Of a DNA stretch of 64,000 bases, positions 1-64,000 are shown piece by piece. Position numbers and translations under genes: made by a program. Below the pieces are notes generated by a model. It ran no database searches and was not told the DNA's origin. It worked only from the letters and a program-made list of their open reading frames with translations. Where the stretch lies: NCBI GenBank assembly GCA_024919195.1, contig CP103436.1, positions 186,001 through 250,000 on the forward strand. Reading direction: 5' to 3'. Source of the DNA: Methylophilaceae bacterium LSUCC0717 (lineage in GTDB: Bacteria > Pseudomonadota > Gammaproteobacteria > Burkholderiales > Methylophilaceae). Position 1 is the first letter of the stretch. Each line of letters starts with the position of its first letter.

Positions 1-214
1 CGAATTTAGCTGGTGTACCTGGATTTTCATCAATATTAAGCTTAGCTACTTTAATTTTGCCAGAGTATTCATCAGCAATATCGTTCAAAATAGGCGCTAT
101 CATTTTGCATGGCCCACACCATTCTGCCCAGTAGTCTAGTAATACGGGTATTTCAGAACTTAGAACTTCTTGCTCAAAAGTTGAATCAGTTACATTAATT
201 ATATTATCACTCAT
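1..214 (-). CDS. trxA: Thioredoxin, C-terminal part outside the window
   Basis: Reading the minus strand from the ATG at 214 gives [15 protein letters not shown] and then WCGPC, the thioredoxin active site, with redox cysteines at about residues 33 and 36. The frame is open to the window edge, so only about 71 of the usual ~105-110 residues are visible. The product is a cytoplasmic general protein-disulfide reductase, normally recycled by thioredoxin reductase. The segment between this gene and the next one (215-297) is short, AT-rich and shows nothing recognisable. The family call is firm; which thioredoxin paralogue it is cannot be decided from half a gene. Confidence 0.93.
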
Positions 215-297
215 GATGGTTTATTTTTTGGATGTTAGTTTTAAAGATAAGGGTAATACCGATTAGTACAATAATTATAAAACTTTTCTACAATAAA

Positions 298-885
298 TCA
301 ATTCTTTTTGTATTGATTATCAATCTCGAAATAGGTTTTAACTTTCACAACACCTTTACTTGTTTTTGCAATTTTTTCAGCCTCTTCAGCTTCTTTTGCA
401 GACACGATGCCCATCAAATGAACTATTTGTCTTTCGGTGACTACTTTGACATGCACTGGAGAGAGGTTTGACTTTGTTTCTTCTTTAAACATTCTCGCCT
501 TAACATTGGTAGTAATGCCGTAGTCTTTAGTTTTTGATTTGACTTTATCTTTTAGTGCAAGGGGCTTGGTTACTAAGATTTCGTTATATATGGCCTTGAC
601 TCCCTGTATTTTTGCAACTGCAGATTCAACCTTGTCTTTTAATTCTTGAGATTCAGACTCACCTGTCAACAAAACATTTTGATTATAGCTTGTTGCACTT
701 GCGCTAAAGTTGCCATCAATCTGTTGAAATTCATATGTTGCTTTGAATTCAATAGTTTGATCTTCTACTTGAACCCCAGCAGTTCTTCTGTCTGCAATGG
801 ATGAGGGGACCCCGACTATTGCTGTTGGTGCACAGGCCGATAAAGTAAAAAATACAAGTATTATTGATAAAAGTTTAATAGGCAT
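298..885 (-). CDS. dolP: BON-domain outer-membrane lipoprotein, DolP/YraP-like
   Basis: This 195-residue protein starts with a lipoprotein signal peptide ending in the lipobox LSAC, so Cys18 is the likely lipidated residue. Two BON-type segments follow, at roughly residues 45-110 and 120-190, each with the alternating hydrophobic/glycine pattern and a GVKAIYNEI- or GVVKVKTYF-like end. DolP (YraP) is a two-BON lipoprotein that supports outer-membrane integrity and BAM function in E. coli, where it lies near rsmI (yraL). Here rsmI is the divergent neighbour, 63 bp away, which favours the same identity. Other BON lipoproteins such as OsmY-like proteins are the alternative. Confidence 0.75.
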   Translation of the reverse strand: MPIKLLSIILVFFTLSACAPTAIVGVPSSIADRRTAGVQVEDQTIEFKATYEFQQIDGNFSASATSYNQNVLLTGESESQELKDKVESAVAKIQGVKAIYNEILVTKPLALKDKVKSKTKDYGITTNVKARMFKEETKSNLSPVHVKVVTERQIVHLMGIVSAKEAEEAEKIAKTSKGVVKVKTYFEIDNQYKKN

Positions 886-948
886 ATGTTAAAAAATTAT
901 TAATATCTTTTAAATTGTATACTAGAGTTATCTTAACAAGGTAAAAAA

Positions 949-1791
949 ATGTCAATTAAACTATATATTGTTGCTACTCCAATTGGAAATTTAAAAGACA
1001 TCACTTTAAGAGCTATAGAAACTCTTCAATTGTGCTCAATCATAGTCTGTGAGGACACAAGGATAACAAAAAAATTATTGAATCACTTGGGTATTCGAAA
1101 TAAAAAAATTTACACAATTCATCAACATAATGAAAAGTCTGCTGCATTAAAAATTATTGAGGATGCTTCTCAAAGGGGCGAAGAAATTGCTTATGTGACA
1201 GACGCTGGTACACCATGTATCAGTGATCCAGGTATGTTTTTAGTGTCTCAAGCACGTTCTCTCAATATTAGAATAGAGCCAATTCCTGGCCCTTCAGCTA
1301 TTACTGCAGCATTTTCAATATCAGGAATCGATGAGGGAAGATTTAACTTTGTGGGCTTTTTACCAACCAAATTAATTGCCATTCAAGAAAGTTTGAATCA
1401 AGTTAATCAACAACAAAAGCCAACCATATTCTATGAATCGCCGAAAAGAGTGTTAAGTTTTTTGGAGAATGTTGTTAATTTGATGTCGCCATCAACCAAA
1501 GTATTCATAGCAAGGGAGATGACAAAACTATTTGAGTCCTTTTATTCTGATTCTGCAGAAAATTTATTTCGTTACTTTAAGAATAACCCTCAAGAATTAA
1601 AGGGGGAATTTGTTATTATAGTTATCCCAAATAAAATTAAAGAGAAATTAATATCTAATGAGGAAATTAATCTCTTAAAAGTATTAATGAAAGAATTACC
1701 GTTAAAGAAAGCTGCCGCGATTGTCTCAGAGTTTTATAATGGTAATAAGAAGGATATTTACAATATAGGCATTGATCTAAAAAATGAGTGA
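949..1791 (+). CDS. rsmI: 16S rRNA (cytidine1402-2'-O)-methyltransferase RsmI
   Basis: This 280-residue tetrapyrrole-methylase-fold enzyme 2'-O-methylates C1402 in the decoding centre of 16S rRNA using SAM. Visible hallmarks are the N-terminal VATPIGNLKDITLRA, the CEDTR segment, YVTDAGTPCISDPG and IPGPSAITAA. Length matches the family (about 280-290). An AAGG ribosome site lies just ahead of the ATG, and a TATACT at 918-923 could be its -10 element. The gene overlaps pyrC by 8 bp. RsmH, which adds the N4-methyl to the same nucleotide, is encoded about 2 kb downstream. Confidence 0.95.
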   Translation: MSIKLYIVATPIGNLKDITLRAIETLQLCSIIVCEDTRITKKLLNHLGIRNKKIYTIHQHNEKSAALKIIEDASQRGEEIAYVTDAGTPCISDPGMFLVSQARSLNIRIEPIPGPSAITAAFSISGIDEGRFNFVGFLPTKLIAIQESLNQVNQQQKPTIFYESPKRVLSFLENVVNLMSPSTKVFIAREMTKLFESFYSDSAENLFRYFKNNPQELKGEFVIIVIPNKIKEKLISNEEINLLKVLMKELPLKKAAAIVSEFYNGNKKDIYNIGIDLKNE

Positions 1792-2821
1792 ATTAATTAC
1801 AATCAAACTTCCGAATGATATGCATGTTCATTTTAGAGAAGGTAATTTATTAGATTTTGCAGTTAATGCTTCTGCAGAACACTTTCATCATGCTGTAGCT
1901 ATGCCAAATCTTAAAGATCCAGTCACAAACTATAAAAAAGCTTTAAAGTATTTTGATCAAATTGTTTCAGTTTCAAAATATTCACACTTTAAACCTCTTG
2001 TAACCATGTATTTAACAGGAGACATTAAAGAAATTGATATAAGTGAGGGGGCATCAGACCCAAGATTGATTGGTGTAAAGCTTTATCCAGCAGGAGTAAC
2101 AACAAACTCTTCGAATGGTGTTGGTAATATTAAAGACTGTTATAAGATTTTTGAATGGATGGAGAAGTATGATTTACCATTATTGGTTCATGGGGAAGTG
2201 AATAATCCAGAAACAGATATATTTGATCGAGAAAAATTATTTATTGATGAATTGATATCAATCACTCAGAATTTTCCTAAATTAAGAGTAATCTTTGAAC
2301 ATATTTCAACAAAAGATGCTGTTGACTATGTTAAAGAATCTTCCGATTTAGTTGCAGCCACTATCACTCCTCAGCATATGGTTCTAAACAGAAATGATTT
2401 ATTGTCAGGGGGATTGAAGCCTCATCATTATTGTTTGCCCGTAGTCAAAAGAGAAATACATAGAAAAGCAATAGCTGAAGCTGCGTTTTCTGGAAATAAA
2501 AAGTTTTTTTTAGGAACGGATAGTGCCCCGCATTATAAAAATCAAAAACAAAGTTCATGTGGCTGCGCAGGTATTTTTTCTGCATCAACTGCCTTGGTTA
2601 TATATCTAGAAGCTTTTGATAAGGCTGGGGCATTAGAAAAATTTGAAGATTTTTCTGTGAATAATAGTTCTGATTTTTATAACTTAGCAAAAACAGACAA
2701 AAAAATAACATTCAAAAAAGAGTTTTTTGAAGTTCAGTCATCATACGTTGTTGGTGATCAAGAAATCATACCATTTATGGCCAATCAAAAGATTTCATGG
2801 TCTATAGCAAAGGAGTTATAA
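1784..2821 (+). CDS. pyrC: Dihydroorotase, PyrC type
   Basis: This 345-residue enzyme catalyses the reversible cyclisation of N-carbamoyl-L-aspartate to dihydroorotate in pyrimidine synthesis. The HxH metal motif is in NDMHVHFREG. The lysine that is carbamylated in this family is in GVKLYPAGV. Further metal or substrate residues are in LLVHGEV, FEHIST and LGTDSAPH. Length and motifs match the short E. coli PyrC type, not the long PyrC/AllB type. It overlaps rsmI by 8 bp, so translation is probably coupled. Its stop codon lies inside the -10 element proposed for rnpB. The next pyrimidine enzyme, PyrD, is encoded at 50253. Confidence 0.95.
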   Translation: MSELITIKLPNDMHVHFREGNLLDFAVNASAEHFHHAVAMPNLKDPVTNYKKALKYFDQIVSVSKYSHFKPLVTMYLTGDIKEIDISEGASDPRLIGVKLYPAGVTTNSSNGVGNIKDCYKIFEWMEKYDLPLLVHGEVNNPETDIFDREKLFIDELISITQNFPKLRVIFEHISTKDAVDYVKESSDLVAATITPQHMVLNRNDLLSGGLKPHHYCLPVVKREIHRKAIAEAAFSGNKKFFLGTDSAPHYKNQKQSSCGCAGIFSASTALVIYLEAFDKAGALEKFEDFSVNNSSDFYNLAKTDKKITFKKEFFEVQSSYVVGDQEIIPFMANQKISWSIAKEL

Positions 2822-2822
2822 T
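2794..2822 (+). promoter_or_regulatory. Predicted sigma-70 promoter of rnpB, overlapping the pyrC stop codon
   Basis: TATAAT at 2817-2822 is a perfect -10 consensus. TTCATG at 2794-2799 is a weak -35 at exactly 17 bp spacing. Transcription starting 7 bases after the -10 would begin at 2829, which is the first base of the outer rnpB helix. The pyrC stop codon (2819-2821) is part of the hexamer. The positions are read directly; promoter function is inferred. Confidence 0.6.
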
Positions 2823-2828
2823 TATTCC

Positions 2829-3104
2829 AAGTTAGCCGGGCAGTCGCTATTTATAGAGGAAAGTCCGGGCTCCAGAGAGCATGGTGTTGGCTAACAGCCA
2901 ACCATTGTGAAATGAGGAATAGGGCCACAGAGACGAGCGTATTTAGTTACGGTGAAACGCGGTAACCTCCACCAGGAGCAAGGCCAAATAGGATGACGAT
3001 AGTATGGCTCGTACTGTCATCGGGTAGGCCGCTAGAGATAATGAGTAATCATTATTCAAGATGAATGACTGCACAAATACAGAACCCGGCTTATAGGCTA
3101 ACTT
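2829..3104 (+). ncRNA. rnpB: RNase P RNA (M1 RNA), bacterial type A
   Basis: The segment carries the diagnostic RNase P RNA blocks: GAGGAAAGTCCGGGCTCC near the 5' end, the AGGGCCACAGAGACGAG-like region, GGTGAAACGCGGTAACCTCC in the middle and AGAACCCGGCTTATAGGC near the 3' end. The outermost helix P1 forms between AAGTTAGCC at 2829-2837 and GGCTAACTT at 3096-3104, which fixes both ends. About 276 nt is short for type A (E. coli 377 nt), so some peripheral helices are reduced. The RNA is the catalytic subunit that removes 5' leaders from tRNA precursors. A terminator follows directly. Confidence 0.96.
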
Positions 3105-3116
3105 ATTGACTTCATT

Positions 3117-3147
3117 AAAAAAAGCGCTTGCAAAGCGCTTTTTTTTT
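3117..3147 (+). terminator. Rho-independent terminator of rnpB
   Basis: A strong hairpin with arms AAAAAAAGCGCTT and AAGCGCTTTTTTT encloses a three-base loop and continues into a T run. It starts 12 bases after the rnpB 3' end. Its downstream arm also holds the proposed -35 element of the mraZ promoter. Confidence 0.92.
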
Positions 3148-3156
3148 GCCTATAGT
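3128..3156 (+). promoter_or_regulatory. Predicted dcw-cluster (mraZ) promoter nested in the rnpB terminator
   Basis: TTGCAA (3128-3133, 4/6 to consensus) and TATAGT (3151-3156, 5/6) are separated by exactly 17 bp. The start point would fall near 3163, immediately ahead of the MraZ boxes at 3165-3189. That is the arrangement expected for a repressor site at the start of transcription. The -35 lies in the loop and downstream arm of the rnpB terminator. Sequence match only. Confidence 0.55.
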
Positions 3157-3164
3157 GTAACTGA

Positions 3165-3189
3165 GGGGAAAAAGTGGTAATAAATGGGA
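3165..3189 (+). promoter_or_regulatory. MraZ operator: three boxes at 10-bp period
   Basis: Three direct repeats, GGGGA (3165), TGGTA (3175) and TGGGA (3185), occur at an exact 10-bp period. This matches the known MraZ site of TGGGN repeats separated by 5 bp. Two of the three keep the GGG core. They lie about 65 bp ahead of mraZ, so MraZ probably represses its own cluster here. Confidence 0.75.
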
Positions 3190-3229
3190 AATAATTAACA
3201 TTACTAAGGGTTGTTAGCTATTTCACATT

Positions 3230-3247
3230 CCCCTCAAACAATAGGGG
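3230..3247 (+). promoter_or_regulatory. Possible hairpin covering the mraZ ribosome binding site
   Basis: CCCCT (3230-3234) can pair with AGGGG (3243-3247) across an 8-base loop. AGGGG is also the only good Shine-Dalgarno match, 7 bases before the mraZ ATG. The pairing would hide the ribosome site. The stem is only 5 bp, so the effect may be weak. Confidence 0.35.
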
Positions 3248-3254
3248 ATTTTAG

Positions 3255-3698
3255 ATGTTTAGAGGTTCAAGCATTGTTGCTTTGGATGATAAATTTAGAT
3301 TGGCCGTACCGAAAAAATTTCGGGACAAACTTTTTGAGCAAAATTCTTCCCTTATCGTTACCGCTCATCCAGATAAATGTTTAGTCTTATATAACCTTCT
3401 CAGCTGGGCGCCAATAGAAAAAAAATTAATGTCCCTTTCAAGCTTTGATCCAAAAATTAGCACCCTTCAAAGACTCCTGGTTGGGTATGCGGATGAAGTT
3501 GATCCAGATAAAGCAGGCAGAATTTTGTTATCAGCCTCGCTAAGAGAATTTGCAGGAATCCAGCAAGAAATAATCATGTTAGGTCAAGGATCTCATTTTG
3601 AAATATGGGATAAGGGCACTTGGTCCAAAAAAATTAACAGCACAGTGAAAAATTTAAATCTTGAAAACTTTCATGAACTTGAAGGGTTTTCTTTATGA
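3255..3698 (+). CDS. mraZ: Transcriptional regulator MraZ
   Basis: This 147-residue protein has two SpoVT-AbrB-like halves typical of MraZ: MFRGSSIVALDDKFRLAVPKK near the N-terminus and a second copy around DPDKAGRILLSASLREFAG. MraZ forms a ring and binds TGGGN repeats upstream of its own gene to control the division/cell-wall cluster; such repeats are present at 3165-3189. An AGGGG ribosome site precedes the ATG by 7 bases. The gene overlaps rsmH by 4 bp (ATGA) and heads a plus-strand run of more than 20 kb. Confidence 0.95.
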   Translation: MFRGSSIVALDDKFRLAVPKKFRDKLFEQNSSLIVTAHPDKCLVLYNLLSWAPIEKKLMSLSSFDPKISTLQRLLVGYADEVDPDKAGRILLSASLREFAGIQQEIIMLGQGSHFEIWDKGTWSKKINSTVKNLNLENFHELEGFSL

Positions 3699-4614
3699 AT
3701 AATTTTAAACATCTTCCAATAATGCCTCATGAGGTAAGCGAACATTTAATTATTAATAAAAATGGTAAATATTTGGATTGCACTTTTGGGCGTGGTGGCC
3801 ATTCCAAAACAATATTAGATAACTTGGAACACGAGGGCAAATTAATCGCCATTGATAAAGATCATGAGGCAATTAAATCAGCCAAATTAATACAGGATGA
3901 GCGTTTTGAAATTCATCATTCATCAATATTAAATTTTGCAAAATCTTTAAAAAAAAAAGTCTTGATGGGGTATTCATGGATTTAGGCGTTTCATCACCCC
4001 AATTAGATGATGCATCAAGAGGCTTTAGTTTTATGCATAACGGACCCCTTGATATGAGAATGGATCAATCACAAACATTAGATGCAAGTGAGGTTGTAAA
4101 TAAATATGATGAATCAGATTTAATAAAAATTTTTAGGGACTATGGTGAGGAAAAGTTTGCTAGAAGAATAGCTTCGAATATTTGTAAGATTAGAGATGAA
4201 AAAAATATTACGACAACTTTAGAGCTTGCAGATATAGTAAAAAAATCTGTGCCTTACACTAATTCCAGAAAACATCCAGCTACGAAAGTTTTTCAGGCCT
4301 TACGAATTGAAGTAAATCAAGAGTTATGTGAATTAAAAGACGCACTACCGCTGTTATTTGATGCACTAAAACCACAAGGAAGGCTTTTGGCTCTGACGTT
4401 TCATTCCTTAGAGGATCGCATACTTAAAAATTTTATCAAAGAAATAACAAAACTACCTCCTGACACAATTCCAAAATTTATACCAATCCGCAACGCAGAT
4501 CATCTTGAGGAGACCAAAGCAAATGTTATTTGTAATTTGGTTGCCTCAGCTGAAGAGGTTGAGGCCAATCCCCGCTCAAGAAGTGCAAGGTTAAGGGGAG
4601 TGGAAAAAAAATGA
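3695..4614 (+). CDS. rsmH: 16S rRNA (cytosine1402-N4)-methyltransferase RsmH, interrupted by a one-base frame change
   Basis: Two overlapping reading frames together make one RsmH of about 306 residues, the normal length. The first (3695-3985) has the SAM motif DCTFGRGGHS. The second (from 3958) continues with SLDGVFMDLGVSSPQLDDAS and ends with the LTFHSLEDRI and NPRSRSARLRG family motifs. The frames join at the ten-A run 3949-3958. With ten A the upstream frame runs into a stop at 3983-3985. One extra A in the mRNA, or a -1 ribosomal slip on A-AAA-AAA, restores the full protein. No sequence is missing at the joint and both halves are intact, so this looks like slippage or a sequencing indel and not decay. 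The enzyme methylates the same C1402 as RsmI. Confidence 0.85.
3949..3958 (+). other. A10 slippery tract inside rsmH
   Basis: Ten consecutive A follow TCTTT. In the upstream frame they read TTA-AAA-AAA-AAA-GTC; the downstream frame needs AGT-CTT-GAT. The heptamer A-AAA-AAA, a known -1 slippery sequence, is in the zero frame. Homopolymers of this length also cause RNA polymerase slippage and sequencing indels, so the cause is open. Confidence 0.7.
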
Positions 4615-4874
4615 TCAAATTAAATTTATTGTTATTTGTAATTCTTATTATTTTTGCATTGCTTAAAGTTAATTCGGAACACTTGTACAGAAAAAATTTT
4701 TCTCAATTAGACTCGGAACAAAAGAGAGAAATTGAGTTAAAAGAAGAACAGACCAAATTAGAGCTTGAAAATACCGATCAATCAGGCAGTAAGCGTATTG
4801 AAGAATTTGCCAAAAATAAATTAAATATGATTGAAGCTAATCCTGACAATATCATTCAATTGGAAAACAAATGA
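4611..4874 (+). CDS. ftsL: Cell division protein FtsL
   Basis: This small 87-residue bitopic protein has one N-terminal membrane segment (about residues 3-20, LNLLLFVILIIFALLKV). A polar, heptad-like coiled-coil region follows (roughly 28-70, rich in Glu, Lys and Leu). FtsL forms a complex with FtsB and FtsQ and activates septal peptidoglycan synthesis by FtsWI. Sequence is poorly conserved in this family. The assignment rests on size, topology and position between rsmH and ftsI, with 4-bp ATGA overlaps on both sides. Confidence 0.88.
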   Translation: MIKLNLLLFVILIIFALLKVNSEHLYRKNFSQLDSEQKREIELKEEQTKLELENTDQSGSKRIEEFAKNKLNMIEANPDNIIQLENK

Positions 4875-6601
4875 AAAAATTTAGCCACCAGAGTGATATT
4901 TTTGAATTATCAAAAAATAGAAGGCGTGTTGTTCTATCTCTAATATTGTTGTTATTTTTAATGTTATTTTCTAGAGCACTTTATCTCCAGCAAATAAAAA
5001 AAGATTTCTTACAAAATAAGGGTGATGGATTTAGTGTCCGAAATGAAATACTGCATTCCTACAGAGGAAAGATCTATGATCGAAATCATAAATTATTAGC
5101 TGTCAGTAGCCCAACTTACGATGTCGGCTTAACAATAACTAATAATGTTACAAATGAAAATATTCGTGATATTGCAACAATTCTGAAAATAAATGAAAAA
5201 AATCTTCAACAAAAAATCATAAATAAAAATAAAGGCTTTATATACATTAAAAGGAGCGTCTCGCCAGAATCAGCCAAAAAAATATCAGAACTAAAGATAG
5301 CTGGTTTAAATCTTGATAAACAATACCGTCGTTTTTATCCTAACAGGGAATCAGCTGCACATATTATTGGGAAAACGAATCTTGATGGTATTGGGCATGA
5401 AGGATTAGAGAAGCAATGGGATTCTATTTTAACTGGAGAGAAGGGCCATAAAAAAGTTGTAATAGATGGCGGTAGAAGAATAATAGATGATTTGCATGAT
5501 TTTAAGCTACCAAAAAATGGTTCTGATATTTTTACAACAATAGATAGTAGACTTCAACATACTGCTTATGAGTCTCTAAAAAAATATATTGAAAGATATG
5601 AAGCTAGATCTGGTTCTGCTGTTTTGGTTGACGCAAAAAATGGAGATATTCTTGTAATGGCAAATTACCCTTCATACAACCCTAACGCTTCAGTCACAAA
5701 CCTAGACGCGATGAGAAATAGGTCAGTTACGGATACTTTTGAACCGGGTTCGACTTTAAAACCAATCTCAATAGCATATGCTCTTGAAAAGAAAAAAGTA
5801 GGAACAAATGAAATTATCAATACAAATAATGGGTTATTAAAAGTTGGTCGGACTTATATTAGAGATGACCATCCAGAAAATGAATTAACAATTAAAGATG
5901 TAATAAAAACTTCTTCAAATGTTGGAGCTTCAATTATTGGAACAAGGTTAACTCCTAAAGAGCTTTGGGGAGCTTATGATAAATTAGGATTTGGCAAAAA
6001 AATTCATAGCCAGATTCCAGGGGAGGTAAGCGGAAAGCTCAGGACATATACATCTTGGAGAGATATCGATCACTCAAGAATGCCTTATGGGTATGGTTTA
6101 AGTGTAAATCTTCTTCAGCTCACGCAAGCCTATACTATCTTTGCAAATGACGGCGTTGTAATAAAACCAAGGCTTTATGCCAATGAGGAAATAAAAGTGG
6201 GAGAAAAAGTAATCTCACCAAATGTTTCAAAAAAAATGAGAACATTTATGCAGGCTGTTGTTGAAGAAGATGGCGGCACAGGTGGAAAAGCCAAAATTCC
6301 TGGCTATACCGTTGCGGGAAAAACGGGAACAGCAAAAAAAGTCATAAATGGTCAGTATGTAAATCAATACGTGGCATCTTTTGTGGGCATGGCTCCAAGT
6401 ATTAGCCCAAAATTTATATTAGCGGTAATGATTGATGATCCATCAAAAGATAGTTATTACGGGGGTACAGTAGCCGCACCTGTTTTTAAAGATATAATGA
6501 AGGACGCTCTTAAACTGTACGATGTACCTTATGATAAAGAGTTAAATGAAAATCTAATGAATAAAATGGTGAAACCACAAACTGGTGATGCAAAATTATA
6601 G
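4871..6601 (+). CDS. ftsI: Septal peptidoglycan transpeptidase FtsI (PBP3)
   Basis: This 576-residue class B penicillin-binding protein has one N-terminal membrane anchor (about residues 20-42), a PBP dimerisation domain with the RGKIYDRNHKLLA motif and a C-terminal transpeptidase domain. The active-site motifs are visible as STLKPIS (SxxK serine), SSN in KTSSNVGAS and KTGTAKK. It cross-links septal peptidoglycan in the periplasm with FtsW as partner glycosyltransferase. It starts within the ftsL stop codon (ATGA) and overlaps murE at its 3' end. Confidence 0.96.
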   Translation: MKKFSHQSDIFELSKNRRRVVLSLILLLFLMLFSRALYLQQIKKDFLQNKGDGFSVRNEILHSYRGKIYDRNHKLLAVSSPTYDVGLTITNNVTNENIRDIATILKINEKNLQQKIINKNKGFIYIKRSVSPESAKKISELKIAGLNLDKQYRRFYPNRESAAHIIGKTNLDGIGHEGLEKQWDSILTGEKGHKKVVIDGGRRIIDDLHDFKLPKNGSDIFTTIDSRLQHTAYESLKKYIERYEARSGSAVLVDAKNGDILVMANYPSYNPNASVTNLDAMRNRSVTDTFEPGSTLKPISIAYALEKKKVGTNEIINTNNGLLKVGRTYIRDDHPENELTIKDVIKTSSNVGASIIGTRLTPKELWGAYDKLGFGKKIHSQIPGEVSGKLRTYTSWRDIDHSRMPYGYGLSVNLLQLTQAYTIFANDGVVIKPRLYANEEIKVGEKVISPNVSKKMRTFMQAVVEEDGGTGGKAKIPGYTVAGKTGTAKKVINGQYVNQYVASFVGMAPSISPKFILAVMIDDPSKDSYYGGTVAAPVFKDIMKDALKLYDVPYDKELNENLMNKMVKPQTGDAKL

Positions 6602-8012
6602 ATCTTTACCAAGTCCTCAAAAAATCACAAACAATAGTATTCATGTCAAAAAAGGGTATGCCTTTTGTGCTTATCCGGGAAAAATCAGTGATGGCCGTAA
6701 TTTTATAGATCATGCAATTAGCAATGGGGCCTCATTAATTATGTATGAGGAGGCTAATTTTGATGCAAATACTTATTTAAAAAAATACCCAAAAATAAAA
6801 TTTTTAGGGGTTCGCGATCTTGCCTGGAAACAAAAAAAGGTATTGGATAGAGTGTATGGTAATTTAAATAGGCATATCAAACTATATGGTATAACCGGAA
6901 CAAATGGTAAAACATCAACCGCTTTTTGGTTAAACCATCTATTAAGTAAACTTGAAAAACCATCAAAATTGATCGGTACCATTTCTAAAGACAAGGTCGT
7001 AATCAATACTACCCCTGACCTTTTTGTTTTATACAGTCTTTTTAACAAAGGGATACAAAAAAATATTAAAAATTTTGTATTAGAGGTTTCTTCGCATGGG
7101 ATTGATCAAGGGAGAATTCATGAGCTAAATTTTGAATATGGAATCTTTACCAATTTAAGCCGTGATCATTTGGACTATCACAAAACAATGAATAATTATT
7201 TTCTATCCAAAGAAAGGTTTTTCATAGAAAACGTAAAAAAAACATCTGTGATAAATATTGATAATTCTTATGGCATGAGATTGGCAAATAATTTGATAAA
7301 ACTTAACAAAAAAATTTTTACATTTGGTTTTAGTAAAGAAGCAAACGTAAAAATTATTAACATTAAGCAACAATCTTTGACTAATAACTATTCGGAATTT
7401 AGTTTACAAATAGCCAATAAAATTCATACTTTTAAAACCAATATAATCGGAGAATTTAATTTATATAATTTAATAAGTGCCATTTGTATTTGTTATTTAA
7501 AAAGAATAGACATGCATAAAGTTACGGAAGTTATTAAAAGACTTCCAGTTCCTGATGGGCGAATGAACGTAATCAATAAAACTATAAATAACATAACAAA
7601 GAAAGTAATCATTGATTATGCACACACACCAGATGGGCTAAAAAAACTTCTTCAAACAATAAAAAAAATATATCAAGGCAAAATACTGCTTGTGTTTGGC
7701 TGTGGGGGGGATCGAGATAAGGGTAAAAGAAAATTGATGGGAAATGTAGCAAATCATTACGCTGATTTTGTTTGCATCACAAATGACAATCCAAGAAATG
7801 AGAATCCTAATCAAATTGCAGATCAAATATGTGAAGGTATTTCATGTTTAAAAAAAATTATCTTAGATCGAAAAAAAGCAATTGAATATGCCATCAAAAA
7901 AACCAACTACCCGATCGTAGTCATTGCTGGCAAGGGTCATGAAAAATACCAAATTATTAAAAACAAAAAAATTGATTTTTCTGATAAAAAAGTAGTAATG
8001 GATATAAATTAA
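6588..8012 (+). CDS. murE: UDP-MurNAc-tripeptide ligase MurE (meso-diaminopimelate-adding)
   Basis: This is a Mur ligase with the ATP-binding motif GITGTNGKTSTAFW, the central HGIDQGRI segment and the C-terminal signature TNDNPRNENP. The DNPR tetrapeptide marks enzymes that add meso-diaminopimelate rather than lysine, as expected for a Gram-negative. The ATG at 6588 is chosen; an in-frame GTG directly before it at 6585 is possible. The gene overlaps the end of ftsI by 14 bp. About 474 residues is slightly short for the family (E. coli 495). It catalyses the third amino-acid addition to the cytoplasmic peptidoglycan precursor. Confidence 0.95.
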   Translation: MQNYRSLPSPQKITNNSIHVKKGYAFCAYPGKISDGRNFIDHAISNGASLIMYEEANFDANTYLKKYPKIKFLGVRDLAWKQKKVLDRVYGNLNRHIKLYGITGTNGKTSTAFWLNHLLSKLEKPSKLIGTISKDKVVINTTPDLFVLYSLFNKGIQKNIKNFVLEVSSHGIDQGRIHELNFEYGIFTNLSRDHLDYHKTMNNYFLSKERFFIENVKKTSVINIDNSYGMRLANNLIKLNKKIFTFGFSKEANVKIINIKQQSLTNNYSEFSLQIANKIHTFKTNIIGEFNLYNLISAICICYLKRIDMHKVTEVIKRLPVPDGRMNVINKTINNITKKVIIDYAHTPDGLKKLLQTIKKIYQGKILLVFGCGGDRDKGKRKLMGNVANHYADFVCITNDNPRNENPNQIADQICEGISCLKKIILDRKKAIEYAIKKTNYPIVVIAGKGHEKYQIIKNKKIDFSDKKVVMDIN

Positions 8013-8019
8013 AATAATC

Positions 8020-9375
8020 ATGAAGCTCCATATAAGAGACATTAAGCATCTATTTATTAAATCCAATGATCTTGCTGATGATTTGTTGTTTGATTCATCA
8101 GATATCAATACAGACTCGAGGACTTTTAAAGGTAATGAAATTTTCCTAGCGCTAGAAGGAGATAAATATGATGGGAATAATTTTATTGATGATGTATTAA
8201 AACAAAAGCCATTATTTTTTATTACCAACAAAGAACAAGAGGGTGCTGCAAGATATGCAGTTGTCGAATCAGGTAAAAAATTTTTAATTGAATTATCGAA
8301 ATTAATTCTTAAAAAATTATCCCTAACTAAAGTAGCTATCACAGGCAGCAATGGTAAAACAACCACTAAAGATTTAATTGTCCACTTTTTAAAAAATAAA
8401 TTCAATGATGATACTGTTTTGTTTACCAAAGGTAATTACAACAACGAAATTGGATTGCCATTATCTATTTTGCAGTCTCAAGGTACTGAAAAATTTGCTG
8501 TATTTGAAATAGGAACAAACCACCCTGGTGAGATTATTCATTTAGCTGATATTATTCGTCCTAATATTTCAATCATTACGAATATTGGTGATGCACACAT
8601 AGGTAATTTTGGTTCAAAAGAAAAAATTGCAGAAGAAAAAAGACAAATCTTTCATTTCTTAAAGACTAATGAATTGAAAATTATAAATAAAGATGATGAA
8701 TATTTTCAGATCTTAAATCAATCTCCTGGAAAAACATTCTGTATTTCAAGCAATAACGATGACTCACATGCATTAAGTTTTAAGTACTGTGGACTTAATA
8801 TGATCGAATTAGCTTATCAGTCTCAATCAATCAGGATTAAATTCCAATTAACTGGGCAACATAATCTTCAAAACTTCGCCATTGCATGCGCTGCTTTGAT
8901 AAATATGGGAATAGATTTTCAAGAATTAGAAAAATATTTTGGTAACTTTGAGTCTACCAACGGTAGATTTAAAAAATATATTTTCAAAGAAAATATTGAG
9001 TTGATCGATGATAGTTATAACTCAAATCCATCCTCATTAATATCTGCAATTGACCATATAAATCAGTCGAAAAAGAACAAGATTTTGATCATCGGTGATA
9101 TGGGAGAATTAGGTGAATTAACAGATCAATATCATCGTCAAATAATTGAAAAAATATCAAAAACTAAGATTAATCTTGTCTTGACTATGGGTGAGGCATT
9201 TAAGGCTGCTATCAATAAAAATGATGAAAATATAATTTTAAATTTGTCGACATATGAGGATTTGCTAGACAAAGCCCTTCCTGCAATAAAAAAAGATACA
9301 ATAATCCTGGTAAAAGCATCAAGATTTATGGGATTTGAAAATATTGTTTCTCAACTTAAAAGGCGGCTTCAATGA
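8020..9375 (+). CDS. murF: UDP-MurNAc-tripeptide--D-Ala-D-Ala ligase MurF
   Basis: This 451-residue Mur ligase has the P-loop AITGSNGKTTTKD, the GNYNNEIGLPL motif typical of MurF, the EIGTNHPGEI segment and the C-terminal DDSYNSNPSS motif. It adds the D-Ala-D-Ala dipeptide made by Ddl (16214) to the MurE product, completing the cytoplasmic UDP-MurNAc-pentapeptide. It starts 7 bp after murE and overlaps mraY by 4 bp. Confidence 0.96.
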   Translation: MKLHIRDIKHLFIKSNDLADDLLFDSSDINTDSRTFKGNEIFLALEGDKYDGNNFIDDVLKQKPLFFITNKEQEGAARYAVVESGKKFLIELSKLILKKLSLTKVAITGSNGKTTTKDLIVHFLKNKFNDDTVLFTKGNYNNEIGLPLSILQSQGTEKFAVFEIGTNHPGEIIHLADIIRPNISIITNIGDAHIGNFGSKEKIAEEKRQIFHFLKTNELKIINKDDEYFQILNQSPGKTFCISSNNDDSHALSFKYCGLNMIELAYQSQSIRIKFQLTGQHNLQNFAIACAALINMGIDFQELEKYFGNFESTNGRFKKYIFKENIELIDDSYNSNPSSLISAIDHINQSKKNKILIIGDMGELGELTDQYHRQIIEKISKTKINLVLTMGEAFKAAINKNDENIILNLSTYEDLLDKALPAIKKDTIILVKASRFMGFENIVSQLKRRLQ

Positions 9376-10472
9376 TATTAGAATTACTCAGATATCTGCA
9401 ATTAGATCTTAATTTTTTAAATGTTTTTAATTACATTACATTTAGAGCTGTATTAGCCATTATTACCGCACTTGGATTTTCTCTATTTTTTGGATCTTTA
9501 TTTATAAAAATCATGGGCGAATACAGCCTTTCTCAGTATGTAAGACAATATGGTCCAGATCATCAAAAAAAGATGGGCACTCCAACAATGGGAGGTTTAT
9601 TGATCATAATATCGATTGTTGCATCAGTTCTTTTGTGGGGCGACTTAAAAAATTCGTATTTATGGCAATTGCTCTTTATCTTGTTAGGATTTGGTTTAAT
9701 TGGATTCTTAGATGATTTAAAAAAAATAAAAGAAAAAAACTCTGAAGGCTTGTCGGCAGGAGTTAAATATATATCTCAATCAGCTATTGCGCTTGTTGCT
9801 ATTTATTTTCTATTAAAACATAACAGTAATTCGGGTGACATGAATTTACTGATACCTTACATCAAGTCTACCTATTTATATCTTGGCACTATCGGATTTG
9901 TTATCTTGTCTTATTTAGTTATTGTAGGAAGCAGTAACGCAGTAAATTTAACAGATGGTCTAGATGGCTTAGCAATTATGCCTACAGTCATGATTGCATC
10001 AGCGTTAGGAGTTTTTGCCTACGTTACTGGAAATCAAATATTTGCAAACTACCTTCAATTACCCTTTCTTAATGGAACTGGAGAAATCACTATATTTTGT
10101 GCAGCAATTGCCGGTGCAGGTTTGGGTTTCCTTTGGTTTAATGCCTATCCTGCAGAAGTATTTATGGGTGATATCGGTTCATTATCACTAGGTGCCGTTC
10201 TTGGAGCAATTGCAATTATGGTAAAACAAGAATTAGTATTATTTATTATGGGTGGTGTTTTTGTGATGGAAACACTCTCAGTAGCAAGCCAGGTTCTATA
10301 TTTTAGATATACAAAGAATAAATATGGCACGGGCAAAAGAATATTTTTAATGGCACCGGTGCATCATCATTATGAAAAAAAAGGATGGAATGAGAATCAG
10401 GTGGTAATAAGATTTTGGATTATTACTATGGTGCTCGTTTTAATTGGATTAGCTAGTTTAAAAATTCGCTAA
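9372..10472 (+). CDS. mraY: Phospho-MurNAc-pentapeptide transferase MraY
   Basis: This 366-residue polytopic membrane enzyme with about ten membrane segments transfers phospho-MurNAc-pentapeptide to undecaprenyl phosphate, forming lipid I. Family signatures present are KKMGTPTMGG near residue 70, the Asp-rich FLDDLKK, NLTDGLDGLA and APVHHHYEKKGW near the C-terminus. Length fits (E. coli 360). It starts in the murF stop (ATGA) and shares one base with murD (TAATG). Confidence 0.97.
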   Translation: MILELLRYLQLDLNFLNVFNYITFRAVLAIITALGFSLFFGSLFIKIMGEYSLSQYVRQYGPDHQKKMGTPTMGGLLIIISIVASVLLWGDLKNSYLWQLLFILLGFGLIGFLDDLKKIKEKNSEGLSAGVKYISQSAIALVAIYFLLKHNSNSGDMNLLIPYIKSTYLYLGTIGFVILSYLVIVGSSNAVNLTDGLDGLAIMPTVMIASALGVFAYVTGNQIFANYLQLPFLNGTGEITIFCAAIAGAGLGFLWFNAYPAEVFMGDIGSLSLGAVLGAIAIMVKQELVLFIMGGVFVMETLSVASQVLYFRYTKNKYGTGKRIFLMAPVHHHYEKKGWNENQVVIRFWIITMVLVLIGLASLKIR

Positions 10473-11797
10473 TGAATTTTCAAAAAAAAACGATTGTTTA
10501 TGGTTTCGGCATTACTGGCCAATCAATCGTTTCTTACTTATTAAAAAAAAATCATAAGCTGATAGTAATAGATAATAAAAAATTATCAGAAGACCAGAAA
10601 ATTTTCTTTAAAAATAATAATATTGAATACAGTGAAAATGAAAATGAGATTAATAACCTATCAATTATTGAACAGTGCTTTGTAAGTCCAGGAGTGGATT
10701 TAAGAAAATCATTTTTTCAAGAATGTATAAAAAACAAGATCCCTATTCGTAATGATACTTTTTTCTTAAATGAAATTGACAGGAAGAAAACTAAATTAAT
10801 TGGAATCACTGGCACAAATGGAAAAACTACATTCTGTTCATTGCTTACATCAATTTTAGAATTTAATGATTTAAAATCGATAGCAGTTGGCAATATTGGT
10901 GTACCAATTTTAAATATATTAACGACTCCAAATGAGTTTGATTATATTGTTGTAGAGCTGTCTAGTTATCAGATTGAAGTATTAGATCAGGTGACAGTTT
11001 TTGATTACGGCGTCATTCTTAATATAGAGCCTGATCATTTAGACAGATATGATTCCTTTGTAGATTATAAAAATGCAAAGTTAAAGTTAGCCAATCATTC
11101 CAAAACCATTTTATATGACAAAGAATCTGCAGTCGTTAATGAACATACTAATGCTTTCCCCATAGGCTTAAAAGATTTTCACATCAAGGAAATAAATACT
11201 GATTTTTTTACATTTAAAAACCAAAATAAAATTTACAAGATTGACACCCCTTATTTGAAAGGTGTTCATAATGTCAAAAATATTATGTATTTGTTGAAAC
11301 TGCTAGAAATTATGAATTGCAACATTTTATTTGAAAAGGTAAGGAAGTTTTTCAGAAATCAAAAAGGAATCCCACACCGTTTTGAATATCTTTCAATTAA
11401 CAAAAATTATATTTTTATTAATGATTCAAAAGCAACTAATCTGGCTTCTTCTATATCGGCATTAAATTCATTAAATGGAAAAATTCATTTGCTATTTGGA
11501 GGAGACTTAAAGAATCAGCCGTTGGATGGAATAGAAAAATTTTTTAATGAAAAATTGATTTCTTTGAATTTATATGGAAAAGATGCCGTGATTATCAAAG
11601 ACTACCTTATGAATAAAAAAATTAAATTTGATATGAAGTGTTTCGTTTCATTAGAAGCTATTCTGGAGTCAATCAAGAAGATAATTAAAAAAGATGAAAT
11701 AATCCTCTTATCACCAGGTTGTGCAAGTCAAGATATGTTTATGAATTATCAAGACAGGGGCAATCAATTTGTTGAACTATGTAAAAAAATTTTTTAA
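10472..11797 (+). CDS. murD: UDP-MurNAc-L-Ala--D-Glu ligase MurD
   Basis: This 441-residue Mur ligase has an N-terminal Rossmann-like UDP-binding part (VYGFGITGQS), the P-loop GITGTNGKTTFC and the NDSKATN motif where substrate is bound. The C-terminal part has LLSPGCASQDMF, the usual MurD ending. It adds D-glutamate to UDP-MurNAc-L-Ala in the cytoplasm. It is joined to its neighbours by one-base TAATG overlaps at both ends, consistent with translational coupling. Confidence 0.95.
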   Translation: MNFQKKTIVYGFGITGQSIVSYLLKKNHKLIVIDNKKLSEDQKIFFKNNNIEYSENENEINNLSIIEQCFVSPGVDLRKSFFQECIKNKIPIRNDTFFLNEIDRKKTKLIGITGTNGKTTFCSLLTSILEFNDLKSIAVGNIGVPILNILTTPNEFDYIVVELSSYQIEVLDQVTVFDYGVILNIEPDHLDRYDSFVDYKNAKLKLANHSKTILYDKESAVVNEHTNAFPIGLKDFHIKEINTDFFTFKNQNKIYKIDTPYLKGVHNVKNIMYLLKLLEIMNCNILFEKVRKFFRNQKGIPHRFEYLSINKNYIFINDSKATNLASSISALNSLNGKIHLLFGGDLKNQPLDGIEKFFNEKLISLNLYGKDAVIIKDYLMNKKIKFDMKCFVSLEAILESIKKIIKKDEIILLSPGCASQDMFMNYQDRGNQFVELCKKIF

Positions 11798-12942
11798 TGC
11801 AGTTAAGAAATAATTTTAATCAGCCTAATTATGACCCACTGTTACTGTGGATAATTTTGATTTTATCTGGAGTCGGTTTAGTTATGGTTTATTCTGCTTC
11901 AGTTGATGTAGCAGCCTTAAAACAGATATCTAATTATCAAAATTACTATTATTTGCTAAGGCACTTTATATATCTCATCATATCTGTGTTTTGTGGATTT
12001 ATTGCATTTCTAATTCCAATCAGTTTCTGGCAAAAATTTGCCCCTTCCTTTTTTATCCTTGGATTAATATTGTTGATAGCTGTTCTAATACCAGGAATTG
12101 GAAAAATAGTTAACGGCAGTCAAAGATGGATACCATTAGGCTTTATGAATTTTCAACCATCTGAAATAGTAAAATTATTTACCATAATTTATGCTGCAGA
12201 TTATGTCTTAAGAAAATCTCGTCAAATTGGAACATTTACAAAAGGGTTTCTACCTATCTCTTTAGCGATTGCAATCATTGGTACATTATTAATCAATCAA
12301 CCAGACTTTGGTGCATTAGTTGTGATTGTATGTATATCTTTAGGAATTTTATTTCTGGGTGGAATATCATTAAAAATAATACTTGGTCTAACACTTTCAG
12401 TCCCGATAGGTGTGTATGCATTATTAAAGATTGCACCCTATCGAATGGATCGAATAACTGGATTTTTAGCTCCCTTTGAAGACCTTTATGGAAAAGGATG
12501 GCAGCTATCTCATTCATTAATCGCGATTGGGCGCGGTGATTTTTTTGGGGTTGGTTTAGGTGAGAGTATTCAAAAACTACAATATCTACCTGAGGCCCAT
12601 ACAGACTTCGTCTTAGCAATACTTTCTGAAGAGTTAGGATTGTTTGGCTTTACCTTAATTATCTCCCTGTATATTTTGATGATAATTAGAATATTTGGAA
12701 TAAGTAAAATATCCACTCAATTAAGAAATAACTTTTCTGCTCTTTTGGCGCAGGGAATTGCTATATGGTTCGGTATTCAAGCAATTATTAATATTGGTGT
12801 TAATGTTGGATTTTTTCCAACCAAGGGACTTACTTTACCCTTTGTATCATACGGAGGCAGTGCATTGTTAGTAACATTTATTGCGAGTGGTATTTTGATG
12901 AGAATTGATTATGAAAATAAAATCAAAGCTAAAAGAAACTGA
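11797..12942 (+). CDS. ftsW: Septal peptidoglycan polymerase FtsW (SEDS family)
   Basis: This 381-residue SEDS protein has about ten membrane helices. Motifs include GVGLVMVYSAS near the N-terminus, the GSQRWIPLGFMNFQPSE segment, a central catalytic-region motif LINQPDFGALVV and the C-terminal PTKGLTLPFVSYGGSAL. FtsW polymerises lipid II at the septum together with FtsI. Its 3' end overlaps murG by 32 bp. Confidence 0.96.
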   Translation: MQLRNNFNQPNYDPLLLWIILILSGVGLVMVYSASVDVAALKQISNYQNYYYLLRHFIYLIISVFCGFIAFLIPISFWQKFAPSFFILGLILLIAVLIPGIGKIVNGSQRWIPLGFMNFQPSEIVKLFTIIYAADYVLRKSRQIGTFTKGFLPISLAIAIIGTLLINQPDFGALVVIVCISLGILFLGGISLKIILGLTLSVPIGVYALLKIAPYRMDRITGFLAPFEDLYGKGWQLSHSLIAIGRGDFFGVGLGESIQKLQYLPEAHTDFVLAILSEELGLFGFTLIISLYILMIIRIFGISKISTQLRNNFSALLAQGIAIWFGIQAIINIGVNVGFFPTKGLTLPFVSYGGSALLVTFIASGILMRIDYENKIKAKRN

Positions 12943-13963
12943 TACTAGATCAATTCTTATTGCTGCCGCAGGTACAGGTGGACATATCATGCCTGCAATG
13001 GCAGTTGCTGATAAATTAAACAATAAAAAATTTAATTTATTTTGGGCTGGAACGCCAAATGGCATGGAAAATAGAATTGTTGATAAAAAAAAGATAGTTT
13101 TTATTTCCCTTGCTATCGGTGGATTTCGTGGAAAGAAGATTATTTCATTAATTAGCTATCCATTTAAATTTCTATTATGTCTCATGAAGGTAATGTGGTT
13201 GATTCAGAAATACAAAATATCTAGAGTACTTGTCTTTGGTGGGTATATTTCACTCCCAGTTGGTTTTGCAGCAAAACTGATGAGAAAAAAATTATTTATT
13301 CATGAACAGAATACGATCATGGGGACAAGTAATAAATTACTAGCTCCATTTGCAGAAAAAATTTTTTCTGCTTTTCCATTAGAAATTAATCAATCCGTTA
13401 ATGTATGTGGAAATCCTATTAGAGGAAAAATAGCTAATATAAACAAAACAATTAATCAGGGTAAAAATAAAATTAATATTTTGATCTTAGGTGGAAGTTT
13501 GGGCGCTCAAGTTATCAATGAAAAAATACCAATTATTTTAAATAAGTTAAAAAAATACGATGTTGTGCATCAGTGCGGCAAAGGAAAAAAATCAACTCTA
13601 GAAAAACTCTATAATAAAAAAAATAATGTCATAGAATTTATTGATGACATTGAAAAATATTATAAATGGGCTGATTTAGTTATAGCTAGATCTGGTGCAA
13701 TGACAGTTGCTGAATTAGAACAAGTTGGTTTACCTGCAATTTTTATCCCATTCCCATTTGCAATTGATAACCATCAGCAAAAGAATGCAGAGTACTGTGT
13801 TGATAAAGGGGGAGCCCTAATATGTAAACAAGACGATATTGATTCACAGTTAGAGAGTATGCTAAATAAAATTTCATTAAATGAATGTATGAAAATGTCA
13901 AAAGCTATGAAGTCTTTAAGACATAAAAATGCTGTGAAAGAAATTTACAATAAAATAAAATAA
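12911..13963 (+). CDS. murG: UDP-GlcNAc--MurNAc-pentapeptide GlcNAc transferase MurG
   Basis: This GT28 glycosyltransferase makes lipid II at the inner face of the membrane. The N-terminal glycine loop is AAAGTGGHIMPAMAVA, the second glycine loop is LILGGSLGAQVIN, and the donor-binding region includes ARSGAMTVAELE and PFPFAIDNHQQKNAEY. The ATG at 12911 gives about 350 residues; an in-frame TTG at 12905 is less likely. It begins inside ftsW (32 bp overlap). Confidence 0.95.
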   Translation: MKIKSKLKETDTRSILIAAAGTGGHIMPAMAVADKLNNKKFNLFWAGTPNGMENRIVDKKKIVFISLAIGGFRGKKIISLISYPFKFLLCLMKVMWLIQKYKISRVLVFGGYISLPVGFAAKLMRKKLFIHEQNTIMGTSNKLLAPFAEKIFSAFPLEINQSVNVCGNPIRGKIANINKTINQGKNKINILILGGSLGAQVINEKIPIILNKLKKYDVVHQCGKGKKSTLEKLYNKKNNVIEFIDDIEKYYKWADLVIARSGAMTVAELEQVGLPAIFIPFPFAIDNHQQKNAEYCVDKGGALICKQDDIDSQLESMLNKISLNECMKMSKAMKSLRHKNAVKEIYNKIK

Positions 13964-13964
13964 T

Positions 13965-15350
13965 ATGGAAAATAAAATCAAATATATTCATTTTGTTGGT
14001 ATCGGTGGTTCAGGTATGTCAGGTATCGCTGAAATTATGCACAATATGAATTTTGTTGTTTCTGGATCAGATCCTAATCAATCCTCTGTAATTGAGCATT
14101 TAAGAAAAAGAGGAATTCCAATTTTTTCAAAACATGAAGAAAAAAATATTCAAAAAGTGGATGTGGTTGTTACATCGACAGCAATACCAAAAAATAATCC
14201 TGAAATAGTTGCAGCTAAAAAACAAAATATTCCCATAATTCCAAGGGCAGAAATGCTTTCAGAGTTGATGCGTTTTAAAGAGGGTATTGCTATTGCTGGT
14301 ACTCATGGAAAAACATCGACCACAAGTATTCTTGCGACAATTATGAATGATGCTGGTTTAGATCCAACCTACGTGATTGGCGGCAGAATTAATTCCCTTA
14401 GACAAAGCGCAAGACTTGGTAAAAGTAAGTATATGATTGTAGAAGCAGATGAGTCTGACGCATCATTTTTACATTTAAACCCAAGCAATGTGTTGGTGAC
14501 AAATATTGATAATGATCATATGGAAACATATGGTCATGATGAAGAAAGATTGAAGCAAACATTTGTTGATTTTATCCACCAAATACCTTTTTATAATGAA
14601 GTTTTTTTATGCATAGATGACAAAAATATTAAATCAATACAAAAATTAATTGCTAGACCAATTATTACTTATGGATTTTCAAAAAAAGCTGACTATTATC
14701 CTGATAGGATTGTAATAAAAAAAAATAAATCTTTATTTAGAGTAAATTCTATTTCAAAAAAAATGAGATCATTTTCAGTTGAAATAGATATGCCTGGCAG
14801 GCATTACATTTTAAATACATTAGGTGCCATTGCTATAGCCTTATCCCTCAACATAAAACCTCAAGTTATTAGTAAAGCTCTAAAAAAATTTAAAGGGGTT
14901 TCTAGGCGATTCGATTTATATGAAGATTTTAGATTAGGAGAAAAAAATATTAACTTAATAGATGATTACGGTCATCATCCAACAGAAATAAAAGCTGTCT
15001 TGGATTCAATTAAGAAAGGATTCCCTCGAAAAAAAATAAATTTAGTTTTTCAACCTCATAGATATTCAAGAACTAAAGATTTGTTCGAACAGTTTGTTCA
15101 AATTTTAGCAACGGTGGACAGATTATTTTTATTTGAAATTTATGCGGCAGGAGAGCAAGCAATTGAAGGAATAAGCAGCCATGAATTAATAAAAAATATT
15201 AAAAATGAGAAGTATATACTTGATGATATGGCTAAAGCTCGATTATTGATTGAGGACAAGATTAAGGACGATGAAATTCTTCTGGTGATGGGTGCTGGTT
15301 CGGTTGGAAATTGGGTAAAACATCAACTTTTGGGTGACATCGATGGATAA
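13965..15350 (+). CDS. murC: UDP-MurNAc--L-alanine ligase MurC
   Basis: This 461-residue Mur ligase has the N-terminal UDP-binding motif HFVGIGGSGMSGIAE, the P-loop AIAGTHGKTSTTS, the VEADESDASFL motif and DDYGHHPTEIKAV, all MurC signatures. It adds L-alanine to UDP-MurNAc, the first amino-acid step of the peptidoglycan peptide. It starts 1 base after murG ends and overlaps murB by 8 bp. Confidence 0.96.
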   Translation: MENKIKYIHFVGIGGSGMSGIAEIMHNMNFVVSGSDPNQSSVIEHLRKRGIPIFSKHEEKNIQKVDVVVTSTAIPKNNPEIVAAKKQNIPIIPRAEMLSELMRFKEGIAIAGTHGKTSTTSILATIMNDAGLDPTYVIGGRINSLRQSARLGKSKYMIVEADESDASFLHLNPSNVLVTNIDNDHMETYGHDEERLKQTFVDFIHQIPFYNEVFLCIDDKNIKSIQKLIARPIITYGFSKKADYYPDRIVIKKNKSLFRVNSISKKMRSFSVEIDMPGRHYILNTLGAIAIALSLNIKPQVISKALKKFKGVSRRFDLYEDFRLGEKNINLIDDYGHHPTEIKAVLDSIKKGFPRKKINLVFQPHRYSRTKDLFEQFVQILATVDRLFLFEIYAAGEQAIEGISSHELIKNIKNEKYILDDMAKARLLIEDKIKDDEILLVMGAGSVGNWVKHQLLGDIDG

Positions 15351-16224
15351 AGATGTAATTTATAGCGATGTGTCTATGAAAAAATATAATTCATGGCGTG
15401 TCGGCGGTCTTGCTGAAAATTATGTTGAAGTAAGCTCTGAAGCGGCGTTACAAAAAATATTTTCAATAAATAAAGTTAAAAAACCTATCACAGTCATCGG
15501 TGTTGGTTCCAACTTGCTTATTCGTGATGGTGGAATAAAGGGGACCGTAATTAATTTATCTCGAGGATTGAAAAGTATTTTCTTAGATCAGCATTTGATC
15601 TTTGCAGAATGCGGGATCTCATGCTCATCATTAGCAAGATTCTCAGCAAAAAATAATAAAAAAAATTGTGCATTTTTGGCTGGAATACCGGGGTCTGTTG
15701 GCGGCGCACTTGCGATGAATGCCGGCTGCTATGGTGGTGAAATTTGGCAGTTTGTTTCCAAGGTAAAAATTATGAATCATCAAGGTGATATTCATATAAA
15801 AGATAAACAATATTTCGAAATTGGATATAGAAGTGTTAATAAGAAAGAAGATGAAATATTTATTGGAGCATGGTTTGATTTTCCATCCAAAGAAAATGAT
15901 GACGAAAACGAAGAGCAGAAAATTGATGATTTACTCAAATTAAGAAGGAGTAGTCAGCCACTAAATTGGCCAACTGCTGGCTCAACATTCAGGAATCCAG
16001 AAAAAAATTTTGCTGCTAAATTAATTGAAGAAGTGGGATTAAAAGGTTACCAAATTGGAGATGCAAGAATATCCAATAAACATGCTAACTTCATTGAAAA
16101 TATTGGAGATGCCACTGCTAAAGATATAGAGCAATTAATTTATCTTGCCCAAGAAAAAGTAGAGGAATTAAAAAAAATTCGTTTGCAATTAGAAGTAAAG
16201 ATTATTGGAGAAAATGTTGATTAA
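15343..16224 (+). CDS. murB: UDP-N-acetylenolpyruvoylglucosamine reductase MurB
   Basis: This FAD-dependent reductase converts UDP-GlcNAc-enolpyruvate to UDP-MurNAc. Seen are NSWRVGGLAE, the FAD loop VIGVGSNLLIRDGGIKG, GIPGSVGGALAMNAGCYGGE and the C-terminal PTAGSTFRNPE with the catalytic serine region. The ATG at 15343 is preferred over an in-frame GTG at 15334 because GGGTG ends 6 bases before it. Length of about 293 residues indicates the short type II form. Its place between murC and ddl is the usual betaproteobacterial order. Confidence 0.94.
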   Translation: MDKDVIYSDVSMKKYNSWRVGGLAENYVEVSSEAALQKIFSINKVKKPITVIGVGSNLLIRDGGIKGTVINLSRGLKSIFLDQHLIFAECGISCSSLARFSAKNNKKNCAFLAGIPGSVGGALAMNAGCYGGEIWQFVSKVKIMNHQGDIHIKDKQYFEIGYRSVNKKEDEIFIGAWFDFPSKENDDENEEQKIDDLLKLRRSSQPLNWPTAGSTFRNPEKNFAAKLIEEVGLKGYQIGDARISNKHANFIENIGDATAKDIEQLIYLAQEKVEELKKIRLQLEVKIIGENVD

Positions 16225-17113
16225 AAAAATTGCATTATTGAGTGGGGGTGATTCAGAAGAGAGAGATATTTCGATTAAAAGTGGACTGGCTGTATACCAA
16301 GCCCTAAAAAATTTAAATTATGAAGTATCTTTAATTGATCCTATAAATACAGATCTATGTACATTAGTTAATTATGATGCCGCTTTTATTTGTCTGCATG
16401 GTAAAAATGGAGAAGATGGGAAAATACAATCTTTACTTGAGTTATTAAAAGTTCCCTTCACTGGATCGGCATCAACAGCATCAATGCTTGCTATGAACAA
16501 GTTCTACTCAAAGTTAGTTTGGAATGACCATGCATTAATAACTCCGAAATTTCTCATACTAAATAAAACCAATCTAGATTATAAAAAAATAATTACACAT
16601 CTGAGTGATCCGTTTATTGTTAAACCATCATCTTCAGGTTCATCTTTTGGAATTAATTTAGTAAAAAATAAGGATGATTTAATTTTAGCTTTTACTGATG
16701 CATCCAAATATGACCAAACAGTCATAGCCGAAGAATTTATCCAAGGTAGAGAATTTACGGTATCAATTTTAGGTAATAAATCACTGGGTGTTTTAGAGAT
16801 TACTCCAAAGAATGAATTCTATGATTACAATGCAAAATATGTTTCAAATGAAACTATATTTTCCAAACCAACAGATCTAAATCCAGAAGTATTAGAAAAA
16901 ATGGAAAATATTGCTTTATCCGCATTTACATCAATTGGATGTAGTGGTTGGGGAAGGGTAGATTTCATGATGGATAAGGAATTTAATTTATATCTGATAG
17001 AGGTGAATACTGTTCCTGGAATGACTGACCATAGTTTGTTTCCTTTGGCGGCTAGAAATGCAGGATTAAATTTTGAGCAAACAGTTCAGCGTATTGTTGA
17101 TTTGACCGAATAA
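16214..17113 (+). CDS. ddl: D-alanine--D-alanine ligase
   Basis: This ATP-grasp enzyme of about 299 residues makes the D-Ala-D-Ala dipeptide used by MurF. Motifs are LLSGGDSEERDISIKSG, CLHGKNGEDGKIQ, PFTGSASTASMLAMNK, IVKPSSSGSSFGI and the metal/ATP residues in LIEVNTVPGMTDHS. The ATG at 16214 is chosen over an in-frame TTG at 16205; it overlaps murB by 11 bp. The usual length of the DdlB type is about 305. Confidence 0.95.
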   Translation: MLIKKIALLSGGDSEERDISIKSGLAVYQALKNLNYEVSLIDPINTDLCTLVNYDAAFICLHGKNGEDGKIQSLLELLKVPFTGSASTASMLAMNKFYSKLVWNDHALITPKFLILNKTNLDYKKIITHLSDPFIVKPSSSGSSFGINLVKNKDDLILAFTDASKYDQTVIAEEFIQGREFTVSILGNKSLGVLEITPKNEFYDYNAKYVSNETIFSKPTDLNPEVLEKMENIALSAFTSIGCSGWGRVDFMMDKEFNLYLIEVNTVPGMTDHSLFPLAARNAGLNFEQTVQRIVDLTE

Positions 17114-17117
17114 TAAA

Positions 17118-17828
17118 TTGGAAAAAATACTATATAAGTTTCTCTTCAGAGTTTGTTTAATTGGCATTCTAATTTTAGTTTTAAAATTAGCAACACCATT
17201 CACATTTGACAAATGGTTCCCTATTGATGAGATTGTCCTCAGTGGTGAATATAAATACCTAGAAAGAGAGCAGGTTCAAATGGTCGCTAATAATTACCTG
17301 GAAGGAAACTTTTTTTCATTAAATATTCATAAATTAAGGGAGGGGATGAAAAAGCTCCCATGGATAAAGGATGTGGACATATATCGAAAATGGCCAAATA
17401 GAATTACAATGCTAATAACGCAACACCAACCTATAGCTCGGTATGGAATGCAGGGCTTGATAAATGAGGAGGGCGAATTCTTTGGAGCAGCCTATGAGGA
17501 TTACTTACCAATAATATATGGTCCAAAAGAGAAATTACCCTACATAACATCTAAATTTTTTATTTTTAATGAAATTTTGCATGCTGAATTTATTAAAATT
17601 CATAAAATTACATACACCAGAAAAGATGACTGGGTAATAAACACTTCTGACGGCATGATAATTAAATTAAATGATGATAAATCCGCTGAGGTTTTAAAAA
17701 GATTTGTTGATAATTTTCAAATTGTTCTTAAGAGTATGAATAAGCGTATAACTAGTGTGGATCTTAGATATAGAGATGGTTTTGCTGTATCTTCAGATAC
17801 AATAAAAAAAATTAACCATAAATTATGA
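17118..17828 (+). CDS. ftsQ: Cell division protein FtsQ
   Basis: This 236-residue bitopic protein has a short cytoplasmic tail, one membrane segment (about residues 8-27), a POTRA domain beginning at FPIDEIVLSGEYKYL and an FtsQ-type beta domain with LPWIKDVDIYRKWPNRI and LPIIYGP. It links FtsL/FtsB to the divisome in the periplasm. The only usable start is TTG at 17118, 4 bases after ddl. Weak initiation could help keep FtsQ scarce, as it is in other bacteria; that is inference. It overlaps ftsA by 4 bp. Confidence 0.92.
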   Translation: MEKILYKFLFRVCLIGILILVLKLATPFTFDKWFPIDEIVLSGEYKYLEREQVQMVANNYLEGNFFSLNIHKLREGMKKLPWIKDVDIYRKWPNRITMLITQHQPIARYGMQGLINEEGEFFGAAYEDYLPIIYGPKEKLPYITSKFFIFNEILHAEFIKIHKITYTRKDDWVINTSDGMIIKLNDDKSAEVLKRFVDNFQIVLKSMNKRITSVDLRYRDGFAVSSDTIKKINHKL

Positions 17829-19063
17829 TCAAACAAAAAGAAGAAAAAAATTTAATTGTAGGTCTTGATATCGGAACATCAAAAATAGTAACCATTGTTT
17901 CCGAAATTAAAAATGATGGAGAAATACAAATTCTTGGTATTGGCCAGCATGTATCACGAGGTTTAAAAAAAGGAGTGGTGGTAAATATCGAATCAACAAT
18001 GCAAGCCATTCAAAGATCCCTAGAAGAGGCAGAGCTCATGGCTGATTGTAAAATTAAAGAGGTCTACACAGGAATTGCAGGAAGTCATATTAGAAGCATT
18101 AATTCAACTGGTATGGTTAAAATACGTGATCTTGAAGTTGATAATTCTGATGTAGAAAGGGTAATAGAAACAGCTCAAGCAATTACACTCCCCCCTGATC
18201 AGCAGGTTCTTCATACACTAGTACAAGAATATATCATTGATGATCAATATGACATCAGAGAGCCGCGGGGAATGAGCGGCATGAGGCTTGAAGTGAAAGT
18301 CCATATTGTTTCTGGTGCAATCGCAGCAGCTCAAAATATTGTGAAATGTATTAAAAGATCTGGTTTGGATGTAATGGAATTGATTCTTCAGCCCCTGGCA
18401 TCAGCCGATGCAGTTTTAACTAACGATGAAAAAGAATTGGGCGTATGTTTGATTGATATTGGCGGTGGCACGACAGATATTATTGTGTACAAGGATGGAT
18501 CTGTTAAACATACCGCCGTTATCCCTATAGCTGGAGATCAAATAACTAACGATATATCGGTTGCTTTCAGAACTCCACAACAATCGGCTGAAGAGATCAA
18601 AATTAATTATGGCTGCTGTGATTCAGAAAAAGCCAGTCCTAAAGAAATGATTGACGTCCCCCTTGTTGATGGTCGAGCTCCGAAAAAAATAACAATTAAA
18701 GATTTATCTGAGATTATTGAACCCAGGGTAAATGAACTTTTTGAGCTTGTCACTAATGAATTAATTCGTTCTAAATTAAACAATAAGATTGCTTCTGGCA
18801 TTGTAATAACAGGAGGTTCTTCTCTTATGAATAATATAACTGATGTAGCCGAGAAAAACTTTAAGCAATCAGTTAGAATAGGGTATCCACAGGGAATAAG
18901 TGGATTAAAACAAATTATTGAAAATCCGAGATATGCAACAGGAATTGGACTTATAAAAAGGGGTAAAATGGATTTTGATAATGATAAAAAAAGAAAAATT
19001 GAGGGTAATTCTATAGTGCAAATTTTTGAAAAAATGAAATTATGGTTTCAAGGAAACTTTTAA
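17825..19063 (+). CDS. ftsA: Cell division protein FtsA
   Basis: This 412-residue actin/Hsp70-fold ATPase tethers FtsZ to the membrane and links it to the septal synthases. It has the phosphate-1 motif VGLDIGTSKI, the SHUR-region GIAGSHIRSIN, phosphate-2 IDIGGGTTDI, adenosine motif ITGGSSLM and a C-terminal amphipathic membrane-targeting helix (IFEKMKLWFQGNF). Length matches the family (E. coli 420). The start overlaps the ftsQ stop (ATGA), and ftsZ follows after 3 bp. Confidence 0.96.
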   Translation: MIKQKEEKNLIVGLDIGTSKIVTIVSEIKNDGEIQILGIGQHVSRGLKKGVVVNIESTMQAIQRSLEEAELMADCKIKEVYTGIAGSHIRSINSTGMVKIRDLEVDNSDVERVIETAQAITLPPDQQVLHTLVQEYIIDDQYDIREPRGMSGMRLEVKVHIVSGAIAAAQNIVKCIKRSGLDVMELILQPLASADAVLTNDEKELGVCLIDIGGGTTDIIVYKDGSVKHTAVIPIAGDQITNDISVAFRTPQQSAEEIKINYGCCDSEKASPKEMIDVPLVDGRAPKKITIKDLSEIIEPRVNELFELVTNELIRSKLNNKIASGIVITGGSSLMNNITDVAEKNFKQSVRIGYPQGISGLKQIIENPRYATGIGLIKRGKMDFDNDKKRKIEGNSIVQIFEKMKLWFQGNF

Positions 19064-19066
19064 ATA

Positions 19067-20251
19067 ATGTTTGAAGTTATTGATAATAAAAAACAAGAGG
19101 CACTGATCAAGGTTGTTGGGGTTGGCGGATGTGGTAATAATGCTGTCGATTACATGATTGAAAGAAATATTCACGGAGTAGATTTTATATCTGTGAATAC
19201 AGATTTGCAGTCTTTAAAAAAATCCCAAGCAAACAATATTGTGCAAATTGGGTTGCATCTCACAAAAGGTTTGGGTTCCGGTGCCAGGCCGGACTCTGGA
19301 AAACAAGCAGCAATTGAAGATAAAGAAAAATTAAAAGATGCAATTAAAGATGCAGATATGCTTTTTATAACTGCGGGCATGGGTGGAGGCACTGGAACTG
19401 GTGCAGCTCCAGTGATTGCTGAAATTGCAAAAGAATTAGGTATTTTGACAGTTGCTGTTGTTACTAAACCGTTTAGTTTTGAAGGCAAAAGAAATCAAAT
19501 TGCTGAAGAAGGTTTGAAAGAGCTAAGAAACTATGTGGACTCCTTGATAGTAATTCCTAACGAAAAGTTAATGAATGTGCTAGGAGCCGATGTTACCTTT
19601 ATTAATGCGTTTTCAGCAGCAAATGAAGTACTTTATAACTCAGTCTCTGGTATTTCCGACATAATAAATCACACTGGATTAATCAATGTTGATTTTTCTG
19701 ATGTGAAAACAGTGATGGCTGAAATGGGTTCAGCAATCATAGGTTCAGGTGTGTTTGAAGGAGACAACAGAGCAGTGAAAGCAGCTCAGTTAGCAATTAA
19801 CAGTCCTTTGCTAGAGAATATTGAATTAAAAAATGCGAAGGGAATTCTTGTCAATATTTCAGCAAGCAGTTCATTTAAAATGAAAGAATACATTGATGTG
19901 ATGAATGAGGTTAAAAGCATCACTGCAAATGATGCTACTGTTATTGTTGGTAATGTTATTGATGATGAACTTGAGAATAAAATAAAAGTGACCATTGTTG
20001 CGACTGGTCTTGACGATAACTATATTTCAGAAATAAAAGACCAAGCACCCTTATCAGATGATGAAGTTATTGATCATGATCGATCATTTGATGATGCAAA
20101 TACCTCTAATGTGATTGAAAAACCTGCAAGTAATGAGTCTGATTTTTCAAATGTTTTTTTTGATGGAGGAGATGAGTCTAGTTTGGTTGATAATGGGTCT
20201 GTTTCAGAAGACGAGTACGACATCCCATCATTTTTACGAAGAAATAAATGA
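19067..20251 (+). CDS. ftsZ: Cell division GTPase FtsZ
   Basis: This 394-residue tubulin-like GTPase forms the Z ring. Visible are GVGGCGNNAVDYMI, the tubulin signature GGGTGTGAAP at about residues 105-114, NEKLMNVLG, and the catalytic T7 loop NVDFSDVKTVM. An acidic linker leads to the C-terminal peptide DIPSFLRRNK, which binds FtsA and other partners. It overlaps lpxC by 4 bp. Confidence 0.98.
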   Translation: MFEVIDNKKQEALIKVVGVGGCGNNAVDYMIERNIHGVDFISVNTDLQSLKKSQANNIVQIGLHLTKGLGSGARPDSGKQAAIEDKEKLKDAIKDADMLFITAGMGGGTGTGAAPVIAEIAKELGILTVAVVTKPFSFEGKRNQIAEEGLKELRNYVDSLIVIPNEKLMNVLGADVTFINAFSAANEVLYNSVSGISDIINHTGLINVDFSDVKTVMAEMGSAIIGSGVFEGDNRAVKAAQLAINSPLLENIELKNAKGILVNISASSSFKMKEYIDVMNEVKSITANDATVIVGNVIDDELENKIKVTIVATGLDDNYISEIKDQAPLSDDEVIDHDRSFDDANTSNVIEKPASNESDFSNVFFDGGDESSLVDNGSVSEDEYDIPSFLRRNK

Positions 20252-21189
20252 TTTTTCAAAAAACAATTTCGAAAAAGGTATCTATTCAAGGTGTTGGCCT
20301 ACACTCTGGAGACACCGTTACTCTATCTCTTTTACCAGCAAAACCTGACAGCGGAATAACGTTTGTAAGAAAAGATTTAAATTCTAATAATACGATTAAG
20401 GTAGATCCATATTTGGTGTCTGATACTAGACTGTGTTCAACGCTTGAAAAAGAATCAGCAAAGGTAATGACGGTGGAGCACCTCATGTCAGCTTTATATG
20501 CTTATTCAATTGACAACATTATCATTGAAATATCTGGCATTGAAGTACCTATTCTGGACGGTAGCTCAAATCCATTTATTTATCTAATCCAATCTGGTGA
20601 ACCAATTAATCAAGAAAGAGAAAAGAAATTCATAAAGGTCAAAAAAGCTCTTAAATATGAAATTGACGGTAAATTTGCAATGTTGGAACCTTATAATGGT
20701 TTTAAGATTGATTTTTCAATTGATTTCCCTCACCCTGTGTTTGCTGATCGAAATAATTCAATATCTATTGATTATTACAACGACTCCTATGTGGATGAAA
20801 TTGCACGTGCTAGAACTTTTGGTTTTATGCAGGAGGTTGAATATTTAAGATCTAATGGCTTAGCCAAAGGCGGTTCTTTGGATAATGCTATTGTGATGGA
20901 TGAGTATAAAATCATAAATAACGACCGATTAAGATATGAAGACGAGTTTGTAAGACACAAAGTGCTTGATGCGTTTGGTGATTTATATTTAACAGGTCAT
21001 GCACTTCTTGGGAAGTTTACTGCATTCAAGTCAGGCCATGAAATAAATAACCAACTGTTGAGATTACTGATGAAAGATAAAGATTCCTATGATTTAGTTT
21101 CATTGACAGAATCAGATAGAGTTTATCAACAAATCATTAATCATAATGAACAGCTCGAATTAATCCAAAATGAGGCAGCTCTAGCATGA
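20248..21189 (+). CDS. lpxC: UDP-3-O-acyl-N-acetylglucosamine deacetylase LpxC
   Basis: This 313-residue zinc deacetylase catalyses the committed step of lipid A synthesis. The zinc ligands are in MTVEHLMSAL (His) and RHKVLDAFGDL (His and Asp); the catalytic His is in LTGHALLGK and the early motif is GVGLHSGDTVTL. Length is typical (E. coli 305). Its presence confirms an LPS-bearing outer membrane. It starts in the ftsZ stop codon region (ATGA) and overlaps the following small gene by 4 bp. Confidence 0.97.
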   Translation: MIFQKTISKKVSIQGVGLHSGDTVTLSLLPAKPDSGITFVRKDLNSNNTIKVDPYLVSDTRLCSTLEKESAKVMTVEHLMSALYAYSIDNIIIEISGIEVPILDGSSNPFIYLIQSGEPINQEREKKFIKVKKALKYEIDGKFAMLEPYNGFKIDFSIDFPHPVFADRNNSISIDYYNDSYVDEIARARTFGFMQEVEYLRSNGLAKGGSLDNAIVMDEYKIINNDRLRYEDEFVRHKVLDAFGDLYLTGHALLGKFTAFKSGHEINNQLLRLLMKDKDSYDLVSLTESDRVYQQIINHNEQLELIQNEAALA

Positions 21190-21365
21190 TTTTTAGGACA
21201 GTTGCATTTTTATTAGCATTACTATTGATTGTCTTATTAGTTTTATATGTAGTAACAAAAAATAAAAATTATTTAGAGTTAGTTAAAAAAATTACTAGAT
21301 ATACGATAACAGCTTTTTTAATTGTCGTTGTTATCTATATTTTTATGAGAATAACGCATCTTTGA
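21186..21365 (+). CDS. Small two-helix membrane protein, unknown
   Basis: An ATG that overlaps the lpxC stop (ATGA) opens a 59-residue frame ending at TGA 21363-21365, one base before the next gene. The protein begins MIFRTVAFLLALLLIVLL, has a hydrophobic helix at about residues 4-22, a basic polar linker (KNKNYLELVKKITRY) and a second helix at about 41-55 (TAFLIVVVIYIFMR). Tight packing between two genes and the two-helix pattern argue that it is real. Short membrane proteins of this type are known in betaproteobacteria without an assigned function. I do not recognise a family. Confidence 0.7.
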   Translation: MIFRTVAFLLALLLIVLLVLYVVTKNKNYLELVKKITRYTITAFLIVVVIYIFMRITHL

Positions 21366-21366
21366 C

Positions 21367-22251
21367 ATGAGCAAGATAGTAATTTTTGGAGGCTCTGGGT
21401 TTATAGGTTCTGAGCTGATAATCAAATTAGCAAACTATAAAAATTTTCAAATTGATGTTATCACTAGAAACAAAAAAAATATCCACCCCTTAAAAGTACT
21501 TCCTAATGTTCGTTTTCACGAGATAAATTCTTTTAATTCCGCAGCGATTGAGAGATATATCAGGGGATCAGAAATTGTCATAAATTTAATGGGAATTTTA
21601 CATGAGGATAAAAAAAATCCATTTAAAACGATTCATACAATCTATCCAAAAATAATTCAAAATCTGTGCATTAAAAATAAAGTTAAAAAATTTATTCATA
21701 TGAGTGCTTTAAAATCTGAAACAAATGCAAGTAATTATTTAGAGTCAAAACATATGGGGGAAAAACAACTTTCCCAAAAAAATCACAAATTAAAAACTTT
21801 TATTCTTAAGCCATCAATTATTTTCGGGACAGATGATAATTTTATTAATATGTTTTTTAAGATAATGAAAATTAGTCCAATCATGGCAGTAATTTCACCT
21901 AATTCCTTATTTCAGCCAATATCAGTCAAGGACTTGGTATTAATAATTACTGCTTTAATTCAAAATAATTCCTTTAAAAGTCGTACTTTCGAACTTGGCG
22001 GTCCAAAAACTTATTCGTTTATTGATATCTTAAAAGTCATTAAAAAAATTAAAAAATTAAGATGTTTTTTACTTAGCTTACCTAAGGTGTTCGACTCATT
22101 ATTGGTTGCAGTGCTGGAATTAAGCCCTAGGAAAATTATCACGAGAGATAATTTGAAATCACTGCAAGTGGATAATGTATGTGAAATTAATCATTCTTAT
22201 GAGTTTCTTTCAGAATTAAATGAATTAGAGACCCATATTAACAAGTTATGA
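21367..22251 (+). CDS. NAD-dependent epimerase/dehydratase, NDUFA9-like
   Basis: This 294-residue extended short-chain dehydrogenase has the nucleotide-binding motif [10 protein letters not shown] (GxxGxxG at residues 8-14), a [17 protein letters not shown] segment with the YxxxK pair and the [13 protein letters not shown] motif. It most resembles the complex-I NDUFA9/atypical SDR group, often found next to cca in betaproteobacteria. The substrate cannot be inferred. It overlaps cca by 4 bp and is probably co-transcribed with lpxC. Confidence 0.8.
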
Positions 22252-23345
22252 AAATCTATTTAGTAGGCGGGGCAGTTCGTGACGAAATATTAAATCAGCC
22301 TTATACGGAAAAAGATTACGTTGTGGTTGGGTCAACTCCGGAGGAGATGATTGAGAAAAAATTTAAACCTGTTGGCAAAAGTTTCCCCGTTTTTTTACAT
22401 CCTGATACTCACGAGGAATATGCATTAGCCAGGACAGAAAAAAAGAATGGAGTGGGATATAAAGATTTTATTTTTTATACCAGCCCAACTATTTCATTAG
22501 AAGAAGACTTAGTTCGAAGAGACTTAACAATCAATGCAATAGCAAAAGATGATCAGAATAAATACATTGATCCATTCAATGGAATTAATGACATTAGTAA
22601 AAAAATACTCCGTCATGTTTCAGAGGCATTCAAGGAAGATCCTTTAAGAATATTACGACTAGCGAGGTTTAAAGCAAAATTACCAGATTTTAAAATTGCA
22701 GAAGAAACTTTAGTCTTATTAAAAGGCATGATTAATGAGAGAGAATTGAAGTATTTGAGCTATGATCGAATCATCATTGAGATTAAAAAAGTCTTTCAAC
22801 TTAAAGAAGGACATATTTTTTTTAAGACATTGGAAGATATTGGCGCTATTGATCAAATTTTTGAAAACAATAATAAAATAAAATTATCAGAGTGTTTTCA
22901 ATCCTTTTTCAAACATGGTCACCATTTTAAGAACTTCAATCTGTGCTGGCTTTTCTTTCAAGAAAAATTCAACTTTAAATTCTGCAAACAGTATTCAGTT
23001 AATTTTTCAAAAAAGGATCTCGATATAATCAAGACTTTTAAAGAATTAATCAAAGATCTACTTAATTTTAGAAATCTTTCCCCAGTGGATCAATTGTTTG
23101 TTTTAAATAGAGTCGGTTTTTTTAGTAAAGATGATAAGTTAGATAAAATATTAGAGTTAATAAGATTGGATTTATTAATTGATCAAAATGACTTAAATAT
23201 ATCTTTATTGACCTATCAAGATAAGTTAGAAAATTTTTTCAAAAATAAACCAATAAGTATTCCTTCAAATCTTTCTGGGAAAGACATTGCAGAACATATC
23301 AATAAACAAAGACTAAATTTTTTAGAATCTTTTCAATTTGAGTAA
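22248..23345 (+). CDS. cca: CCA-adding tRNA nucleotidyltransferase
   Basis: This 365-residue class II nucleotidyltransferase builds or repairs the 3' CCA of tRNAs. Motifs are [12 protein letters not shown] at the N-terminus, the [15 protein letters not shown] block with the RRD nucleotide-selection region, DPFNGINDI and [15 protein letters not shown]. The protein lacks an obvious C-terminal HD phosphohydrolase domain (E. coli Cca is 412 residues with one). The usual DxD metal pair after the first motif reads EKD here. The 3' end overlaps the convergent HAD gene by 24 bp. Confidence 0.92.
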
Positions 23346-23936
23346 TTCACCAAGTCCATTTAGCTTTTTACTTGCATAGTTTTTATTTATTCTTTCATTT
23401 GAAATATGAACTGTTTCCAGTCCTGCATGGTATGCGCTTTTTAAATTCTCATGTGAATCGTCAATCAGTATAATTTTTTGATAAGGCATTCGTTTAATTT
23501 TTCTAAAAATACGAATATCGGGTTTAGATACGAATAAATTATCTTCAATACAAATAATCTGTTTGAAGAAATAATGTATATCTAATTTTTTTAAAATGAA
23601 TTTTGCATAATGTGTTGGCGCGTTTGTGAGGATAATTTTATCGTCATTTATACTTTTTAAAATCATCCTTAAATTTTTTACAGGCTCTATTTTCTCTTCG
23701 ATGTCTTCTAAGTTGTGCGTCTTAAGTAAGAAATCATGGGGATTAATTTGATGGTGGATCATTAATCCTCTCAATGTTGAACCATACTTCTTCCAATAGT
23801 CGGTTCTTAAACAATTCGCCTTTTCATGTGAAATACTCAAATTTTCAGATATGTATTGAGTCATATCTCTATTGATAAACTCAAAAATATGTGGGCTGGC
23901 ATGATGAAGCGTGTCATCAAGATCAAATACCCACAG
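23322..23936 (-). CDS. HAD-family pyrimidine 5'-nucleotidase-like phosphatase, non-canonical start
   Basis: The minus-strand frame encodes [18 protein letters not shown], the HAD nucleophile motif, then KIILTNAP (motif II), SKPD (motif III) and [18 protein letters not shown] (motif IV). This is the layout of the HAD-IA pyrimidine 5'-nucleotidase group. The first in-frame ATG (23864) would remove the catalytic Asp pair. Between the preceding in-frame stop and the motif there is no ATG, GTG or TTG. I placed the start at CTG 23934-23936, just after argB ends; an ATT within the end of argB is the other option. It is probably translated from the argA-argB mRNA. Confidence 0.72.
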
Positions 23937-23941
23937 TTGTT

Positions 23942-24808
23942 TTAGTTTTTTCCTTTGATTAATGTACCTACACCTTGATTGGTTAAAATTTCTAACAACA
24001 ATGCATGCTCAACTCTGCCATCTATGATATGTACGCTATTGACTCCGCCTTTTGCGGCATCCATAGCCGATTCTATTTTAGGTAACATGCCACCACTTAA
24101 TGTGCCATCTTTAAGCAATGCTTCAATATCATTTGGTTTAATTCCTGTAATCAGATTATTTTGGTTATCAAGTACACCTTTGGTGTTAGTCATTAGGATT
24201 AATTTTTCTGCCATGAGAACTTCAGCTAATTTTCCTGCTACAACATCTGCATTAATGTTGTATGTTTTTCCGTCTGAACCAATTCCAATTGGAGCGATTA
24301 CAGGAATAAAGTCACCAGTATCTAGAAAATCGATGAGACTGGGATCGATGGACTCAATTTTACCTACATAACCAAGGTCTATTTTTTTTCCATCTTTATC
24401 TTTATCAAGCTTTGAAGCATGAATGAAGTTTCCATCTTGCCCGGTAAGGCCAACTGCTTTTCCACCATGAATGTTAATTTGATGAACAATTTCTTTATTT
24501 ATTTGACCTCCTAAAATCATTTCCACAACATCCATGGTCTCTTCATCAGTCACTCTTACCCCGTTAATAAATTCACCCTTTTTGCCGATTTTCTCTAGGT
24601 GTTCATTGATCTGTGGCCCACCTCCATGAACAACAACTGGATTCATGCCTACTAATTTTAATAACACTACATCCATAGCAAAAGAACTCTTTAGTTGTTC
24701 ATCTATCATTGCATTGCCACCAAACTTAATCACAATGGTTTTATCAAAAAATTGCTTTATGTAAGGTAATGCTTCACTAAGTATTTTTGCTTTGTCGTTA
24801 GGTGCCAT
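23942..24808 (-). CDS. argB: Acetylglutamate kinase
   Basis: This 288-residue amino-acid kinase phosphorylates N-acetylglutamate, the second step of arginine synthesis. Seen are VIKFGGNAM (phosphate-binding Lys and Gly-Gly), [27 protein letters not shown], the NINADVVAG substrate site and [13 protein letters not shown]. It shares one base with the end of argA (TAATG), so the first two arginine enzymes are probably made from one coupled transcript. Length is normal (family about 260-300). Confidence 0.96.
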
Positions 24809-26310
24809 TATTGCTCCAATTCTTTTAAAAATATTTTTGAATTTCGTTGTGGGGAGTATTCCCTTTTTTTCTCATCTGGTAAATCATTAATGTTGCCTTG
24901 TTTAAAATCATTTTCCATAAACCAGTGGCTAGATTGAGTTGTCATAATAAATGTCTTGTTATTCACTTTTTTACACTCATTTTCACAATATTCTAAAAGT
25001 TTTTTTCCATAACCCATGTTTTGGTAATTTTCATTTATTGCAAAACAGGCAATTTCAGAAATTCCATCATAATGTTTAACTTGGGCACACCCAAGTATCT
25101 TATTATCAAATTCTAAAATGTGGAAATGTTGTATTTCCATCTCTATCTTTTCAAGACTCCTGTCTGCAATGATTTGAGTCTTTATTAGGGGATTAATCAT
25201 TTTTTCAATCACTTTAGCGTCTTGTATTTTGGCAGATCTAAATTTTTCTATTTTTTCTGGTGTAATAACAGTTCCTTGACCCTTATTAGTGAATAATTCC
25301 ATAATTAATGAACCATTAACGTACCTATTAACTAAATGAATCTTTGCTAAGCCCTCTCTTAAACCTTCAGCCGCACCTTCCAATATTGGTAGTGTATTTT
25401 TTTCTATATATTCTGGATGCTCAGATTCTTTGATATGGGATATTAAATTATTCAATTTGATGCTTGTCATTTCAGATATAAATTCACCTCTGATATTTTG
25501 TACCCCATTATTTTCAGTGATATAAATTAATTTTTCAGCCTGAATTGATGAAGCAATCTTGCTTGCCGATGATTCAAAGGATAAATTAAAGATTTCCCCA
25601 ATAGGAGAGTATCCAATAGGGGACATGATGACGATTTCATTGTGGTTAAGTTTTTCAATGATTGCCTCATGATTAATCTCCCTAATAACACCCGTCTGTT
25701 CCATATCAATTCCATCAATAACCCCTATAGGCTTCGCCATAAGAAAATTACCAGATGAAATTTTCAACTCACTTTTAAAGATATTATTGTGGTAAATGTT
25801 GGAAGATAAAGCCGCCTCAATTTTTGTCTTAACCAACCCATTAGCTTCAATAATATGAGGCATCATTTCTGCAGTTGTAATTCTTTGATGCTTATGGAAG
25901 CTTGATTTAATATTATTTTTATCCAATCTTAAGTCGATAAAAGGCCTGATGCCATGAATTAGGATGATTTTAATTCCTAAGGAATGGAGTAGATTAATGT
26001 CCGTACATAAATTGACAAAAGAGTTACTCTCAAGAGCAAAACCGTCAAATGCAATAACGAAAATCTTATTTCTATAATGATGAATATACGGGGCTGCCGA
26101 TCTAAAGGCTGATATAAAGTCGACACTTGATTGTCCCACTAAATTATCAATGGAGACTTTGAAGTAATTTGAATATTTCATTAGAACAGGTAAGGAAGGT
26201 TTCAGTTTTCCTTGTTCTATTTTCGAAAGATTGCCAGGATCTAAATCAAGAATTTGACTGAGGTTGGCAATAGTTAGCTTTCTATCGGTTCTAAGTTGTT
26301 TAAGATTCAT
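24808..26310 (-). CDS. argA: N-acetylglutamate synthase ArgA fused to an N-terminal XRE-type HTH domain
   Basis: Residues about 63-500 match classical ArgA. First comes an amino-acid-kinase-like domain (starting [14 protein letters not shown], with [12 protein letters not shown] and [11 protein letters not shown]). Then a GNAT acetyltransferase domain follows from about residue 355, with [20 protein letters not shown] and the ending [10 protein letters not shown]. It makes N-acetylglutamate from glutamate and acetyl-CoA. Unusually, residues 1-60 form a Cro/C1 (XRE) helix-turn-helix: [18 protein letters not shown], then [21 protein letters not shown]. coli ArgA has 443 residues and starts at the equivalent of residue 63. 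The frame is unbroken and base use is uniform, so the fusion looks genuine. Two palindromes overlap and precede the start codon. Confidence 0.9.
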
Positions 26311-26329
26311 ATTGTATATTTTACAATAT
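26309..26329. promoter_or_regulatory. Palindrome 1 at the argA start codon (putative operator)
   Basis: ATATTGTA and TACAATAT form a perfect 8-bp inverted repeat around a 5-base spacer (TATTT), centred at 26319. The first two bases belong to the argA start codon. Core TTGTA-n5-TACAA is shared with palindrome 2. It has no T tail on either strand in a terminator position, so an operator for a dimeric HTH protein is the better reading. Confidence 0.6.
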
Positions 26330-26339
26330 TTATATTTAT

Positions 26340-26370
26340 TTTTGTATAAATTTATGTAATTTATACAAAA
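26340..26370. promoter_or_regulatory. Palindrome 2 upstream of argA (putative operator)
   Basis: A perfect inverted repeat with 13-bp arms (TTTTGTATAAATT / AATTTATACAAAA) surrounds a 5-base spacer (TATGT), centred at 26355, 36 bp from the centre of palindrome 1. It overlaps the last 10 bases of rsmE and fills most of the rsmE-argA gap. Same TTGTA-n5-TACAA core as palindrome 1. The argA promoter must lie in or beside this pair. Confidence 0.62.
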
Positions 26371-27101
26371 TTATTGGTTAAGGCTAATATCGCGCTTGCA
26401 ATTGATAAGGAGGCGGTCTCAGTTCGCAATACTCTTTTACCCAAAGACAGTGATTTGAAACCAGCATTTTCCGCAACTTTGATTTCAGCTTCTGAAAAAC
26501 CCCCTTCTGGTCCGATTAAAATCTGAAAACTTTTTTTATTTATTAAATCATTGTTTCTTAAAGTTGATAGTGAGAAATCTGTGTAGGGGTTCAAAATTAA
26601 CTTACATGAATGATCATCTTGATTTGTTAACTTATTTAAACTAAGAATTGTTTCATGAATAGTTGGTATTTTTGACCGGCCACTCTGTTCGCATGCAGAG
26701 ATAATGACTTTTTTTAGATGCTCAATTCTGTTTGCTGTTTTGCTTTGAGGAATTTTAAAATTTACTCTTTCGGTATTAATTAAATAGAAATTTTTTATTC
26801 CTAATTCTGTATTTTTTTGAAAAATAAAGTCGAGTTTATCTCTTGAGGTTACTGATTGCAGGATGCTGATATCAATATCTGCTTCAGTAATATTGAGTTT
26901 TTTTTCATTAACAGCAATCTTGACATTTTTTTTATCAATGACAGACACCTCACCATAATAATCATATCCATCACCATTAAATAATATGATCTTGTCTGAT
27001 GGCTTTAATCGCAATGACTTAACAAGGTGTTTTGAGGCATCGTCAGATAGATTGATTTCGCTATGTGCTGAAATAGTGTCTGGATGGTAAAATCTATTCA
27101 T
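26361..27101 (-). CDS. rsmE: 16S rRNA (uracil1498-N3)-methyltransferase RsmE
   Basis: This 246-residue SPOUT-class methyltransferase methylates U1498 of 16S rRNA. It has the N-terminal PUA-like part (MNRFYHPD, HLVKSLRLKPSDKI) and the C-terminal trefoil-knot motifs ISACEQSGRSKIP, ILIGPEGGFSEAEI and SLGKRVLRTETASL. Length is normal (E. coli 243). It lies 50 bp upstream of argA on the same strand and might be co-transcribed, but the operator-like palindromes between them suggest a separate argA promoter. Confidence 0.94.
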   Translation of the reverse strand: MNRFYHPDTISAHSEINLSDDASKHLVKSLRLKPSDKIILFNGDGYDYYGEVSVIDKKNVKIAVNEKKLNITEADIDISILQSVTSRDKLDFIFQKNTELGIKNFYLINTERVNFKIPQSKTANRIEHLKKVIISACEQSGRSKIPTIHETILSLNKLTNQDDHSCKLILNPYTDFSLSTLRNNDLINKKSFQILIGPEGGFSEAEIKVAENAGFKSLSLGKRVLRTETASLSIASAILALTNNFV

Positions 27102-27127
27102 CTTTAAAATTCAACAAGGAATTCATA

Positions 27128-27697
27128 GTGGTGAGTCTTACTACTCCAGTCTGTAATTTTGGCTGGAAAGCAAAAACTTTTAAATTAGTATCAACTAATA
27201 ATGAATTGATAAGCCTAGAAGATGCAATGGGGCCTAATGGTTTATTGGTGATGTTCATTTGCAATCATTGTCCATACGTTAAAGCTATTTTACCAAGATT
27301 GATTCATGATACTAGAGAGTTAAAGACATTGGGGATTAATACTGTTGCGATATCATCAAATGATGTAATCAATTACCCAGAAGATTCTTTTGAAAATATG
27401 CAAAAATTAGCTAAAGAGCATGATTTTCCATTTCATTATTGTTTTGATGAAACACAGGCGGTTGCAAAAAGTTACGATGCAATTTGCACACCTGATTTTT
27501 TTGGTTTTAATAACAAGTATGAGCTTCAGTATCGAGGCCGTTTTGACTCAACAGGACGAGGGGAACTGTCAGATAACAATGAAAGAGATTTGTTTAATGC
27601 AATGAAACTTATTGCGGAGTCACAAAAGGGCCCTATTGATCAAATACCAAGTATTGGTTGCTCTATTAAATGGAAAGAATCTGCAACAAATCCTTGA
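27128..27697 (+). CDS. Thioredoxin-family (AhpC/TSA-like) redoxin
   Basis: This 189-residue thioredoxin-fold protein has the motif FICNHCPYVKAI (CxxC at about residues 42-45), preceded by the PNGLLVMF strand, and AKSYDAICTPDFFGF containing the cis-proline region. Such proteins are widespread redoxins of the AlkD/ResA-like group without defined substrate. The start is GTG at 27128, supported by AAGGA 8 bases upstream. It is divergent from rsmE with a 26-bp gap. A further 123 bp to tkt (27698-27820) probably holds the tkt promoter, but I cannot place it convincingly. Confidence 0.8.
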   Translation: MVSLTTPVCNFGWKAKTFKLVSTNNELISLEDAMGPNGLLVMFICNHCPYVKAILPRLIHDTRELKTLGINTVAISSNDVINYPEDSFENMQKLAKEHDFPFHYCFDETQAVAKSYDAICTPDFFGFNNKYELQYRGRFDSTGRGELSDNNERDLFNAMKLIAESQKGPIDQIPSIGCSIKWKESATNP

Positions 27698-27820
27698 AGA
27701 ATAATGCTGTTTAGGCAATAATTATACGTTCGAATACCTAATACAAAGAAAATTACAGGTTGTACATTTATCAGGCTTGAATAAAGAAAATTATTCACCA
27801 AAATAAGGGAGAAACAAAGA

Positions 27821-29806
27821 ATGGCAAGTAGACAAGAATTAGCAAATGCGATCCGTGCCTTATCCATGGATGCGGTTCAAAAAGCAAACTCAGGACACCC
27901 TGGTGCTCCTATGGGTATGGCAGAAATAGGAGAAGTTCTTTGGAATAACCACATGAACCATAATCCTAATAATCCTGATTGGGCAAACAGAGATAGATTT
28001 ATTTTATCTAACGGTCACGGCTCAATGTTAATTTATTCTCTCTTACACTTAACAGGTTACGATCTTCCAATGAGTGAGATCCAATCTTTTAGACAGTTGC
28101 ATTCTAAGTGTGCAGGTCACCCAGAGTATGGCTACGCACCTGGAGTTGAAACAACCACTGGGCCTCTCGGTCAGGGTATTAGTAATGCTGTTGGTTTCGC
28201 AATGGCTGAAAAATTATTGGCTAACCAATTCAATAAACCGGGTCACGATATTGTTGATCATTACACTTATGTGTTTATGGGCGATGGTTGTTTGATGGAA
28301 GGCGTTTCTCATGAAACTTGTGCGCTTGCTGGAACTTGGGGTTTAGGTAAATTAATTGCATTCTGGGATGATAATGGCATTTCAATTGATGGCCACATCG
28401 AGGGATGGTATACCGATGACACAGCGGGTCGATTTGAGTCATATGGTTGGCATGTTGTAAGGGATGTTGATGGCCATGACTTTGAGGCAATTGACAAAGC
28501 TATCCAAGAAGCTAAGTCAGTATCTGACAAGCCGACATTAATTTGTTGTAAGACAATTATTGGTAAAGGTTCACCTAACAAGTCAGGTTCGCATGATTGT
28601 CATGGAGCTGCACTAGGTGAAGAAGAAGTTGCACTTACCAGAAAAGAGCTTGGTTGGGAGCATGATCCATTTGTGATACCACAAGATATCTATGATGGTT
28701 GGAATCAAAAAGACAAAGGTCAACAAAGCGAGGCTGCATGGAATGACAAATTCGCAGCATATGAAAAAGAATTCCCAGAATTAGCTGCTGAATTCAAACG
28801 TCGTATGGCAAATGAATTACCAGCCGATTGGCAGCAAAAAGTGGATGCGTTAATTAAAGAAACAAATGCTGCTGGCGATAAAGTAGCTACACGAAAAGCA
28901 TCACAAAACGTTATCACTAAATTAGCTGAAACATTACCTGAATTTGTTGGCGGATCTGCTGACCTGACTGGATCAAACTTAACCAGCTGCGGTAGTTTTG
29001 AGCACGTCAGCGGTAAGAAACCAGGTAACTACATTTCATACGGTGTTCGTGAATTTGGTATGGCGGCCATTATGAATGGTATGGCTCTGCATGGAGGTAT
29101 TTTACCTTATGGCGGAACATTCCATATGTTCTCAGACTACATGAGAAATGGTATGAGAATGTCAGCGTTGATGAAACAGAGAGTTATCTATGTATTGACC
29201 CATGATTCAATCGGCCAAGGTGAAGATGGACCAACCCACCAACCTATTGAAACAACATCTGGCTTAAGATTTATTCCGAATATGGAAGTTTGGAGACCTG
29301 GTGATGCAACAGAAACAGCGGTGGCTTGGACTCAAGCTGTGGCAAATACAAGCAATCCAACCAGCCTTGTTCTAACTCGACAAGGTGTTGGATTTAATGA
29401 AAGAACAGACGAGCAACTTGAAGGTATTAAAAAAGGTGGTTATGTTCTTTGTGATTGTGATGACTACAAAGTTATTCTAATTGCTACAGGTTCAGAGCTA
29501 GATCTCGCTATGAAATCATGTGAGGCACTAAAAGCTGAGGGTATTGCATCAAGAGTAGTTTCAATGCCTTGTACTCATGCATTTGATCGCCAAGATCAGG
29601 CTTATAAAGATTCTGTTCTTACTCCGGGAGTAAAACGTGTTTCTATAGAAGCTGGTGTAACTGATTACTGGACAAAATACGTTGGTCTAGATGGAGCTTC
29701 CGTTGGTATCAATACTTACGGTGAATCAGCGCCAGGCGGTAAATTATTTGAACACTTTGGCTTCACAGTCGAGAATGTGGTTAAGACAGTTAAGTCTGTT
29801 CTTTAA
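27821..29806 (+). CDS. tkt: Transketolase
   Basis: This 661-residue thiamine-diphosphate enzyme transfers two-carbon units between sugar phosphates. It has [13 protein letters not shown], the cofactor motif [37 protein letters not shown] and the catalytic region [16 protein letters not shown]. Length is typical (E. coli 663). An AAGGGAG ribosome site lies upstream. Codons and base use are richer in G+C than in the neighbours, as expected for a highly expressed gene. In methylotrophs using the ribulose monophosphate cycle it regenerates the formaldehyde acceptor; here that role is inferred. A terminator follows. Confidence 0.97.
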
Positions 29807-29820
29807 TTTGATCGATCTTC

Positions 29821-29856
29821 AAAAAGGTATTCCTAGACTATAGGAATACCTTTTTT
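29821..29856 (+). terminator. Rho-independent terminator after tkt
   Basis: A 15-bp perfect stem, AAAAAGGTATTCCTA with TAGGAATACCTTTTT, has a 5-base loop (GACTA) and ends in T6. It lies 14 bases after the tkt stop and 27 before gap. It separates tkt from gap at least partly. Confidence 0.93.
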
Positions 29857-29882
29857 ATTTAAATTTAGGATAAGCTAGAAAT

Positions 29883-30902
29883 ATGACAGTGAGAGTCGCA
29901 ATTACAGGTTTTGGAAGAATTGGTCGTTTAGTGCTACGAGCAATTTATGAGGAAAAGAGATCCGATGTAAAAGTGGTGGCGATTAACGGAAGCAGTCGTG
30001 GCACCATGGAATCAAATTTACATTTATTAAAGTATGACTCAGCCCATGGTCGATTTGATTGCGATATTTCTATGGGTGAGCATGAATTTTCTATTAATGG
30101 CGATACCATTAAATATTATGCCACTCGAGACCCTGAAGAACTTCCATGGGGTGAATTAGATGTAGATGTAGTTTTAGAATGTACCGGTGCTTTTAGAAGC
30201 AAAAAATTAAATATGGTCCATCTTCATCAGGGCGCAAAAAAAGTTTTGATTTCAGCTCCCGGAGAATCCGATGTTGATGCCACAATTGTGTACGGTGTTA
30301 ATCATGATGCTCTTCAGTCATCACATACAGTTGTCTCTAATGCATCATGTACCACAAATGGATTAGCTCCAATTGTTCATGTGTTAAATGAAAACTACAC
30401 AATTAAATCTGGGTTAATGAATACGATTCATTCATTCACGAATGATCAGGCCTTGTTGGACAATATTCACAAAGATATCCGCAGGGCAAGAACAGCAAGT
30501 TCATCCATGGTACCCACGAAAACTGGCGCAGCGTCTGCTGTGGGTTTGGTTATTCCTGAATTGAAAGGAAAGCTTGATGGGGTGGCAATTCGTGTGCCAA
30601 CCACTAATGTCTCCTTGGTTGACCTCACATTAAATATTGAAGAAAAAGTAACGGCTGAAGAAGTGAATGCGGTAGTAAAAAAAGCAGCTGAAAATGAATT
30701 AAAAGATATTCTTGTTTATTCTGATATTCCTCTTGTATCAGTTGATTATAATCACACTCCAGCATCATCATACTTTGATTCTTTGTTAACAAAAGTGTCC
30801 TCATCGGGTGATTTAGTCAAGGTCTTTGGTTGGTACGATAATGAATACGGCTTTAGTTGTCGCATGTTGGATACCGCAGTAGCAATGATGAATGCAAATT
30901 AA
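29883..30902 (+). CDS. gap: Glyceraldehyde-3-phosphate dehydrogenase, type I
   Basis: This 339-residue enzyme oxidises glyceraldehyde-3-phosphate to 1,3-bisphosphoglycerate. The Rossmann motif is [10 protein letters not shown], the catalytic cysteine is Cys156 in SNASCTTNG and the C-terminal [13 protein letters not shown] is intact. The residue after the VAIN strand, normally Asp in NAD-specific enzymes, is Gly36, followed by Ser-Ser-Arg, which suggests NADP use. Erythrose-4-phosphate dehydrogenase is a related alternative, but the pgk neighbour favours GAPDH. It shares one base with pgk. Confidence 0.94.
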
Positions 30903-32068
30903 TGTCCATTCGAAGCATTAGCCATTTAAATCTTCAAAATAAAAAGGTCTTTATTCGTGCAGATCTAAATGTCCCAATTGATGGTTCTACAATCTCATCC
31001 ACCAGTAGAATTGATGCATCCATTCCGACCATTCAATATGCACTGGATAATGCTCAGGTTGTGATCCTGACCTCACATTTAGGAAGGCCTGAAGAGGGAA
31101 ATTTTGATGACTCTCTATCACTTAAGCCCATAGTCGACTATCTTGAAGAAAAATTAAATCTCAAAATAATGCTTCATCGGGATTTTGAAAAAGGTCAATC
31201 CTTTGAGCCTGGAATGCTTCATGTTCTTGAAAACGTAAGGTTTAACCCTGGTGAGAAAAAATGTTCTGATGAGTTATCAGTAAAATATGCTTCTATAGCG
31301 GACGTGTTTGTCATGGATGCGTTTGGAACAGCACACCGTACCGAAGCCAGCACGTATGGTATTGGAAAATATATTGGTGAAAAATGTGCTGGATTGCTTT
31401 TTTATGATGAAGTTGATGCTCTAACGAAAACATTTAATCAACCAAAAAAACCAATGCTAGCCATTGTGGGCGGTAGTAAAGTTTCAACAAAGTTATCTGT
31501 TTTAAAGAATCTTGTTAATCGTGTTGATGGTTTAATATTAGGTGGCGGTATCCTAAATACTTTTATAGCAGCCCAAGGATTCAATATTGGAAAGTCATTG
31601 TATGAACCTGATTTTGTTGATGAGGCAAAAGTTATTCTTGACGAGATCAAAAATAGACAAATATTTTTCCCCACTATTGATGATGTTATTTGCGCAAAAG
31701 AATTTGATGCCAACGCACATGCTGAATTAAAAAAAATTGATGACGTTGAATCTGATGATATGATTTTTGATTTAGGCCCTAAAACCTTGAAGAATATTAC
31801 AGACCACTTATCCAAAGTCTCAACAATCATGTGGAATGGACCTCTAGGTGTGTTTGAGTTTGAACAGTTTAGCTCAGGAACTGAAGCCTTATCTCGTGCG
31901 ATTGCTGATGGTGAGGCATTCTCATTAGCTGGTGGAGGGGATACGATTGCCGCAATAGAAAAGTATAAGGTTTGTAAAAAAATATCATACATTTCAACCG
32001 CCGGTGGGGCTTTTCTTGAATTTGCTGAAGGAAAGAAATTGCCTGCTATTGAAATGCTAGAACAGTAA
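30902..32068 (+). CDS. pgk: Phosphoglycerate kinase
   Basis: This 388-residue kinase interconverts 1,3-bisphosphoglycerate and 3-phosphoglycerate. It has VFIRADLNVPI, LTSHLGRPEEG, the LENVRFNPGE segment, AIVGGSKVSTKLSVL and the C-terminal LAGGGDTIAAIEKY. The ATG inside the TAATG shared with the gap stop is the natural start; an upstream in-frame ATG at 30857 lies within gap and is rejected. Translation is probably coupled to gap. Confidence 0.97.
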   Translation: MSIRSISHLNLQNKKVFIRADLNVPIDGSTISSTSRIDASIPTIQYALDNAQVVILTSHLGRPEEGNFDDSLSLKPIVDYLEEKLNLKIMLHRDFEKGQSFEPGMLHVLENVRFNPGEKKCSDELSVKYASIADVFVMDAFGTAHRTEASTYGIGKYIGEKCAGLLFYDEVDALTKTFNQPKKPMLAIVGGSKVSTKLSVLKNLVNRVDGLILGGGILNTFIAAQGFNIGKSLYEPDFVDEAKVILDEIKNRQIFFPTIDDVICAKEFDANAHAELKKIDDVESDDMIFDLGPKTLKNITDHLSKVSTIMWNGPLGVFEFEQFSSGTEALSRAIADGEAFSLAGGGDTIAAIEKYKVCKKISYISTAGGAFLEFAEGKKLPAIEMLEQ

Positions 32069-32073
32069 ATCAA

Positions 32074-32949
32074 ATGAATATGACAACCACTATTCAAAGT
32101 CTTCAATTATTTCATCAAGGCAAAGTCAGAGATACTTATGTTGTGGATGATGAGCATTTTTTAATGGTGACCAGTGATCGTATTTCAGCCTTTGATGTCA
32201 TCATGAATGAAGCTGTTGAGTCAAAAGGAAAGATCTTATCTCGGATTTCAAATTTCTGGTTTCACAAAACAGAATCCATTATCAAGAACCATTTAACTGA
32301 CATTGCTCCTGAATCCGTTGTCAAAGATCATGAAATACCACTTATTAAAGATAGATCTGTTGTTGTGAAAAGATTGCAGCCTCTTCCTGTCGAGGCGATT
32401 GTTAGAGGGTATCTGATTGGAAGTGGTTGGAAAGATTACCAATCAAGTGGAAGTGTATCAGGAATTACATTGCCAAAAAATTTACAACAAGCTGAAAAAC
32501 TCGCCGAACCAATTTTTACTCCGTCAACTAAAGCTGCCGTCGGGGATCATGATGAGAATATTTCATTTGATCAAATGGCCAATTTGATTGGGGAAGATAG
32601 AGCCAAAAATATAAAAGACAAAAGTATTGAAATATATAATTTTGCCAGAGACTATGCTCTTGATCGGGGCATCATTATTGCAGACACAAAATTTGAATTT
32701 GGATTAGATGATCAAGGTGATTTAATTTTAATGGATGAAATTCTTACTCCTGATTCCTCAAGATTTTGGGATGCAGATTTATATAAAATAGGCACGTCCC
32801 CCCAGAGTTTTGATAAACAATTCTTGAGAGACTGGCTTGAATCAATAGATTGGAATAAACAACCTCCACCACCACCTCTTCCAAGTGATGTTATCGAGAT
32901 GACAAAACAAAAGTATCAGCATGTTCAACATCTTTTATTAAATCAATAA
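32074..32949 (+). CDS. purC: SAICAR synthase
   Basis: This 291-residue phosphoribosylaminoimidazole-succinocarboxamide synthase adds aspartate to CAIR in purine synthesis. Seen are HQGKVRDTYVVDD, VTSDRISAFDVIM, VVVKRLQPLPVEAIVRGYL and IIADTKFEFGLD. It is the longer (about 290-300) type common in betaproteobacteria. It starts 5 bp after pgk and shares one base with the following membrane-protein gene, so it belongs to the gap-pgk transcript. Confidence 0.96.
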   Translation: MNMTTTIQSLQLFHQGKVRDTYVVDDEHFLMVTSDRISAFDVIMNEAVESKGKILSRISNFWFHKTESIIKNHLTDIAPESVVKDHEIPLIKDRSVVVKRLQPLPVEAIVRGYLIGSGWKDYQSSGSVSGITLPKNLQQAEKLAEPIFTPSTKAAVGDHDENISFDQMANLIGEDRAKNIKDKSIEIYNFARDYALDRGIIIADTKFEFGLDDQGDLILMDEILTPDSSRFWDADLYKIGTSPQSFDKQFLRDWLESIDWNKQPPPPPLPSDVIEMTKQKYQHVQHLLLNQ

Positions 32950-33407
32950 TGATCAGATTTTTAAAAAGAAGGTCATTAATAATATTATTGATAGCTGCAT
33001 TAATTATTTTATGTACCTCAAACTTTATTATTTTAAATTTTGGGTTTGAAGGTGTAACTCAAAAAATAGCTTTAGAAAATAATCGTTTTTTCCCAAAAGG
33101 ATATTTTATAGGACTCACCTGGACACTTTTAGTGATTCTTCAAACAATCGTTTTTAAATCTTTAAAATCCCAATTTAGTTCATTGCTTGTTTTGATACTT
33201 ATTTTGAATTGTTTTTTATATCCAATTTATACTTTGGGTTTTTCTGTCCTTAGTATGATTATTCTTGGTAATTTGACCACATTAATTTTTAGCTCATTTA
33301 TTGCAGGTTTAATTTATGTCGAATCTAAAATTTTATCGTTACTGATTGCATTAACATCATTGTGGGTTTTGTTTGTAACTTACTTATTGATAAACGTTCA
33401 CCTATAA
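32949..33407 (+). CDS. Five-helix membrane protein, possibly TspO/MBR-like
   Basis: This 152-residue, very hydrophobic protein has five predicted membrane helices at about residues 9-30, 48-66, 76-97, 100-124 and 128-149. Size and helix number match TspO/MBR proteins. The [19 protein letters not shown] segment resembles the family's PPGWVFGPVWTILY-like loop, and the aromatic last helix also fits. Several conserved tryptophans are missing, so I give this only as a possibility. Start and stop are tight: one base is shared with purC and a terminator is formed right at the stop codon. Confidence 0.6.
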
Positions 33408-33436
33408 AAAAAGCCCATTAAAAAATGGGCTTTTTT
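33406..33436. terminator. Bidirectional terminator between the purC operon and hppA
   Basis: AAAAAAGCCCAT pairs perfectly with ATGGGCTTTTTT around the 6-base loop TAAAAA. An A run on one side and a T run on the other let it work on both strands, serving the convergent transcripts. It begins inside the last codon of the plus-strand gene. Confidence 0.92.
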
Positions 33437-33452
33437 GTAAATCTATTAAAAT

Positions 33453-35480
33453 TTATAGCAACGGCACAATTAGAAGTGCAACGATGTTAATAATCTTAAT
33501 TAGAGGGTTGATTGCTGGACCAGCAGTATCTTTGTATGGGTCCCCAACAGTATCACCTGTTACAGAAGCTTTGTGAGCTTCAGAACCTTTACCGCCATGG
33601 TGCCCATCTTCAATATGTTTTTTAGCATTATCCCAAGCACCACCGCCAGTACACATTGAAATTGCCACGAAAAGACCTGTAACAATTGTACCCATCAGTA
33701 AGCCACCTAAGCCTTGAGCGCCTAGTGGTGATAAACCAACAATGATAGGAACAGCAACAGGAAGTAATGATGGAACAACCATCTCTTTGATTGCAGATGA
33801 GGTTAATAAATCAACAGCTTTAGCATAATCAGGTTGGCCTTTGCCAGTCATAATTCCCTTGATTGTTTTAAACTGTCTTCTCACTTCTTCAACCACAGAA
33901 CCAGCTGCTCTTCCAACAGCTTCCATCGCCATAGCTGCAAAAAGATATGGGATTAGACCACCGATGATTAAGCCAATGATTACGTTTGGCTCACTAAGAT
34001 CAAATGTGGCAATGATTCCATAAACATCAAGTTTGTGCGTGTAGTCTGCAAAAAGAACTAATGATGCTAGACCAGCTGAGCCAATAGCATAACCTTTAGT
34101 TACAGCTTTTGTAGTGTTGCCAACCGCATCAAGTGGATCAGTCACGTCTCTCACTTTTTGTGGAAGACCAGACATCTCTGCAATACCACCTGCATTATCA
34201 GTAATCGGTCCGTAAGCGTCAAGTGCCACAATAATACCCGCCATACTTAACATTGATGTCGCTGCTACAGCAACGCCGTAAAGGTTCGCAAATGAGTATG
34301 AAAGAAAGATTGCCAAACAAACAGATATCACAGGAAGTGCAGTGGCTTTCATTGAGATACCAATACCAGCAATAATATTTGTAGCATGACCAGTTTCAGA
34401 AGCTTTAGCTACATGTTGAACTGGTTTGTATTCTGTGCCAGTGTAATATTCAGTGATAAATACTAATGCAGCAGTTAATACTAACCCAATTGCAGCTGAA
34501 CCAAACAAACCTACTGCTGGGTAGGTAATACCATCGACAACTATGCCAGATGGGAATAAATACTCAGAAACGTAGTAGAAGGCAATTAGTGATAAAAGGC
34601 CCGCAATAGCTAAGCCTCTGTAAAGTGCAGGCATTACATTGGTCATTTTATTGTTAGCTTTAACAAAGAAACAGCCAATGATAGATGCAATAATTGAAAC
34701 AGCACCTAACAATAGTGGATACAGAACACCATTAACACTATCGCCAGTGATCATTAAACCACCTAACACCATAGTAGCAATAATAGTAACTGCATAAGTT
34801 TCAAATAAATCAGCAGCCATACCTGCGCAATCACCAACATTGTCGCCAACATTGTCTGCGATAACTGCAGGGTTTCTAGGATCGTCTTCAGGAATTCCTG
34901 CTTCCACTTTACCTACTAAGTCAGCACCAACATCAGCACCCTTAGTAAAAATACCACCACCTAGTCTTGCAAAAATAGAGATTAAGGATGAGCCAAACGC
35001 TAAACCAATTAATGGATTAAGGTTTTCAGCTTCAGTGCCGCCAAGGTATAAATAAAAACCTGCAACGCCTAATAGACCTAATCCAACAACCAGCATACCT
35101 GTAATCGCACCACCTTTAAAAGCCACATCAAAAGCTGGAACAATTCCTTTAGTTGCTGCTTGAGCTGTTCTTACATTAGAACGAACTGAAACATTCATTC
35201 CTATAAAACCACAAGCACCAGATAAAACAGCACCAATAACAAAACCGATTGCTGTATCAAGGTCAATAAATTGAGCAATTAATATAGTTAAAACAATACC
35301 AACAATAGCGATTGTTTTGTATTGACGTGACAAGTACGCAGACGCACCTTTTTGGATGGCGTTTGCAATATCTTGCATTTTCTTATTTCCTGCCGGTAGG
35401 CTAAGAATAGACTTTGAAACTAAGGCACCATATATAACAGCAATTACCGCAGCTGCTAATGCCATTTGGATTTCCGACAT
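33453..35480 (-). CDS. hppA: Membrane H+-translocating pyrophosphatase, K+-independent type
   Basis: This 675-residue polytopic enzyme couples pyrophosphate hydrolysis to proton pumping across the cytoplasmic membrane. Catalytic motifs are [32 protein letters not shown] and the C-terminal [18 protein letters not shown]. The segment [10 protein letters not shown] has Lys where K+-dependent enzymes have Ala, which predicts a K+-independent proton pump. The ATG at 35480 is chosen because AGGGAGG lies 4 bases upstream of it; the frame stays open to an ATG at 35507 before that ribosome site. Confidence 0.96.
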
Positions 35481-35553
35481 ACTTCCTCCCTGAGTTACAT
35501 ATTTCAAAAAAAAAGCAATTATCTCATATTTAAGGTGATTTGGACATTATTCC

Positions 35554-36348
35554 TTATAAGTTAAAAAGACTTATAAGTCCTATGCTTATTAAAAGATAAG
35601 CAAATAATTTTTTAATAATATTTTGATTCAAAGAAACTAAGAGTTTGGTTGAGATGTAGATTGTAAAGATGCTAGGTAAAGTTAAAAATATAAAAGATTT
35701 AATGTAAATATTTCCATAGTCAAAAAAAGAATTTAATAAAGGAGAGGTTTCTAAAATAAGTTTCTGAGAAACAAAACCAAGTATTGTACCAATGCCAATA
35801 ACAACACCGAGAAGTGAGCTGTTTGATATAGCAAGTTTTATATCAATTTTTTTTGCTTCTAAGTAAGGAACAAATAAGGTGCCACCACCAATTCCCACAA
35901 TGGATGATAATGCCCCAAAAATAAAGCTTATGGTCTTTAAAGGCAAAGAATATAAAAAATTTAGATTTGCTCGATTTAATAATTTAAGAGCAGAAAAAAA
36001 ACAATAAAATATAAAAAAATATTTTAGAAAATAAAAATTTGCAAAGTGGATAATATAACTACCAATTAAAGATCCAAAAAATAAATACCCAATTACGTTA
36101 GATACGTAAGAGAAATTAAAATTATTATTTTTCATATGAAAAAAAGTAGCCATGGATCCTGTAAAAATAATTGACAGCATGGAGGATCCAATTCCATAAG
36201 CATAAGCATCCGCACCAGGCAAATCGTTGAAATGAATCATCAAAAAAGTAACAATTGGGACAATAATTAATCCACCGCCGATACCAAATAATCCTGATAA
36301 GAAACCAACCACAATACCAGTTGAACAAAGTATTAATATTTCAATCAT
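35554..36348 (-). CDS. TauE/SafE-family membrane transporter (sulfite/organic anion exporter family)
   Basis: This 264-residue protein with about eight membrane helices has the two internally repeated TauE motifs: GFLSGLFGIGGGLIIVPIV near the N-terminus and GALSSIVGIGGGTLFVPYL near residue 150. The family exports or takes up small sulfur-containing or organic anions; the substrate here cannot be told. It overlaps dciA by 4 bp and lies 73 bp upstream of hppA. Confidence 0.88.
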   Translation of the reverse strand: MIEILILCSTGIVVGFLSGLFGIGGGLIIVPIVTFLMIHFNDLPGADAYAYGIGSSMLSIIFTGSMATFFHMKNNNFNFSYVSNVIGYLFFGSLIGSYIIHFANFYFLKYFFIFYCFFSALKLLNRANLNFLYSLPLKTISFIFGALSSIVGIGGGTLFVPYLEAKKIDIKLAISNSSLLGVVIGIGTILGFVSQKLILETSPLLNSFFDYGNIYIKSFIFLTLPSIFTIYISTKLLVSLNQNIIKKLFAYLLISIGLISLFNL

Positions 36349-36746
36349 TTTTTGTTTGAGAAATAATCTTTTAGAGGAGAATCATCCAGGGTTTTAGATA
36401 GATTGGCCCAGATTTTAGCTGCCTTATTTGATAGTTTTTTATTCGAAGTGAGCTTCATTTCTCTTTTTACAACGGATGGATCTACTTTCGAATAAATTTC
36501 AGTGAATGCAATTTTATTCTGAATCAAATTGAGCTCCTTGAGCACTTCTTTTTTAATTATTTTAAATTTACTGGCAAAAGAATTTTTACTGAATGTTATA
36601 AAAAGTGAGTTGTCTCGAATGGTAAGCTTTGATTGCTTATCTCCGATCATTTTTATGAGTTTCAATCGAATTCCTTTTAGAATTTCGTTGTTGATTGATA
36701 TTTCTTTAAATTGATCAGTTTTCAGCAATTTTTTAAGTGATTCCAT
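36345..36746 (-). CDS. dciA: DUF721 protein, DciA-like helicase loader
   Basis: This 133-residue basic protein has a central segment (about residues 40-80, KLTIRDNSLFITFSKNSFAS followed by a KEVLKELN helix) matching the DUF721/DciA fold. DciA is the ancestral DnaB helicase loader in bacteria lacking DnaC. A DUF721 gene next to an M23 peptidase and secA is a common betaproteobacterial arrangement, which supports the call. It is divergent from the M23 gene with only 20 bp between start codons. Confidence 0.7.
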   Translation of the reverse strand: MESLKKLLKTDQFKEISINNEILKGIRLKLIKMIGDKQSKLTIRDNSLFITFSKNSFASKFKIIKKEVLKELNLIQNKIAFTEIYSKVDPSVVKREMKLTSNKKLSNKAAKIWANLSKTLDDSPLKDYFSNKK

Positions 36747-36766
36747 ATATAATATGATACTAAATT

Positions 36767-37663
36767 ATGAAAATTTTATTTATAAGTAAAAATAATATTA
36801 AAAAACCCTTAACTCTGAGCATGCAGTTATTTGTTTTTTTAATACTCATCTTGATATTTGTTATTTCATTTGCTGTTTATAGTGTGAGCAATAAATTAGC
36901 AAAACATTATTCTGATGAAAAAATTGAAACTCTTAAATTAGATCTAGATTTTGTTAGCTACCAAAGAAGCCTCCAGTTGTACATACAGCAAATTGGAGAA
37001 ATTAATGCTCGATTAGCTGATCTAGATAGTCAAACTGAAAGACTTCAGGGTATTTTGAAGAAACAGATCGTAGGTAAACAAAAATTACCCACCTTGCCAA
37101 AAAAAGAAAAAGAATTTGAAAACCAAGGCGGGCCTTTTATAAATTCTAATCTGACAGATCAGGATATTCAGATTGCTTTACAAGCGCTAATGCATCGTAT
37201 GCAAATAAGAGAAGACATTTTTAATGAAACAGAGTCTATTTTATTAAAGCAAAGTGTTATTAAAGATACTTTGCCAGATTTATATCCTGTTAATGTTGGT
37301 TATCGTTCATCGAGTTATGGTTGGAGAATCGATCCAATTCTAGGGATAAGATCATTTCATGAAGGATTAGACTTCTCAGCAGCGGAGGGGGATGAAATCA
37401 AAGCCACCGCCTCAGGTATTGTTGTTGCTGCTGGAAAAGCACCAGATTATGGTAATTATGTAAAAATTAAACATGGAGGCGGAATTGAAACGCGATATGC
37501 TCATGCTTCAAAACTATTAGTAAGGAAAGGCGACTTAATCAATAAAGACCAAGTCATCGCATTAGTTGGTAACACTGGAAGATCGACTGGGCCTCATCTG
37601 CATTATGAAATAAGGCTCAATGGCAGATCTCTAGATCCGAGAAAATATCTAAAGAAAAAATAA
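36767..37663 (+). CDS. M23 (LytM-type) peptidoglycan endopeptidase, membrane anchored
   Basis: This 298-residue protein has an N-terminal membrane helix (about residues 18-40) and a coiled-coil stretch (about 50-110). Its C-terminal M23 domain carries zinc-binding FHEGLDFSA (HxxxD) and TGPHLHYEIR (HxH), plus YGWRIDPI and GGIETRYAHAS. Both catalytic motifs are present, so it should be an active periplasmic hydrolase. The next gene, secA, follows after 3 bp. It may be leaderless or transcribed from inside dciA, given the 20-bp upstream gap. Confidence 0.9.
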   Translation: MKILFISKNNIKKPLTLSMQLFVFLILILIFVISFAVYSVSNKLAKHYSDEKIETLKLDLDFVSYQRSLQLYIQQIGEINARLADLDSQTERLQGILKKQIVGKQKLPTLPKKEKEFENQGGPFINSNLTDQDIQIALQALMHRMQIREDIFNETESILLKQSVIKDTLPDLYPVNVGYRSSSYGWRIDPILGIRSFHEGLDFSAAEGDEIKATASGIVVAAGKAPDYGNYVKIKHGGGIETRYAHASKLLVRKGDLINKDQVIALVGNTGRSTGPHLHYEIRLNGRSLDPRKYLKKK

Positions 37664-37666
37664 ATC

Positions 37667-40342
37667 ATGTTAAAGACACTTATCAATGCTGTAATTGGTA
37701 ACAGCAATCAGAGATTATTAAAAAAATATTCATCAATAGTTAATAAGATTAATGAATTAGAGACCGACATACAAAAATTAAAAGATAAAGACTTCGTTAA
37801 AAAAACAATTGAGTTAAAGGAGCTTTATAAGAAAGACGGTTTTTCAGACAACTTAATGATAGAGGCATTTGCGTTGGTTCGTGAGGCTAGTGTGAGAACT
37901 TTGGGGCTTAGACACTTTGATGAGCAAATGATTGGCGGAATTGCGCTCCATAATGGCAAGGTTGCTGAAATGAAAACAGGCGAGGGAAAAACTTTAGTTG
38001 CTACCTTGCCAGCTTACTTAAACGCGCTTACAGGAAATGGTGTACACGTTATTACAGTGAATGATTATCTCGCAAGACGTGATGCCGAGTGGATGGGGAA
38101 GGTTTATGAGTTTTTAGGTTTAACTGTAGGTATCAACCAAGCTCAATTACCAACTGAGGAAAAATTAAAAGCCTACGCTGCTGATATCACCTATGGAACC
38201 AATAATGAATTTGGCTTTGATTATTTGAGAGATAATATGGTTTACTCACAAGATCAAAAAGTTCAAAGAGGACTAAATTTCGCTTTAATTGATGAAGTTG
38301 ATTCCATATTGATCGATGAGGCGAGAACGCCATTAGTTATCTCAGGTCAATCAGATGTTGATGTCAATCTTTACGGAAAACTTGACCAAATTGTTCCAAG
38401 CTTAAAAAGACAAGATAAAGAAGATAGTGATGGAGACTATTGGATTGATGAAAAAACGACTGGAGTCATCTTATCTGAAAGTGGACACAATAATGTTGAA
38501 GAAGTATTAACCAAGCTTGGGGTCTTGGAGAAAAATTCAAACCTATATGATCCTGAAAATATAAGTCTATTGCATTATGTCCAATCAGCTCTAAAAGCAC
38601 ATAATTTATTTATTAAGGATAAAGACTATGTTGTTAAAGATGGGGCAGTTGTCATCATAGATGAATTTACTGGTCGTATGATGCCTGGCCGAAGATGGTC
38701 TGATGGACTTCATCAGGCTATCGAAGCAAAGGAAAAGGTTAAAATTCAAAGAGAATCAAAAACTCTTGCTGGCATTACATTTCAAAATTACTTCCGCCTC
38801 TATAACAAGATATCCGGAATGACAGGAACTGCGGAAACTGAAGCTGAAGAATTTAAACATATTTATAATTTGGAAACATTAGTCATCCCTCCACATCGGC
38901 AAATTACTAGAGCGGATTTAATGGATAAAATTTACCGAACCTCTGATGAAAGATATAAGGCGGTAATCAATGATATCTTAGACAGAAACAAAAAATCACA
39001 ACCGATACTCATCGGCACAACATCAATTGAGAGTTCAGAGTTTATTAGCAAAATATTAAATAAACATAAATTGAAACATCAGGTTCTTAATGCCAAACAA
39101 CATGAAAAAGAAGCTCATATTATTGAGCAGGCCGGAAAGCCAGGGATGATTACAATTGCTACTAATATGGCTGGTAGAGGTACAGATATAGTTCTAGGTG
39201 GAAATATAGATCCTGAAATTGAACGTCTGTCTAACGAGTCAAAAAAGACAGAGGCGGTGACAAAAAAAATAAAAGCCTTAAAAGATCAATGGAAAAAAGA
39301 TCATGATGAGGTTTTGGCTGCTGGCGGCCTTCACATCATAGGGACTGAAAGGCATGAATCTAGAAGAATTGATAATCAACTAAGAGGGCGTTCAGGAAGG
39401 CAAGGTGATCCTGGGTCAAGCTGTTTCTATTTATCCTTGGAAGACTCATTAATGAGAATTTTTGCATCAGATCGTATTTCAAGCATCATGCAAAAATTAA
39501 ATATGCCAGATAATGAACCTATTGAACATAGCTGGGTAACTAGGTCAATTGAGAGTGCTCAGAAAAAAGTTGAGGGAAGAAACTTTGAAATTCGTAAGCA
39601 ACTGCTTGAGTTCGATGAGGTGCCCAACAGTCAGAGAAAAGTAATATACGAACAACGCAATGATGTTTTAAATTCTGACGAATCTGAAGTGATGATCAAA
39701 AATATTCTTCACGAAGCGATATCAAATATCGTCTATGAGTATATTCCATTGGATAGTGTTGAGGAAATGTGGGATATCTCTGGCCTGGAAAATCGACTTC
39801 AACTTGAATACAACTTAAGTATCAATATAAAAAAATGGCTTGATAAAGAACCTAATATTGAGATTGAAACAATTGCCAACAAAATTGTTGAACAAGCGCA
39901 AAGCGATTACTTCAAAAAAGAGACTATCGCTGGGAAAGAATCTGTTCGACATTTTGAGAAGTCAATCATGCTGCAGATTATTGACCACCACTGGCGATCT
40001 CATTTAACCGCCCTTGATCACTTACGACAAGGGGTAAGTATGCGCGCTTATGGCGGTAAAGACCCAAAACAAGAATTTAAACGTGAAGCTTTTAATATGT
40101 TTGAGGTTCTTTTATCTAATATAAAAAATGAAATTGCGAAGGTTGTGATGCTCGTTGAAGTAAAAACAGAAGAGCAAACCAAAAAATTAGACCAAAAAAA
40201 TCAACAAGAAGTAGATAAAGCGAGCGTAGATTCACAAAATCAAGATAATCAGACTAATCAGCAAAGAAAAATCGGTAGGAATGAGAGCTGTCCCTGCGGC
40301 AGTGGCAAAAAATATAAACATTGTCATGGTGTGTTGAGATAA
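37667..40342 (+). CDS. secA: Preprotein translocase ATPase SecA
   Basis: This 891-residue motor drives unfolded preproteins through SecYEG. It has Walker A MKTGEGKTLVA, the DEVDSILIDEARTPL DEAD-like box, TNMAGRGTDIVLGGN and LRGRSGRQGDPGSS. The C-terminal zinc-binding SecB/lipid-interaction motif CPCGSGKKYKHCHG is intact. Length is typical (E. coli 901). The stop codon shares one base with the next ATG (TAATG). The accessory Sec genes yajC-secD-secF are at 55716-58873. Confidence 0.98.
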   Translation: MLKTLINAVIGNSNQRLLKKYSSIVNKINELETDIQKLKDKDFVKKTIELKELYKKDGFSDNLMIEAFALVREASVRTLGLRHFDEQMIGGIALHNGKVAEMKTGEGKTLVATLPAYLNALTGNGVHVITVNDYLARRDAEWMGKVYEFLGLTVGINQAQLPTEEKLKAYAADITYGTNNEFGFDYLRDNMVYSQDQKVQRGLNFALIDEVDSILIDEARTPLVISGQSDVDVNLYGKLDQIVPSLKRQDKEDSDGDYWIDEKTTGVILSESGHNNVEEVLTKLGVLEKNSNLYDPENISLLHYVQSALKAHNLFIKDKDYVVKDGAVVIIDEFTGRMMPGRRWSDGLHQAIEAKEKVKIQRESKTLAGITFQNYFRLYNKISGMTGTAETEAEEFKHIYNLETLVIPPHRQITRADLMDKIYRTSDERYKAVINDILDRNKKSQPILIGTTSIESSEFISKILNKHKLKHQVLNAKQHEKEAHIIEQAGKPGMITIATNMAGRGTDIVLGGNIDPEIERLSNESKKTEAVTKKIKALKDQWKKDHDEVLAAGGLHIIGTERHESRRIDNQLRGRSGRQGDPGSSCFYLSLEDSLMRIFASDRISSIMQKLNMPDNEPIEHSWVTRSIESAQKKVEGRNFEIRKQLLEFDEVPNSQRKVIYEQRNDVLNSDESEVMIKNILHEAISNIVYEYIPLDSVEEMWDISGLENRLQLEYNLSINIKKWLDKEPNIEIETIANKIVEQAQSDYFKKETIAGKESVRHFEKSIMLQIIDHHWRSHLTALDHLRQGVSMRAYGGKDPKQEFKREAFNMFEVLLSNIKNEIAKVVMLVEVKTEEQTKKLDQKNQQEVDKASVDSQNQDNQTNQQRKIGRNESCPCGSGKKYKHCHGVLR

Positions 40343-40518
40343 TGAATAAAGAAATCATTACCCCTTGCATTGGAATTTGTTCTTATAATGCTGATGGTCT
40401 CTGTGTCGGATGCTTCAGAACGTGTGACGAGATAGTTAATTGGTTTGATATGTCCGATGATGAAAGAAAAACTGTCATGCTTCAACTTGATAGTAGAGCA
40501 GAATCAAGTTTTGATTAA
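40342..40518 (+). CDS. DUF1289 small cysteine-rich protein
   Basis: This 58-residue protein starts at the ATG inside the TAATG shared with secA. TPCIGICSYNADGLCVGCFRT carries four closely spaced cysteines, then a W-x-x-M-S-DDERKTVM helix, the standard DUF1289 pattern (Fe-S or zinc binding suspected in the family). Function is unknown. Its 3' end overlaps the convergent nth gene by 15 bp. Confidence 0.85.
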   Translation: MNKEIITPCIGICSYNADGLCVGCFRTCDEIVNWFDMSDDERKTVMLQLDSRAESSFD

Positions 40519-41142
40519 TTTTTTTTTGTATTCACAAAAATCATAAATACAACAATTAGAACAATCTGGATTTTGAGCTTTACACACGTATCGACCATGT
40601 AATATAAGTAAGTGATGAGCGTCAATAAGGAATTCAGTTGGCGTGAGCCTTGTCAGTTTTTTTTCCACTTCTAAAGGTGTTTTTCCTTTAGCTAAATTAA
40701 TACGATTTGCTAACCTAAAAATATGAGTATCGACTGCAATTACTGGTTGATCAAATACAGTATTTAAAACAACATTAGCTGTTTTTCTTCCTACTCCAGG
40801 GAGACTTTCGAGCTCTTTTCTGGACTGAGGGACCTCGCCATTGTATTCAGTTATTAGTATTGAACTTGTAAGCTGAATATTTTTAGCTTTATTTTTATAT
40901 AAACCTATAGAGTTAATTAATGATTCAATTTTATTACGTGAAAGCTTTGAGAGTTTGAGTGGATCAGGAGCAATTTTAAAAAGTTTTGCTGTAACGCGAT
41001 TAACTTGGATATCTGTGGTTTGGGCTGAAAGAATAACGGCAATAAGAAGCTCAAATGTATTTTTATAAACAAGCTCTGTTTTAGGTTCTTTAATATGATT
41101 TTTTAATGCATTAAAAATATCCCATCTTTTTTCATAATTCAT
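40504..41142 (-). CDS. nth: Endonuclease III (DNA glycosylase/AP lyase)
   Basis: This 212-residue base-excision repair enzyme removes oxidised pyrimidines. It has the helix-hairpin-helix LESLPGVGRKTANVV with the catalytic Lys, the catalytic Asp in AVDTHIFRLANR and a C-terminal [4Fe-4S] cluster motif with spacing C-x6-C-x2-C-x5-C (CKAQNPDCSNCCIYDFC). It lies 6 bp downstream of rsxE, the same order as E. coli rsxABCDGE-nth. Confidence 0.96.
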   Translation of the reverse strand: MNYEKRWDIFNALKNHIKEPKTELVYKNTFELLIAVILSAQTTDIQVNRVTAKLFKIAPDPLKLSKLSRNKIESLINSIGLYKNKAKNIQLTSSILITEYNGEVPQSRKELESLPGVGRKTANVVLNTVFDQPVIAVDTHIFRLANRINLAKGKTPLEVEKKLTRLTPTEFLIDAHHLLILHGRYVCKAQNPDCSNCCIYDFCEYKKKLIKT

Positions 41143-41148
41143 TTGAGC

Positions 41149-41775
41149 TTATCTTTTTTGATTAACCAAATTAAGAAATAAAATTAAGGCAGATAGGGCA
41201 ATAAAAGCTCCAGGAGGAAGTGCAGCTAAAAGGAAACCATCCGAACTATCAAAAAGCTGAATAGTTAAAAATTCATATTTATCACCAATTAAAAAATGTA
41301 CATTTTGGAATAATGTTCCATTACCTACTATTTCACGAACTGCTCCCAGAATAATTAGAACAAAGGTTAAACCGAGCCCCATAAAAAATCCATCATAAAG
41401 GGAGGGGAGGGTTGAGTTTTTTGATGCAAATGCTTCAACTCGAGCTAGGACAATACAATTAGTAACAATTAGTGGAATAAAGATTCCTAAAGCATCATAC
41501 AGGGGTTTTGATAATGCATTTATACTTAGATCAACAATTGTAACTAAGCCTGCTATGACCAGAATAAATATAGGTACACGGGCTGACTCTGGTACATAGT
41601 TTCGTATTGGAGAAATTGAGATGTTAGATAACATCATTACAAAAATTGTTGCAACACCAAGTGCAACACCATTTGTAATATTTACTGTTACAGCAAGAGT
41701 TGGACACAACCCAAGAAGCTGAACCAAGCCTGCATTCTGTTTCCATAAACCATCTTTTATTTGTTCTTTAATCAT
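41149..41775 (-). CDS. rsxE: Electron transport complex subunit RsxE/RnfE
   Basis: This 208-residue integral membrane subunit has about six helices. Motifs include NAGLVQLLGLCPTLAVT, the VPESARVPIFI segment and ALGIFIPLIVTNCIVLARVEAFA with the buried cysteines thought to hold an Fe-S cluster between RsxA and RsxE. The complex moves electrons from NADH across the membrane. It overlaps rsxG by 8 bp. Confidence 0.95.
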   Translation of the reverse strand: MIKEQIKDGLWKQNAGLVQLLGLCPTLAVTVNITNGVALGVATIFVMMLSNISISPIRNYVPESARVPIFILVIAGLVTIVDLSINALSKPLYDALGIFIPLIVTNCIVLARVEAFASKNSTLPSLYDGFFMGLGLTFVLIILGAVREIVGNGTLFQNVHFLIGDKYEFLTIQLFDSSDGFLLAALPPGAFIALSALILFLNLVNQKR

Positions 41776-42382
41776 TAAACAGCTCTTTATTTTCTTTATA
41801 AAATAGTAAAGTATTCTTAACTGAATTTATTACCGCACGAGGTGTTATCGTAGCTCCTGCTTTGTAATCAAAGGTACCTTGATCTTTCTTAACCCTCCAG
41901 TCAGGATCAGCTCTATTGTTCAAGCTCATGCCGTTAAAATTAAAAATCCAAGTTGATTTCTTTTGATCAATGTAATCTCCAAGGCCAGGTGTTTCTTTAT
42001 GATCAATTATTCTTGATCCAATAATTTCATCATTACTCTTGATTGCAGTCAATATAGTGATATCACCACTGTATCCATCTGGTGCAATGGATTCAATTAA
42101 AACAGCCTGAAGAATATTATTTTTTTTTGCTAAATAGGCATTTGTTTTTGTTTTATTTTTTAATAGCTCATTAGGTTTGACAGATATATAGGTATTAACT
42201 AAATCATTGTCATAATCTATGCCATCCAAGATCTCATTGAGTAACTTTGTTTTAAATTCAATTTTATTTTGTTCTATTAAAGGATTACTTTTTTCAAATG
42301 TAATGCTCAGGCTGACTGCGAATATCAAACCCAGCAATGAAATGATGCTTATGGTTTTAAGAATAACTTTGTATTCACTCAT
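41768..42382 (-). CDS. rsxG: Electron transport complex subunit RsxG/RnfG (FMN-binding)
   Basis: This is a subunit of about 204 residues with one N-terminal membrane helix (about residues 9-29) and a periplasmic FMN-binding domain. ETPGLGDYI precedes the flavinylation motif AGATITPRAV, in which the Thr after GA carries covalently bound FMN in the family. The ATG at 42382 is chosen over an upstream in-frame start at 42427 because it fits the family N-terminus. It overlaps rsxD by 8 bp. Confidence 0.94.
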   Translation of the reverse strand: MSEYKVILKTISIISLLGLIFAVSLSITFEKSNPLIEQNKIEFKTKLLNEILDGIDYDNDLVNTYISVKPNELLKNKTKTNAYLAKKNNILQAVLIESIAPDGYSGDITILTAIKSNDEIIGSRIIDHKETPGLGDYIDQKKSTWIFNFNGMSLNNRADPDWRVKKDQGTFDYKAGATITPRAVINSVKNTLLFYKENKELFND

Positions 42383-43373
42383 AGCCAAATACTTTAGGTT
42401 GAGTAAACTTTTCAATAAGGGGAACACAGATGTTCATAAAAATTACAGCGAAAGCAATTCCATCAGGATAACCTCCATAGTTTCTTATAATGACTGTTAT
42501 CAGACCTATTAAAATTCCAAAAATAATTTTACCTTTTAAAGTCGTTGGACTTGATACAGGATCTGTGATGATGAAGAATGCAGCAAGAAAAGTTGCTCCA
42601 TTTAATAAATGAAATAGTGGAGACATGTATGTGTTTTGATCATACAGATGAAGTAAGCCAGAAAAAATATAGATACTTAGAATAAGCGATAAAGGTAAAT
42701 GCCACGTGATAACTTTTTTATAGACTAAAAATATACCACCAAGAAAATATAATATTGCAATCATCTGGTAAGAAGATAATGTTGATAATGAAATAGGTAA
42801 AGCGTTAACTTCTTTTCCTAAAAATAAAGAGGTTTTAATTTGATCAAGAGGTGTCGCGCTAACAATTGCATCATATGCTTCATTAATATTTGCAATAGAG
42901 AAAAACTGTGAAAATTGAATAAAGTTTCTAATTTCAAAACCATCAGATATTGGCCAGTTAGTCATAATCTTAGGGAAAGAAATTAATAGGACTGCATAAC
43001 CAATCATTGCTGGATTGAACGGATTAGATCCTATACCACCGTAGGCATGTTTTGCTACAACAATTGAGAAAAAGATTCCAATCAGTAAAGTCCAAATAGG
43101 AATATTTGCTGGAACAGATATTATAAGTAACCACGCTGTTACAAAAGCTGAACCATCAAGTATAAATGGACGAATGGGGTAATTTCTTAGTTTTAAACAA
43201 ACGGCCTCTAGGAATAAAGCAAATCCAATACCAAAAAATAAATTACCTAATATTTGATAACCAAAAAAACCAATTTGCAAGAAGAGTGCTGGCAAAAGAC
43301 CAAGTATTACTGTAAACATTATCATGTTTACAGTTGATCTTTCTTTTATCGCAGGTGAATCAATAATTGCCAT
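42375..43373 (-). CDS. rsxD: Electron transport complex subunit RsxD/RnfD (FMN-binding)
   Basis: This 332-residue membrane subunit has about nine helices. Landmarks are TAWLLIISVPANIPIW, GGIGSNPFNPAMIGYAVLL and the flavinylation region LLNGATFLAAFFIITDPVSSP, followed by NYGGYPDGIAFAVI. Its covalently bound FMN sits on the Thr of GAT. It belongs to the Rsx/Rnf NADH:acceptor electron pump and shares one base with rsxC. Confidence 0.95.
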   Translation of the reverse strand: MAIIDSPAIKERSTVNMIMFTVILGLLPALFLQIGFFGYQILGNLFFGIGFALFLEAVCLKLRNYPIRPFILDGSAFVTAWLLIISVPANIPIWTLLIGIFFSIVVAKHAYGGIGSNPFNPAMIGYAVLLISFPKIMTNWPISDGFEIRNFIQFSQFFSIANINEAYDAIVSATPLDQIKTSLFLGKEVNALPISLSTLSSYQMIAILYFLGGIFLVYKKVITWHLPLSLILSIYIFSGLLHLYDQNTYMSPLFHLLNGATFLAAFFIITDPVSSPTTLKGKIIFGILIGLITVIIRNYGGYPDGIAFAVIFMNICVPLIEKFTQPKVFGYE

Positions 43374-44884
43374 TATTTTTCTTTTTCCTCAATGCGTTTC
43401 ATTGCTTCTGCAATAGCTGCTTTTTTTTCTTCAATTAGTTTTTTTTTGTCACTGTCACTTGTTTGAGCTCGTCTTTGGGCGTTGCGCTCGGCACGTTCTT
43501 TTTTCTCCCGTTCGAGACGATATAATCTAAATTCATTTCTTTCTCTAGCAATGTCAGCCACTTCTGAAGATTTGAGTTGATCTCGAATTTCGCTTTTTGC
43601 ATAACGATAATATTGTACTAATGGGATATTGCTTGGACAAACATAGGAGCAGCAACCGCACTCGATACAATCAAATAATTTATAATCCTCCGTCAACTTT
43701 TCAAATTGCTTTGATTTCGCGTGCCAATATAATTCTTGCGGCTGAAGTTGAGCAGGACATACCTCAACACATTTTGTACATCTGATGCAAGGCATTTCAA
43801 AAGTATCTTTGGACTTCATTTCATCAGTGATGGCTAATAAACAATTCATCGCCTTAGTCACACTGACATCAGTATGAGGAAGTTTAAAGCCCATCATAGG
43901 CCCACCCATAATGATTTCTTGATCTGATTTCCCTCCAGCATCCTTGATCAATTCTTGAATAGGAGTTCCTATTAATGCTTCATAGTTATTAGGTCGTTTA
44001 AGCGCCCCAGTCACCGTAACAATTCTGCTGATTACTGGTTCGCTATGATAAAAAAACCTCCCTATGGATATTAAAGTGGCTACATTAAAAACCTGGATAC
44101 CAAAATCTACTGGCCTTTTTTCTTTTGAGATTTTTAATCCAAGCATTAAATAAATGAGTCTTTTTTCATCTCCGCTTGGATAAACTGTAGGAACTACCTT
44201 TATTGTTATATTTTTTGACTTATTTAAGACGGTTTTTAATTTTTCAATTGCTTTGGGTTTGTTATCTTCAATACCAATGATGGCATGAGGTATTTTGAGG
44301 AAATCCATTGTAATCTGAATTCCTTCTATAAACTCTTTGGTTTTTTCTTGCATCGCCATATCATCACATGTGATATAAGGCTCACATTCTGCGGCATTTA
44401 CAATAAGAGTTTTGATCTTGTTAGAATTTAATTTTATGTGTGTTGGAAAGGTTGCACCACCTAACCCAACAATACCAGAAGACTTCATTGTTTCATATAA
44501 GGCCTCTGAGGAGAGGTTGGAGGGATCAATTCTATTTCTTTTGATCCATTCATCTTTACCATCAGTTTCAATAGTAATACAAAGATCAGGTAGTCCTGAT
44601 GGATGTGGTATTTTGTTAGATTCAATAGCAATTACCGTGCCTGAGGAGGAGGAGTGAGTTGCAGCTGAAATATTGGCGATGGGCTCAGCTAAAATTTGAC
44701 CCTTTAAAACCTTATCTCCAACCGAAACTTTTATATTTGGAACCTTACCAACATGTTGTCTGACAGGAATAATTAGTTTTTTTGGTATGGGTAATCTTTT
44801 GATTGGATTGATTGTGGATATCGCTTTATGTCCATTAGGCTTGATACCTCCAAAAAATTTAAAAATTTTATCAGTAATTTCCAT
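43373..44884 (-). CDS. rsxC: Electron transport complex subunit RsxC/RnfC (NADH dehydrogenase-like)
   Basis: This 503-residue peripheral subunit has a NuoF-like NADH/FMN domain with GIVGLGGATFPTHIKL and IVNAAECEPYITCDD, then two [4Fe-4S] motifs, CIRCTKCVEVCP and CIECGCCSYVCP. The C-terminal tail (about residues 440-503) is a charged Glu/Lys/Ala coiled coil, much shorter than the repeat tail of E. coli RsxC (740 residues). It takes electrons from NADH and passes them to RsxB. Confidence 0.96.
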   Translation of the reverse strand: MEITDKIFKFFGGIKPNGHKAISTINPIKRLPIPKKLIIPVRQHVGKVPNIKVSVGDKVLKGQILAEPIANISAATHSSSSGTVIAIESNKIPHPSGLPDLCITIETDGKDEWIKRNRIDPSNLSSEALYETMKSSGIVGLGGATFPTHIKLNSNKIKTLIVNAAECEPYITCDDMAMQEKTKEFIEGIQITMDFLKIPHAIIGIEDNKPKAIEKLKTVLNKSKNITIKVVPTVYPSGDEKRLIYLMLGLKISKEKRPVDFGIQVFNVATLISIGRFFYHSEPVISRIVTVTGALKRPNNYEALIGTPIQELIKDAGGKSDQEIIMGGPMMGFKLPHTDVSVTKAMNCLLAITDEMKSKDTFEMPCIRCTKCVEVCPAQLQPQELYWHAKSKQFEKLTEDYKLFDCIECGCCSYVCPSNIPLVQYYRYAKSEIRDQLKSSEVADIARERNEFRLYRLEREKKERAERNAQRRAQTSDSDKKKLIEEKKAAIAEAMKRIEEKEK

Positions 44885-44887
44885 AAA

Positions 44888-45439
44888 TTAATTCTGTTGT
44901 TTAATAGAGTGTATTGGATATTTCCATTTCCAATTATCAGTTGTTTCAGGTATTTCAACCATGTCAATACAGTCAACAGGGCATGGTGGTAGACATAACT
45001 CACAACCTGTACATTCTTTTTCAACAATTGTATGCATCTGTTTAGCTGCTCCAATGATTGCATCAACAGGACAAGCTTGGATGCATAAAGTGCAACCTAT
45101 GCAGGTTGACTCATCAATAATTGCTATTGATTTCGGTTTCGTTTCTCCGTGTTCTGCATTAAGTGGTTTATATTCTACCCCCAATAGATCGGCTAACTTG
45201 TGCACGCCATCATCACCACCTGGCGGGCATTGATTAATATCTGCTTCACCATTAGCAATGGCTGTGGCGTATGGCTTACATCCAGGATACCCACATTGTC
45301 CGCATTGCGTTTGCGGAAGTATTTTATCAATTTTATCTATTATGGGATCACCATCAGTTTTTAATTTGATTGATGCATAACCAAGGATAAGACCTATTAA
45401 TGCTGTGATTGAAAGAATGATCAGAATTGCAGCAATCAT
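44888..45439 (-). CDS. rsxB: Electron transport complex subunit RsxB/RnfB (ferredoxin-like)
   Basis: This 183-residue protein has an N-terminal membrane helix (about residues 3-25), the [13 protein letters not shown] Fe-S motif and two ferredoxin-type clusters, [16 protein letters not shown] and [16 protein letters not shown]. It carries electrons between RsxC and the membrane subunits. It overlaps rsxA by 4 bp. Confidence 0.95.
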
Positions 45440-46017
45440 AATCTATCAAGTCCTATAAAACCCATGAAAGATAGACTCATTAAGCCTGCGGTGAGCATAG
45501 CGATCGCACTCCCTTTCATTGCATTTGGTGTATTAGCACCTTCAAATTTTTCCCGTAATGAGGCGAATAGAATAAGAACAAAAGAAAAACCTAGAGCCCC
45601 GCCAAGTCCAAAAATTGCAGCTTCTAATAAATTATGACTCAATTGTGCATTTAACAAGGGGATCCCAAGAACAGCGCAGTTTGTTGTTATTAAAGGTAGA
45701 AAGATTCCTAGTACTCTATATAAATAAGGATAGTTCTTTTCCATTACCATTTCAGTAAATTGAACCACTGCGGCAATGACGACAATAAAGGAAATTGTTC
45801 TTAAGTACTCTAAATTGTATGGAACAAGCAGAAAATAATTAATTAACCAGCTGGTTATAGAGCCAATGGTTAAAACAAAGGCTGTTGCGGCTGACATACT
45901 GATCGATGTATCAAGTTTTTTTGAGACTCCCATGAATGGACAAAGTCCCAAAATTTTTGTTAAGACAATATTGTTAACAAAGACAACGCTAATGATGATT
46001 AGAAAATATTCGGTCAT
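45436..46017 (-). CDS. rsxA: Electron transport complex subunit RsxA/RnfA
   Basis: This 193-residue membrane subunit has six helices. [18 protein letters not shown] and [15 protein letters not shown] mirror the RsxE motifs because RsxA and RsxE are paralogues. The ATG at 46017 gives exactly the family length; an in-frame ATG at 46074 would add an atypical leader. It is the first gene of the rsxABCDGE-nth run. The 176-bp gap to dapA (46018-46193) is AT-rich and must hold both divergent promoters, but no consensus stands out. Confidence 0.95.
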
Positions 46018-46193
46018 TAATTTAATTATATTATTTAATTTTAAAAAGCTATCGAAAATATATCTCAAAATCAATATAATTAAAAAGAATATAAACTAAT
46101 TTAATTATAACTTTTGAGTATATTAAAATTTATGTTGATCATACCTTAAATCAAGTAAAATGATATTAATTACTTAAGTTACCAGTTTACGAC

Positions 46194-47051
46194 ATGTTAA
46201 AAGGCAGTTTTGTTGCAATAGTTACACCAATGTTTGAAGATGGTTCAATTGATTATGAATCATTAAGAAAATTAATTGATTTTCATTGTGAAAATAACTC
46301 TGACGGAATTGTTATCGTTGGCACTTCTGGAGAGTCCCCAACTATTACATTTGAAGAACATACTAATCTAATTAAAGAGACCATTGAATATACATCAAAA
46401 AGGTTGCCGGTTATTGCTGGAACAGGTGCTAATTCAACTGAAGAGGCAATTTTTTTAACAAAATCAGCAAAAGAGCTAGGTGCTGATGCCGCGCTAATTG
46501 TGGCGCCTTATTATAATAAGCCTCCCCAAGAAGGTTTGTATCTTCATTTTAAAAAAATTAACGATGAGGTGGACATTCCTCAGATTTTATATAATGTTCC
46601 ATCAAGAACTTGCTCAGACATTGAAAATGAAACAGTGGTTAAGCTATCTAAATTAAAAAATATCATAGGAATTAAGGACGCAACGGGAGATTTAAGCCGA
46701 ATTGAAAATTTAAAAAACAAGGTAGCCGATAATTTCTTATTTTACAGTGGTGATGATGCGACTGCATGTGAATTTTTAAAGCTAGGCGGTCATGGAGTCA
46801 TATCTGTAACAGCAAATATTAAACCACAAGAAATGAGTTCGATTTGCCAGTTAAATGCTTTAGGTCAATTTGAAGAGGCTATTAATATTAATCAGAAAAT
46901 AAGCGAGCTCCATGATATATTATTTGTTGAGTCTAATCCAATACCTGTAAAGTATCTCTTAAATAAGATGGGATTGATTAAATCTGGTATAAGACTTCCT
47001 TTAATTCCTTTGAACCCAGCGCATCATAAATTATTTGAAAAATATGTATAA
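46194..47051 (+). CDS. dapA: 4-hydroxy-tetrahydrodipicolinate synthase
   Basis: This 285-residue aldolase condenses pyruvate with aspartate semialdehyde in the lysine and diaminopimelate pathway, whose product MurE uses. Seen are GTSGESPTITFEEH, the YNVPSRTCSD motif with the catalytic Tyr and GIKDATGDLSRI with the Schiff-base Lys. It overlaps bamC by 8 bp. Confidence 0.96.
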   Translation: MLKGSFVAIVTPMFEDGSIDYESLRKLIDFHCENNSDGIVIVGTSGESPTITFEEHTNLIKETIEYTSKRLPVIAGTGANSTEEAIFLTKSAKELGADAALIVAPYYNKPPQEGLYLHFKKINDEVDIPQILYNVPSRTCSDIENETVVKLSKLKNIIGIKDATGDLSRIENLKNKVADNFLFYSGDDATACEFLKLGGHGVISVTANIKPQEMSSICQLNALGQFEEAININQKISELHDILFVESNPIPVKYLLNKMGLIKSGIRLPLIPLNPAHHKLFEKYV

Positions 47052-48423
47052 ATTAATACTAGCAATTTTTATATCAATACTCCTTATCGGTTGCTCAAGT
47101 ATTGAAGAGTTACCAATCATTGATAAAGTAACGCAACCAGATTATGTAAGCTCAAAAAAAGCAAAAAAATTAGAAATACCTCCTGAGCTTGATGATGTCA
47201 ATTCTTCAAACAAATATTCAATCAACGGTCAGCCAACCTCACTAAAACAGTATCAGAATAAAGACAATGAAAAAAATCTTGTCAATCTAATCGACAATGA
47301 AAAAGATAAGATTAAAGTTGTCAAATCAGGATCAATGAGATGGCTTGTTATTCCGGCGAGACAAAAAGAAGTGTGGCCGGTCGTTGAAAATTTCTGGGAA
47401 GAAATGGGTTTTGATGTTTCATCATCTAAACGCACAGGAATCATTGAAACGAAATGGATAGCGGAGTCAGATCTAAAGAAAGATGAAGGCACATTGGGAA
47501 GATTTGATGCCTGGTTGGATGCCCTAGCTAATACAGGCACAAGACGAAAATTTAGGACCAGGATTGAGGATGGTGTTGAAGAGGGAACAACAGAAGTGTA
47601 TTTGTCACAAAGATCAGTGCTTAAAGGACTTGATGAGCATTACGAAAGAAAAGCGAAACATTATGATAACACTGTAAATCCTGATACCGTATATCAGATA
47701 CAGGAATATAAATCTGGCTCCGATGATGAAAAAGAGATTATGGTTAGTAATTTTAAAGAGGATGATTTAGAAATTCAGTATGAACTTCTCCGACGTCTTA
47801 TGGTTAAATTGGGAGCAAGTGATCTTACCGCGAGAGAATCGCTGGATACTGCTGTTGAAATCAAAAATGCTGAGTTGATTAATCAGGATGATTATAGATA
47901 TATAAAATTAAACGATAATTACAGCAGGGCATGGAGAAGACTAAGCTTGGCTATTGATATGGTCGGCTTCTTAGTTGAAGACAAAAATCGTTCCGATGGT
48001 ATTTTCTACATTAAATACTCAAACTTAGAAATTGATGAGGATGGAAAGAGTCCTAAAAAGAAAAAAGGATTAATTAGTAAGTTGGCTTTTTGGCAAGACG
48101 ACGATAGCTCGAAAGAAGAAGATCCGGAAGGACAAGAGATGTATAGAAAAGAAATTGAAGGGGAAGATCAGGACGAGGCTTCGCTAGCGAAATCTGATAA
48201 AAAATGGTCAGAAAAGACTTGGGAAGAAAAATTTCCTTTTTTAGCAAACTGGGGTGACGATGATGAAGAAAATGTTCCAGAGGGGGAGAAAAGATTCAGA
48301 GTGCGTATTGTTGAGATTGATGATGGTGCAAAAGTCTACATCGACTACCCTAACGAGTCATTAAATAAAACAAAAACTGCTCAATCTATCATCAATATTC
48401 TTTATGATTATCTAAAAACATAA
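47044..48423 (+). CDS. bamC: Outer-membrane assembly lipoprotein BamC (NlpB/DapX)
   Basis: This protein of about 459 residues has a lipoprotein signal (MYKLILAIFISILLIGCSS, Cys17 lipidated) and an early Asp/Pro-rich unstructured segment. Two helix-grip domains follow: RWLVIPARQKEVWPVVENFW and RAWRRLSLAIDMVGFLVEDKN. A long acidic insert (about residues 335-410) makes it larger than E. coli BamC (344). It follows dapA as in many proteobacteria. The ATG at 47044 is preferred over a TTG at 47035. Confidence 0.87.
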   Translation: MYKLILAIFISILLIGCSSIEELPIIDKVTQPDYVSSKKAKKLEIPPELDDVNSSNKYSINGQPTSLKQYQNKDNEKNLVNLIDNEKDKIKVVKSGSMRWLVIPARQKEVWPVVENFWEEMGFDVSSSKRTGIIETKWIAESDLKKDEGTLGRFDAWLDALANTGTRRKFRTRIEDGVEEGTTEVYLSQRSVLKGLDEHYERKAKHYDNTVNPDTVYQIQEYKSGSDDEKEIMVSNFKEDDLEIQYELLRRLMVKLGASDLTARESLDTAVEIKNAELINQDDYRYIKLNDNYSRAWRRLSLAIDMVGFLVEDKNRSDGIFYIKYSNLEIDEDGKSPKKKKGLISKLAFWQDDDSSKEEDPEGQEMYRKEIEGEDQDEASLAKSDKKWSEKTWEEKFPFLANWGDDDEENVPEGEKRFRVRIVEIDDGAKVYIDYPNESLNKTKTAQSIINILYDYLKT

Positions 48424-48428
48424 AAATA

Positions 48429-49181
48429 ATGTTCTTTTTTGCATCTTTGGGAAGTGGTAGCGAAGGCAACTCTTTTTTAGTTAAAACTGACAAAGCCATC
48501 GTTATGGTGGATTGTGGTTTCAATTACAAAGAAACAGAAAATAGATTATCAGCGCTAAATCTCACTTTTTCAGATATTGATCATATTTTAATCACTCATG
48601 AACATGAAGATCACATGAGAGCAATTAAGATCATTATCAAGAAAGAGAATATTCAAATAAGTTGTTCTTATGGTACAGCAAAAAAAATTGGAATTGTTGA
48701 TGAGGTTAATATAATAAATCCTGGCGATACATTACAAGAAAATGATCTTCAGATTGAAGTCGTTCCTGTTCCTCATGATGCACGCGAACCATGTCATTAC
48801 ATTTTTAAAAAAGATGCGTTAAAAATTGGAATAATTACAGATTTTGGATCATTAACTCCAAAAATTATTGAATCCTATTCTAATTTAAATTATTTGGTTC
48901 TAGAGGCAAATCATGATGCAAAATTGTTAATGCAATCCTCCTATCCTGCAAGTTTAAAGAATAGGATTCATGGCAAATTAGGACATGCAAACAATGATTT
49001 AACATTTGAATTAATTTCTAAAATAAACAAAGAAAAATTAAAAAAAATTATATTTTGTCACATAAGTAAATTAAATAATCAAAAAGAGATTATTAAGAAT
49101 ACAGTAAAAGAGTATTTTGATGAATTTCAATGTGAGTTTATAACACAAGAGAATATATTTAATTGGTCTGAAATTAAATAA
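48429..49181 (+). CDS. MBL-fold metallohydrolase, YycJ-like
   Basis: This 250-residue metallo-beta-lactamase-fold protein has ASLGSGSEGNSFLV at the N-terminus and the metal motif THEHEDHMRAI (HxHxDH). Further ligands are in VPVPHDAREPCHYI, TDFGSLT and FCHISKLNN. It resembles the YycJ/PhnP-like hydrolase group, often third in a dapA-bamC-MBL operon. The substrate is unknown. It starts 5 bp after bamC and overlaps the convergent roxA by 8 bp. Confidence 0.82.
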   Translation: MFFFASLGSGSEGNSFLVKTDKAIVMVDCGFNYKETENRLSALNLTFSDIDHILITHEHEDHMRAIKIIIKKENIQISCSYGTAKKIGIVDEVNIINPGDTLQENDLQIEVVPVPHDAREPCHYIFKKDALKIGIITDFGSLTPKIIESYSNLNYLVLEANHDAKLLMQSSYPASLKNRIHGKLGHANNDLTFELISKINKEKLKKIIFCHISKLNNQKEIIKNTVKEYFDEFQCEFITQENIFNWSEIK

Positions 49182-50214
49182 TAAATTTTCTTTTAAATAC
49201 AATATATTCTTTTTTGTATAGTTTATATAAAAGCAAAATAGATTTATTATCTAAATTTTTAGCCTGCATAGTTGACGCATTGAAAAATTTTCTAAATTCT
49301 TTCATTGAGTTAGTTTCGATATCAATTTTAATTCCATTTATATAAAAATTTTTACCAAAAAATAAAGCCCTTGTCCTTTGATTTAGAAAAAGAGGCATTC
49401 TTTTTATTTGTTCTTTAAATTTTTTTAAGCTTATAACTTTTGTTTTAAATAACTCTAAATCAACGCTTGAAAGATAAATACCTAAAAATTCATCTAGAAT
49501 TATTGATTTACAGTCCAAGTGGTGAATAAAAAAATCTTTAATATCATTTGGAATTAATGCCTTTTGTTTGGAAAATATTTTATTTTGAAAAAAAATTGTT
49601 GATGTTTGATCTAATAGATTAAAAATATAGTCATTAAAAATTTCTTTTAAATTTAAAGAGTCAGGAGATCTAAATCCAACCGAGTAGGTGTTGCATATTT
49701 CAGATTGACTGATCCCATAATGATGAATCCCTGGTGGAACATATAGAATATCTCCTTCTTTGACAGTATATGAAAATACTTTTTTATTTTCATAAATTTT
49801 CCAGTTCTTAATTCCCTTTCCCTGAATCAAAAAAACACTGTAATTATCCTTATGTTTTCCAACCGATCCTTTTATATTAGATAAAGAAATCATGACATCA
49901 TCAATCAAATATTGAGGGATAAAATTAAATAAATTTTTTATTTCAAAAGAAAGCTGATGGATATGGTTTGTTTTATAAAAAAGCTTACTTTTTGGAGTAT
50001 TTAAATTTAGTTTTTTTTTCACATTAGTGAAATTAATGTATTTTCTTCCATCCTGAATAAATACTTTCCTCTCTAAAGCTTTCGTGGATGGTAAATTTAA
50101 ATCATCCAAATCAACAAAGTTATCATTAAAATTTTTTATTCCACCAGGAAGAAAAATATGTTTTTTGCCCCAATAATTTTTAACGAAGGATTTTTTACTT
50201 AATACTAATTTCAT
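49174..50214 (-). CDS. roxA: JmjC/cupin 2-oxoglutarate oxygenase, RoxA (YcfD)-like ribosomal oxygenase
   Basis: This 346-residue protein has a cupin core with the Fe(II)-binding HxD in GKHKDNYSVFLIQGKGIKNW and the distal His in VPPGIHHYGIS, the layout of YcfD/RoxA, which hydroxylates an Arg of ribosomal protein L16. The C-terminal part (about residues 210-346) would be the dimerisation and winged-helix regions, but it is rich in Lys, Phe and Ile and less conserved. The target protein is inferred from the family only. Confidence 0.8.
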   Translation of the reverse strand: MKLVLSKKSFVKNYWGKKHIFLPGGIKNFNDNFVDLDDLNLPSTKALERKVFIQDGRKYINFTNVKKKLNLNTPKSKLFYKTNHIHQLSFEIKNLFNFIPQYLIDDVMISLSNIKGSVGKHKDNYSVFLIQGKGIKNWKIYENKKVFSYTVKEGDILYVPPGIHHYGISQSEICNTYSVGFRSPDSLNLKEIFNDYIFNLLDQTSTIFFQNKIFSKQKALIPNDIKDFFIHHLDCKSIILDEFLGIYLSSVDLELFKTKVISLKKFKEQIKRMPLFLNQRTRALFFGKNFYINGIKIDIETNSMKEFRKFFNASTMQAKNLDNKSILLLYKLYKKEYIVFKRKFII

Positions 50215-50252
50215 AAGTTTATTTTAGATTACTTTAAAGATAGAATGTTGTT

Positions 50253-51260
50253 ATGTTATATCGCTTCTTCCGATCAGTAATATTTCTCTTACCTCCTGAA
50301 TTTTCTCATCACTTTATTTTAAAAATATTGAAGTTCATTAATTTTATTTCACTTTTGAAGATAAAAGATATAAAAAATGAAAAGCCAATTTTTATCAAGG
50401 GATTAAATTTCAAAAATAGGGTTGGTTTGGCTGCCGGTTTTGATAAGAATGCAGAGTATATGCAAATATTTGAAAATCTTGGATTTGGTTTTTTAGAAAT
50501 AGGTACTGTGACCCCCAAACCACAACCTGGCAATAAAAAACCTAGGATTTTTAGAGATCCCAAAAGTGAAGCTCTCATTAATTCTTTTGGTTTTAATAAT
50601 GTTGGTATTTATAAGTTTATTGATAATATTAAAAAATCAAAAATAAATCTTGTAGTTGGCATAAATATTGGAAAAAATGCTTTAACTCCATATGAGGATT
50701 CCATAAATGACTATATAGCATGTATGAGAGAAGCATACATATATGCAGATTATTTAACGGTGAATATATCTTCTCCTAATACCAAAAACTTAAGGGATCT
50801 TCATAATCTCTCGGATTTAAGAATATTTATAAAAAGTTTAATGACAGAAAAAAATAAGTTGCAAAAAAAATTGAATAAGTCTGTACCCATTTTTTTAAAA
50901 TTATCGCCAGATATTGAAGAATCAAAAATTAAACCAATCATTGACTTACTCATTGCCAATAACATTGATGGTGTTATCGTCACTAATACTACAATTGATA
51001 AGTCAAAAATATCTAAGCCCTATCAGCATCTTCCTGGAGGTGTATCAGGAGCGCCTTTAAAAATAAAATCAGAACAAATGTTATCAACAGTTAAAAAAAT
51101 ATCTAAAAATAAACTCCTAATTATTAGTGTTGGAGGAATTATGACTGCTGATGATGCATTAAAAAGAATTAGAATGGGAGCTGATTTAGTTCAAATATAT
51201 ACCGGTCTCATTTATCAAGGACCATCTTTAGTTAATGAAATTCGTCAAAAGTTATCATAG
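50253..51260 (+). CDS. pyrD: Dihydroorotate dehydrogenase, quinone-dependent (class 2)
   Basis: This 335-residue flavoenzyme oxidises dihydroorotate to orotate with quinone as acceptor. The N-terminal membrane-associating helices (about residues 1-40) mark class 2. FMN/substrate motifs are GLAAGFDKNAEY, FGFNNVG, NISSPNTKNLRDL with the catalytic Ser, PGGVSGAPLK and ISVGGIMTADDA. It is separated by 38 bp from divergent roxA, and its 3' end overlaps the next gene by 26 bp. Confidence 0.96.
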   Translation: MLYRFFRSVIFLLPPEFSHHFILKILKFINFISLLKIKDIKNEKPIFIKGLNFKNRVGLAAGFDKNAEYMQIFENLGFGFLEIGTVTPKPQPGNKKPRIFRDPKSEALINSFGFNNVGIYKFIDNIKKSKINLVVGINIGKNALTPYEDSINDYIACMREAYIYADYLTVNISSPNTKNLRDLHNLSDLRIFIKSLMTEKNKLQKKLNKSVPIFLKLSPDIEESKIKPIIDLLIANNIDGVIVTNTTIDKSKISKPYQHLPGGVSGAPLKIKSEQMLSTVKKISKNKLLIISVGGIMTADDALKRIRMGADLVQIYTGLIYQGPSLVNEIRQKLS

Positions 51261-51858
51261 AAGTGACTTACCGTTTATGTATTCTTATAGAAGGTGCCCA
51301 TACGCGATGCGTGCACGGTTGTCACTATATCTTGCTAGGATTGAATTTTGTGTATACGAAATTTCTTTAAGGGATAAACCTGCACATATGCTAACAGTAA
51401 GTCCCAAAGGAACGGTCCCAGTTCTAATTTTAGGAGACAATCAAATAATTGATGAGAGTCTCGATATAATGATATGGGCGTTTTCACAGCAGGGTATTAT
51501 GGATAAATACCTTCCTCAGGATAAGAAAAAAAGTAGTTTATCTCTGATAAATACAAATGACACTAGTTTTAAAAAAAATTTAGATAGCTATAAATATTCA
51601 AATGATGACAGAAAAAAAGAGGACGCATTTAAAAAGTGTCTAGATTTTGTATCAGAGCTTGATTTACTTTTGGAAACTAATGAATATCTATTAGATGACA
51701 GTCCTCTCATGGTTGACTACGCAATCTTTCCATTCATTAGGCAATTTATTAATGTCAACGTACAGAGATTTAAAGACGAGGGACTTAAAAAGATTTATCA
51801 ATGGTTTAATCGAATATTATCATCCAATGAATTTGAACATATTATGATGAAGTCATAG
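51235..51858 (+). CDS. Glutathione S-transferase-like protein
   Basis: This 207-residue protein has an N-terminal thioredoxin-like GST domain, MYSYRRCPYAMRARLSL followed by SPKGTVPVLIL and IIDESLDIMIW. A helical C-terminal domain follows, with DDSPLMVDYAIFPFIRQF. The CPYA motif resembles glutaredoxin-like/omega GSTs, so it may act in thiol transfer. The start at 51235 lies inside pyrD (26 bp overlap); an in-frame ATG at 51277 immediately before the motif is also possible. The 3' end overlaps convergent clpA by 17 bp. Confidence 0.8.
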   Translation: MKFVKSYHRSDLPFMYSYRRCPYAMRARLSLYLARIEFCVYEISLRDKPAHMLTVSPKGTVPVLILGDNQIIDESLDIMIWAFSQQGIMDKYLPQDKKKSSLSLINTNDTSFKKNLDSYKYSNDDRKKEDAFKKCLDFVSELDLLLETNEYLLDDSPLMVDYAIFPFIRQFINVNVQRFKDEGLKKIYQWFNRILSSNEFEHIMMKS

Positions 51859-54127
51859 ATTTCTTAGATGATGTCAATTGTTTCGACTCAATCTGTAGCT
51901 TGATGTTTCCATTTTCATCAATATCAATATGAACATCGCCCCCGTTAACTAATTTTCCAAATAGTAATTCGTCAGCAAGAGCTTTTCTAATAGTATCTTG
52001 AATTAATCTTGACATGGGCCTAGCACCCATTTTGATATCGAAACCATTTTTAGCTAAATAATTTTTTAAATTATCTGAAAAAGTCACTTCAACTTTTTTG
52101 TCATGTAGTTGATTCTCTAGTTGGATTAAAAATTTATCTACAACTTTAAGAATAGTCTCATTCTCAAGTGGGGCAAAAGAAACGATGGCATCAATACGAT
52201 TTCTAAACTCTGGAGAGAAAGCTTTATTAATTTCTTTTTTTTCATCAAAAACAGTTTGATCATCTGCGATAAAACCTAATGAGGATTTTGATAATGACTC
52301 AGCGCCAACGTTTGTGGTCATAATTAATGTAACATTCCTAAAGTCAATTTTTCGTCCATTGCTATCGGTAAGGAAGCCATTGTCCATGATTTGAAGAAGT
52401 ATATTATGCACATCAGGATGTGCTTTCTCAATCTCATCAAGTAGTAAAACCGCATATGGATTTTTATTGATTGACTCTGTAAGAGTGCCACCTTGATCAA
52501 ATCCAACGTATCCGGGGGGAGCACCAATTAATTTTGATACGGCATGCCTCTCCATGAATTCACTCATATCAATACGAATTAATTCAATACCTAATGTATA
52601 CGCTAGCTGCTTAGCGACTTCAGTTTTACCAACCCCAGTTGGGCCACTAAACATAAAACTACCAATCGGTTTATTGTCTGACAGTAAACCACTGCGAGCC
52701 ATTTTTATTGCCGTTGATAGTTTATTAATGGCTTCATCTTGACCAAATATTATAGCTTTCAGATCTCTCTCTAAGTTTCTCAACATGCTTAGATCATCTT
52801 GATTAATATTTTTTGATGGAATCTTCGCAATTTTTGAGATCACTTCCTCAATTTCTTTCGATGAAATAGTTTTCTTTTGCTTAGTTTTTGGGAGTATTTT
52901 TTGTAATGCCCCAGCTTCATCAATAACATCAATTGCTTTATCAGGTAGTTTTCTATCGGTAATATATTTAGCTGATAATTCAACCGCTGAAATCAATGCG
53001 TTGTTTAAAAACTTAATTTTGTGATGACTTTCAAATGATTTTTTTAAACCTTTAAGTATTTCTATAGAAACTGGGATCGATGGTTCATCGACATCAATTT
53101 TTTGAAAACGTCTGGTTAATGCATGATCTTTTTCAAAAACAGTTCTGTATTCATTAAAAGTTGTTGCGCCAATACATCTCAACTCCCCTTTAGCTAAAGC
53201 AGGTTTAAGGAGATTTGATGCATCTAGTGTACCACCACTAGCAGATCCTGCCCCAATGATGGTATGAATCTCATCAATAAATAATATGGCATTAGGTTTT
53301 TTTGTAAGTTGTTTTAAGACATTTTTTAGACGTTGTTCAAAATCACCACGATATTTTGTACCAGCAATTAGGGCACCAAGGTCTAAAGAGTAGATTATCG
53401 TGTCTTTAAGTACTTCAGGTATGTCACCATCAACAATTTTTTTTGCAAGACCTTCAGCTATGGCTGTCTTGCCAACACCTGCGTCACCAACAAGAAGTGG
53501 ATTATTTTTTCTTCTTCTGCATAAGATTTGAGCTACTCTTTCAATTTCATTTTCTCTTCCAATAACTGGGTCAATTTTTCCATCAAGAACAACTTTATTC
53601 AGGTTTAATGCATAAGATTCAAGATCAGATTCTTTATTTTGTGTTTTTTGATCAATATTTTCATCAACCTCATCAGCTTCATTTTCTTTATCTAATTCTT
53701 TTTCAATTCCATGTGCGATGAAATTAACAACATCTAATCTTGCAATTCCTTGTTGATGGAGAAAGTAAACCGCATGTGAATCTTTCTCACCAAATATTGC
53801 AACAAGAACATTAGCCCCTGTTACTTCTTTCTTTCCAGACGACTGCACATGTAACATAGCTCTTTGTATGACCCTTTGAAAACCTAGGGTGGGTTGTGTA
53901 TCAACCTCATTTTCTCCATTAACAATAGGAGTATGCTCTTCAATATGGTTAAGAAGGTCTTTTTTCAGAGAATCAAAATTTGCCCCACAAGCTTTTAATA
54001 CTTCTTGAGCAGATGGATTATCAAGCATAGCAACTAATAGATGTTCTACAGTGATAAGCTCGTGTCTTTTTTGGCGTGCATCCATAAACGCCATGTGTAA
54101 ACTAACTTCTAATTCTTGTGAAATCAT
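51842..54127 (-). CDS. clpA: ATP-dependent Clp protease ATP-binding subunit ClpA
   Basis: This 761-residue Hsp100 unfoldase feeds substrates to ClpP. It has an N-terminal Clp repeat domain (about residues 1-145), an acidic linker and two AAA+ modules with Walker [14 protein letters not shown] and [12 protein letters not shown], plus [19 protein letters not shown]. Preceding clpS and absence of a long middle domain separate it from ClpB. It lies 7 bp after clpS, the usual pair for N-end-rule degradation. Confidence 0.96.
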
Positions 54128-54134
54128 AATTTAA

Positions 54135-54443
54135 TCATATCTTTTCTATAATACTTTGCAAGGGGTGTTGAGCTTCTTTTGCTAACTTTAACACTTGATT
54201 CATCTTGGTTTCAGCGATTTCATATGGGTAAATTCCACATATTGCCATTCCCTCTGTATGAATTTTTAACATAATTCTTGTTGCCTCATCCTCAGTCTTT
54301 GTGAAAACTTTCATAATGACGTCAACCACAAATTCCATGGGGGTAAAATCATCATTCAGGACTAAAACTTTGAACATCTTTGGAAGATTTGGTTTAACCT
54401 TTTTTTTGGGTTCAACAATTATCTTGTGATCTTCTTGAGCCAT
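54135..54443 (-). CDS. clpS: ClpA adaptor protein ClpS
   Basis: This 102-residue adaptor delivers N-degron substrates to ClpAP. The core KVLVLNDDFTPMEFVV, MLKIHTEGMAICGIYPYEIAETK is intact, including the substrate-pocket residues of VLNDD and the H-x-x-G segment. The N-terminal flexible tail (about 25 residues) is basic. It is immediately upstream of clpA on the minus strand, as in E. coli. Confidence 0.96.
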   Translation of the reverse strand: MAQEDHKIIVEPKKKVKPNLPKMFKVLVLNDDFTPMEFVVDVIMKVFTKTEDEATRIMLKIHTEGMAICGIYPYEIAETKMNQVLKLAKEAQHPLQSIIEKI

Positions 54444-54450
54444 AACAATT

Positions 54451-55707
54451 TTATTTAAAAATCTTAAGAGTTTTTATATATTTATCTTGGGCATTAATAA
54501 TTTCAAAAGTAACCCCATCAATTTTAAAGCTTGTATTGGTTTCTGGGATATCTTCAAAATATTCTAAGATATATCCGTTAATTGTTTTTGCTTTTTGTGA
54601 TGACAAATTCAATTTAGTAATTTTATTGATTTTTTTTAAGTTACATCCTCCTTCAATAATCCATCCATCATTATCGTTAATAATCTTTGCATCATCTGAA
54701 GGTAGGTTTAAACTGAATTCACCAGTAATTTCCTCAAGAATATCTTCAAGAGTAATTATCCCCATAAAGTCGCCATATTCATTAACAACTACAGCAATCT
54801 TAAATTTATTTTCTTGAAAATTTTGAATTTGTTTATGCAAAGAAGTTCCACTTGCAACAAATTCTGCTGGCTCAACGATATCCCTTATTTTATCAATAGT
54901 AATGCCATCCTGATCATCAATGAATTTTATTAATTTTCGGATATTTAATAACCCGGTTATTTGATGACTATCATTACCTCGGACCAATATAAACTCATGG
55001 TGATAAGTTTTTAATTTTTTAAATATCTCTTCAACTTCTTGATTTATATTGATGAATTCAACATTGGTATGTGGAATCATTAGATCGTCAACACTATCAT
55101 TTTCTAGATCAATTAAATTAATTAGCATAGATTGATTTTTATTTGTAATGTCCTTGCTTGAAGATGAGATGACAGATTTTAGCTCATCCATAGTAATCAA
55201 ACTTTTTTCATTAAAATTTAGCTTTATATTAAAGACTTTTAGAATTGATAATACAAAAAAGTTAATAAATAAGACTATCGGATAAAGAACTTTAAGAAGG
55301 GGGTATAGTATAAAGCTACATGCCAAGGCTAACTTCTCACTATATGCAGCTGCAATAACTTTTGGGGTAATTTCACTAAAAATAACAATTAAAAAAGTTA
55401 CTATTAGAGTTGAGGCCAATAAAATTTCCTCATCTGAATTAAATAGCTGAATTGATATAACCGTAACCATCGAGGCGGCAGCAGCATTGGAGAAATTGTT
55501 ACATATCAAAATTACACTCAAAAGCTTGTCAGTTTGTTTAATTAATTTATTAGCCAAACGAGCTGACTTTAAACCTTTTTTTTCTAGATACTGCAGTCTA
55601 TGTTTATTAATACCCATCAAACTTGTCTCAGCAATTGAAAAAAAAGCCGAGATAAAAAGTAGGCAGAATAAAATAGTAATTTGATAAGTTATTGGTAAGT
55701 CAATCAC
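54451..55707 (-). CDS. CNNM/CorB-type membrane protein with CBS domains
   Basis: This 418-residue protein has an N-terminal DUF21 (CNNM) membrane domain with about four helices (roughly residues 1-175, including FFSIAETSLMGINKHRL and NAAAASMVTVI). A CBS pair follows (about 200-320, with VNEYGDFMGIITLEDILEEITGE), then a C-terminal CorC/HlyC domain. Family members act in Mg2+ transport or homeostasis. Similar proteins are annotated YfjD/CorB. It lies 7 bp upstream of clpS and follows secF by 8 bp. Confidence 0.86.
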   Translation of the reverse strand: MIDLPITYQITILFCLLFISAFFSIAETSLMGINKHRLQYLEKKGLKSARLANKLIKQTDKLLSVILICNNFSNAAAASMVTVISIQLFNSDEEILLASTLIVTFLIVIFSEITPKVIAAAYSEKLALACSFILYPLLKVLYPIVLFINFFVLSILKVFNIKLNFNEKSLITMDELKSVISSSSKDITNKNQSMLINLIDLENDSVDDLMIPHTNVEFININQEVEEIFKKLKTYHHEFILVRGNDSHQITGLLNIRKLIKFIDDQDGITIDKIRDIVEPAEFVASGTSLHKQIQNFQENKFKIAVVVNEYGDFMGIITLEDILEEITGEFSLNLPSDDAKIINDNDGWIIEGGCNLKKINKITKLNLSSQKAKTINGYILEYFEDIPETNTSFKIDGVTFEIINAQDKYIKTLKIFK

Positions 55708-55715
55708 TTTTCAAT

Positions 55716-56654
55716 TTATGGAGTAGATTCCATTTCTTCTTTTTTTTGCGGGGTAGATCCAGCCAGGTTGGAATGATTGGTTCCAAGCCATAAGGCCATA
55801 GGACAGCCAACCATAATAGATGAGTAAATTCCAAATAATATTCCAATTGTTAAGGCAAGTGAAAAATTATGAAGGATTTCGCCACCAAAAATTAACATCG
55901 AAATAACCACAGTTTGTGTGGATAAATGAGTCATAATGGTTCGTGACATGGTACGTGTAATTGCATTATTCATTACATCAATGACACTTGATCTTCTCAT
56001 TTTCTTAAAGTTTTCTCTCACCCTATCAAAAACAACAACAGACTCGTTCACAGAGTAGCCGAGAACAGCAAGAACTGCGGCTAAAACTGTAAGATTAAAT
56101 TCCCATTGAAAAAAAGCAAAAAAACCTAAAATAATGATTACGTCGTGCATGTTGGCAACAACTGCAGCTAAGGCAAATCTCCATTCAAATCTCAATGATA
56201 AATATAAGATAATTCCTAAACAGACAAATAAAATAGCCAACGCTCCATTTTCAAATAGCTCCTCACCAACTTGACCTCCAACCGATTCGACTCTCTTGAT
56301 TTCAAATGGATTATTCAGTTTGGTTAGCTCTTGATTGACCAACTCAGATAGTTCCGCAATGGTAATATCTTCATTCAAAGGCATTCTGATTAGAACGTCT
56401 TTATCGGTTCCAAAATTTTGAACCTGAATTTCATTTAAGTTGATTTGGGTCAGTTGCTCTCTAATTTCATCAACATTAGCTTTTTCTTCATAGGAAATTT
56501 CAATGATCGTCCCACCAGTAAAATCAACACCGTAATTCAAGCCTTTTTGAAATAAGAAAAAAAATGCCATCACAAAAGTAAGGATTGAGATGAAAGCCGC
56601 AATCTTTCGATATTTTAAAAAAGGAATATCATTTTTTACGCGAAATATTTCCAT
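55716..56654 (-). CDS. secF: Protein translocase subunit SecF
   Basis: This 312-residue membrane protein has six helices and a periplasmic P1-like domain. The hallmark is GLNYGVDFTGGTIIEI after the first helix, then LAVLGYSVNESVVVFDRVREN and NNAITRTMSRTIMTHLST. With SecD it uses the proton-motive force to aid late steps of secretion. It shares one base with secD. Confidence 0.97.
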   Translation of the reverse strand: MEIFRVKNDIPFLKYRKIAAFISILTFVMAFFFLFQKGLNYGVDFTGGTIIEISYEEKANVDEIREQLTQINLNEIQVQNFGTDKDVLIRMPLNEDITIAELSELVNQELTKLNNPFEIKRVESVGGQVGEELFENGALAILFVCLGIILYLSLRFEWRFALAAVVANMHDVIIILGFFAFFQWEFNLTVLAAVLAVLGYSVNESVVVFDRVRENFKKMRRSSVIDVMNNAITRTMSRTIMTHLSTQTVVISMLIFGGEILHNFSLALTIGILFGIYSSIMVGCPMALWLGTNHSNLAGSTPQKKEEMESTP

Positions 56655-58546
56655 TAATTATTAACCTTATAAATTTCACCAATATTTAGTTTGTCGATTT
56701 TTCTTTTTGAGCCATAAAAAAAGTTTACTAAGGCTCTTGAGACTAAGATGGCTGAAAACATTGATGTAAGAATGCCTAAAACATGGACGACAGCAAAACC
56801 CTTAATAGGCCCAGTCCCAAACATAAATAGCGCAATACCTGCAATCAGAGTTGTGATATTTGAATCTAATATTGTCCCCCAAGCTTTCTCATAACCCAAG
56901 TGAATACTTGCTTGTGGAGTATTACCATTTCTTATTTCATCTCTAATACGTTCATTAATTAGAACATTTGAATCAATAGCCATACCAACTGTAAGCGCCA
57001 TCGCTGCAAGGCCTGGTAAAGTTAATGTTGCTTGTATCGTAGATAAAAGTGCGACAAGTAGAACTAAATTGATACTCAGTGCGATCGATGAGAATAGACC
57101 AAACAACATGTAGTAAATTGAAATTAATACAATTACTGCAATGAAGCCCCAAAAAGTCGATTGAATACCTCTTTGTATGTTCTCTTTACCCATGCTAGGA
57201 CCAACAGTTCTTTCTTCAATGATCTCCATAGGCGCTGCTAACGAGCCAGCTCTCAACAATAATGAAACATCTGTAGCTTCTTGCGCGTTTTTCATCCCAG
57301 TAATTTGTACTCTTCCGCCACCAATCTCACTTTTAATGACTGGTGCAGTGATTATTTCTGTTATATCTTTTTCAATTAATAGAATAGCAATTCTTTTACC
57401 AACATTATCCCGCGTAATTTTTTTGAATATATTTGCACCCTTGCTATCCAAATTTAATGAGACAATTGATTGCCCAGTTTGATTATCTACTCCAGGTCCT
57501 GCGTTATTGATATTTTCCCCAGTAAGAATGACATCTTTTTTTAGAAGCAAGGGATTTTGATTGCGGTCATAAAAAAGATCTCTACCAAAAGGAATGTTGC
57601 CGTCAATTGCCTGATCAATATCAGCCGGACTAGCTTCATCATCAACCAACCTCATTTCAAGCAGTGCGGTTCTACCGATGATATCTTTCGCCTTGGCTGT
57701 ATCTTGAACACCAGGTAATTGAACAACAATTCTATTTTCACCTTGTTGTTGGATGATTGGCTCTGCTACACCCAACTCATTGATTCTGTTATTTAATGTT
57801 TCTAAATTCTGCTTGATAGCAAATTTTGTCATTTCTTCTTTATTTGCTTGCGAGCCCTCAATAGCAAGAACAAAGGTTCCATTATCTGTAATTTCTTTAA
57901 TCTTTTCTTTCCCGATAGATCCACCAAGATTTATTCTTTTAGAAAATTCAAAACTTGAATCATCCTGAAGGAGGAGGCTTTTTGATTTTTTCAAATCATT
58001 TTCATTGGTGAGCTGGACTAAAATTGAACCATCTTCGACAGAAATCTGGTCATATCTAATCTTATTTTCCCTTAATAATGTTCTAATTTCATTAATCCTT
58101 CCAGATGACTCTTTTGCTTCAATATTACTTAAATCAACTTGCATCAGAAAATGCACACCACCTCTTAAATCAAGACCTAAATACATGGGTTGACCCCCAA
58201 TACTTTCAAGCCATTTAGGTGAATTAGGAAGTAAATTCAATGCCACTACAAAATTAGGACCTAATTTGTCTTCAAGCAAACCTTTCGATGTCAGCTGATC
58301 TTCGTTATTGGTGAGTTTAATTTTTATGTAGTTTTCGGTTAGGACAACTCCGTTATAAGGAATATTATTTTCTTCGAGTATTTTTTCAGATTGTGATGCA
58401 ATAATGGGGTCCATTTTTTCACCCGATTTAATCGACATAATTTGTACTGCAGGAGCCTCGCCAAAGAAATTAGGCAGCGCATAAAATACAGCAAAGACAA
58501 CTATTAACAGGATTAAGGTATTTTTCCAACGAGAAAATTGATTCAT
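56654..58546 (-). CDS. secD: Protein translocase subunit SecD
   Basis: This 630-residue membrane protein has six helices. A large periplasmic P1 domain begins near GLDLRGGVHFLMQVD. The sequence IVVQLPGVQDTAKAKDIIG and the transmembrane AMALTVGMAIDSNVLINERIRDE are family signatures. It pairs with SecF, encoded immediately after it. The gene follows yajC by 12 bp, the conserved tgt-yajC-secD-secF order. Confidence 0.97.
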   Translation of the reverse strand: MNQFSRWKNTLILLIVVFAVFYALPNFFGEAPAVQIMSIKSGEKMDPIIASQSEKILEENNIPYNGVVLTENYIKIKLTNNEDQLTSKGLLEDKLGPNFVVALNLLPNSPKWLESIGGQPMYLGLDLRGGVHFLMQVDLSNIEAKESSGRINEIRTLLRENKIRYDQISVEDGSILVQLTNENDLKKSKSLLLQDDSSFEFSKRINLGGSIGKEKIKEITDNGTFVLAIEGSQANKEEMTKFAIKQNLETLNNRINELGVAEPIIQQQGENRIVVQLPGVQDTAKAKDIIGRTALLEMRLVDDEASPADIDQAIDGNIPFGRDLFYDRNQNPLLLKKDVILTGENINNAGPGVDNQTGQSIVSLNLDSKGANIFKKITRDNVGKRIAILLIEKDITEIITAPVIKSEIGGGRVQITGMKNAQEATDVSLLLRAGSLAAPMEIIEERTVGPSMGKENIQRGIQSTFWGFIAVIVLISIYYMLFGLFSSIALSINLVLLVALLSTIQATLTLPGLAAMALTVGMAIDSNVLINERIRDEIRNGNTPQASIHLGYEKAWGTILDSNITTLIAGIALFMFGTGPIKGFAVVHVLGILTSMFSAILVSRALVNFFYGSKRKIDKLNIGEIYKVNN

Positions 58547-58558
58547 AGATTTATCGAC

Positions 58559-58873
58559 TTAAATAGATTTAATAGTTCCCTTGTTTAAGACTGCTTGAAC
58601 TGAATTTTTTTGAACCTTAATTTGAGTACTATCGGATATTTCCAATATTACAAAATTGTCTGTTACTTTTTCGATCTTTCCAAGGATTCCAGATGCAAGC
58701 ATGATTTCATCTCCCTTTTTAAGTTCTGATAATAATTTTTTATGCTCTTTAGCTTGCTTCATTTGTGGGCGAATCAGCATAAAATAGAACAAAATAAAGA
58801 TAATGATGAACGGAACAAAACTCATTAAACCGCCTGGAGCAGGGGCGCTGTTTGCGTAAGCTAGTGAAATCAT
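58559..58873 (-). CDS. yajC: Sec translocon accessory protein YajC
   Basis: This 104-residue protein has one membrane helix (about residues 17-37, FVPFIIIFILFYFML), then IRPQMKQAKEHKKLLSELKKGDEI and a small beta domain. It belongs to the SecDF-YajC holo-translocon. Length is typical (E. coli 110). Confidence 0.95.
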   Translation of the reverse strand: MISLAYANSAPAPGGLMSFVPFIIIFILFYFMLIRPQMKQAKEHKKLLSELKKGDEIMLASGILGKIEKVTDNFVILEISDSTQIKVQKNSVQAVLNKGTIKSI

Positions 58874-58931
58874 TAGAACCTCAAATTAAAAAAATGAAGA
58901 TGAATTTTAGCATAATTACCCTTATTAAAGT

Positions 58932-60047
<1,116 letters not shown>

Positions 60048-60120
60048 TTAAAAGCCTATTATATGAGCAATCCTCTTTAAATACGATGAAAAAAGGAATG
60101 ATCTAGGATAAAATTATGTG

Positions 60121-60879
60121 ATGAATAAATCAGTAAAAAAACAAAGCGAATTTTATTTACTTCCTAACTTATTTACAACAGCAGCATTATTTTTTGGTTT
60201 CTTTTCCATTTTAAATGCGATGAATGGAAAATTTGAATTTGCTGCATTGGCTATCTTTTTTGCGCTGCTCATGGATGGCCTTGATGGGAGAGTGGCAAGA
60301 CTCACCAACACAGAAAGCAAGTTTGGCGCTGAGTATGATAGCTTGTCAGATATGGTATCTTTTGGCGTAGCTCCTGCACTTGTCATGTATGTTTGGGCAC
60401 TTAAACCATTAGGTAAGATCGGATGGATTGGAGCTTTTATCTACTGCGCTTGTGCAGCATTTAGATTAGCAAGATTTAATACCAAGCTGGATGTACTTGA
60501 AAAGAAATATTTCTTCGGGCTTCCATCACCAGCTGCTGCTGCACTAATTGCATCGTTTATTTGGGTTTGTATAGACAATGGTATTAGCGGTAATGATACG
60601 TTTTTGAATTTTTTTCAAATGCAGTGGTTCGCATTAATTATGATTCTTATTGCCGCATTATCAATGGTTACAGATATTAAGTATTACAGCGGTAAAGATT
60701 TAAATTTAAGGAATAGCGTTCCTTCGGTATCCATTTTATTGATTGTGATGGCATTCTCTCTTTTATCTCATAGCCCTGCAGAAATAATTTTTATTATACT
60801 TCTTGGTTATCTATTGTCTGGTTACGTAAACTTTTTTAAAGAAAATTTTAAATTTGAAAAAAACAGAAAGAAAAAATGA
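60121..60879 (+). CDS. pssA: CDP-diacylglycerol--serine O-phosphatidyltransferase
   Basis: This protein of about 252 residues with several membrane helices has the CDP-alcohol phosphotransferase motif [20 protein letters not shown] followed by YDSLSD. It makes phosphatidylserine, precursor of phosphatidylethanolamine. The N-terminus [16 protein letters not shown] matches the betaproteobacterial PssA type. The ATG at 60121 is chosen; a GTG at 60118 directly precedes it. It overlaps leuA by 4 bp, a typical betaproteobacterial pair. The 85-bp gap to tgt must contain two divergent promoters. Confidence 0.93.
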
Positions 60880-62411
60880 CAGAAAAATTAATAATATTTG
60901 ATACCACCTTAAGAGACGGCGAACAAAGCCCCGGAGCTTCAATGACGCAAGAAGAAAAAGTGCGTATCGCTCTTCAGCTTGAAAAACTTGGCGTCAATGT
61001 GATTGAGGCAGGTTTTGCCGCAGCGAGCCCCGGAGACTTTAAAGCGATCGAGGCGGTTGCAAAAAAAATTCGGAAATCGACTGTTTGTTCACTCGCTCGG
61101 GCAGTAAAAAATGATATTGAAAGAGCGGGACATGCTATCCAAAGTGCTGCCTCAGGAAGAATTCACACATTTATTGCAACAAGTCCTATTCACATGGAAA
61201 ACAAATTAAGAATGACTCCTGATCAAGTCTTAAATAGAGCGGTTGAGGCTGTGAAATGGGCCCTTGAATATACCGATGACGTTGAATTCTCTGCTGAAGA
61301 TGCTGTTCGATCTGAGATACCATTCTTAGTTGAAGTTTTTGATGCGGTTATTCAGGCTGGTGCTAAAACAATCAATGTTCCTGATACAGTCGGATATTCA
61401 ATTCCATTTCAGTGGGGTGACCGAATTAAACAATTGATTGATAAGGTACCTAATTCGCAATCAGTTATATGGTCTACTCATTGCCATAATGATCTTGGTA
61501 TGGCGGTCGCAAATTCATTATCAGCCGTTTTAAATGGTGCAAGACAAGTTGAGTGTACAATTAATGGTCTTGGGGAAAGGGCCGGTAATGCCAGCTTAGA
61601 AGAAGTTGTCATGACAGTAAAAACCAGACAAGATATTTTTAATTTACAAACCAATATTAATACAGAATTTATTGTACCAACATCCAGGTTGGTATCGACA
61701 ATTACAGGATATGCTGTTCAGCCGAATAAGGCGATTGTTGGAGCTAATGCCTTTGCCCATGAGTCCGGAATTCATCAAGACGGTGTTTTAAAACATAGGG
61801 AAACCTATGAAATTATGAAGGCTGAAGATGTGGGATGGGGTGCTAATAAAATTTCATTAGGTAAGCTATCTGGAAGAAATGCCTTTAAAAACCGTCTGGA
61901 AACACTTGGCATTGAGCTGGATTCGGATGAGCTTTTAAATGCAGCATTTGAAAAATTTAAAAATTTAGCGGATAAGAAATCAGAAATTTTTGATGAAGAT
62001 ATTCATGCATTAATTAGCGATGAGTATTCCGCAGATACTGCAGAGATTTTTAAATTAATTTCCTTGAAGGCGACAGCGGAGATAAATAAGAAACCAACTG
62101 CTCAAATTACAATAGACAGAGATGGTGAAGAATTTTCTGAAGCTTCCGAAGGAAGCGGCATGGTTGATGCTACTTTTAAAGCAATTGAAAAAATTGTTAA
62201 GTCAGATTCTGAATTATTACTGTACTCTGTTAGTAATATTACAACTGGCACTGATGCTCAAGGTGAGGTTACAGTTAGACTTGCGAAGGGTGGGCGTGTT
62301 GTCAATGGTCAAGGATCAGATACTGATATTGTTATCGCGTCAGCTAAAGCCTACATTAATGCAGCGAATAAAATATTATCTAAGCTCGAGAGAGCACATC
62401 CTCAGGTTTAA
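60876..62411 (+). CDS. leuA: 2-isopropylmalate synthase
   Basis: This 511-residue enzyme condenses acetyl-CoA with 2-ketoisovalerate in leucine synthesis. It has [33 protein letters not shown] with metal-binding His residues, [16 protein letters not shown] and a C-terminal LeuA allosteric domain (about residues 385-511, including [19 protein letters not shown]) for leucine feedback. Length is typical of the long LeuA type. It starts within the pssA stop codon (ATGA). Confidence 0.97.
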
Positions 62412-62413
62412 TT

Positions 62414-63079
62414 TTGAATTTAGCTTTATTTGATTTAGATAACACCTTGCTCAGAGGTGATTCTGATTATAACTGGTCAAAATTCCTTATCAAAAATGGA
62501 CTTTTGGATAGCAAAGAACATGAAAAACAAAATGAAATTTTTTATCAAGATTATAAAGACGGGTGTCTTGATATTTATAAATTTTGCGAATTTCAATTTC
62601 GTCCGTTTACTTTGATAAAAAGAGATCAATTGAATCAGCTTCGTGAACAATATGTAGCTGAGGTTATCAAGCCTCTGGTAACTAAAAAGTCTCTGGATTT
62701 GGTGAAGTCCCATCAAAAAAATAACGATCTATGTATTATCATTACTGCCACAAATTCATTCATTACAAAACCTATTGCTTCACTTTTTGATGTAGATATC
62801 TTGATAGGCACTGATCCAGAAGAGGTTGATGGTAATTTTACGGGTCTTGTTTCCGGCACTCCTTCATTTCAAGAGGGAAAAATTACTAGATTAAAAGCTT
62901 GGTTACAAGAGCATCAATATTCGTTTGACAGCTTTAAGCAAACTTATTTTTATTCAGATTCCCAGAATGACCTTCCTTTGTTAAATTCTGTATCAAATCC
63001 GGTATGTGTAAACCCTGACACTATTTTAGAGACAAAAGCCAAGGAAAATAACTGGCCTATAATTTCTTTGGATGATTAA
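62414..63079 (+). CDS. HAD-IB family phosphatase, SerB-like
   Basis: This 221-residue HAD hydrolase starts with LALFDLDNTLLRGDSDYNWSKFL (motif I Asp nucleophile and second Asp), then IIITATNSFITKPIA (motif II) and YSDSQNDLPLLNSV (motif IV). Such proteins are SerB- or histidinol-phosphatase-like (HAD-IB, PSPase subfamily); the substrate is unknown. The start is TTG at 62414, two bases after leuA. The 3' end overlaps the convergent ypjD by 4 bp. Confidence 0.88.
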   Translation: MNLALFDLDNTLLRGDSDYNWSKFLIKNGLLDSKEHEKQNEIFYQDYKDGCLDIYKFCEFQFRPFTLIKRDQLNQLREQYVAEVIKPLVTKKSLDLVKSHQKNNDLCIIITATNSFITKPIASLFDVDILIGTDPEEVDGNFTGLVSGTPSFQEGKITRLKAWLQEHQYSFDSFKQTYFYSDSQNDLPLLNSVSNPVCVNPDTILETKAKENNWPIISLDD

Positions 63080-63852
63080 CCTATTAGATATTCAAAAACA
63101 AATTTACTGCCGAAGTAGGAAAGCACCAAAAGGATAAAAGCAAACAAAGATAGCTTGACCGCTTTTCTTCCTCTTAAACCATTTATTTGTCTTTGATAAA
63201 TAATATAGCCATAAAAAACCCATGAAAATATTCCGAATAAAGTTTTATGATTAAAAACAAAGGGGCTGTTAAAAATTTCCTGCGAGAAGAAAATTCCTGT
63301 AAAGATTGTAATGGATAAAAGTAAAAAACCTATTACTATGATAGTAAAAAGGAACTGTTCCATACTTAATAAAGAACTGTCAGTTGAAAAAAGTGATGAG
63401 ATCTTTTTTTTATGAAGATTATTTTCTAAAAATAAAATAAAAATTGAAAAAACAGCTGAGTAAGTTAAAAGACCATAAGCAATTATCGCAATTGCAATAT
63501 GAGAAAGATAATAAAGTGAGTCCGTATTTCTTATTGAATAATCATGAGAAAAAAAATAATGAAATACTAAAATAACTAGAGTTGGAATAATCACAATTTT
63601 TTCTAAGCCTTGGTAATTCATTTTTATATTAAATATTAAATAAAATATGACGGTAACAATGCTTACCACCAACAAAGCATTAGAAAAATCAAAGTTAAAC
63701 TCATTAAGAACAACATCGTGGTAGATGAGAAAAAGATGGCTAATTAACGCTACAAATAAAAAAAGATTTTTTATTTGAATATTATTTTTTAAATTTACAA
63801 GGCTAAGTAAATAAAAAATCAATGCAGCAGTTAGGGAGCCAAAATACAACAT
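63076..63852 (-). CDS. ypjD: CcsA/YpjD-like cytochrome c assembly membrane protein
   Basis: This 258-residue integral membrane protein has about eight helices. The HIAIAIIAYGLLTYSAVFSIFILFLE stretch (residues about 120-150) and FNHKTLFGIFSWVFYGYIIYQR followed by LRGRKAV resemble the CcsA/YpjD family of haem-handling proteins, here a short YpjD-type form. It lies divergent to ffh, as in many proteobacteria. Haem-binding residues are not fully resolved by eye. The 53-bp gap to ffh contains an AT-rich promoter-like region without a clear consensus. Confidence 0.8.
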   Translation of the reverse strand: MLYFGSLTAALIFYLLSLVNLKNNIQIKNLFLFVALISHLFLIYHDVVLNEFNFDFSNALLVVSIVTVIFYLIFNIKMNYQGLEKIVIIPTLVILVFHYFFSHDYSIRNTDSLYYLSHIAIAIIAYGLLTYSAVFSIFILFLENNLHKKKISSLFSTDSSLLSMEQFLFTIIVIGFLLLSITIFTGIFFSQEIFNSPFVFNHKTLFGIFSWVFYGYIIYQRQINGLRGRKAVKLSLFAFILLVLSYFGSKFVFEYLIG

Positions 63853-63905
63853 ATGTCTTATTAATGATTTACAATTATTAATTATATTATAGGTTAAAAA
63901 ATATT

Positions 63906-64000
63906 ATGTTAGAAAATTTAACAGATAAGCTGCAATCAGTTGTTAGAAAAATTTCTGGCCAGTCCAGATTTACTGAAGAAAATATTAGCGATGCTATGAG
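63906..64000 (+). CDS. ffh: Signal recognition particle protein Ffh, 5' part
   Basis: The ATG at 63906 opens MLENLTDKLQSVVRKISGQS and continues to the window end as RFTEENISDAM, the start of the N domain of Ffh. About 31 residues are visible; the rest lies outside. Ffh with 4.5S RNA targets inner-membrane proteins to SecYEG. The short N-terminal match plus the neighbouring divergent ypjD support the call. Confidence 0.92.
   Translation, partial: MLENLTDKLQSVVRKISGQSRFTEENISDAM

Follow-up and report, generated by a model that had tools for sequence, protein, structure and literature searches.

An N-terminal helix-turn-helix in the N-acetylglutamate synthase of Methylophilaceae suggests an enzyme that represses its own gene

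The N-acetylglutamate synthase (ArgA) of Methylophilaceae bacterium LSUCC0717 carries a Cro/C1 helix-turn-helix (HTH) domain in front of a complete synthase, and the argA promoters of the family carry palindromes that could serve as its operators. We argue, with a probability of roughly 0.8, that this ArgA is a trigger enzyme that represses its own gene, with arginine most likely acting as co-repressor. The window analysed here is a stretch of 64,000 nucleotides (contig CP103436.1, positions 186,001 to 250,000). Since the nearest named relatives of its ArgA are those of beta proteobacterium KB13 (97%), LSUCC0665 (96%) and LSUCC0401 (71%), we take the window to belong to the OM43/KB13 group of Methylophilaceae, a family that includes these coastal bacteria and laboratory methylotrophs.

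Domain organization of ArgA

The argA gene (24808..26310, minus strand) starts with ATG and encodes 500 residues; possible internal starts in the same frame are ATG at residue 44 and GTG at residue 58. The matches to profile models describe the protein as an HTH followed by a complete classical N-acetylglutamate synthase, and a catalytic domain joined to a DNA-binding domain in one chain is the architecture of a trigger enzyme. That the first 60 residues form an HTH had been proposed in a first-pass annotation of the window, and the domain search supports the proposal: Pfam HTH_3 matches residues 3-55 with 35.8 bits (E 8.3e-9) against a cut-off of 23, HTH_19 and HTH_26 are over their cut-offs too, and HTH_31 is under its own. 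In the AlphaFold2 model of the monomer, which was built from 91 sequences and has a mean pLDDT of 84, the domain (residues 1-58; 26137..26310, minus strand) shows the five-helix Cro/C1 fold, with helices at residues 2-9, 14-21, 25-32, 40-50 and 54-58 and the recognition helix at about residues 25-32. The pLDDT of the HTH block is 86-92, and 73 at residues 51-60. The domain is present in 91/91 aligned relatives.

The same annotation had placed the beginning of classical ArgA near residue 63. Consistent with this placement, the synthase models begin immediately after the HTH: TIGR01890 (NCBIfam, amino-acid N-acetyltransferase) covers residues 65-498 with 411 bits (cut-off 202.85), NF003641 (NCBIfam) covers residues 61-498 with 474 bits (cut-off 344), and the alignment to the best PDB match by sequence, the gonococcal N-acetylglutamate synthase (NAGS) 2r8v (245 bits), starts at residue 64. 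Pfam AA_kinase (residues 82-328, 73.6 bits) and Acetyltransf_1 (residues 392-458, 40.9 bits), both above cut-off, mark the amino-acid-kinase domain (about residues 82-350; 25261..26067, minus strand) and the GNAT acetyltransferase domain (about residues 351-500; 24811..25260, minus strand), and Foldseek ranks 2r8v and the arginine-bound gonococcal NAGS 3d2p at the top for the model. Between the HTH and the N-terminal helix of the kinase domain (residues 65-78 in the AlphaFold2 model; 26077..26118, minus strand) lies a joint at residues 60-64 with pLDDT below 50.

According to the review of NAGS (PMC4490483), a lysine and the motif E-(L/I)-(F/M)-(T/S)-x-x-G-x-G-T make up the arginine site. Residues 338-347 of ArgA (25270..25299, minus strand) fit this motif, and K260, located through alignment to the gonococcal structure, would be the lysine. 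K260, E338, T341, G344, G346 and T347 are invariant in 91/91 aligned relatives, so that the motif of the arginine site is intact. By analogy with the gonococcal enzyme, the ArgA of the window would be a hexamer that is catalytically active and inhibited by arginine.

Distribution of the fusion, selection and absence of ArgR

An ArgA match is found in 178/187 genomes of Methylophilaceae, and in 119/119 when only those with a completeness of at least 90% and a contamination of no more than 5% are counted. The argA locus was read in 151 of the 178 genomes (27 were left out), and the HTH is in frame in 151/151 loci, with a lowest score of 66 bits against a hidden Markov model (HMM) made from the 91-member HTH alignment; 91 of these loci sit in the model itself, so the independent part of this result is the other 60. 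Pfam HTH_3 also matches at E <= 0.001 in 91/91 family members scanned. One locus (L174, genome G180) apparently has about 25 extra residues (MHPNPPHNQ...) before the HTH, unlike the other members read.

Outside the family, the HTH was not found in the samples searched. In a sample of 399 genomes of the order, of which 381 have an ArgA match, the non-family proteins among the matches listed start at query residue 42 or later, mostly at about 60, and their frames are mostly 440-460 residues long. The HTH model scores at least 20 in 0/17 argA loci of other families, several of them near-identical, the one score being 8.0. It also has no match in 20 further loci from other families in the order sample, chosen for frames of at least 500 residues and read over about 700 bases upstream (a similar locus, G198, was left out). 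In a sample of the class, 88/142 other genomes match ArgA, 18 of the matches beginning at query residues 30-58 and 70 later; judged by match spans only, all 88 leave query residues 1-29 uncovered. The simplest reading of this distribution is that a single fusion event took place in the ancestor of Methylophilaceae.

The HTH is under stronger purifying selection than the enzyme domains. In uncorrected Nei-Gojobori counts over the ten pairs of five close genomes, codons 1-60 have a pN/pS of 0.033, as compared with 0.053 in the kinase and 0.093 in the acetyltransferase domain. Because the HTH is in frame in 151/151 loci and codons 1-60 are under such strong purifying selection, an assembly or start-codon artefact does not account for the fusion. 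In the 91-member alignment R7, L28 and E32 of the HTH are invariant, N27, S29, R30, I31, R33 and G34 are kept in at least 90% of members, and the residues of the recognition helix rank among the most conserved of the domain. The ArgA of the window deviates with K30 and Q33.

That the genome would lack the arginine repressor ArgR had been anticipated, and its Pfam model PF01316 indeed has no match in LSUCC0717. PF01316 is above cut-off in 0/187 genomes of Methylophilaceae (two weak sub-threshold matches) and in 0/120 sampled genomes of the order (one weak match), as compared with 8/14 control genomes. PMC5343134 describes ArgR as conserved in gammaproteobacteria and as missing from other classes. 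Since no sampled genome of the order is over the cut-off, the absence of ArgR probably predates the fusion and is unconnected with small genomes. The first-pass annotation had connected the fusion with genome streamlining, and this connection did not survive. Members of the family with genomes of 2 to 3.7 Mb also have the fusion, and on these large genomes, together with the lack of ArgR in the order sample, we reject streamlining as the cause of the fusion.

Palindromes in the argA promoters

The symmetric motif learned from the argA promoters of Methylophilaceae is the palindrome TTGYA-N5-TRCAA. The motif set comprises 149 loci (L123 was dropped for a stretch of N, and L174 for an unclear start), of which 130 bp upstream and 20 bp of coding sequence were scanned, a score of at least 6 being counted as a site. 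At least one site is found in 147/149 promoters and at least two in 117/149, as compared with 299/1490 and 28/1490 dinucleotide shuffles. Since this motif had been trained on the same promoters as those scanned, it was retrained on 108 loci from which the window's genus and one other had been excluded; the seed for both trainings was picked by eye from family promoters. With the held-out motif, every one of the 25 loci of the window's genus has a site and 20/25 have at least two (the other five have one only), against 154 and 8 of 1000 shuffles, and two sites are found in 16/16 loci of the other genus against 11/640 shuffles.

It is scarcely credible that the palindromes are chance by-products of AT-rich promoters when pairs are so much more frequent in the held-out genus than in its shuffles, and when matches scoring at least 12 occur in 140/149 promoters but only six times in 304 kb of coding and downstream sequence of the same loci. 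What speaks for chance is that the region is very AT-rich and that single palindromes are common in shuffles, as the 299 of 1490 indicate. The 17 argA promoters from other families, which all score below 0 with the motif, are also richer in GC (0.41-0.64).

The distances between the two gene-nearest sites, available for 117 loci, fall at 20-22 bp (8 loci), 28-32 (79), 41-43 (13) and 50-52 (12), with four loci at 92 and one at 16. The clusters at about 30, 42 and 51 bp thus appear to be separated by steps of about one helical turn, the counts being of loci rather than of independent events. In the commonest layout one palindrome lies on the -35 and the other after the -10. This layout is illustrated by the 62 loci whose pair is spaced exactly 30 bp: the distal half-site TTGYAT doubles as the -35 and lies 17 bp before a -10 hexamer (T 97%, A 97%, final T 97%), and the proximal site begins two positions past the last base of the -10, over the expected transcription start. 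A -10-like hexamer lies at most 3 bp before the proximal site in 64/75 loci with a spacing of 28-32 bp (background 12.6%), and in 7/12 at 41-43, 7/12 at 50-52, 7/7 at 20-22 and 4/6 others.

Some promoters depart from the simple pair. Two groups have three scored palindromes, and in two cases overall four: they are spaced 29 and 22 bp in L030, L037, L038, L071, L074, L076 and L124, and about 30 bp in L131, L159, L167, L168, L172 and L176. In part of the window's genus the proximal palindrome spans the start codon, where ATGCAA (Met-Gln) forms a half-site, so that codons 1 and 2 of argA seem to be fixed by an operator; this is the case in L021, L024, L026, L027 and L065 and, by reading, in L017, L023, L029, L033, L036 and L070.

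In the window, the region 26300-26375 had been named as the place to look for DNA binding, and both candidate sites lie inside it. The proximal candidate, ATTGTA-AAATA-TACAAT (ATTGTAAAATATACAAT; 26311..26327, not assigned to a strand), was identified by the motif and the genome search and touches the ATG of argA. The distal candidate, TTGTA-TAAAT-TACAT (TTGTATAAATTACAT; 26354..26368, not assigned to a strand), was identified by the family motif 42 bp upstream of the proximal one and extends into the final codons of the preceding gene, which encodes an RNA methyltransferase. By comparison with relatives, TATAAA directly before the proximal site (26329..26334, minus strand) is a possible -10; its -35 partner is weak, and a generic promoter scan of the window does not list the proposed promoter. 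Neither a riboswitch or known RNA leader (26100-26700, up to E 1) nor an intrinsic terminator (26250-26500) was found. The distal site is held in a perfect 27-bp inverted repeat (26342-26368, 11-bp arms and 5-bp loop) that enters the RNA-methyltransferase gene. The second arm of this repeat is decayed in the close relatives L010, L012 and L013, so that the operator part alone of the repeat is conserved.

With at most one mismatch, the proximal pattern is found twice in the 64-kb window against 0.59 expected, and is not rare by itself. Across the 1.27-Mb genome, the only exact match to WTTGYAWWWWWTRCAAW is the proximal site beside argA. With at most one mismatch WTTGYAWWWWWTRCAAW is found at 26 places, as compared with 11 for the reversed control. 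Among the 15 of these places that were read, three are at argA (the two operator candidates and one inside argA), 11 are inside other open reading frames (ORFs) and one (48837) lies 124 bp ahead of an ORF not recognised as an arginine gene. Ten other genomes have the exact pattern at 25 places (one to five each) against 8 for the control, and 19 of these places were read. Seven are at argA, in 6/10 genomes (G041, G066, G108, G114, G164 and G173), eight are within two recurrent genes (5 and 3), three are in other ORFs and one is outside the listed ORFs; among the places read, the remaining four genomes have no exact match at argA.

The two recurrent genes are presumably metW (5) and relA/spoT (3). 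In the metW-like loci L198, L206-L208 and L210 and the relA/spoT-like loci L203, L204 and L211 the palindrome lies within conserved coding sequence, where for example codons for Phe-Ala-Ile-Ile-Ala-Asn spell TTTGCAATTATTGCAAAT, and the one-mismatch site L181 in the genome of the window likewise lies inside a metW-like gene. These recurrences are probably a coding coincidence in which conserved codons make up the palindrome. A wider regulon was considered and rejected on the places read: those away from argA are taken as chance, and the one exact match in LSUCC0717 is at argA.

From the locations of the genome-wide matches, the regulon looks like argA, plus argB where argB follows. The argB gene of the window (N-acetylglutamate kinase, TIGR00761 249 bits against a cut-off of 151; 23942..24808, minus strand) shares the single base 24808 with argA and is probably co-transcribed with it. 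The overlap, from which control of both genes by one operator had been suggested, thus holds in LSUCC0717, and argB lies behind argA in 43 loci of the family. The arrangement may not be general in the family: next to argA, no argB (at least 45% identity) was found in L042-L044 and L047, and the downstream sequence of most other loci is too short to tell.

We then ask whether ArgA itself reads these sites. It is quite improbable, in our view, that another regulator occupies the palindromes and that the HTH serves ArgA only for structure or oligomerisation. The fusion and the operators go together in the loci compared between the family and other families, and the recognition helix is among the best-conserved parts of the domain. 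Moreover, a genome-wide search for HTH_3 in LSUCC0717 returned two matches only, ArgA and a protein that its sequence identifies as ParB-like. Such a role would nevertheless agree with the HTH being kept where sites are weak or absent: 32/149 promoters have fewer than two scored sites, L043 and L116 have none, and in a sub-clade of L040, L041, L083-L085, L087, L090, L091, L095, L097, L116 and their kin the sites are weak or absent and the HTH is intact. These promoters also weigh against autorepression by ArgA, as do the five single-site loci of the window's genus, the four genomes with no exact match at argA and the weak -35 in the window.

Covariation between the domain and the sites gives a further hint. 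Computed over 137 of the 149 loci, the association of residue 36 of the HTH (L or Q) with an operator base (T or C) has an eta-squared of 0.53, and phylogenetic regression over 134 loci gives t of 3.6 (lambda 0.95) or 2.4 (lambda 1). This link goes back to just three parsimony changes and has clear exceptions (L021, L024, L026, L029, L033, L036, L070 and an L077-like clade). Moreover, residue 47, which lies beyond the recognition helix, correlates equally with the operator base (0.57), which points to shared ancestry behind the correlation. A role of residue 36 in operator specificity is therefore suggestive only.

A proposed role for arginine, and relation to known regulators

According to the NAGS review (PMC4490483), the gonococcal enzyme is a D3 hexamer in which the N-terminal helices are interlaced between subunits, and arginine shifts the N-helix, making the ring wider. 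That the protein could combine enzyme, arginine sensor and repressor had been suggested in the first-pass annotation. The scheme that we infer for DNA binding, for the hexamer on DNA, for repression and for gating by arginine, including its direction, is as follows. The C-terminal domains of ArgA would make N-acetylglutamate, and paired N-terminal Cro/C1 domains would bind TTGYA-N5-TRCAA over the argA promoter, block RNA polymerase and lower transcription of argA (argAB in LSUCC0717). HTHs carried directly on such interlaced N-helices would form three two-fold-related pairs, each suited to a single palindrome, so that one hexamer could grip two operators along one face of the DNA. A hexamer that bridges two operators would be expected to let their spacing change in steps of about one helical turn, and bridging is favoured by these steps and by the position of the HTH before the N-helix. 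We hold it at about even odds that a hexameric, arginine-gated ArgA ring with three HTH dimers clamps two helically phased palindromes across -35 and +1, and that it evolved in the ancestor of Methylophilaceae.

Arginine would enter the scheme through the same helix. As the HTH comes right before the N-helix that arginine moves in the gonococcal enzyme, the position of the HTH would depend on arginine, and arginine gating of DNA binding is most likely by this analogy. By reshaping the hexamer, arginine would act as a co-repressor; this is the likelier direction because both controls would then pull the same way.

Two other readings keep ArgA as a repressor and differ in what gates it. In one, the HTH simply steadies the level of ArgA, and arginine inhibits the enzyme and leaves DNA binding indifferent. 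All the evidence from the HTH and the operators fits this reading equally well, and the joint of low pLDDT at residues 60-64 could uncouple the HTH from the enzyme. Moreover, ArgJ is present in the genome (397 bits, cut-off 298), so that ArgA is probably a top-up enzyme for a recycled acetyl pool rather than the sole source of N-acetylglutamate, and a low steady level of it might suffice. We nonetheless regard this reading as rather unlikely: the HTH directly precedes the helix that arginine moves in the structures described in PMC4490483, and the helix-turn steps in spacing suggest a defined multimer instead of free HTHs. In the other reading, the gate is the state of substrate or product (glutamate, acetyl-CoA or N-acetylglutamate), in the manner of trigger enzymes such as PutA, whose gating by substrate is described in PMC8249747 and which acts as a repressor in the absence of that substrate. 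We think it unlikely, since the domain next to the HTH is the one that binds arginine, with ligand residues invariant in 91/91 relatives. We thus retain arginine as the most likely co-repressor of an autorepressing ArgA.

PutA, a proline dehydrogenase and repressor of the put genes, has a ribbon-helix-helix DNA-binding domain, NadR carries a Cro/C1-like HTH, and ArgR is a hexamer gated by arginine that binds tandem palindromes in the promoters of arg genes. The trigger enzymes named in PMC8249747 include PutA, NadR, BirA, PepA and PyrH. Among them PutA resembles ArgA as a DNA-binding enzyme that represses essentially its own locus (PMC8249747), but it is catabolic and substrate-gated, whereas ArgA is biosynthetic, presumably feedback-inhibited, and uses a Cro/C1 domain. 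NadR and BirA are likewise metabolic enzymes that double as regulators, but they are different enzymes with other ligands and quaternary structures and are described as multi-target regulators (PMC8249747), whereas the sites of ArgA seem limited to argA. ArgR would have the function that is proposed here for ArgA; its domains are unrelated, and it controls many arg genes (PMC5343134) where ArgA probably controls one operon.

Classical NAGS (gonococcal 2r8v and 3d2p) shares the kinase-like and GNAT domains and the arginine-site motif with ArgA, but the match to 2r8v starts at residue 64 and there is no HTH in the 17 and 20 loci of other families. An HTH-bearing ArgA was not found in searches of the open-access literature, and neither 'helix-turn-helix' nor 'DNA-binding' occurs in the main text of the NAGS review (PMC4490483). 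Trigger enzymes are a kind already known; what is new here is the paired palindromes in the argA promoters of the family.

If the proposed reading is true, one arginine-binding event would throttle both the enzyme and its gene, and an ArgR-like device would have been derived from an enzyme. It would also show neatly how one domain, added to a sensor ring, can extend allosteric feedback to transcription, and the operators and spacing classes are already mapped. To the question of how Burkholderiales without ArgR set arginine synthesis at the gene level, the HTH-ArgA fusion offers a concrete, testable answer for one whole family.
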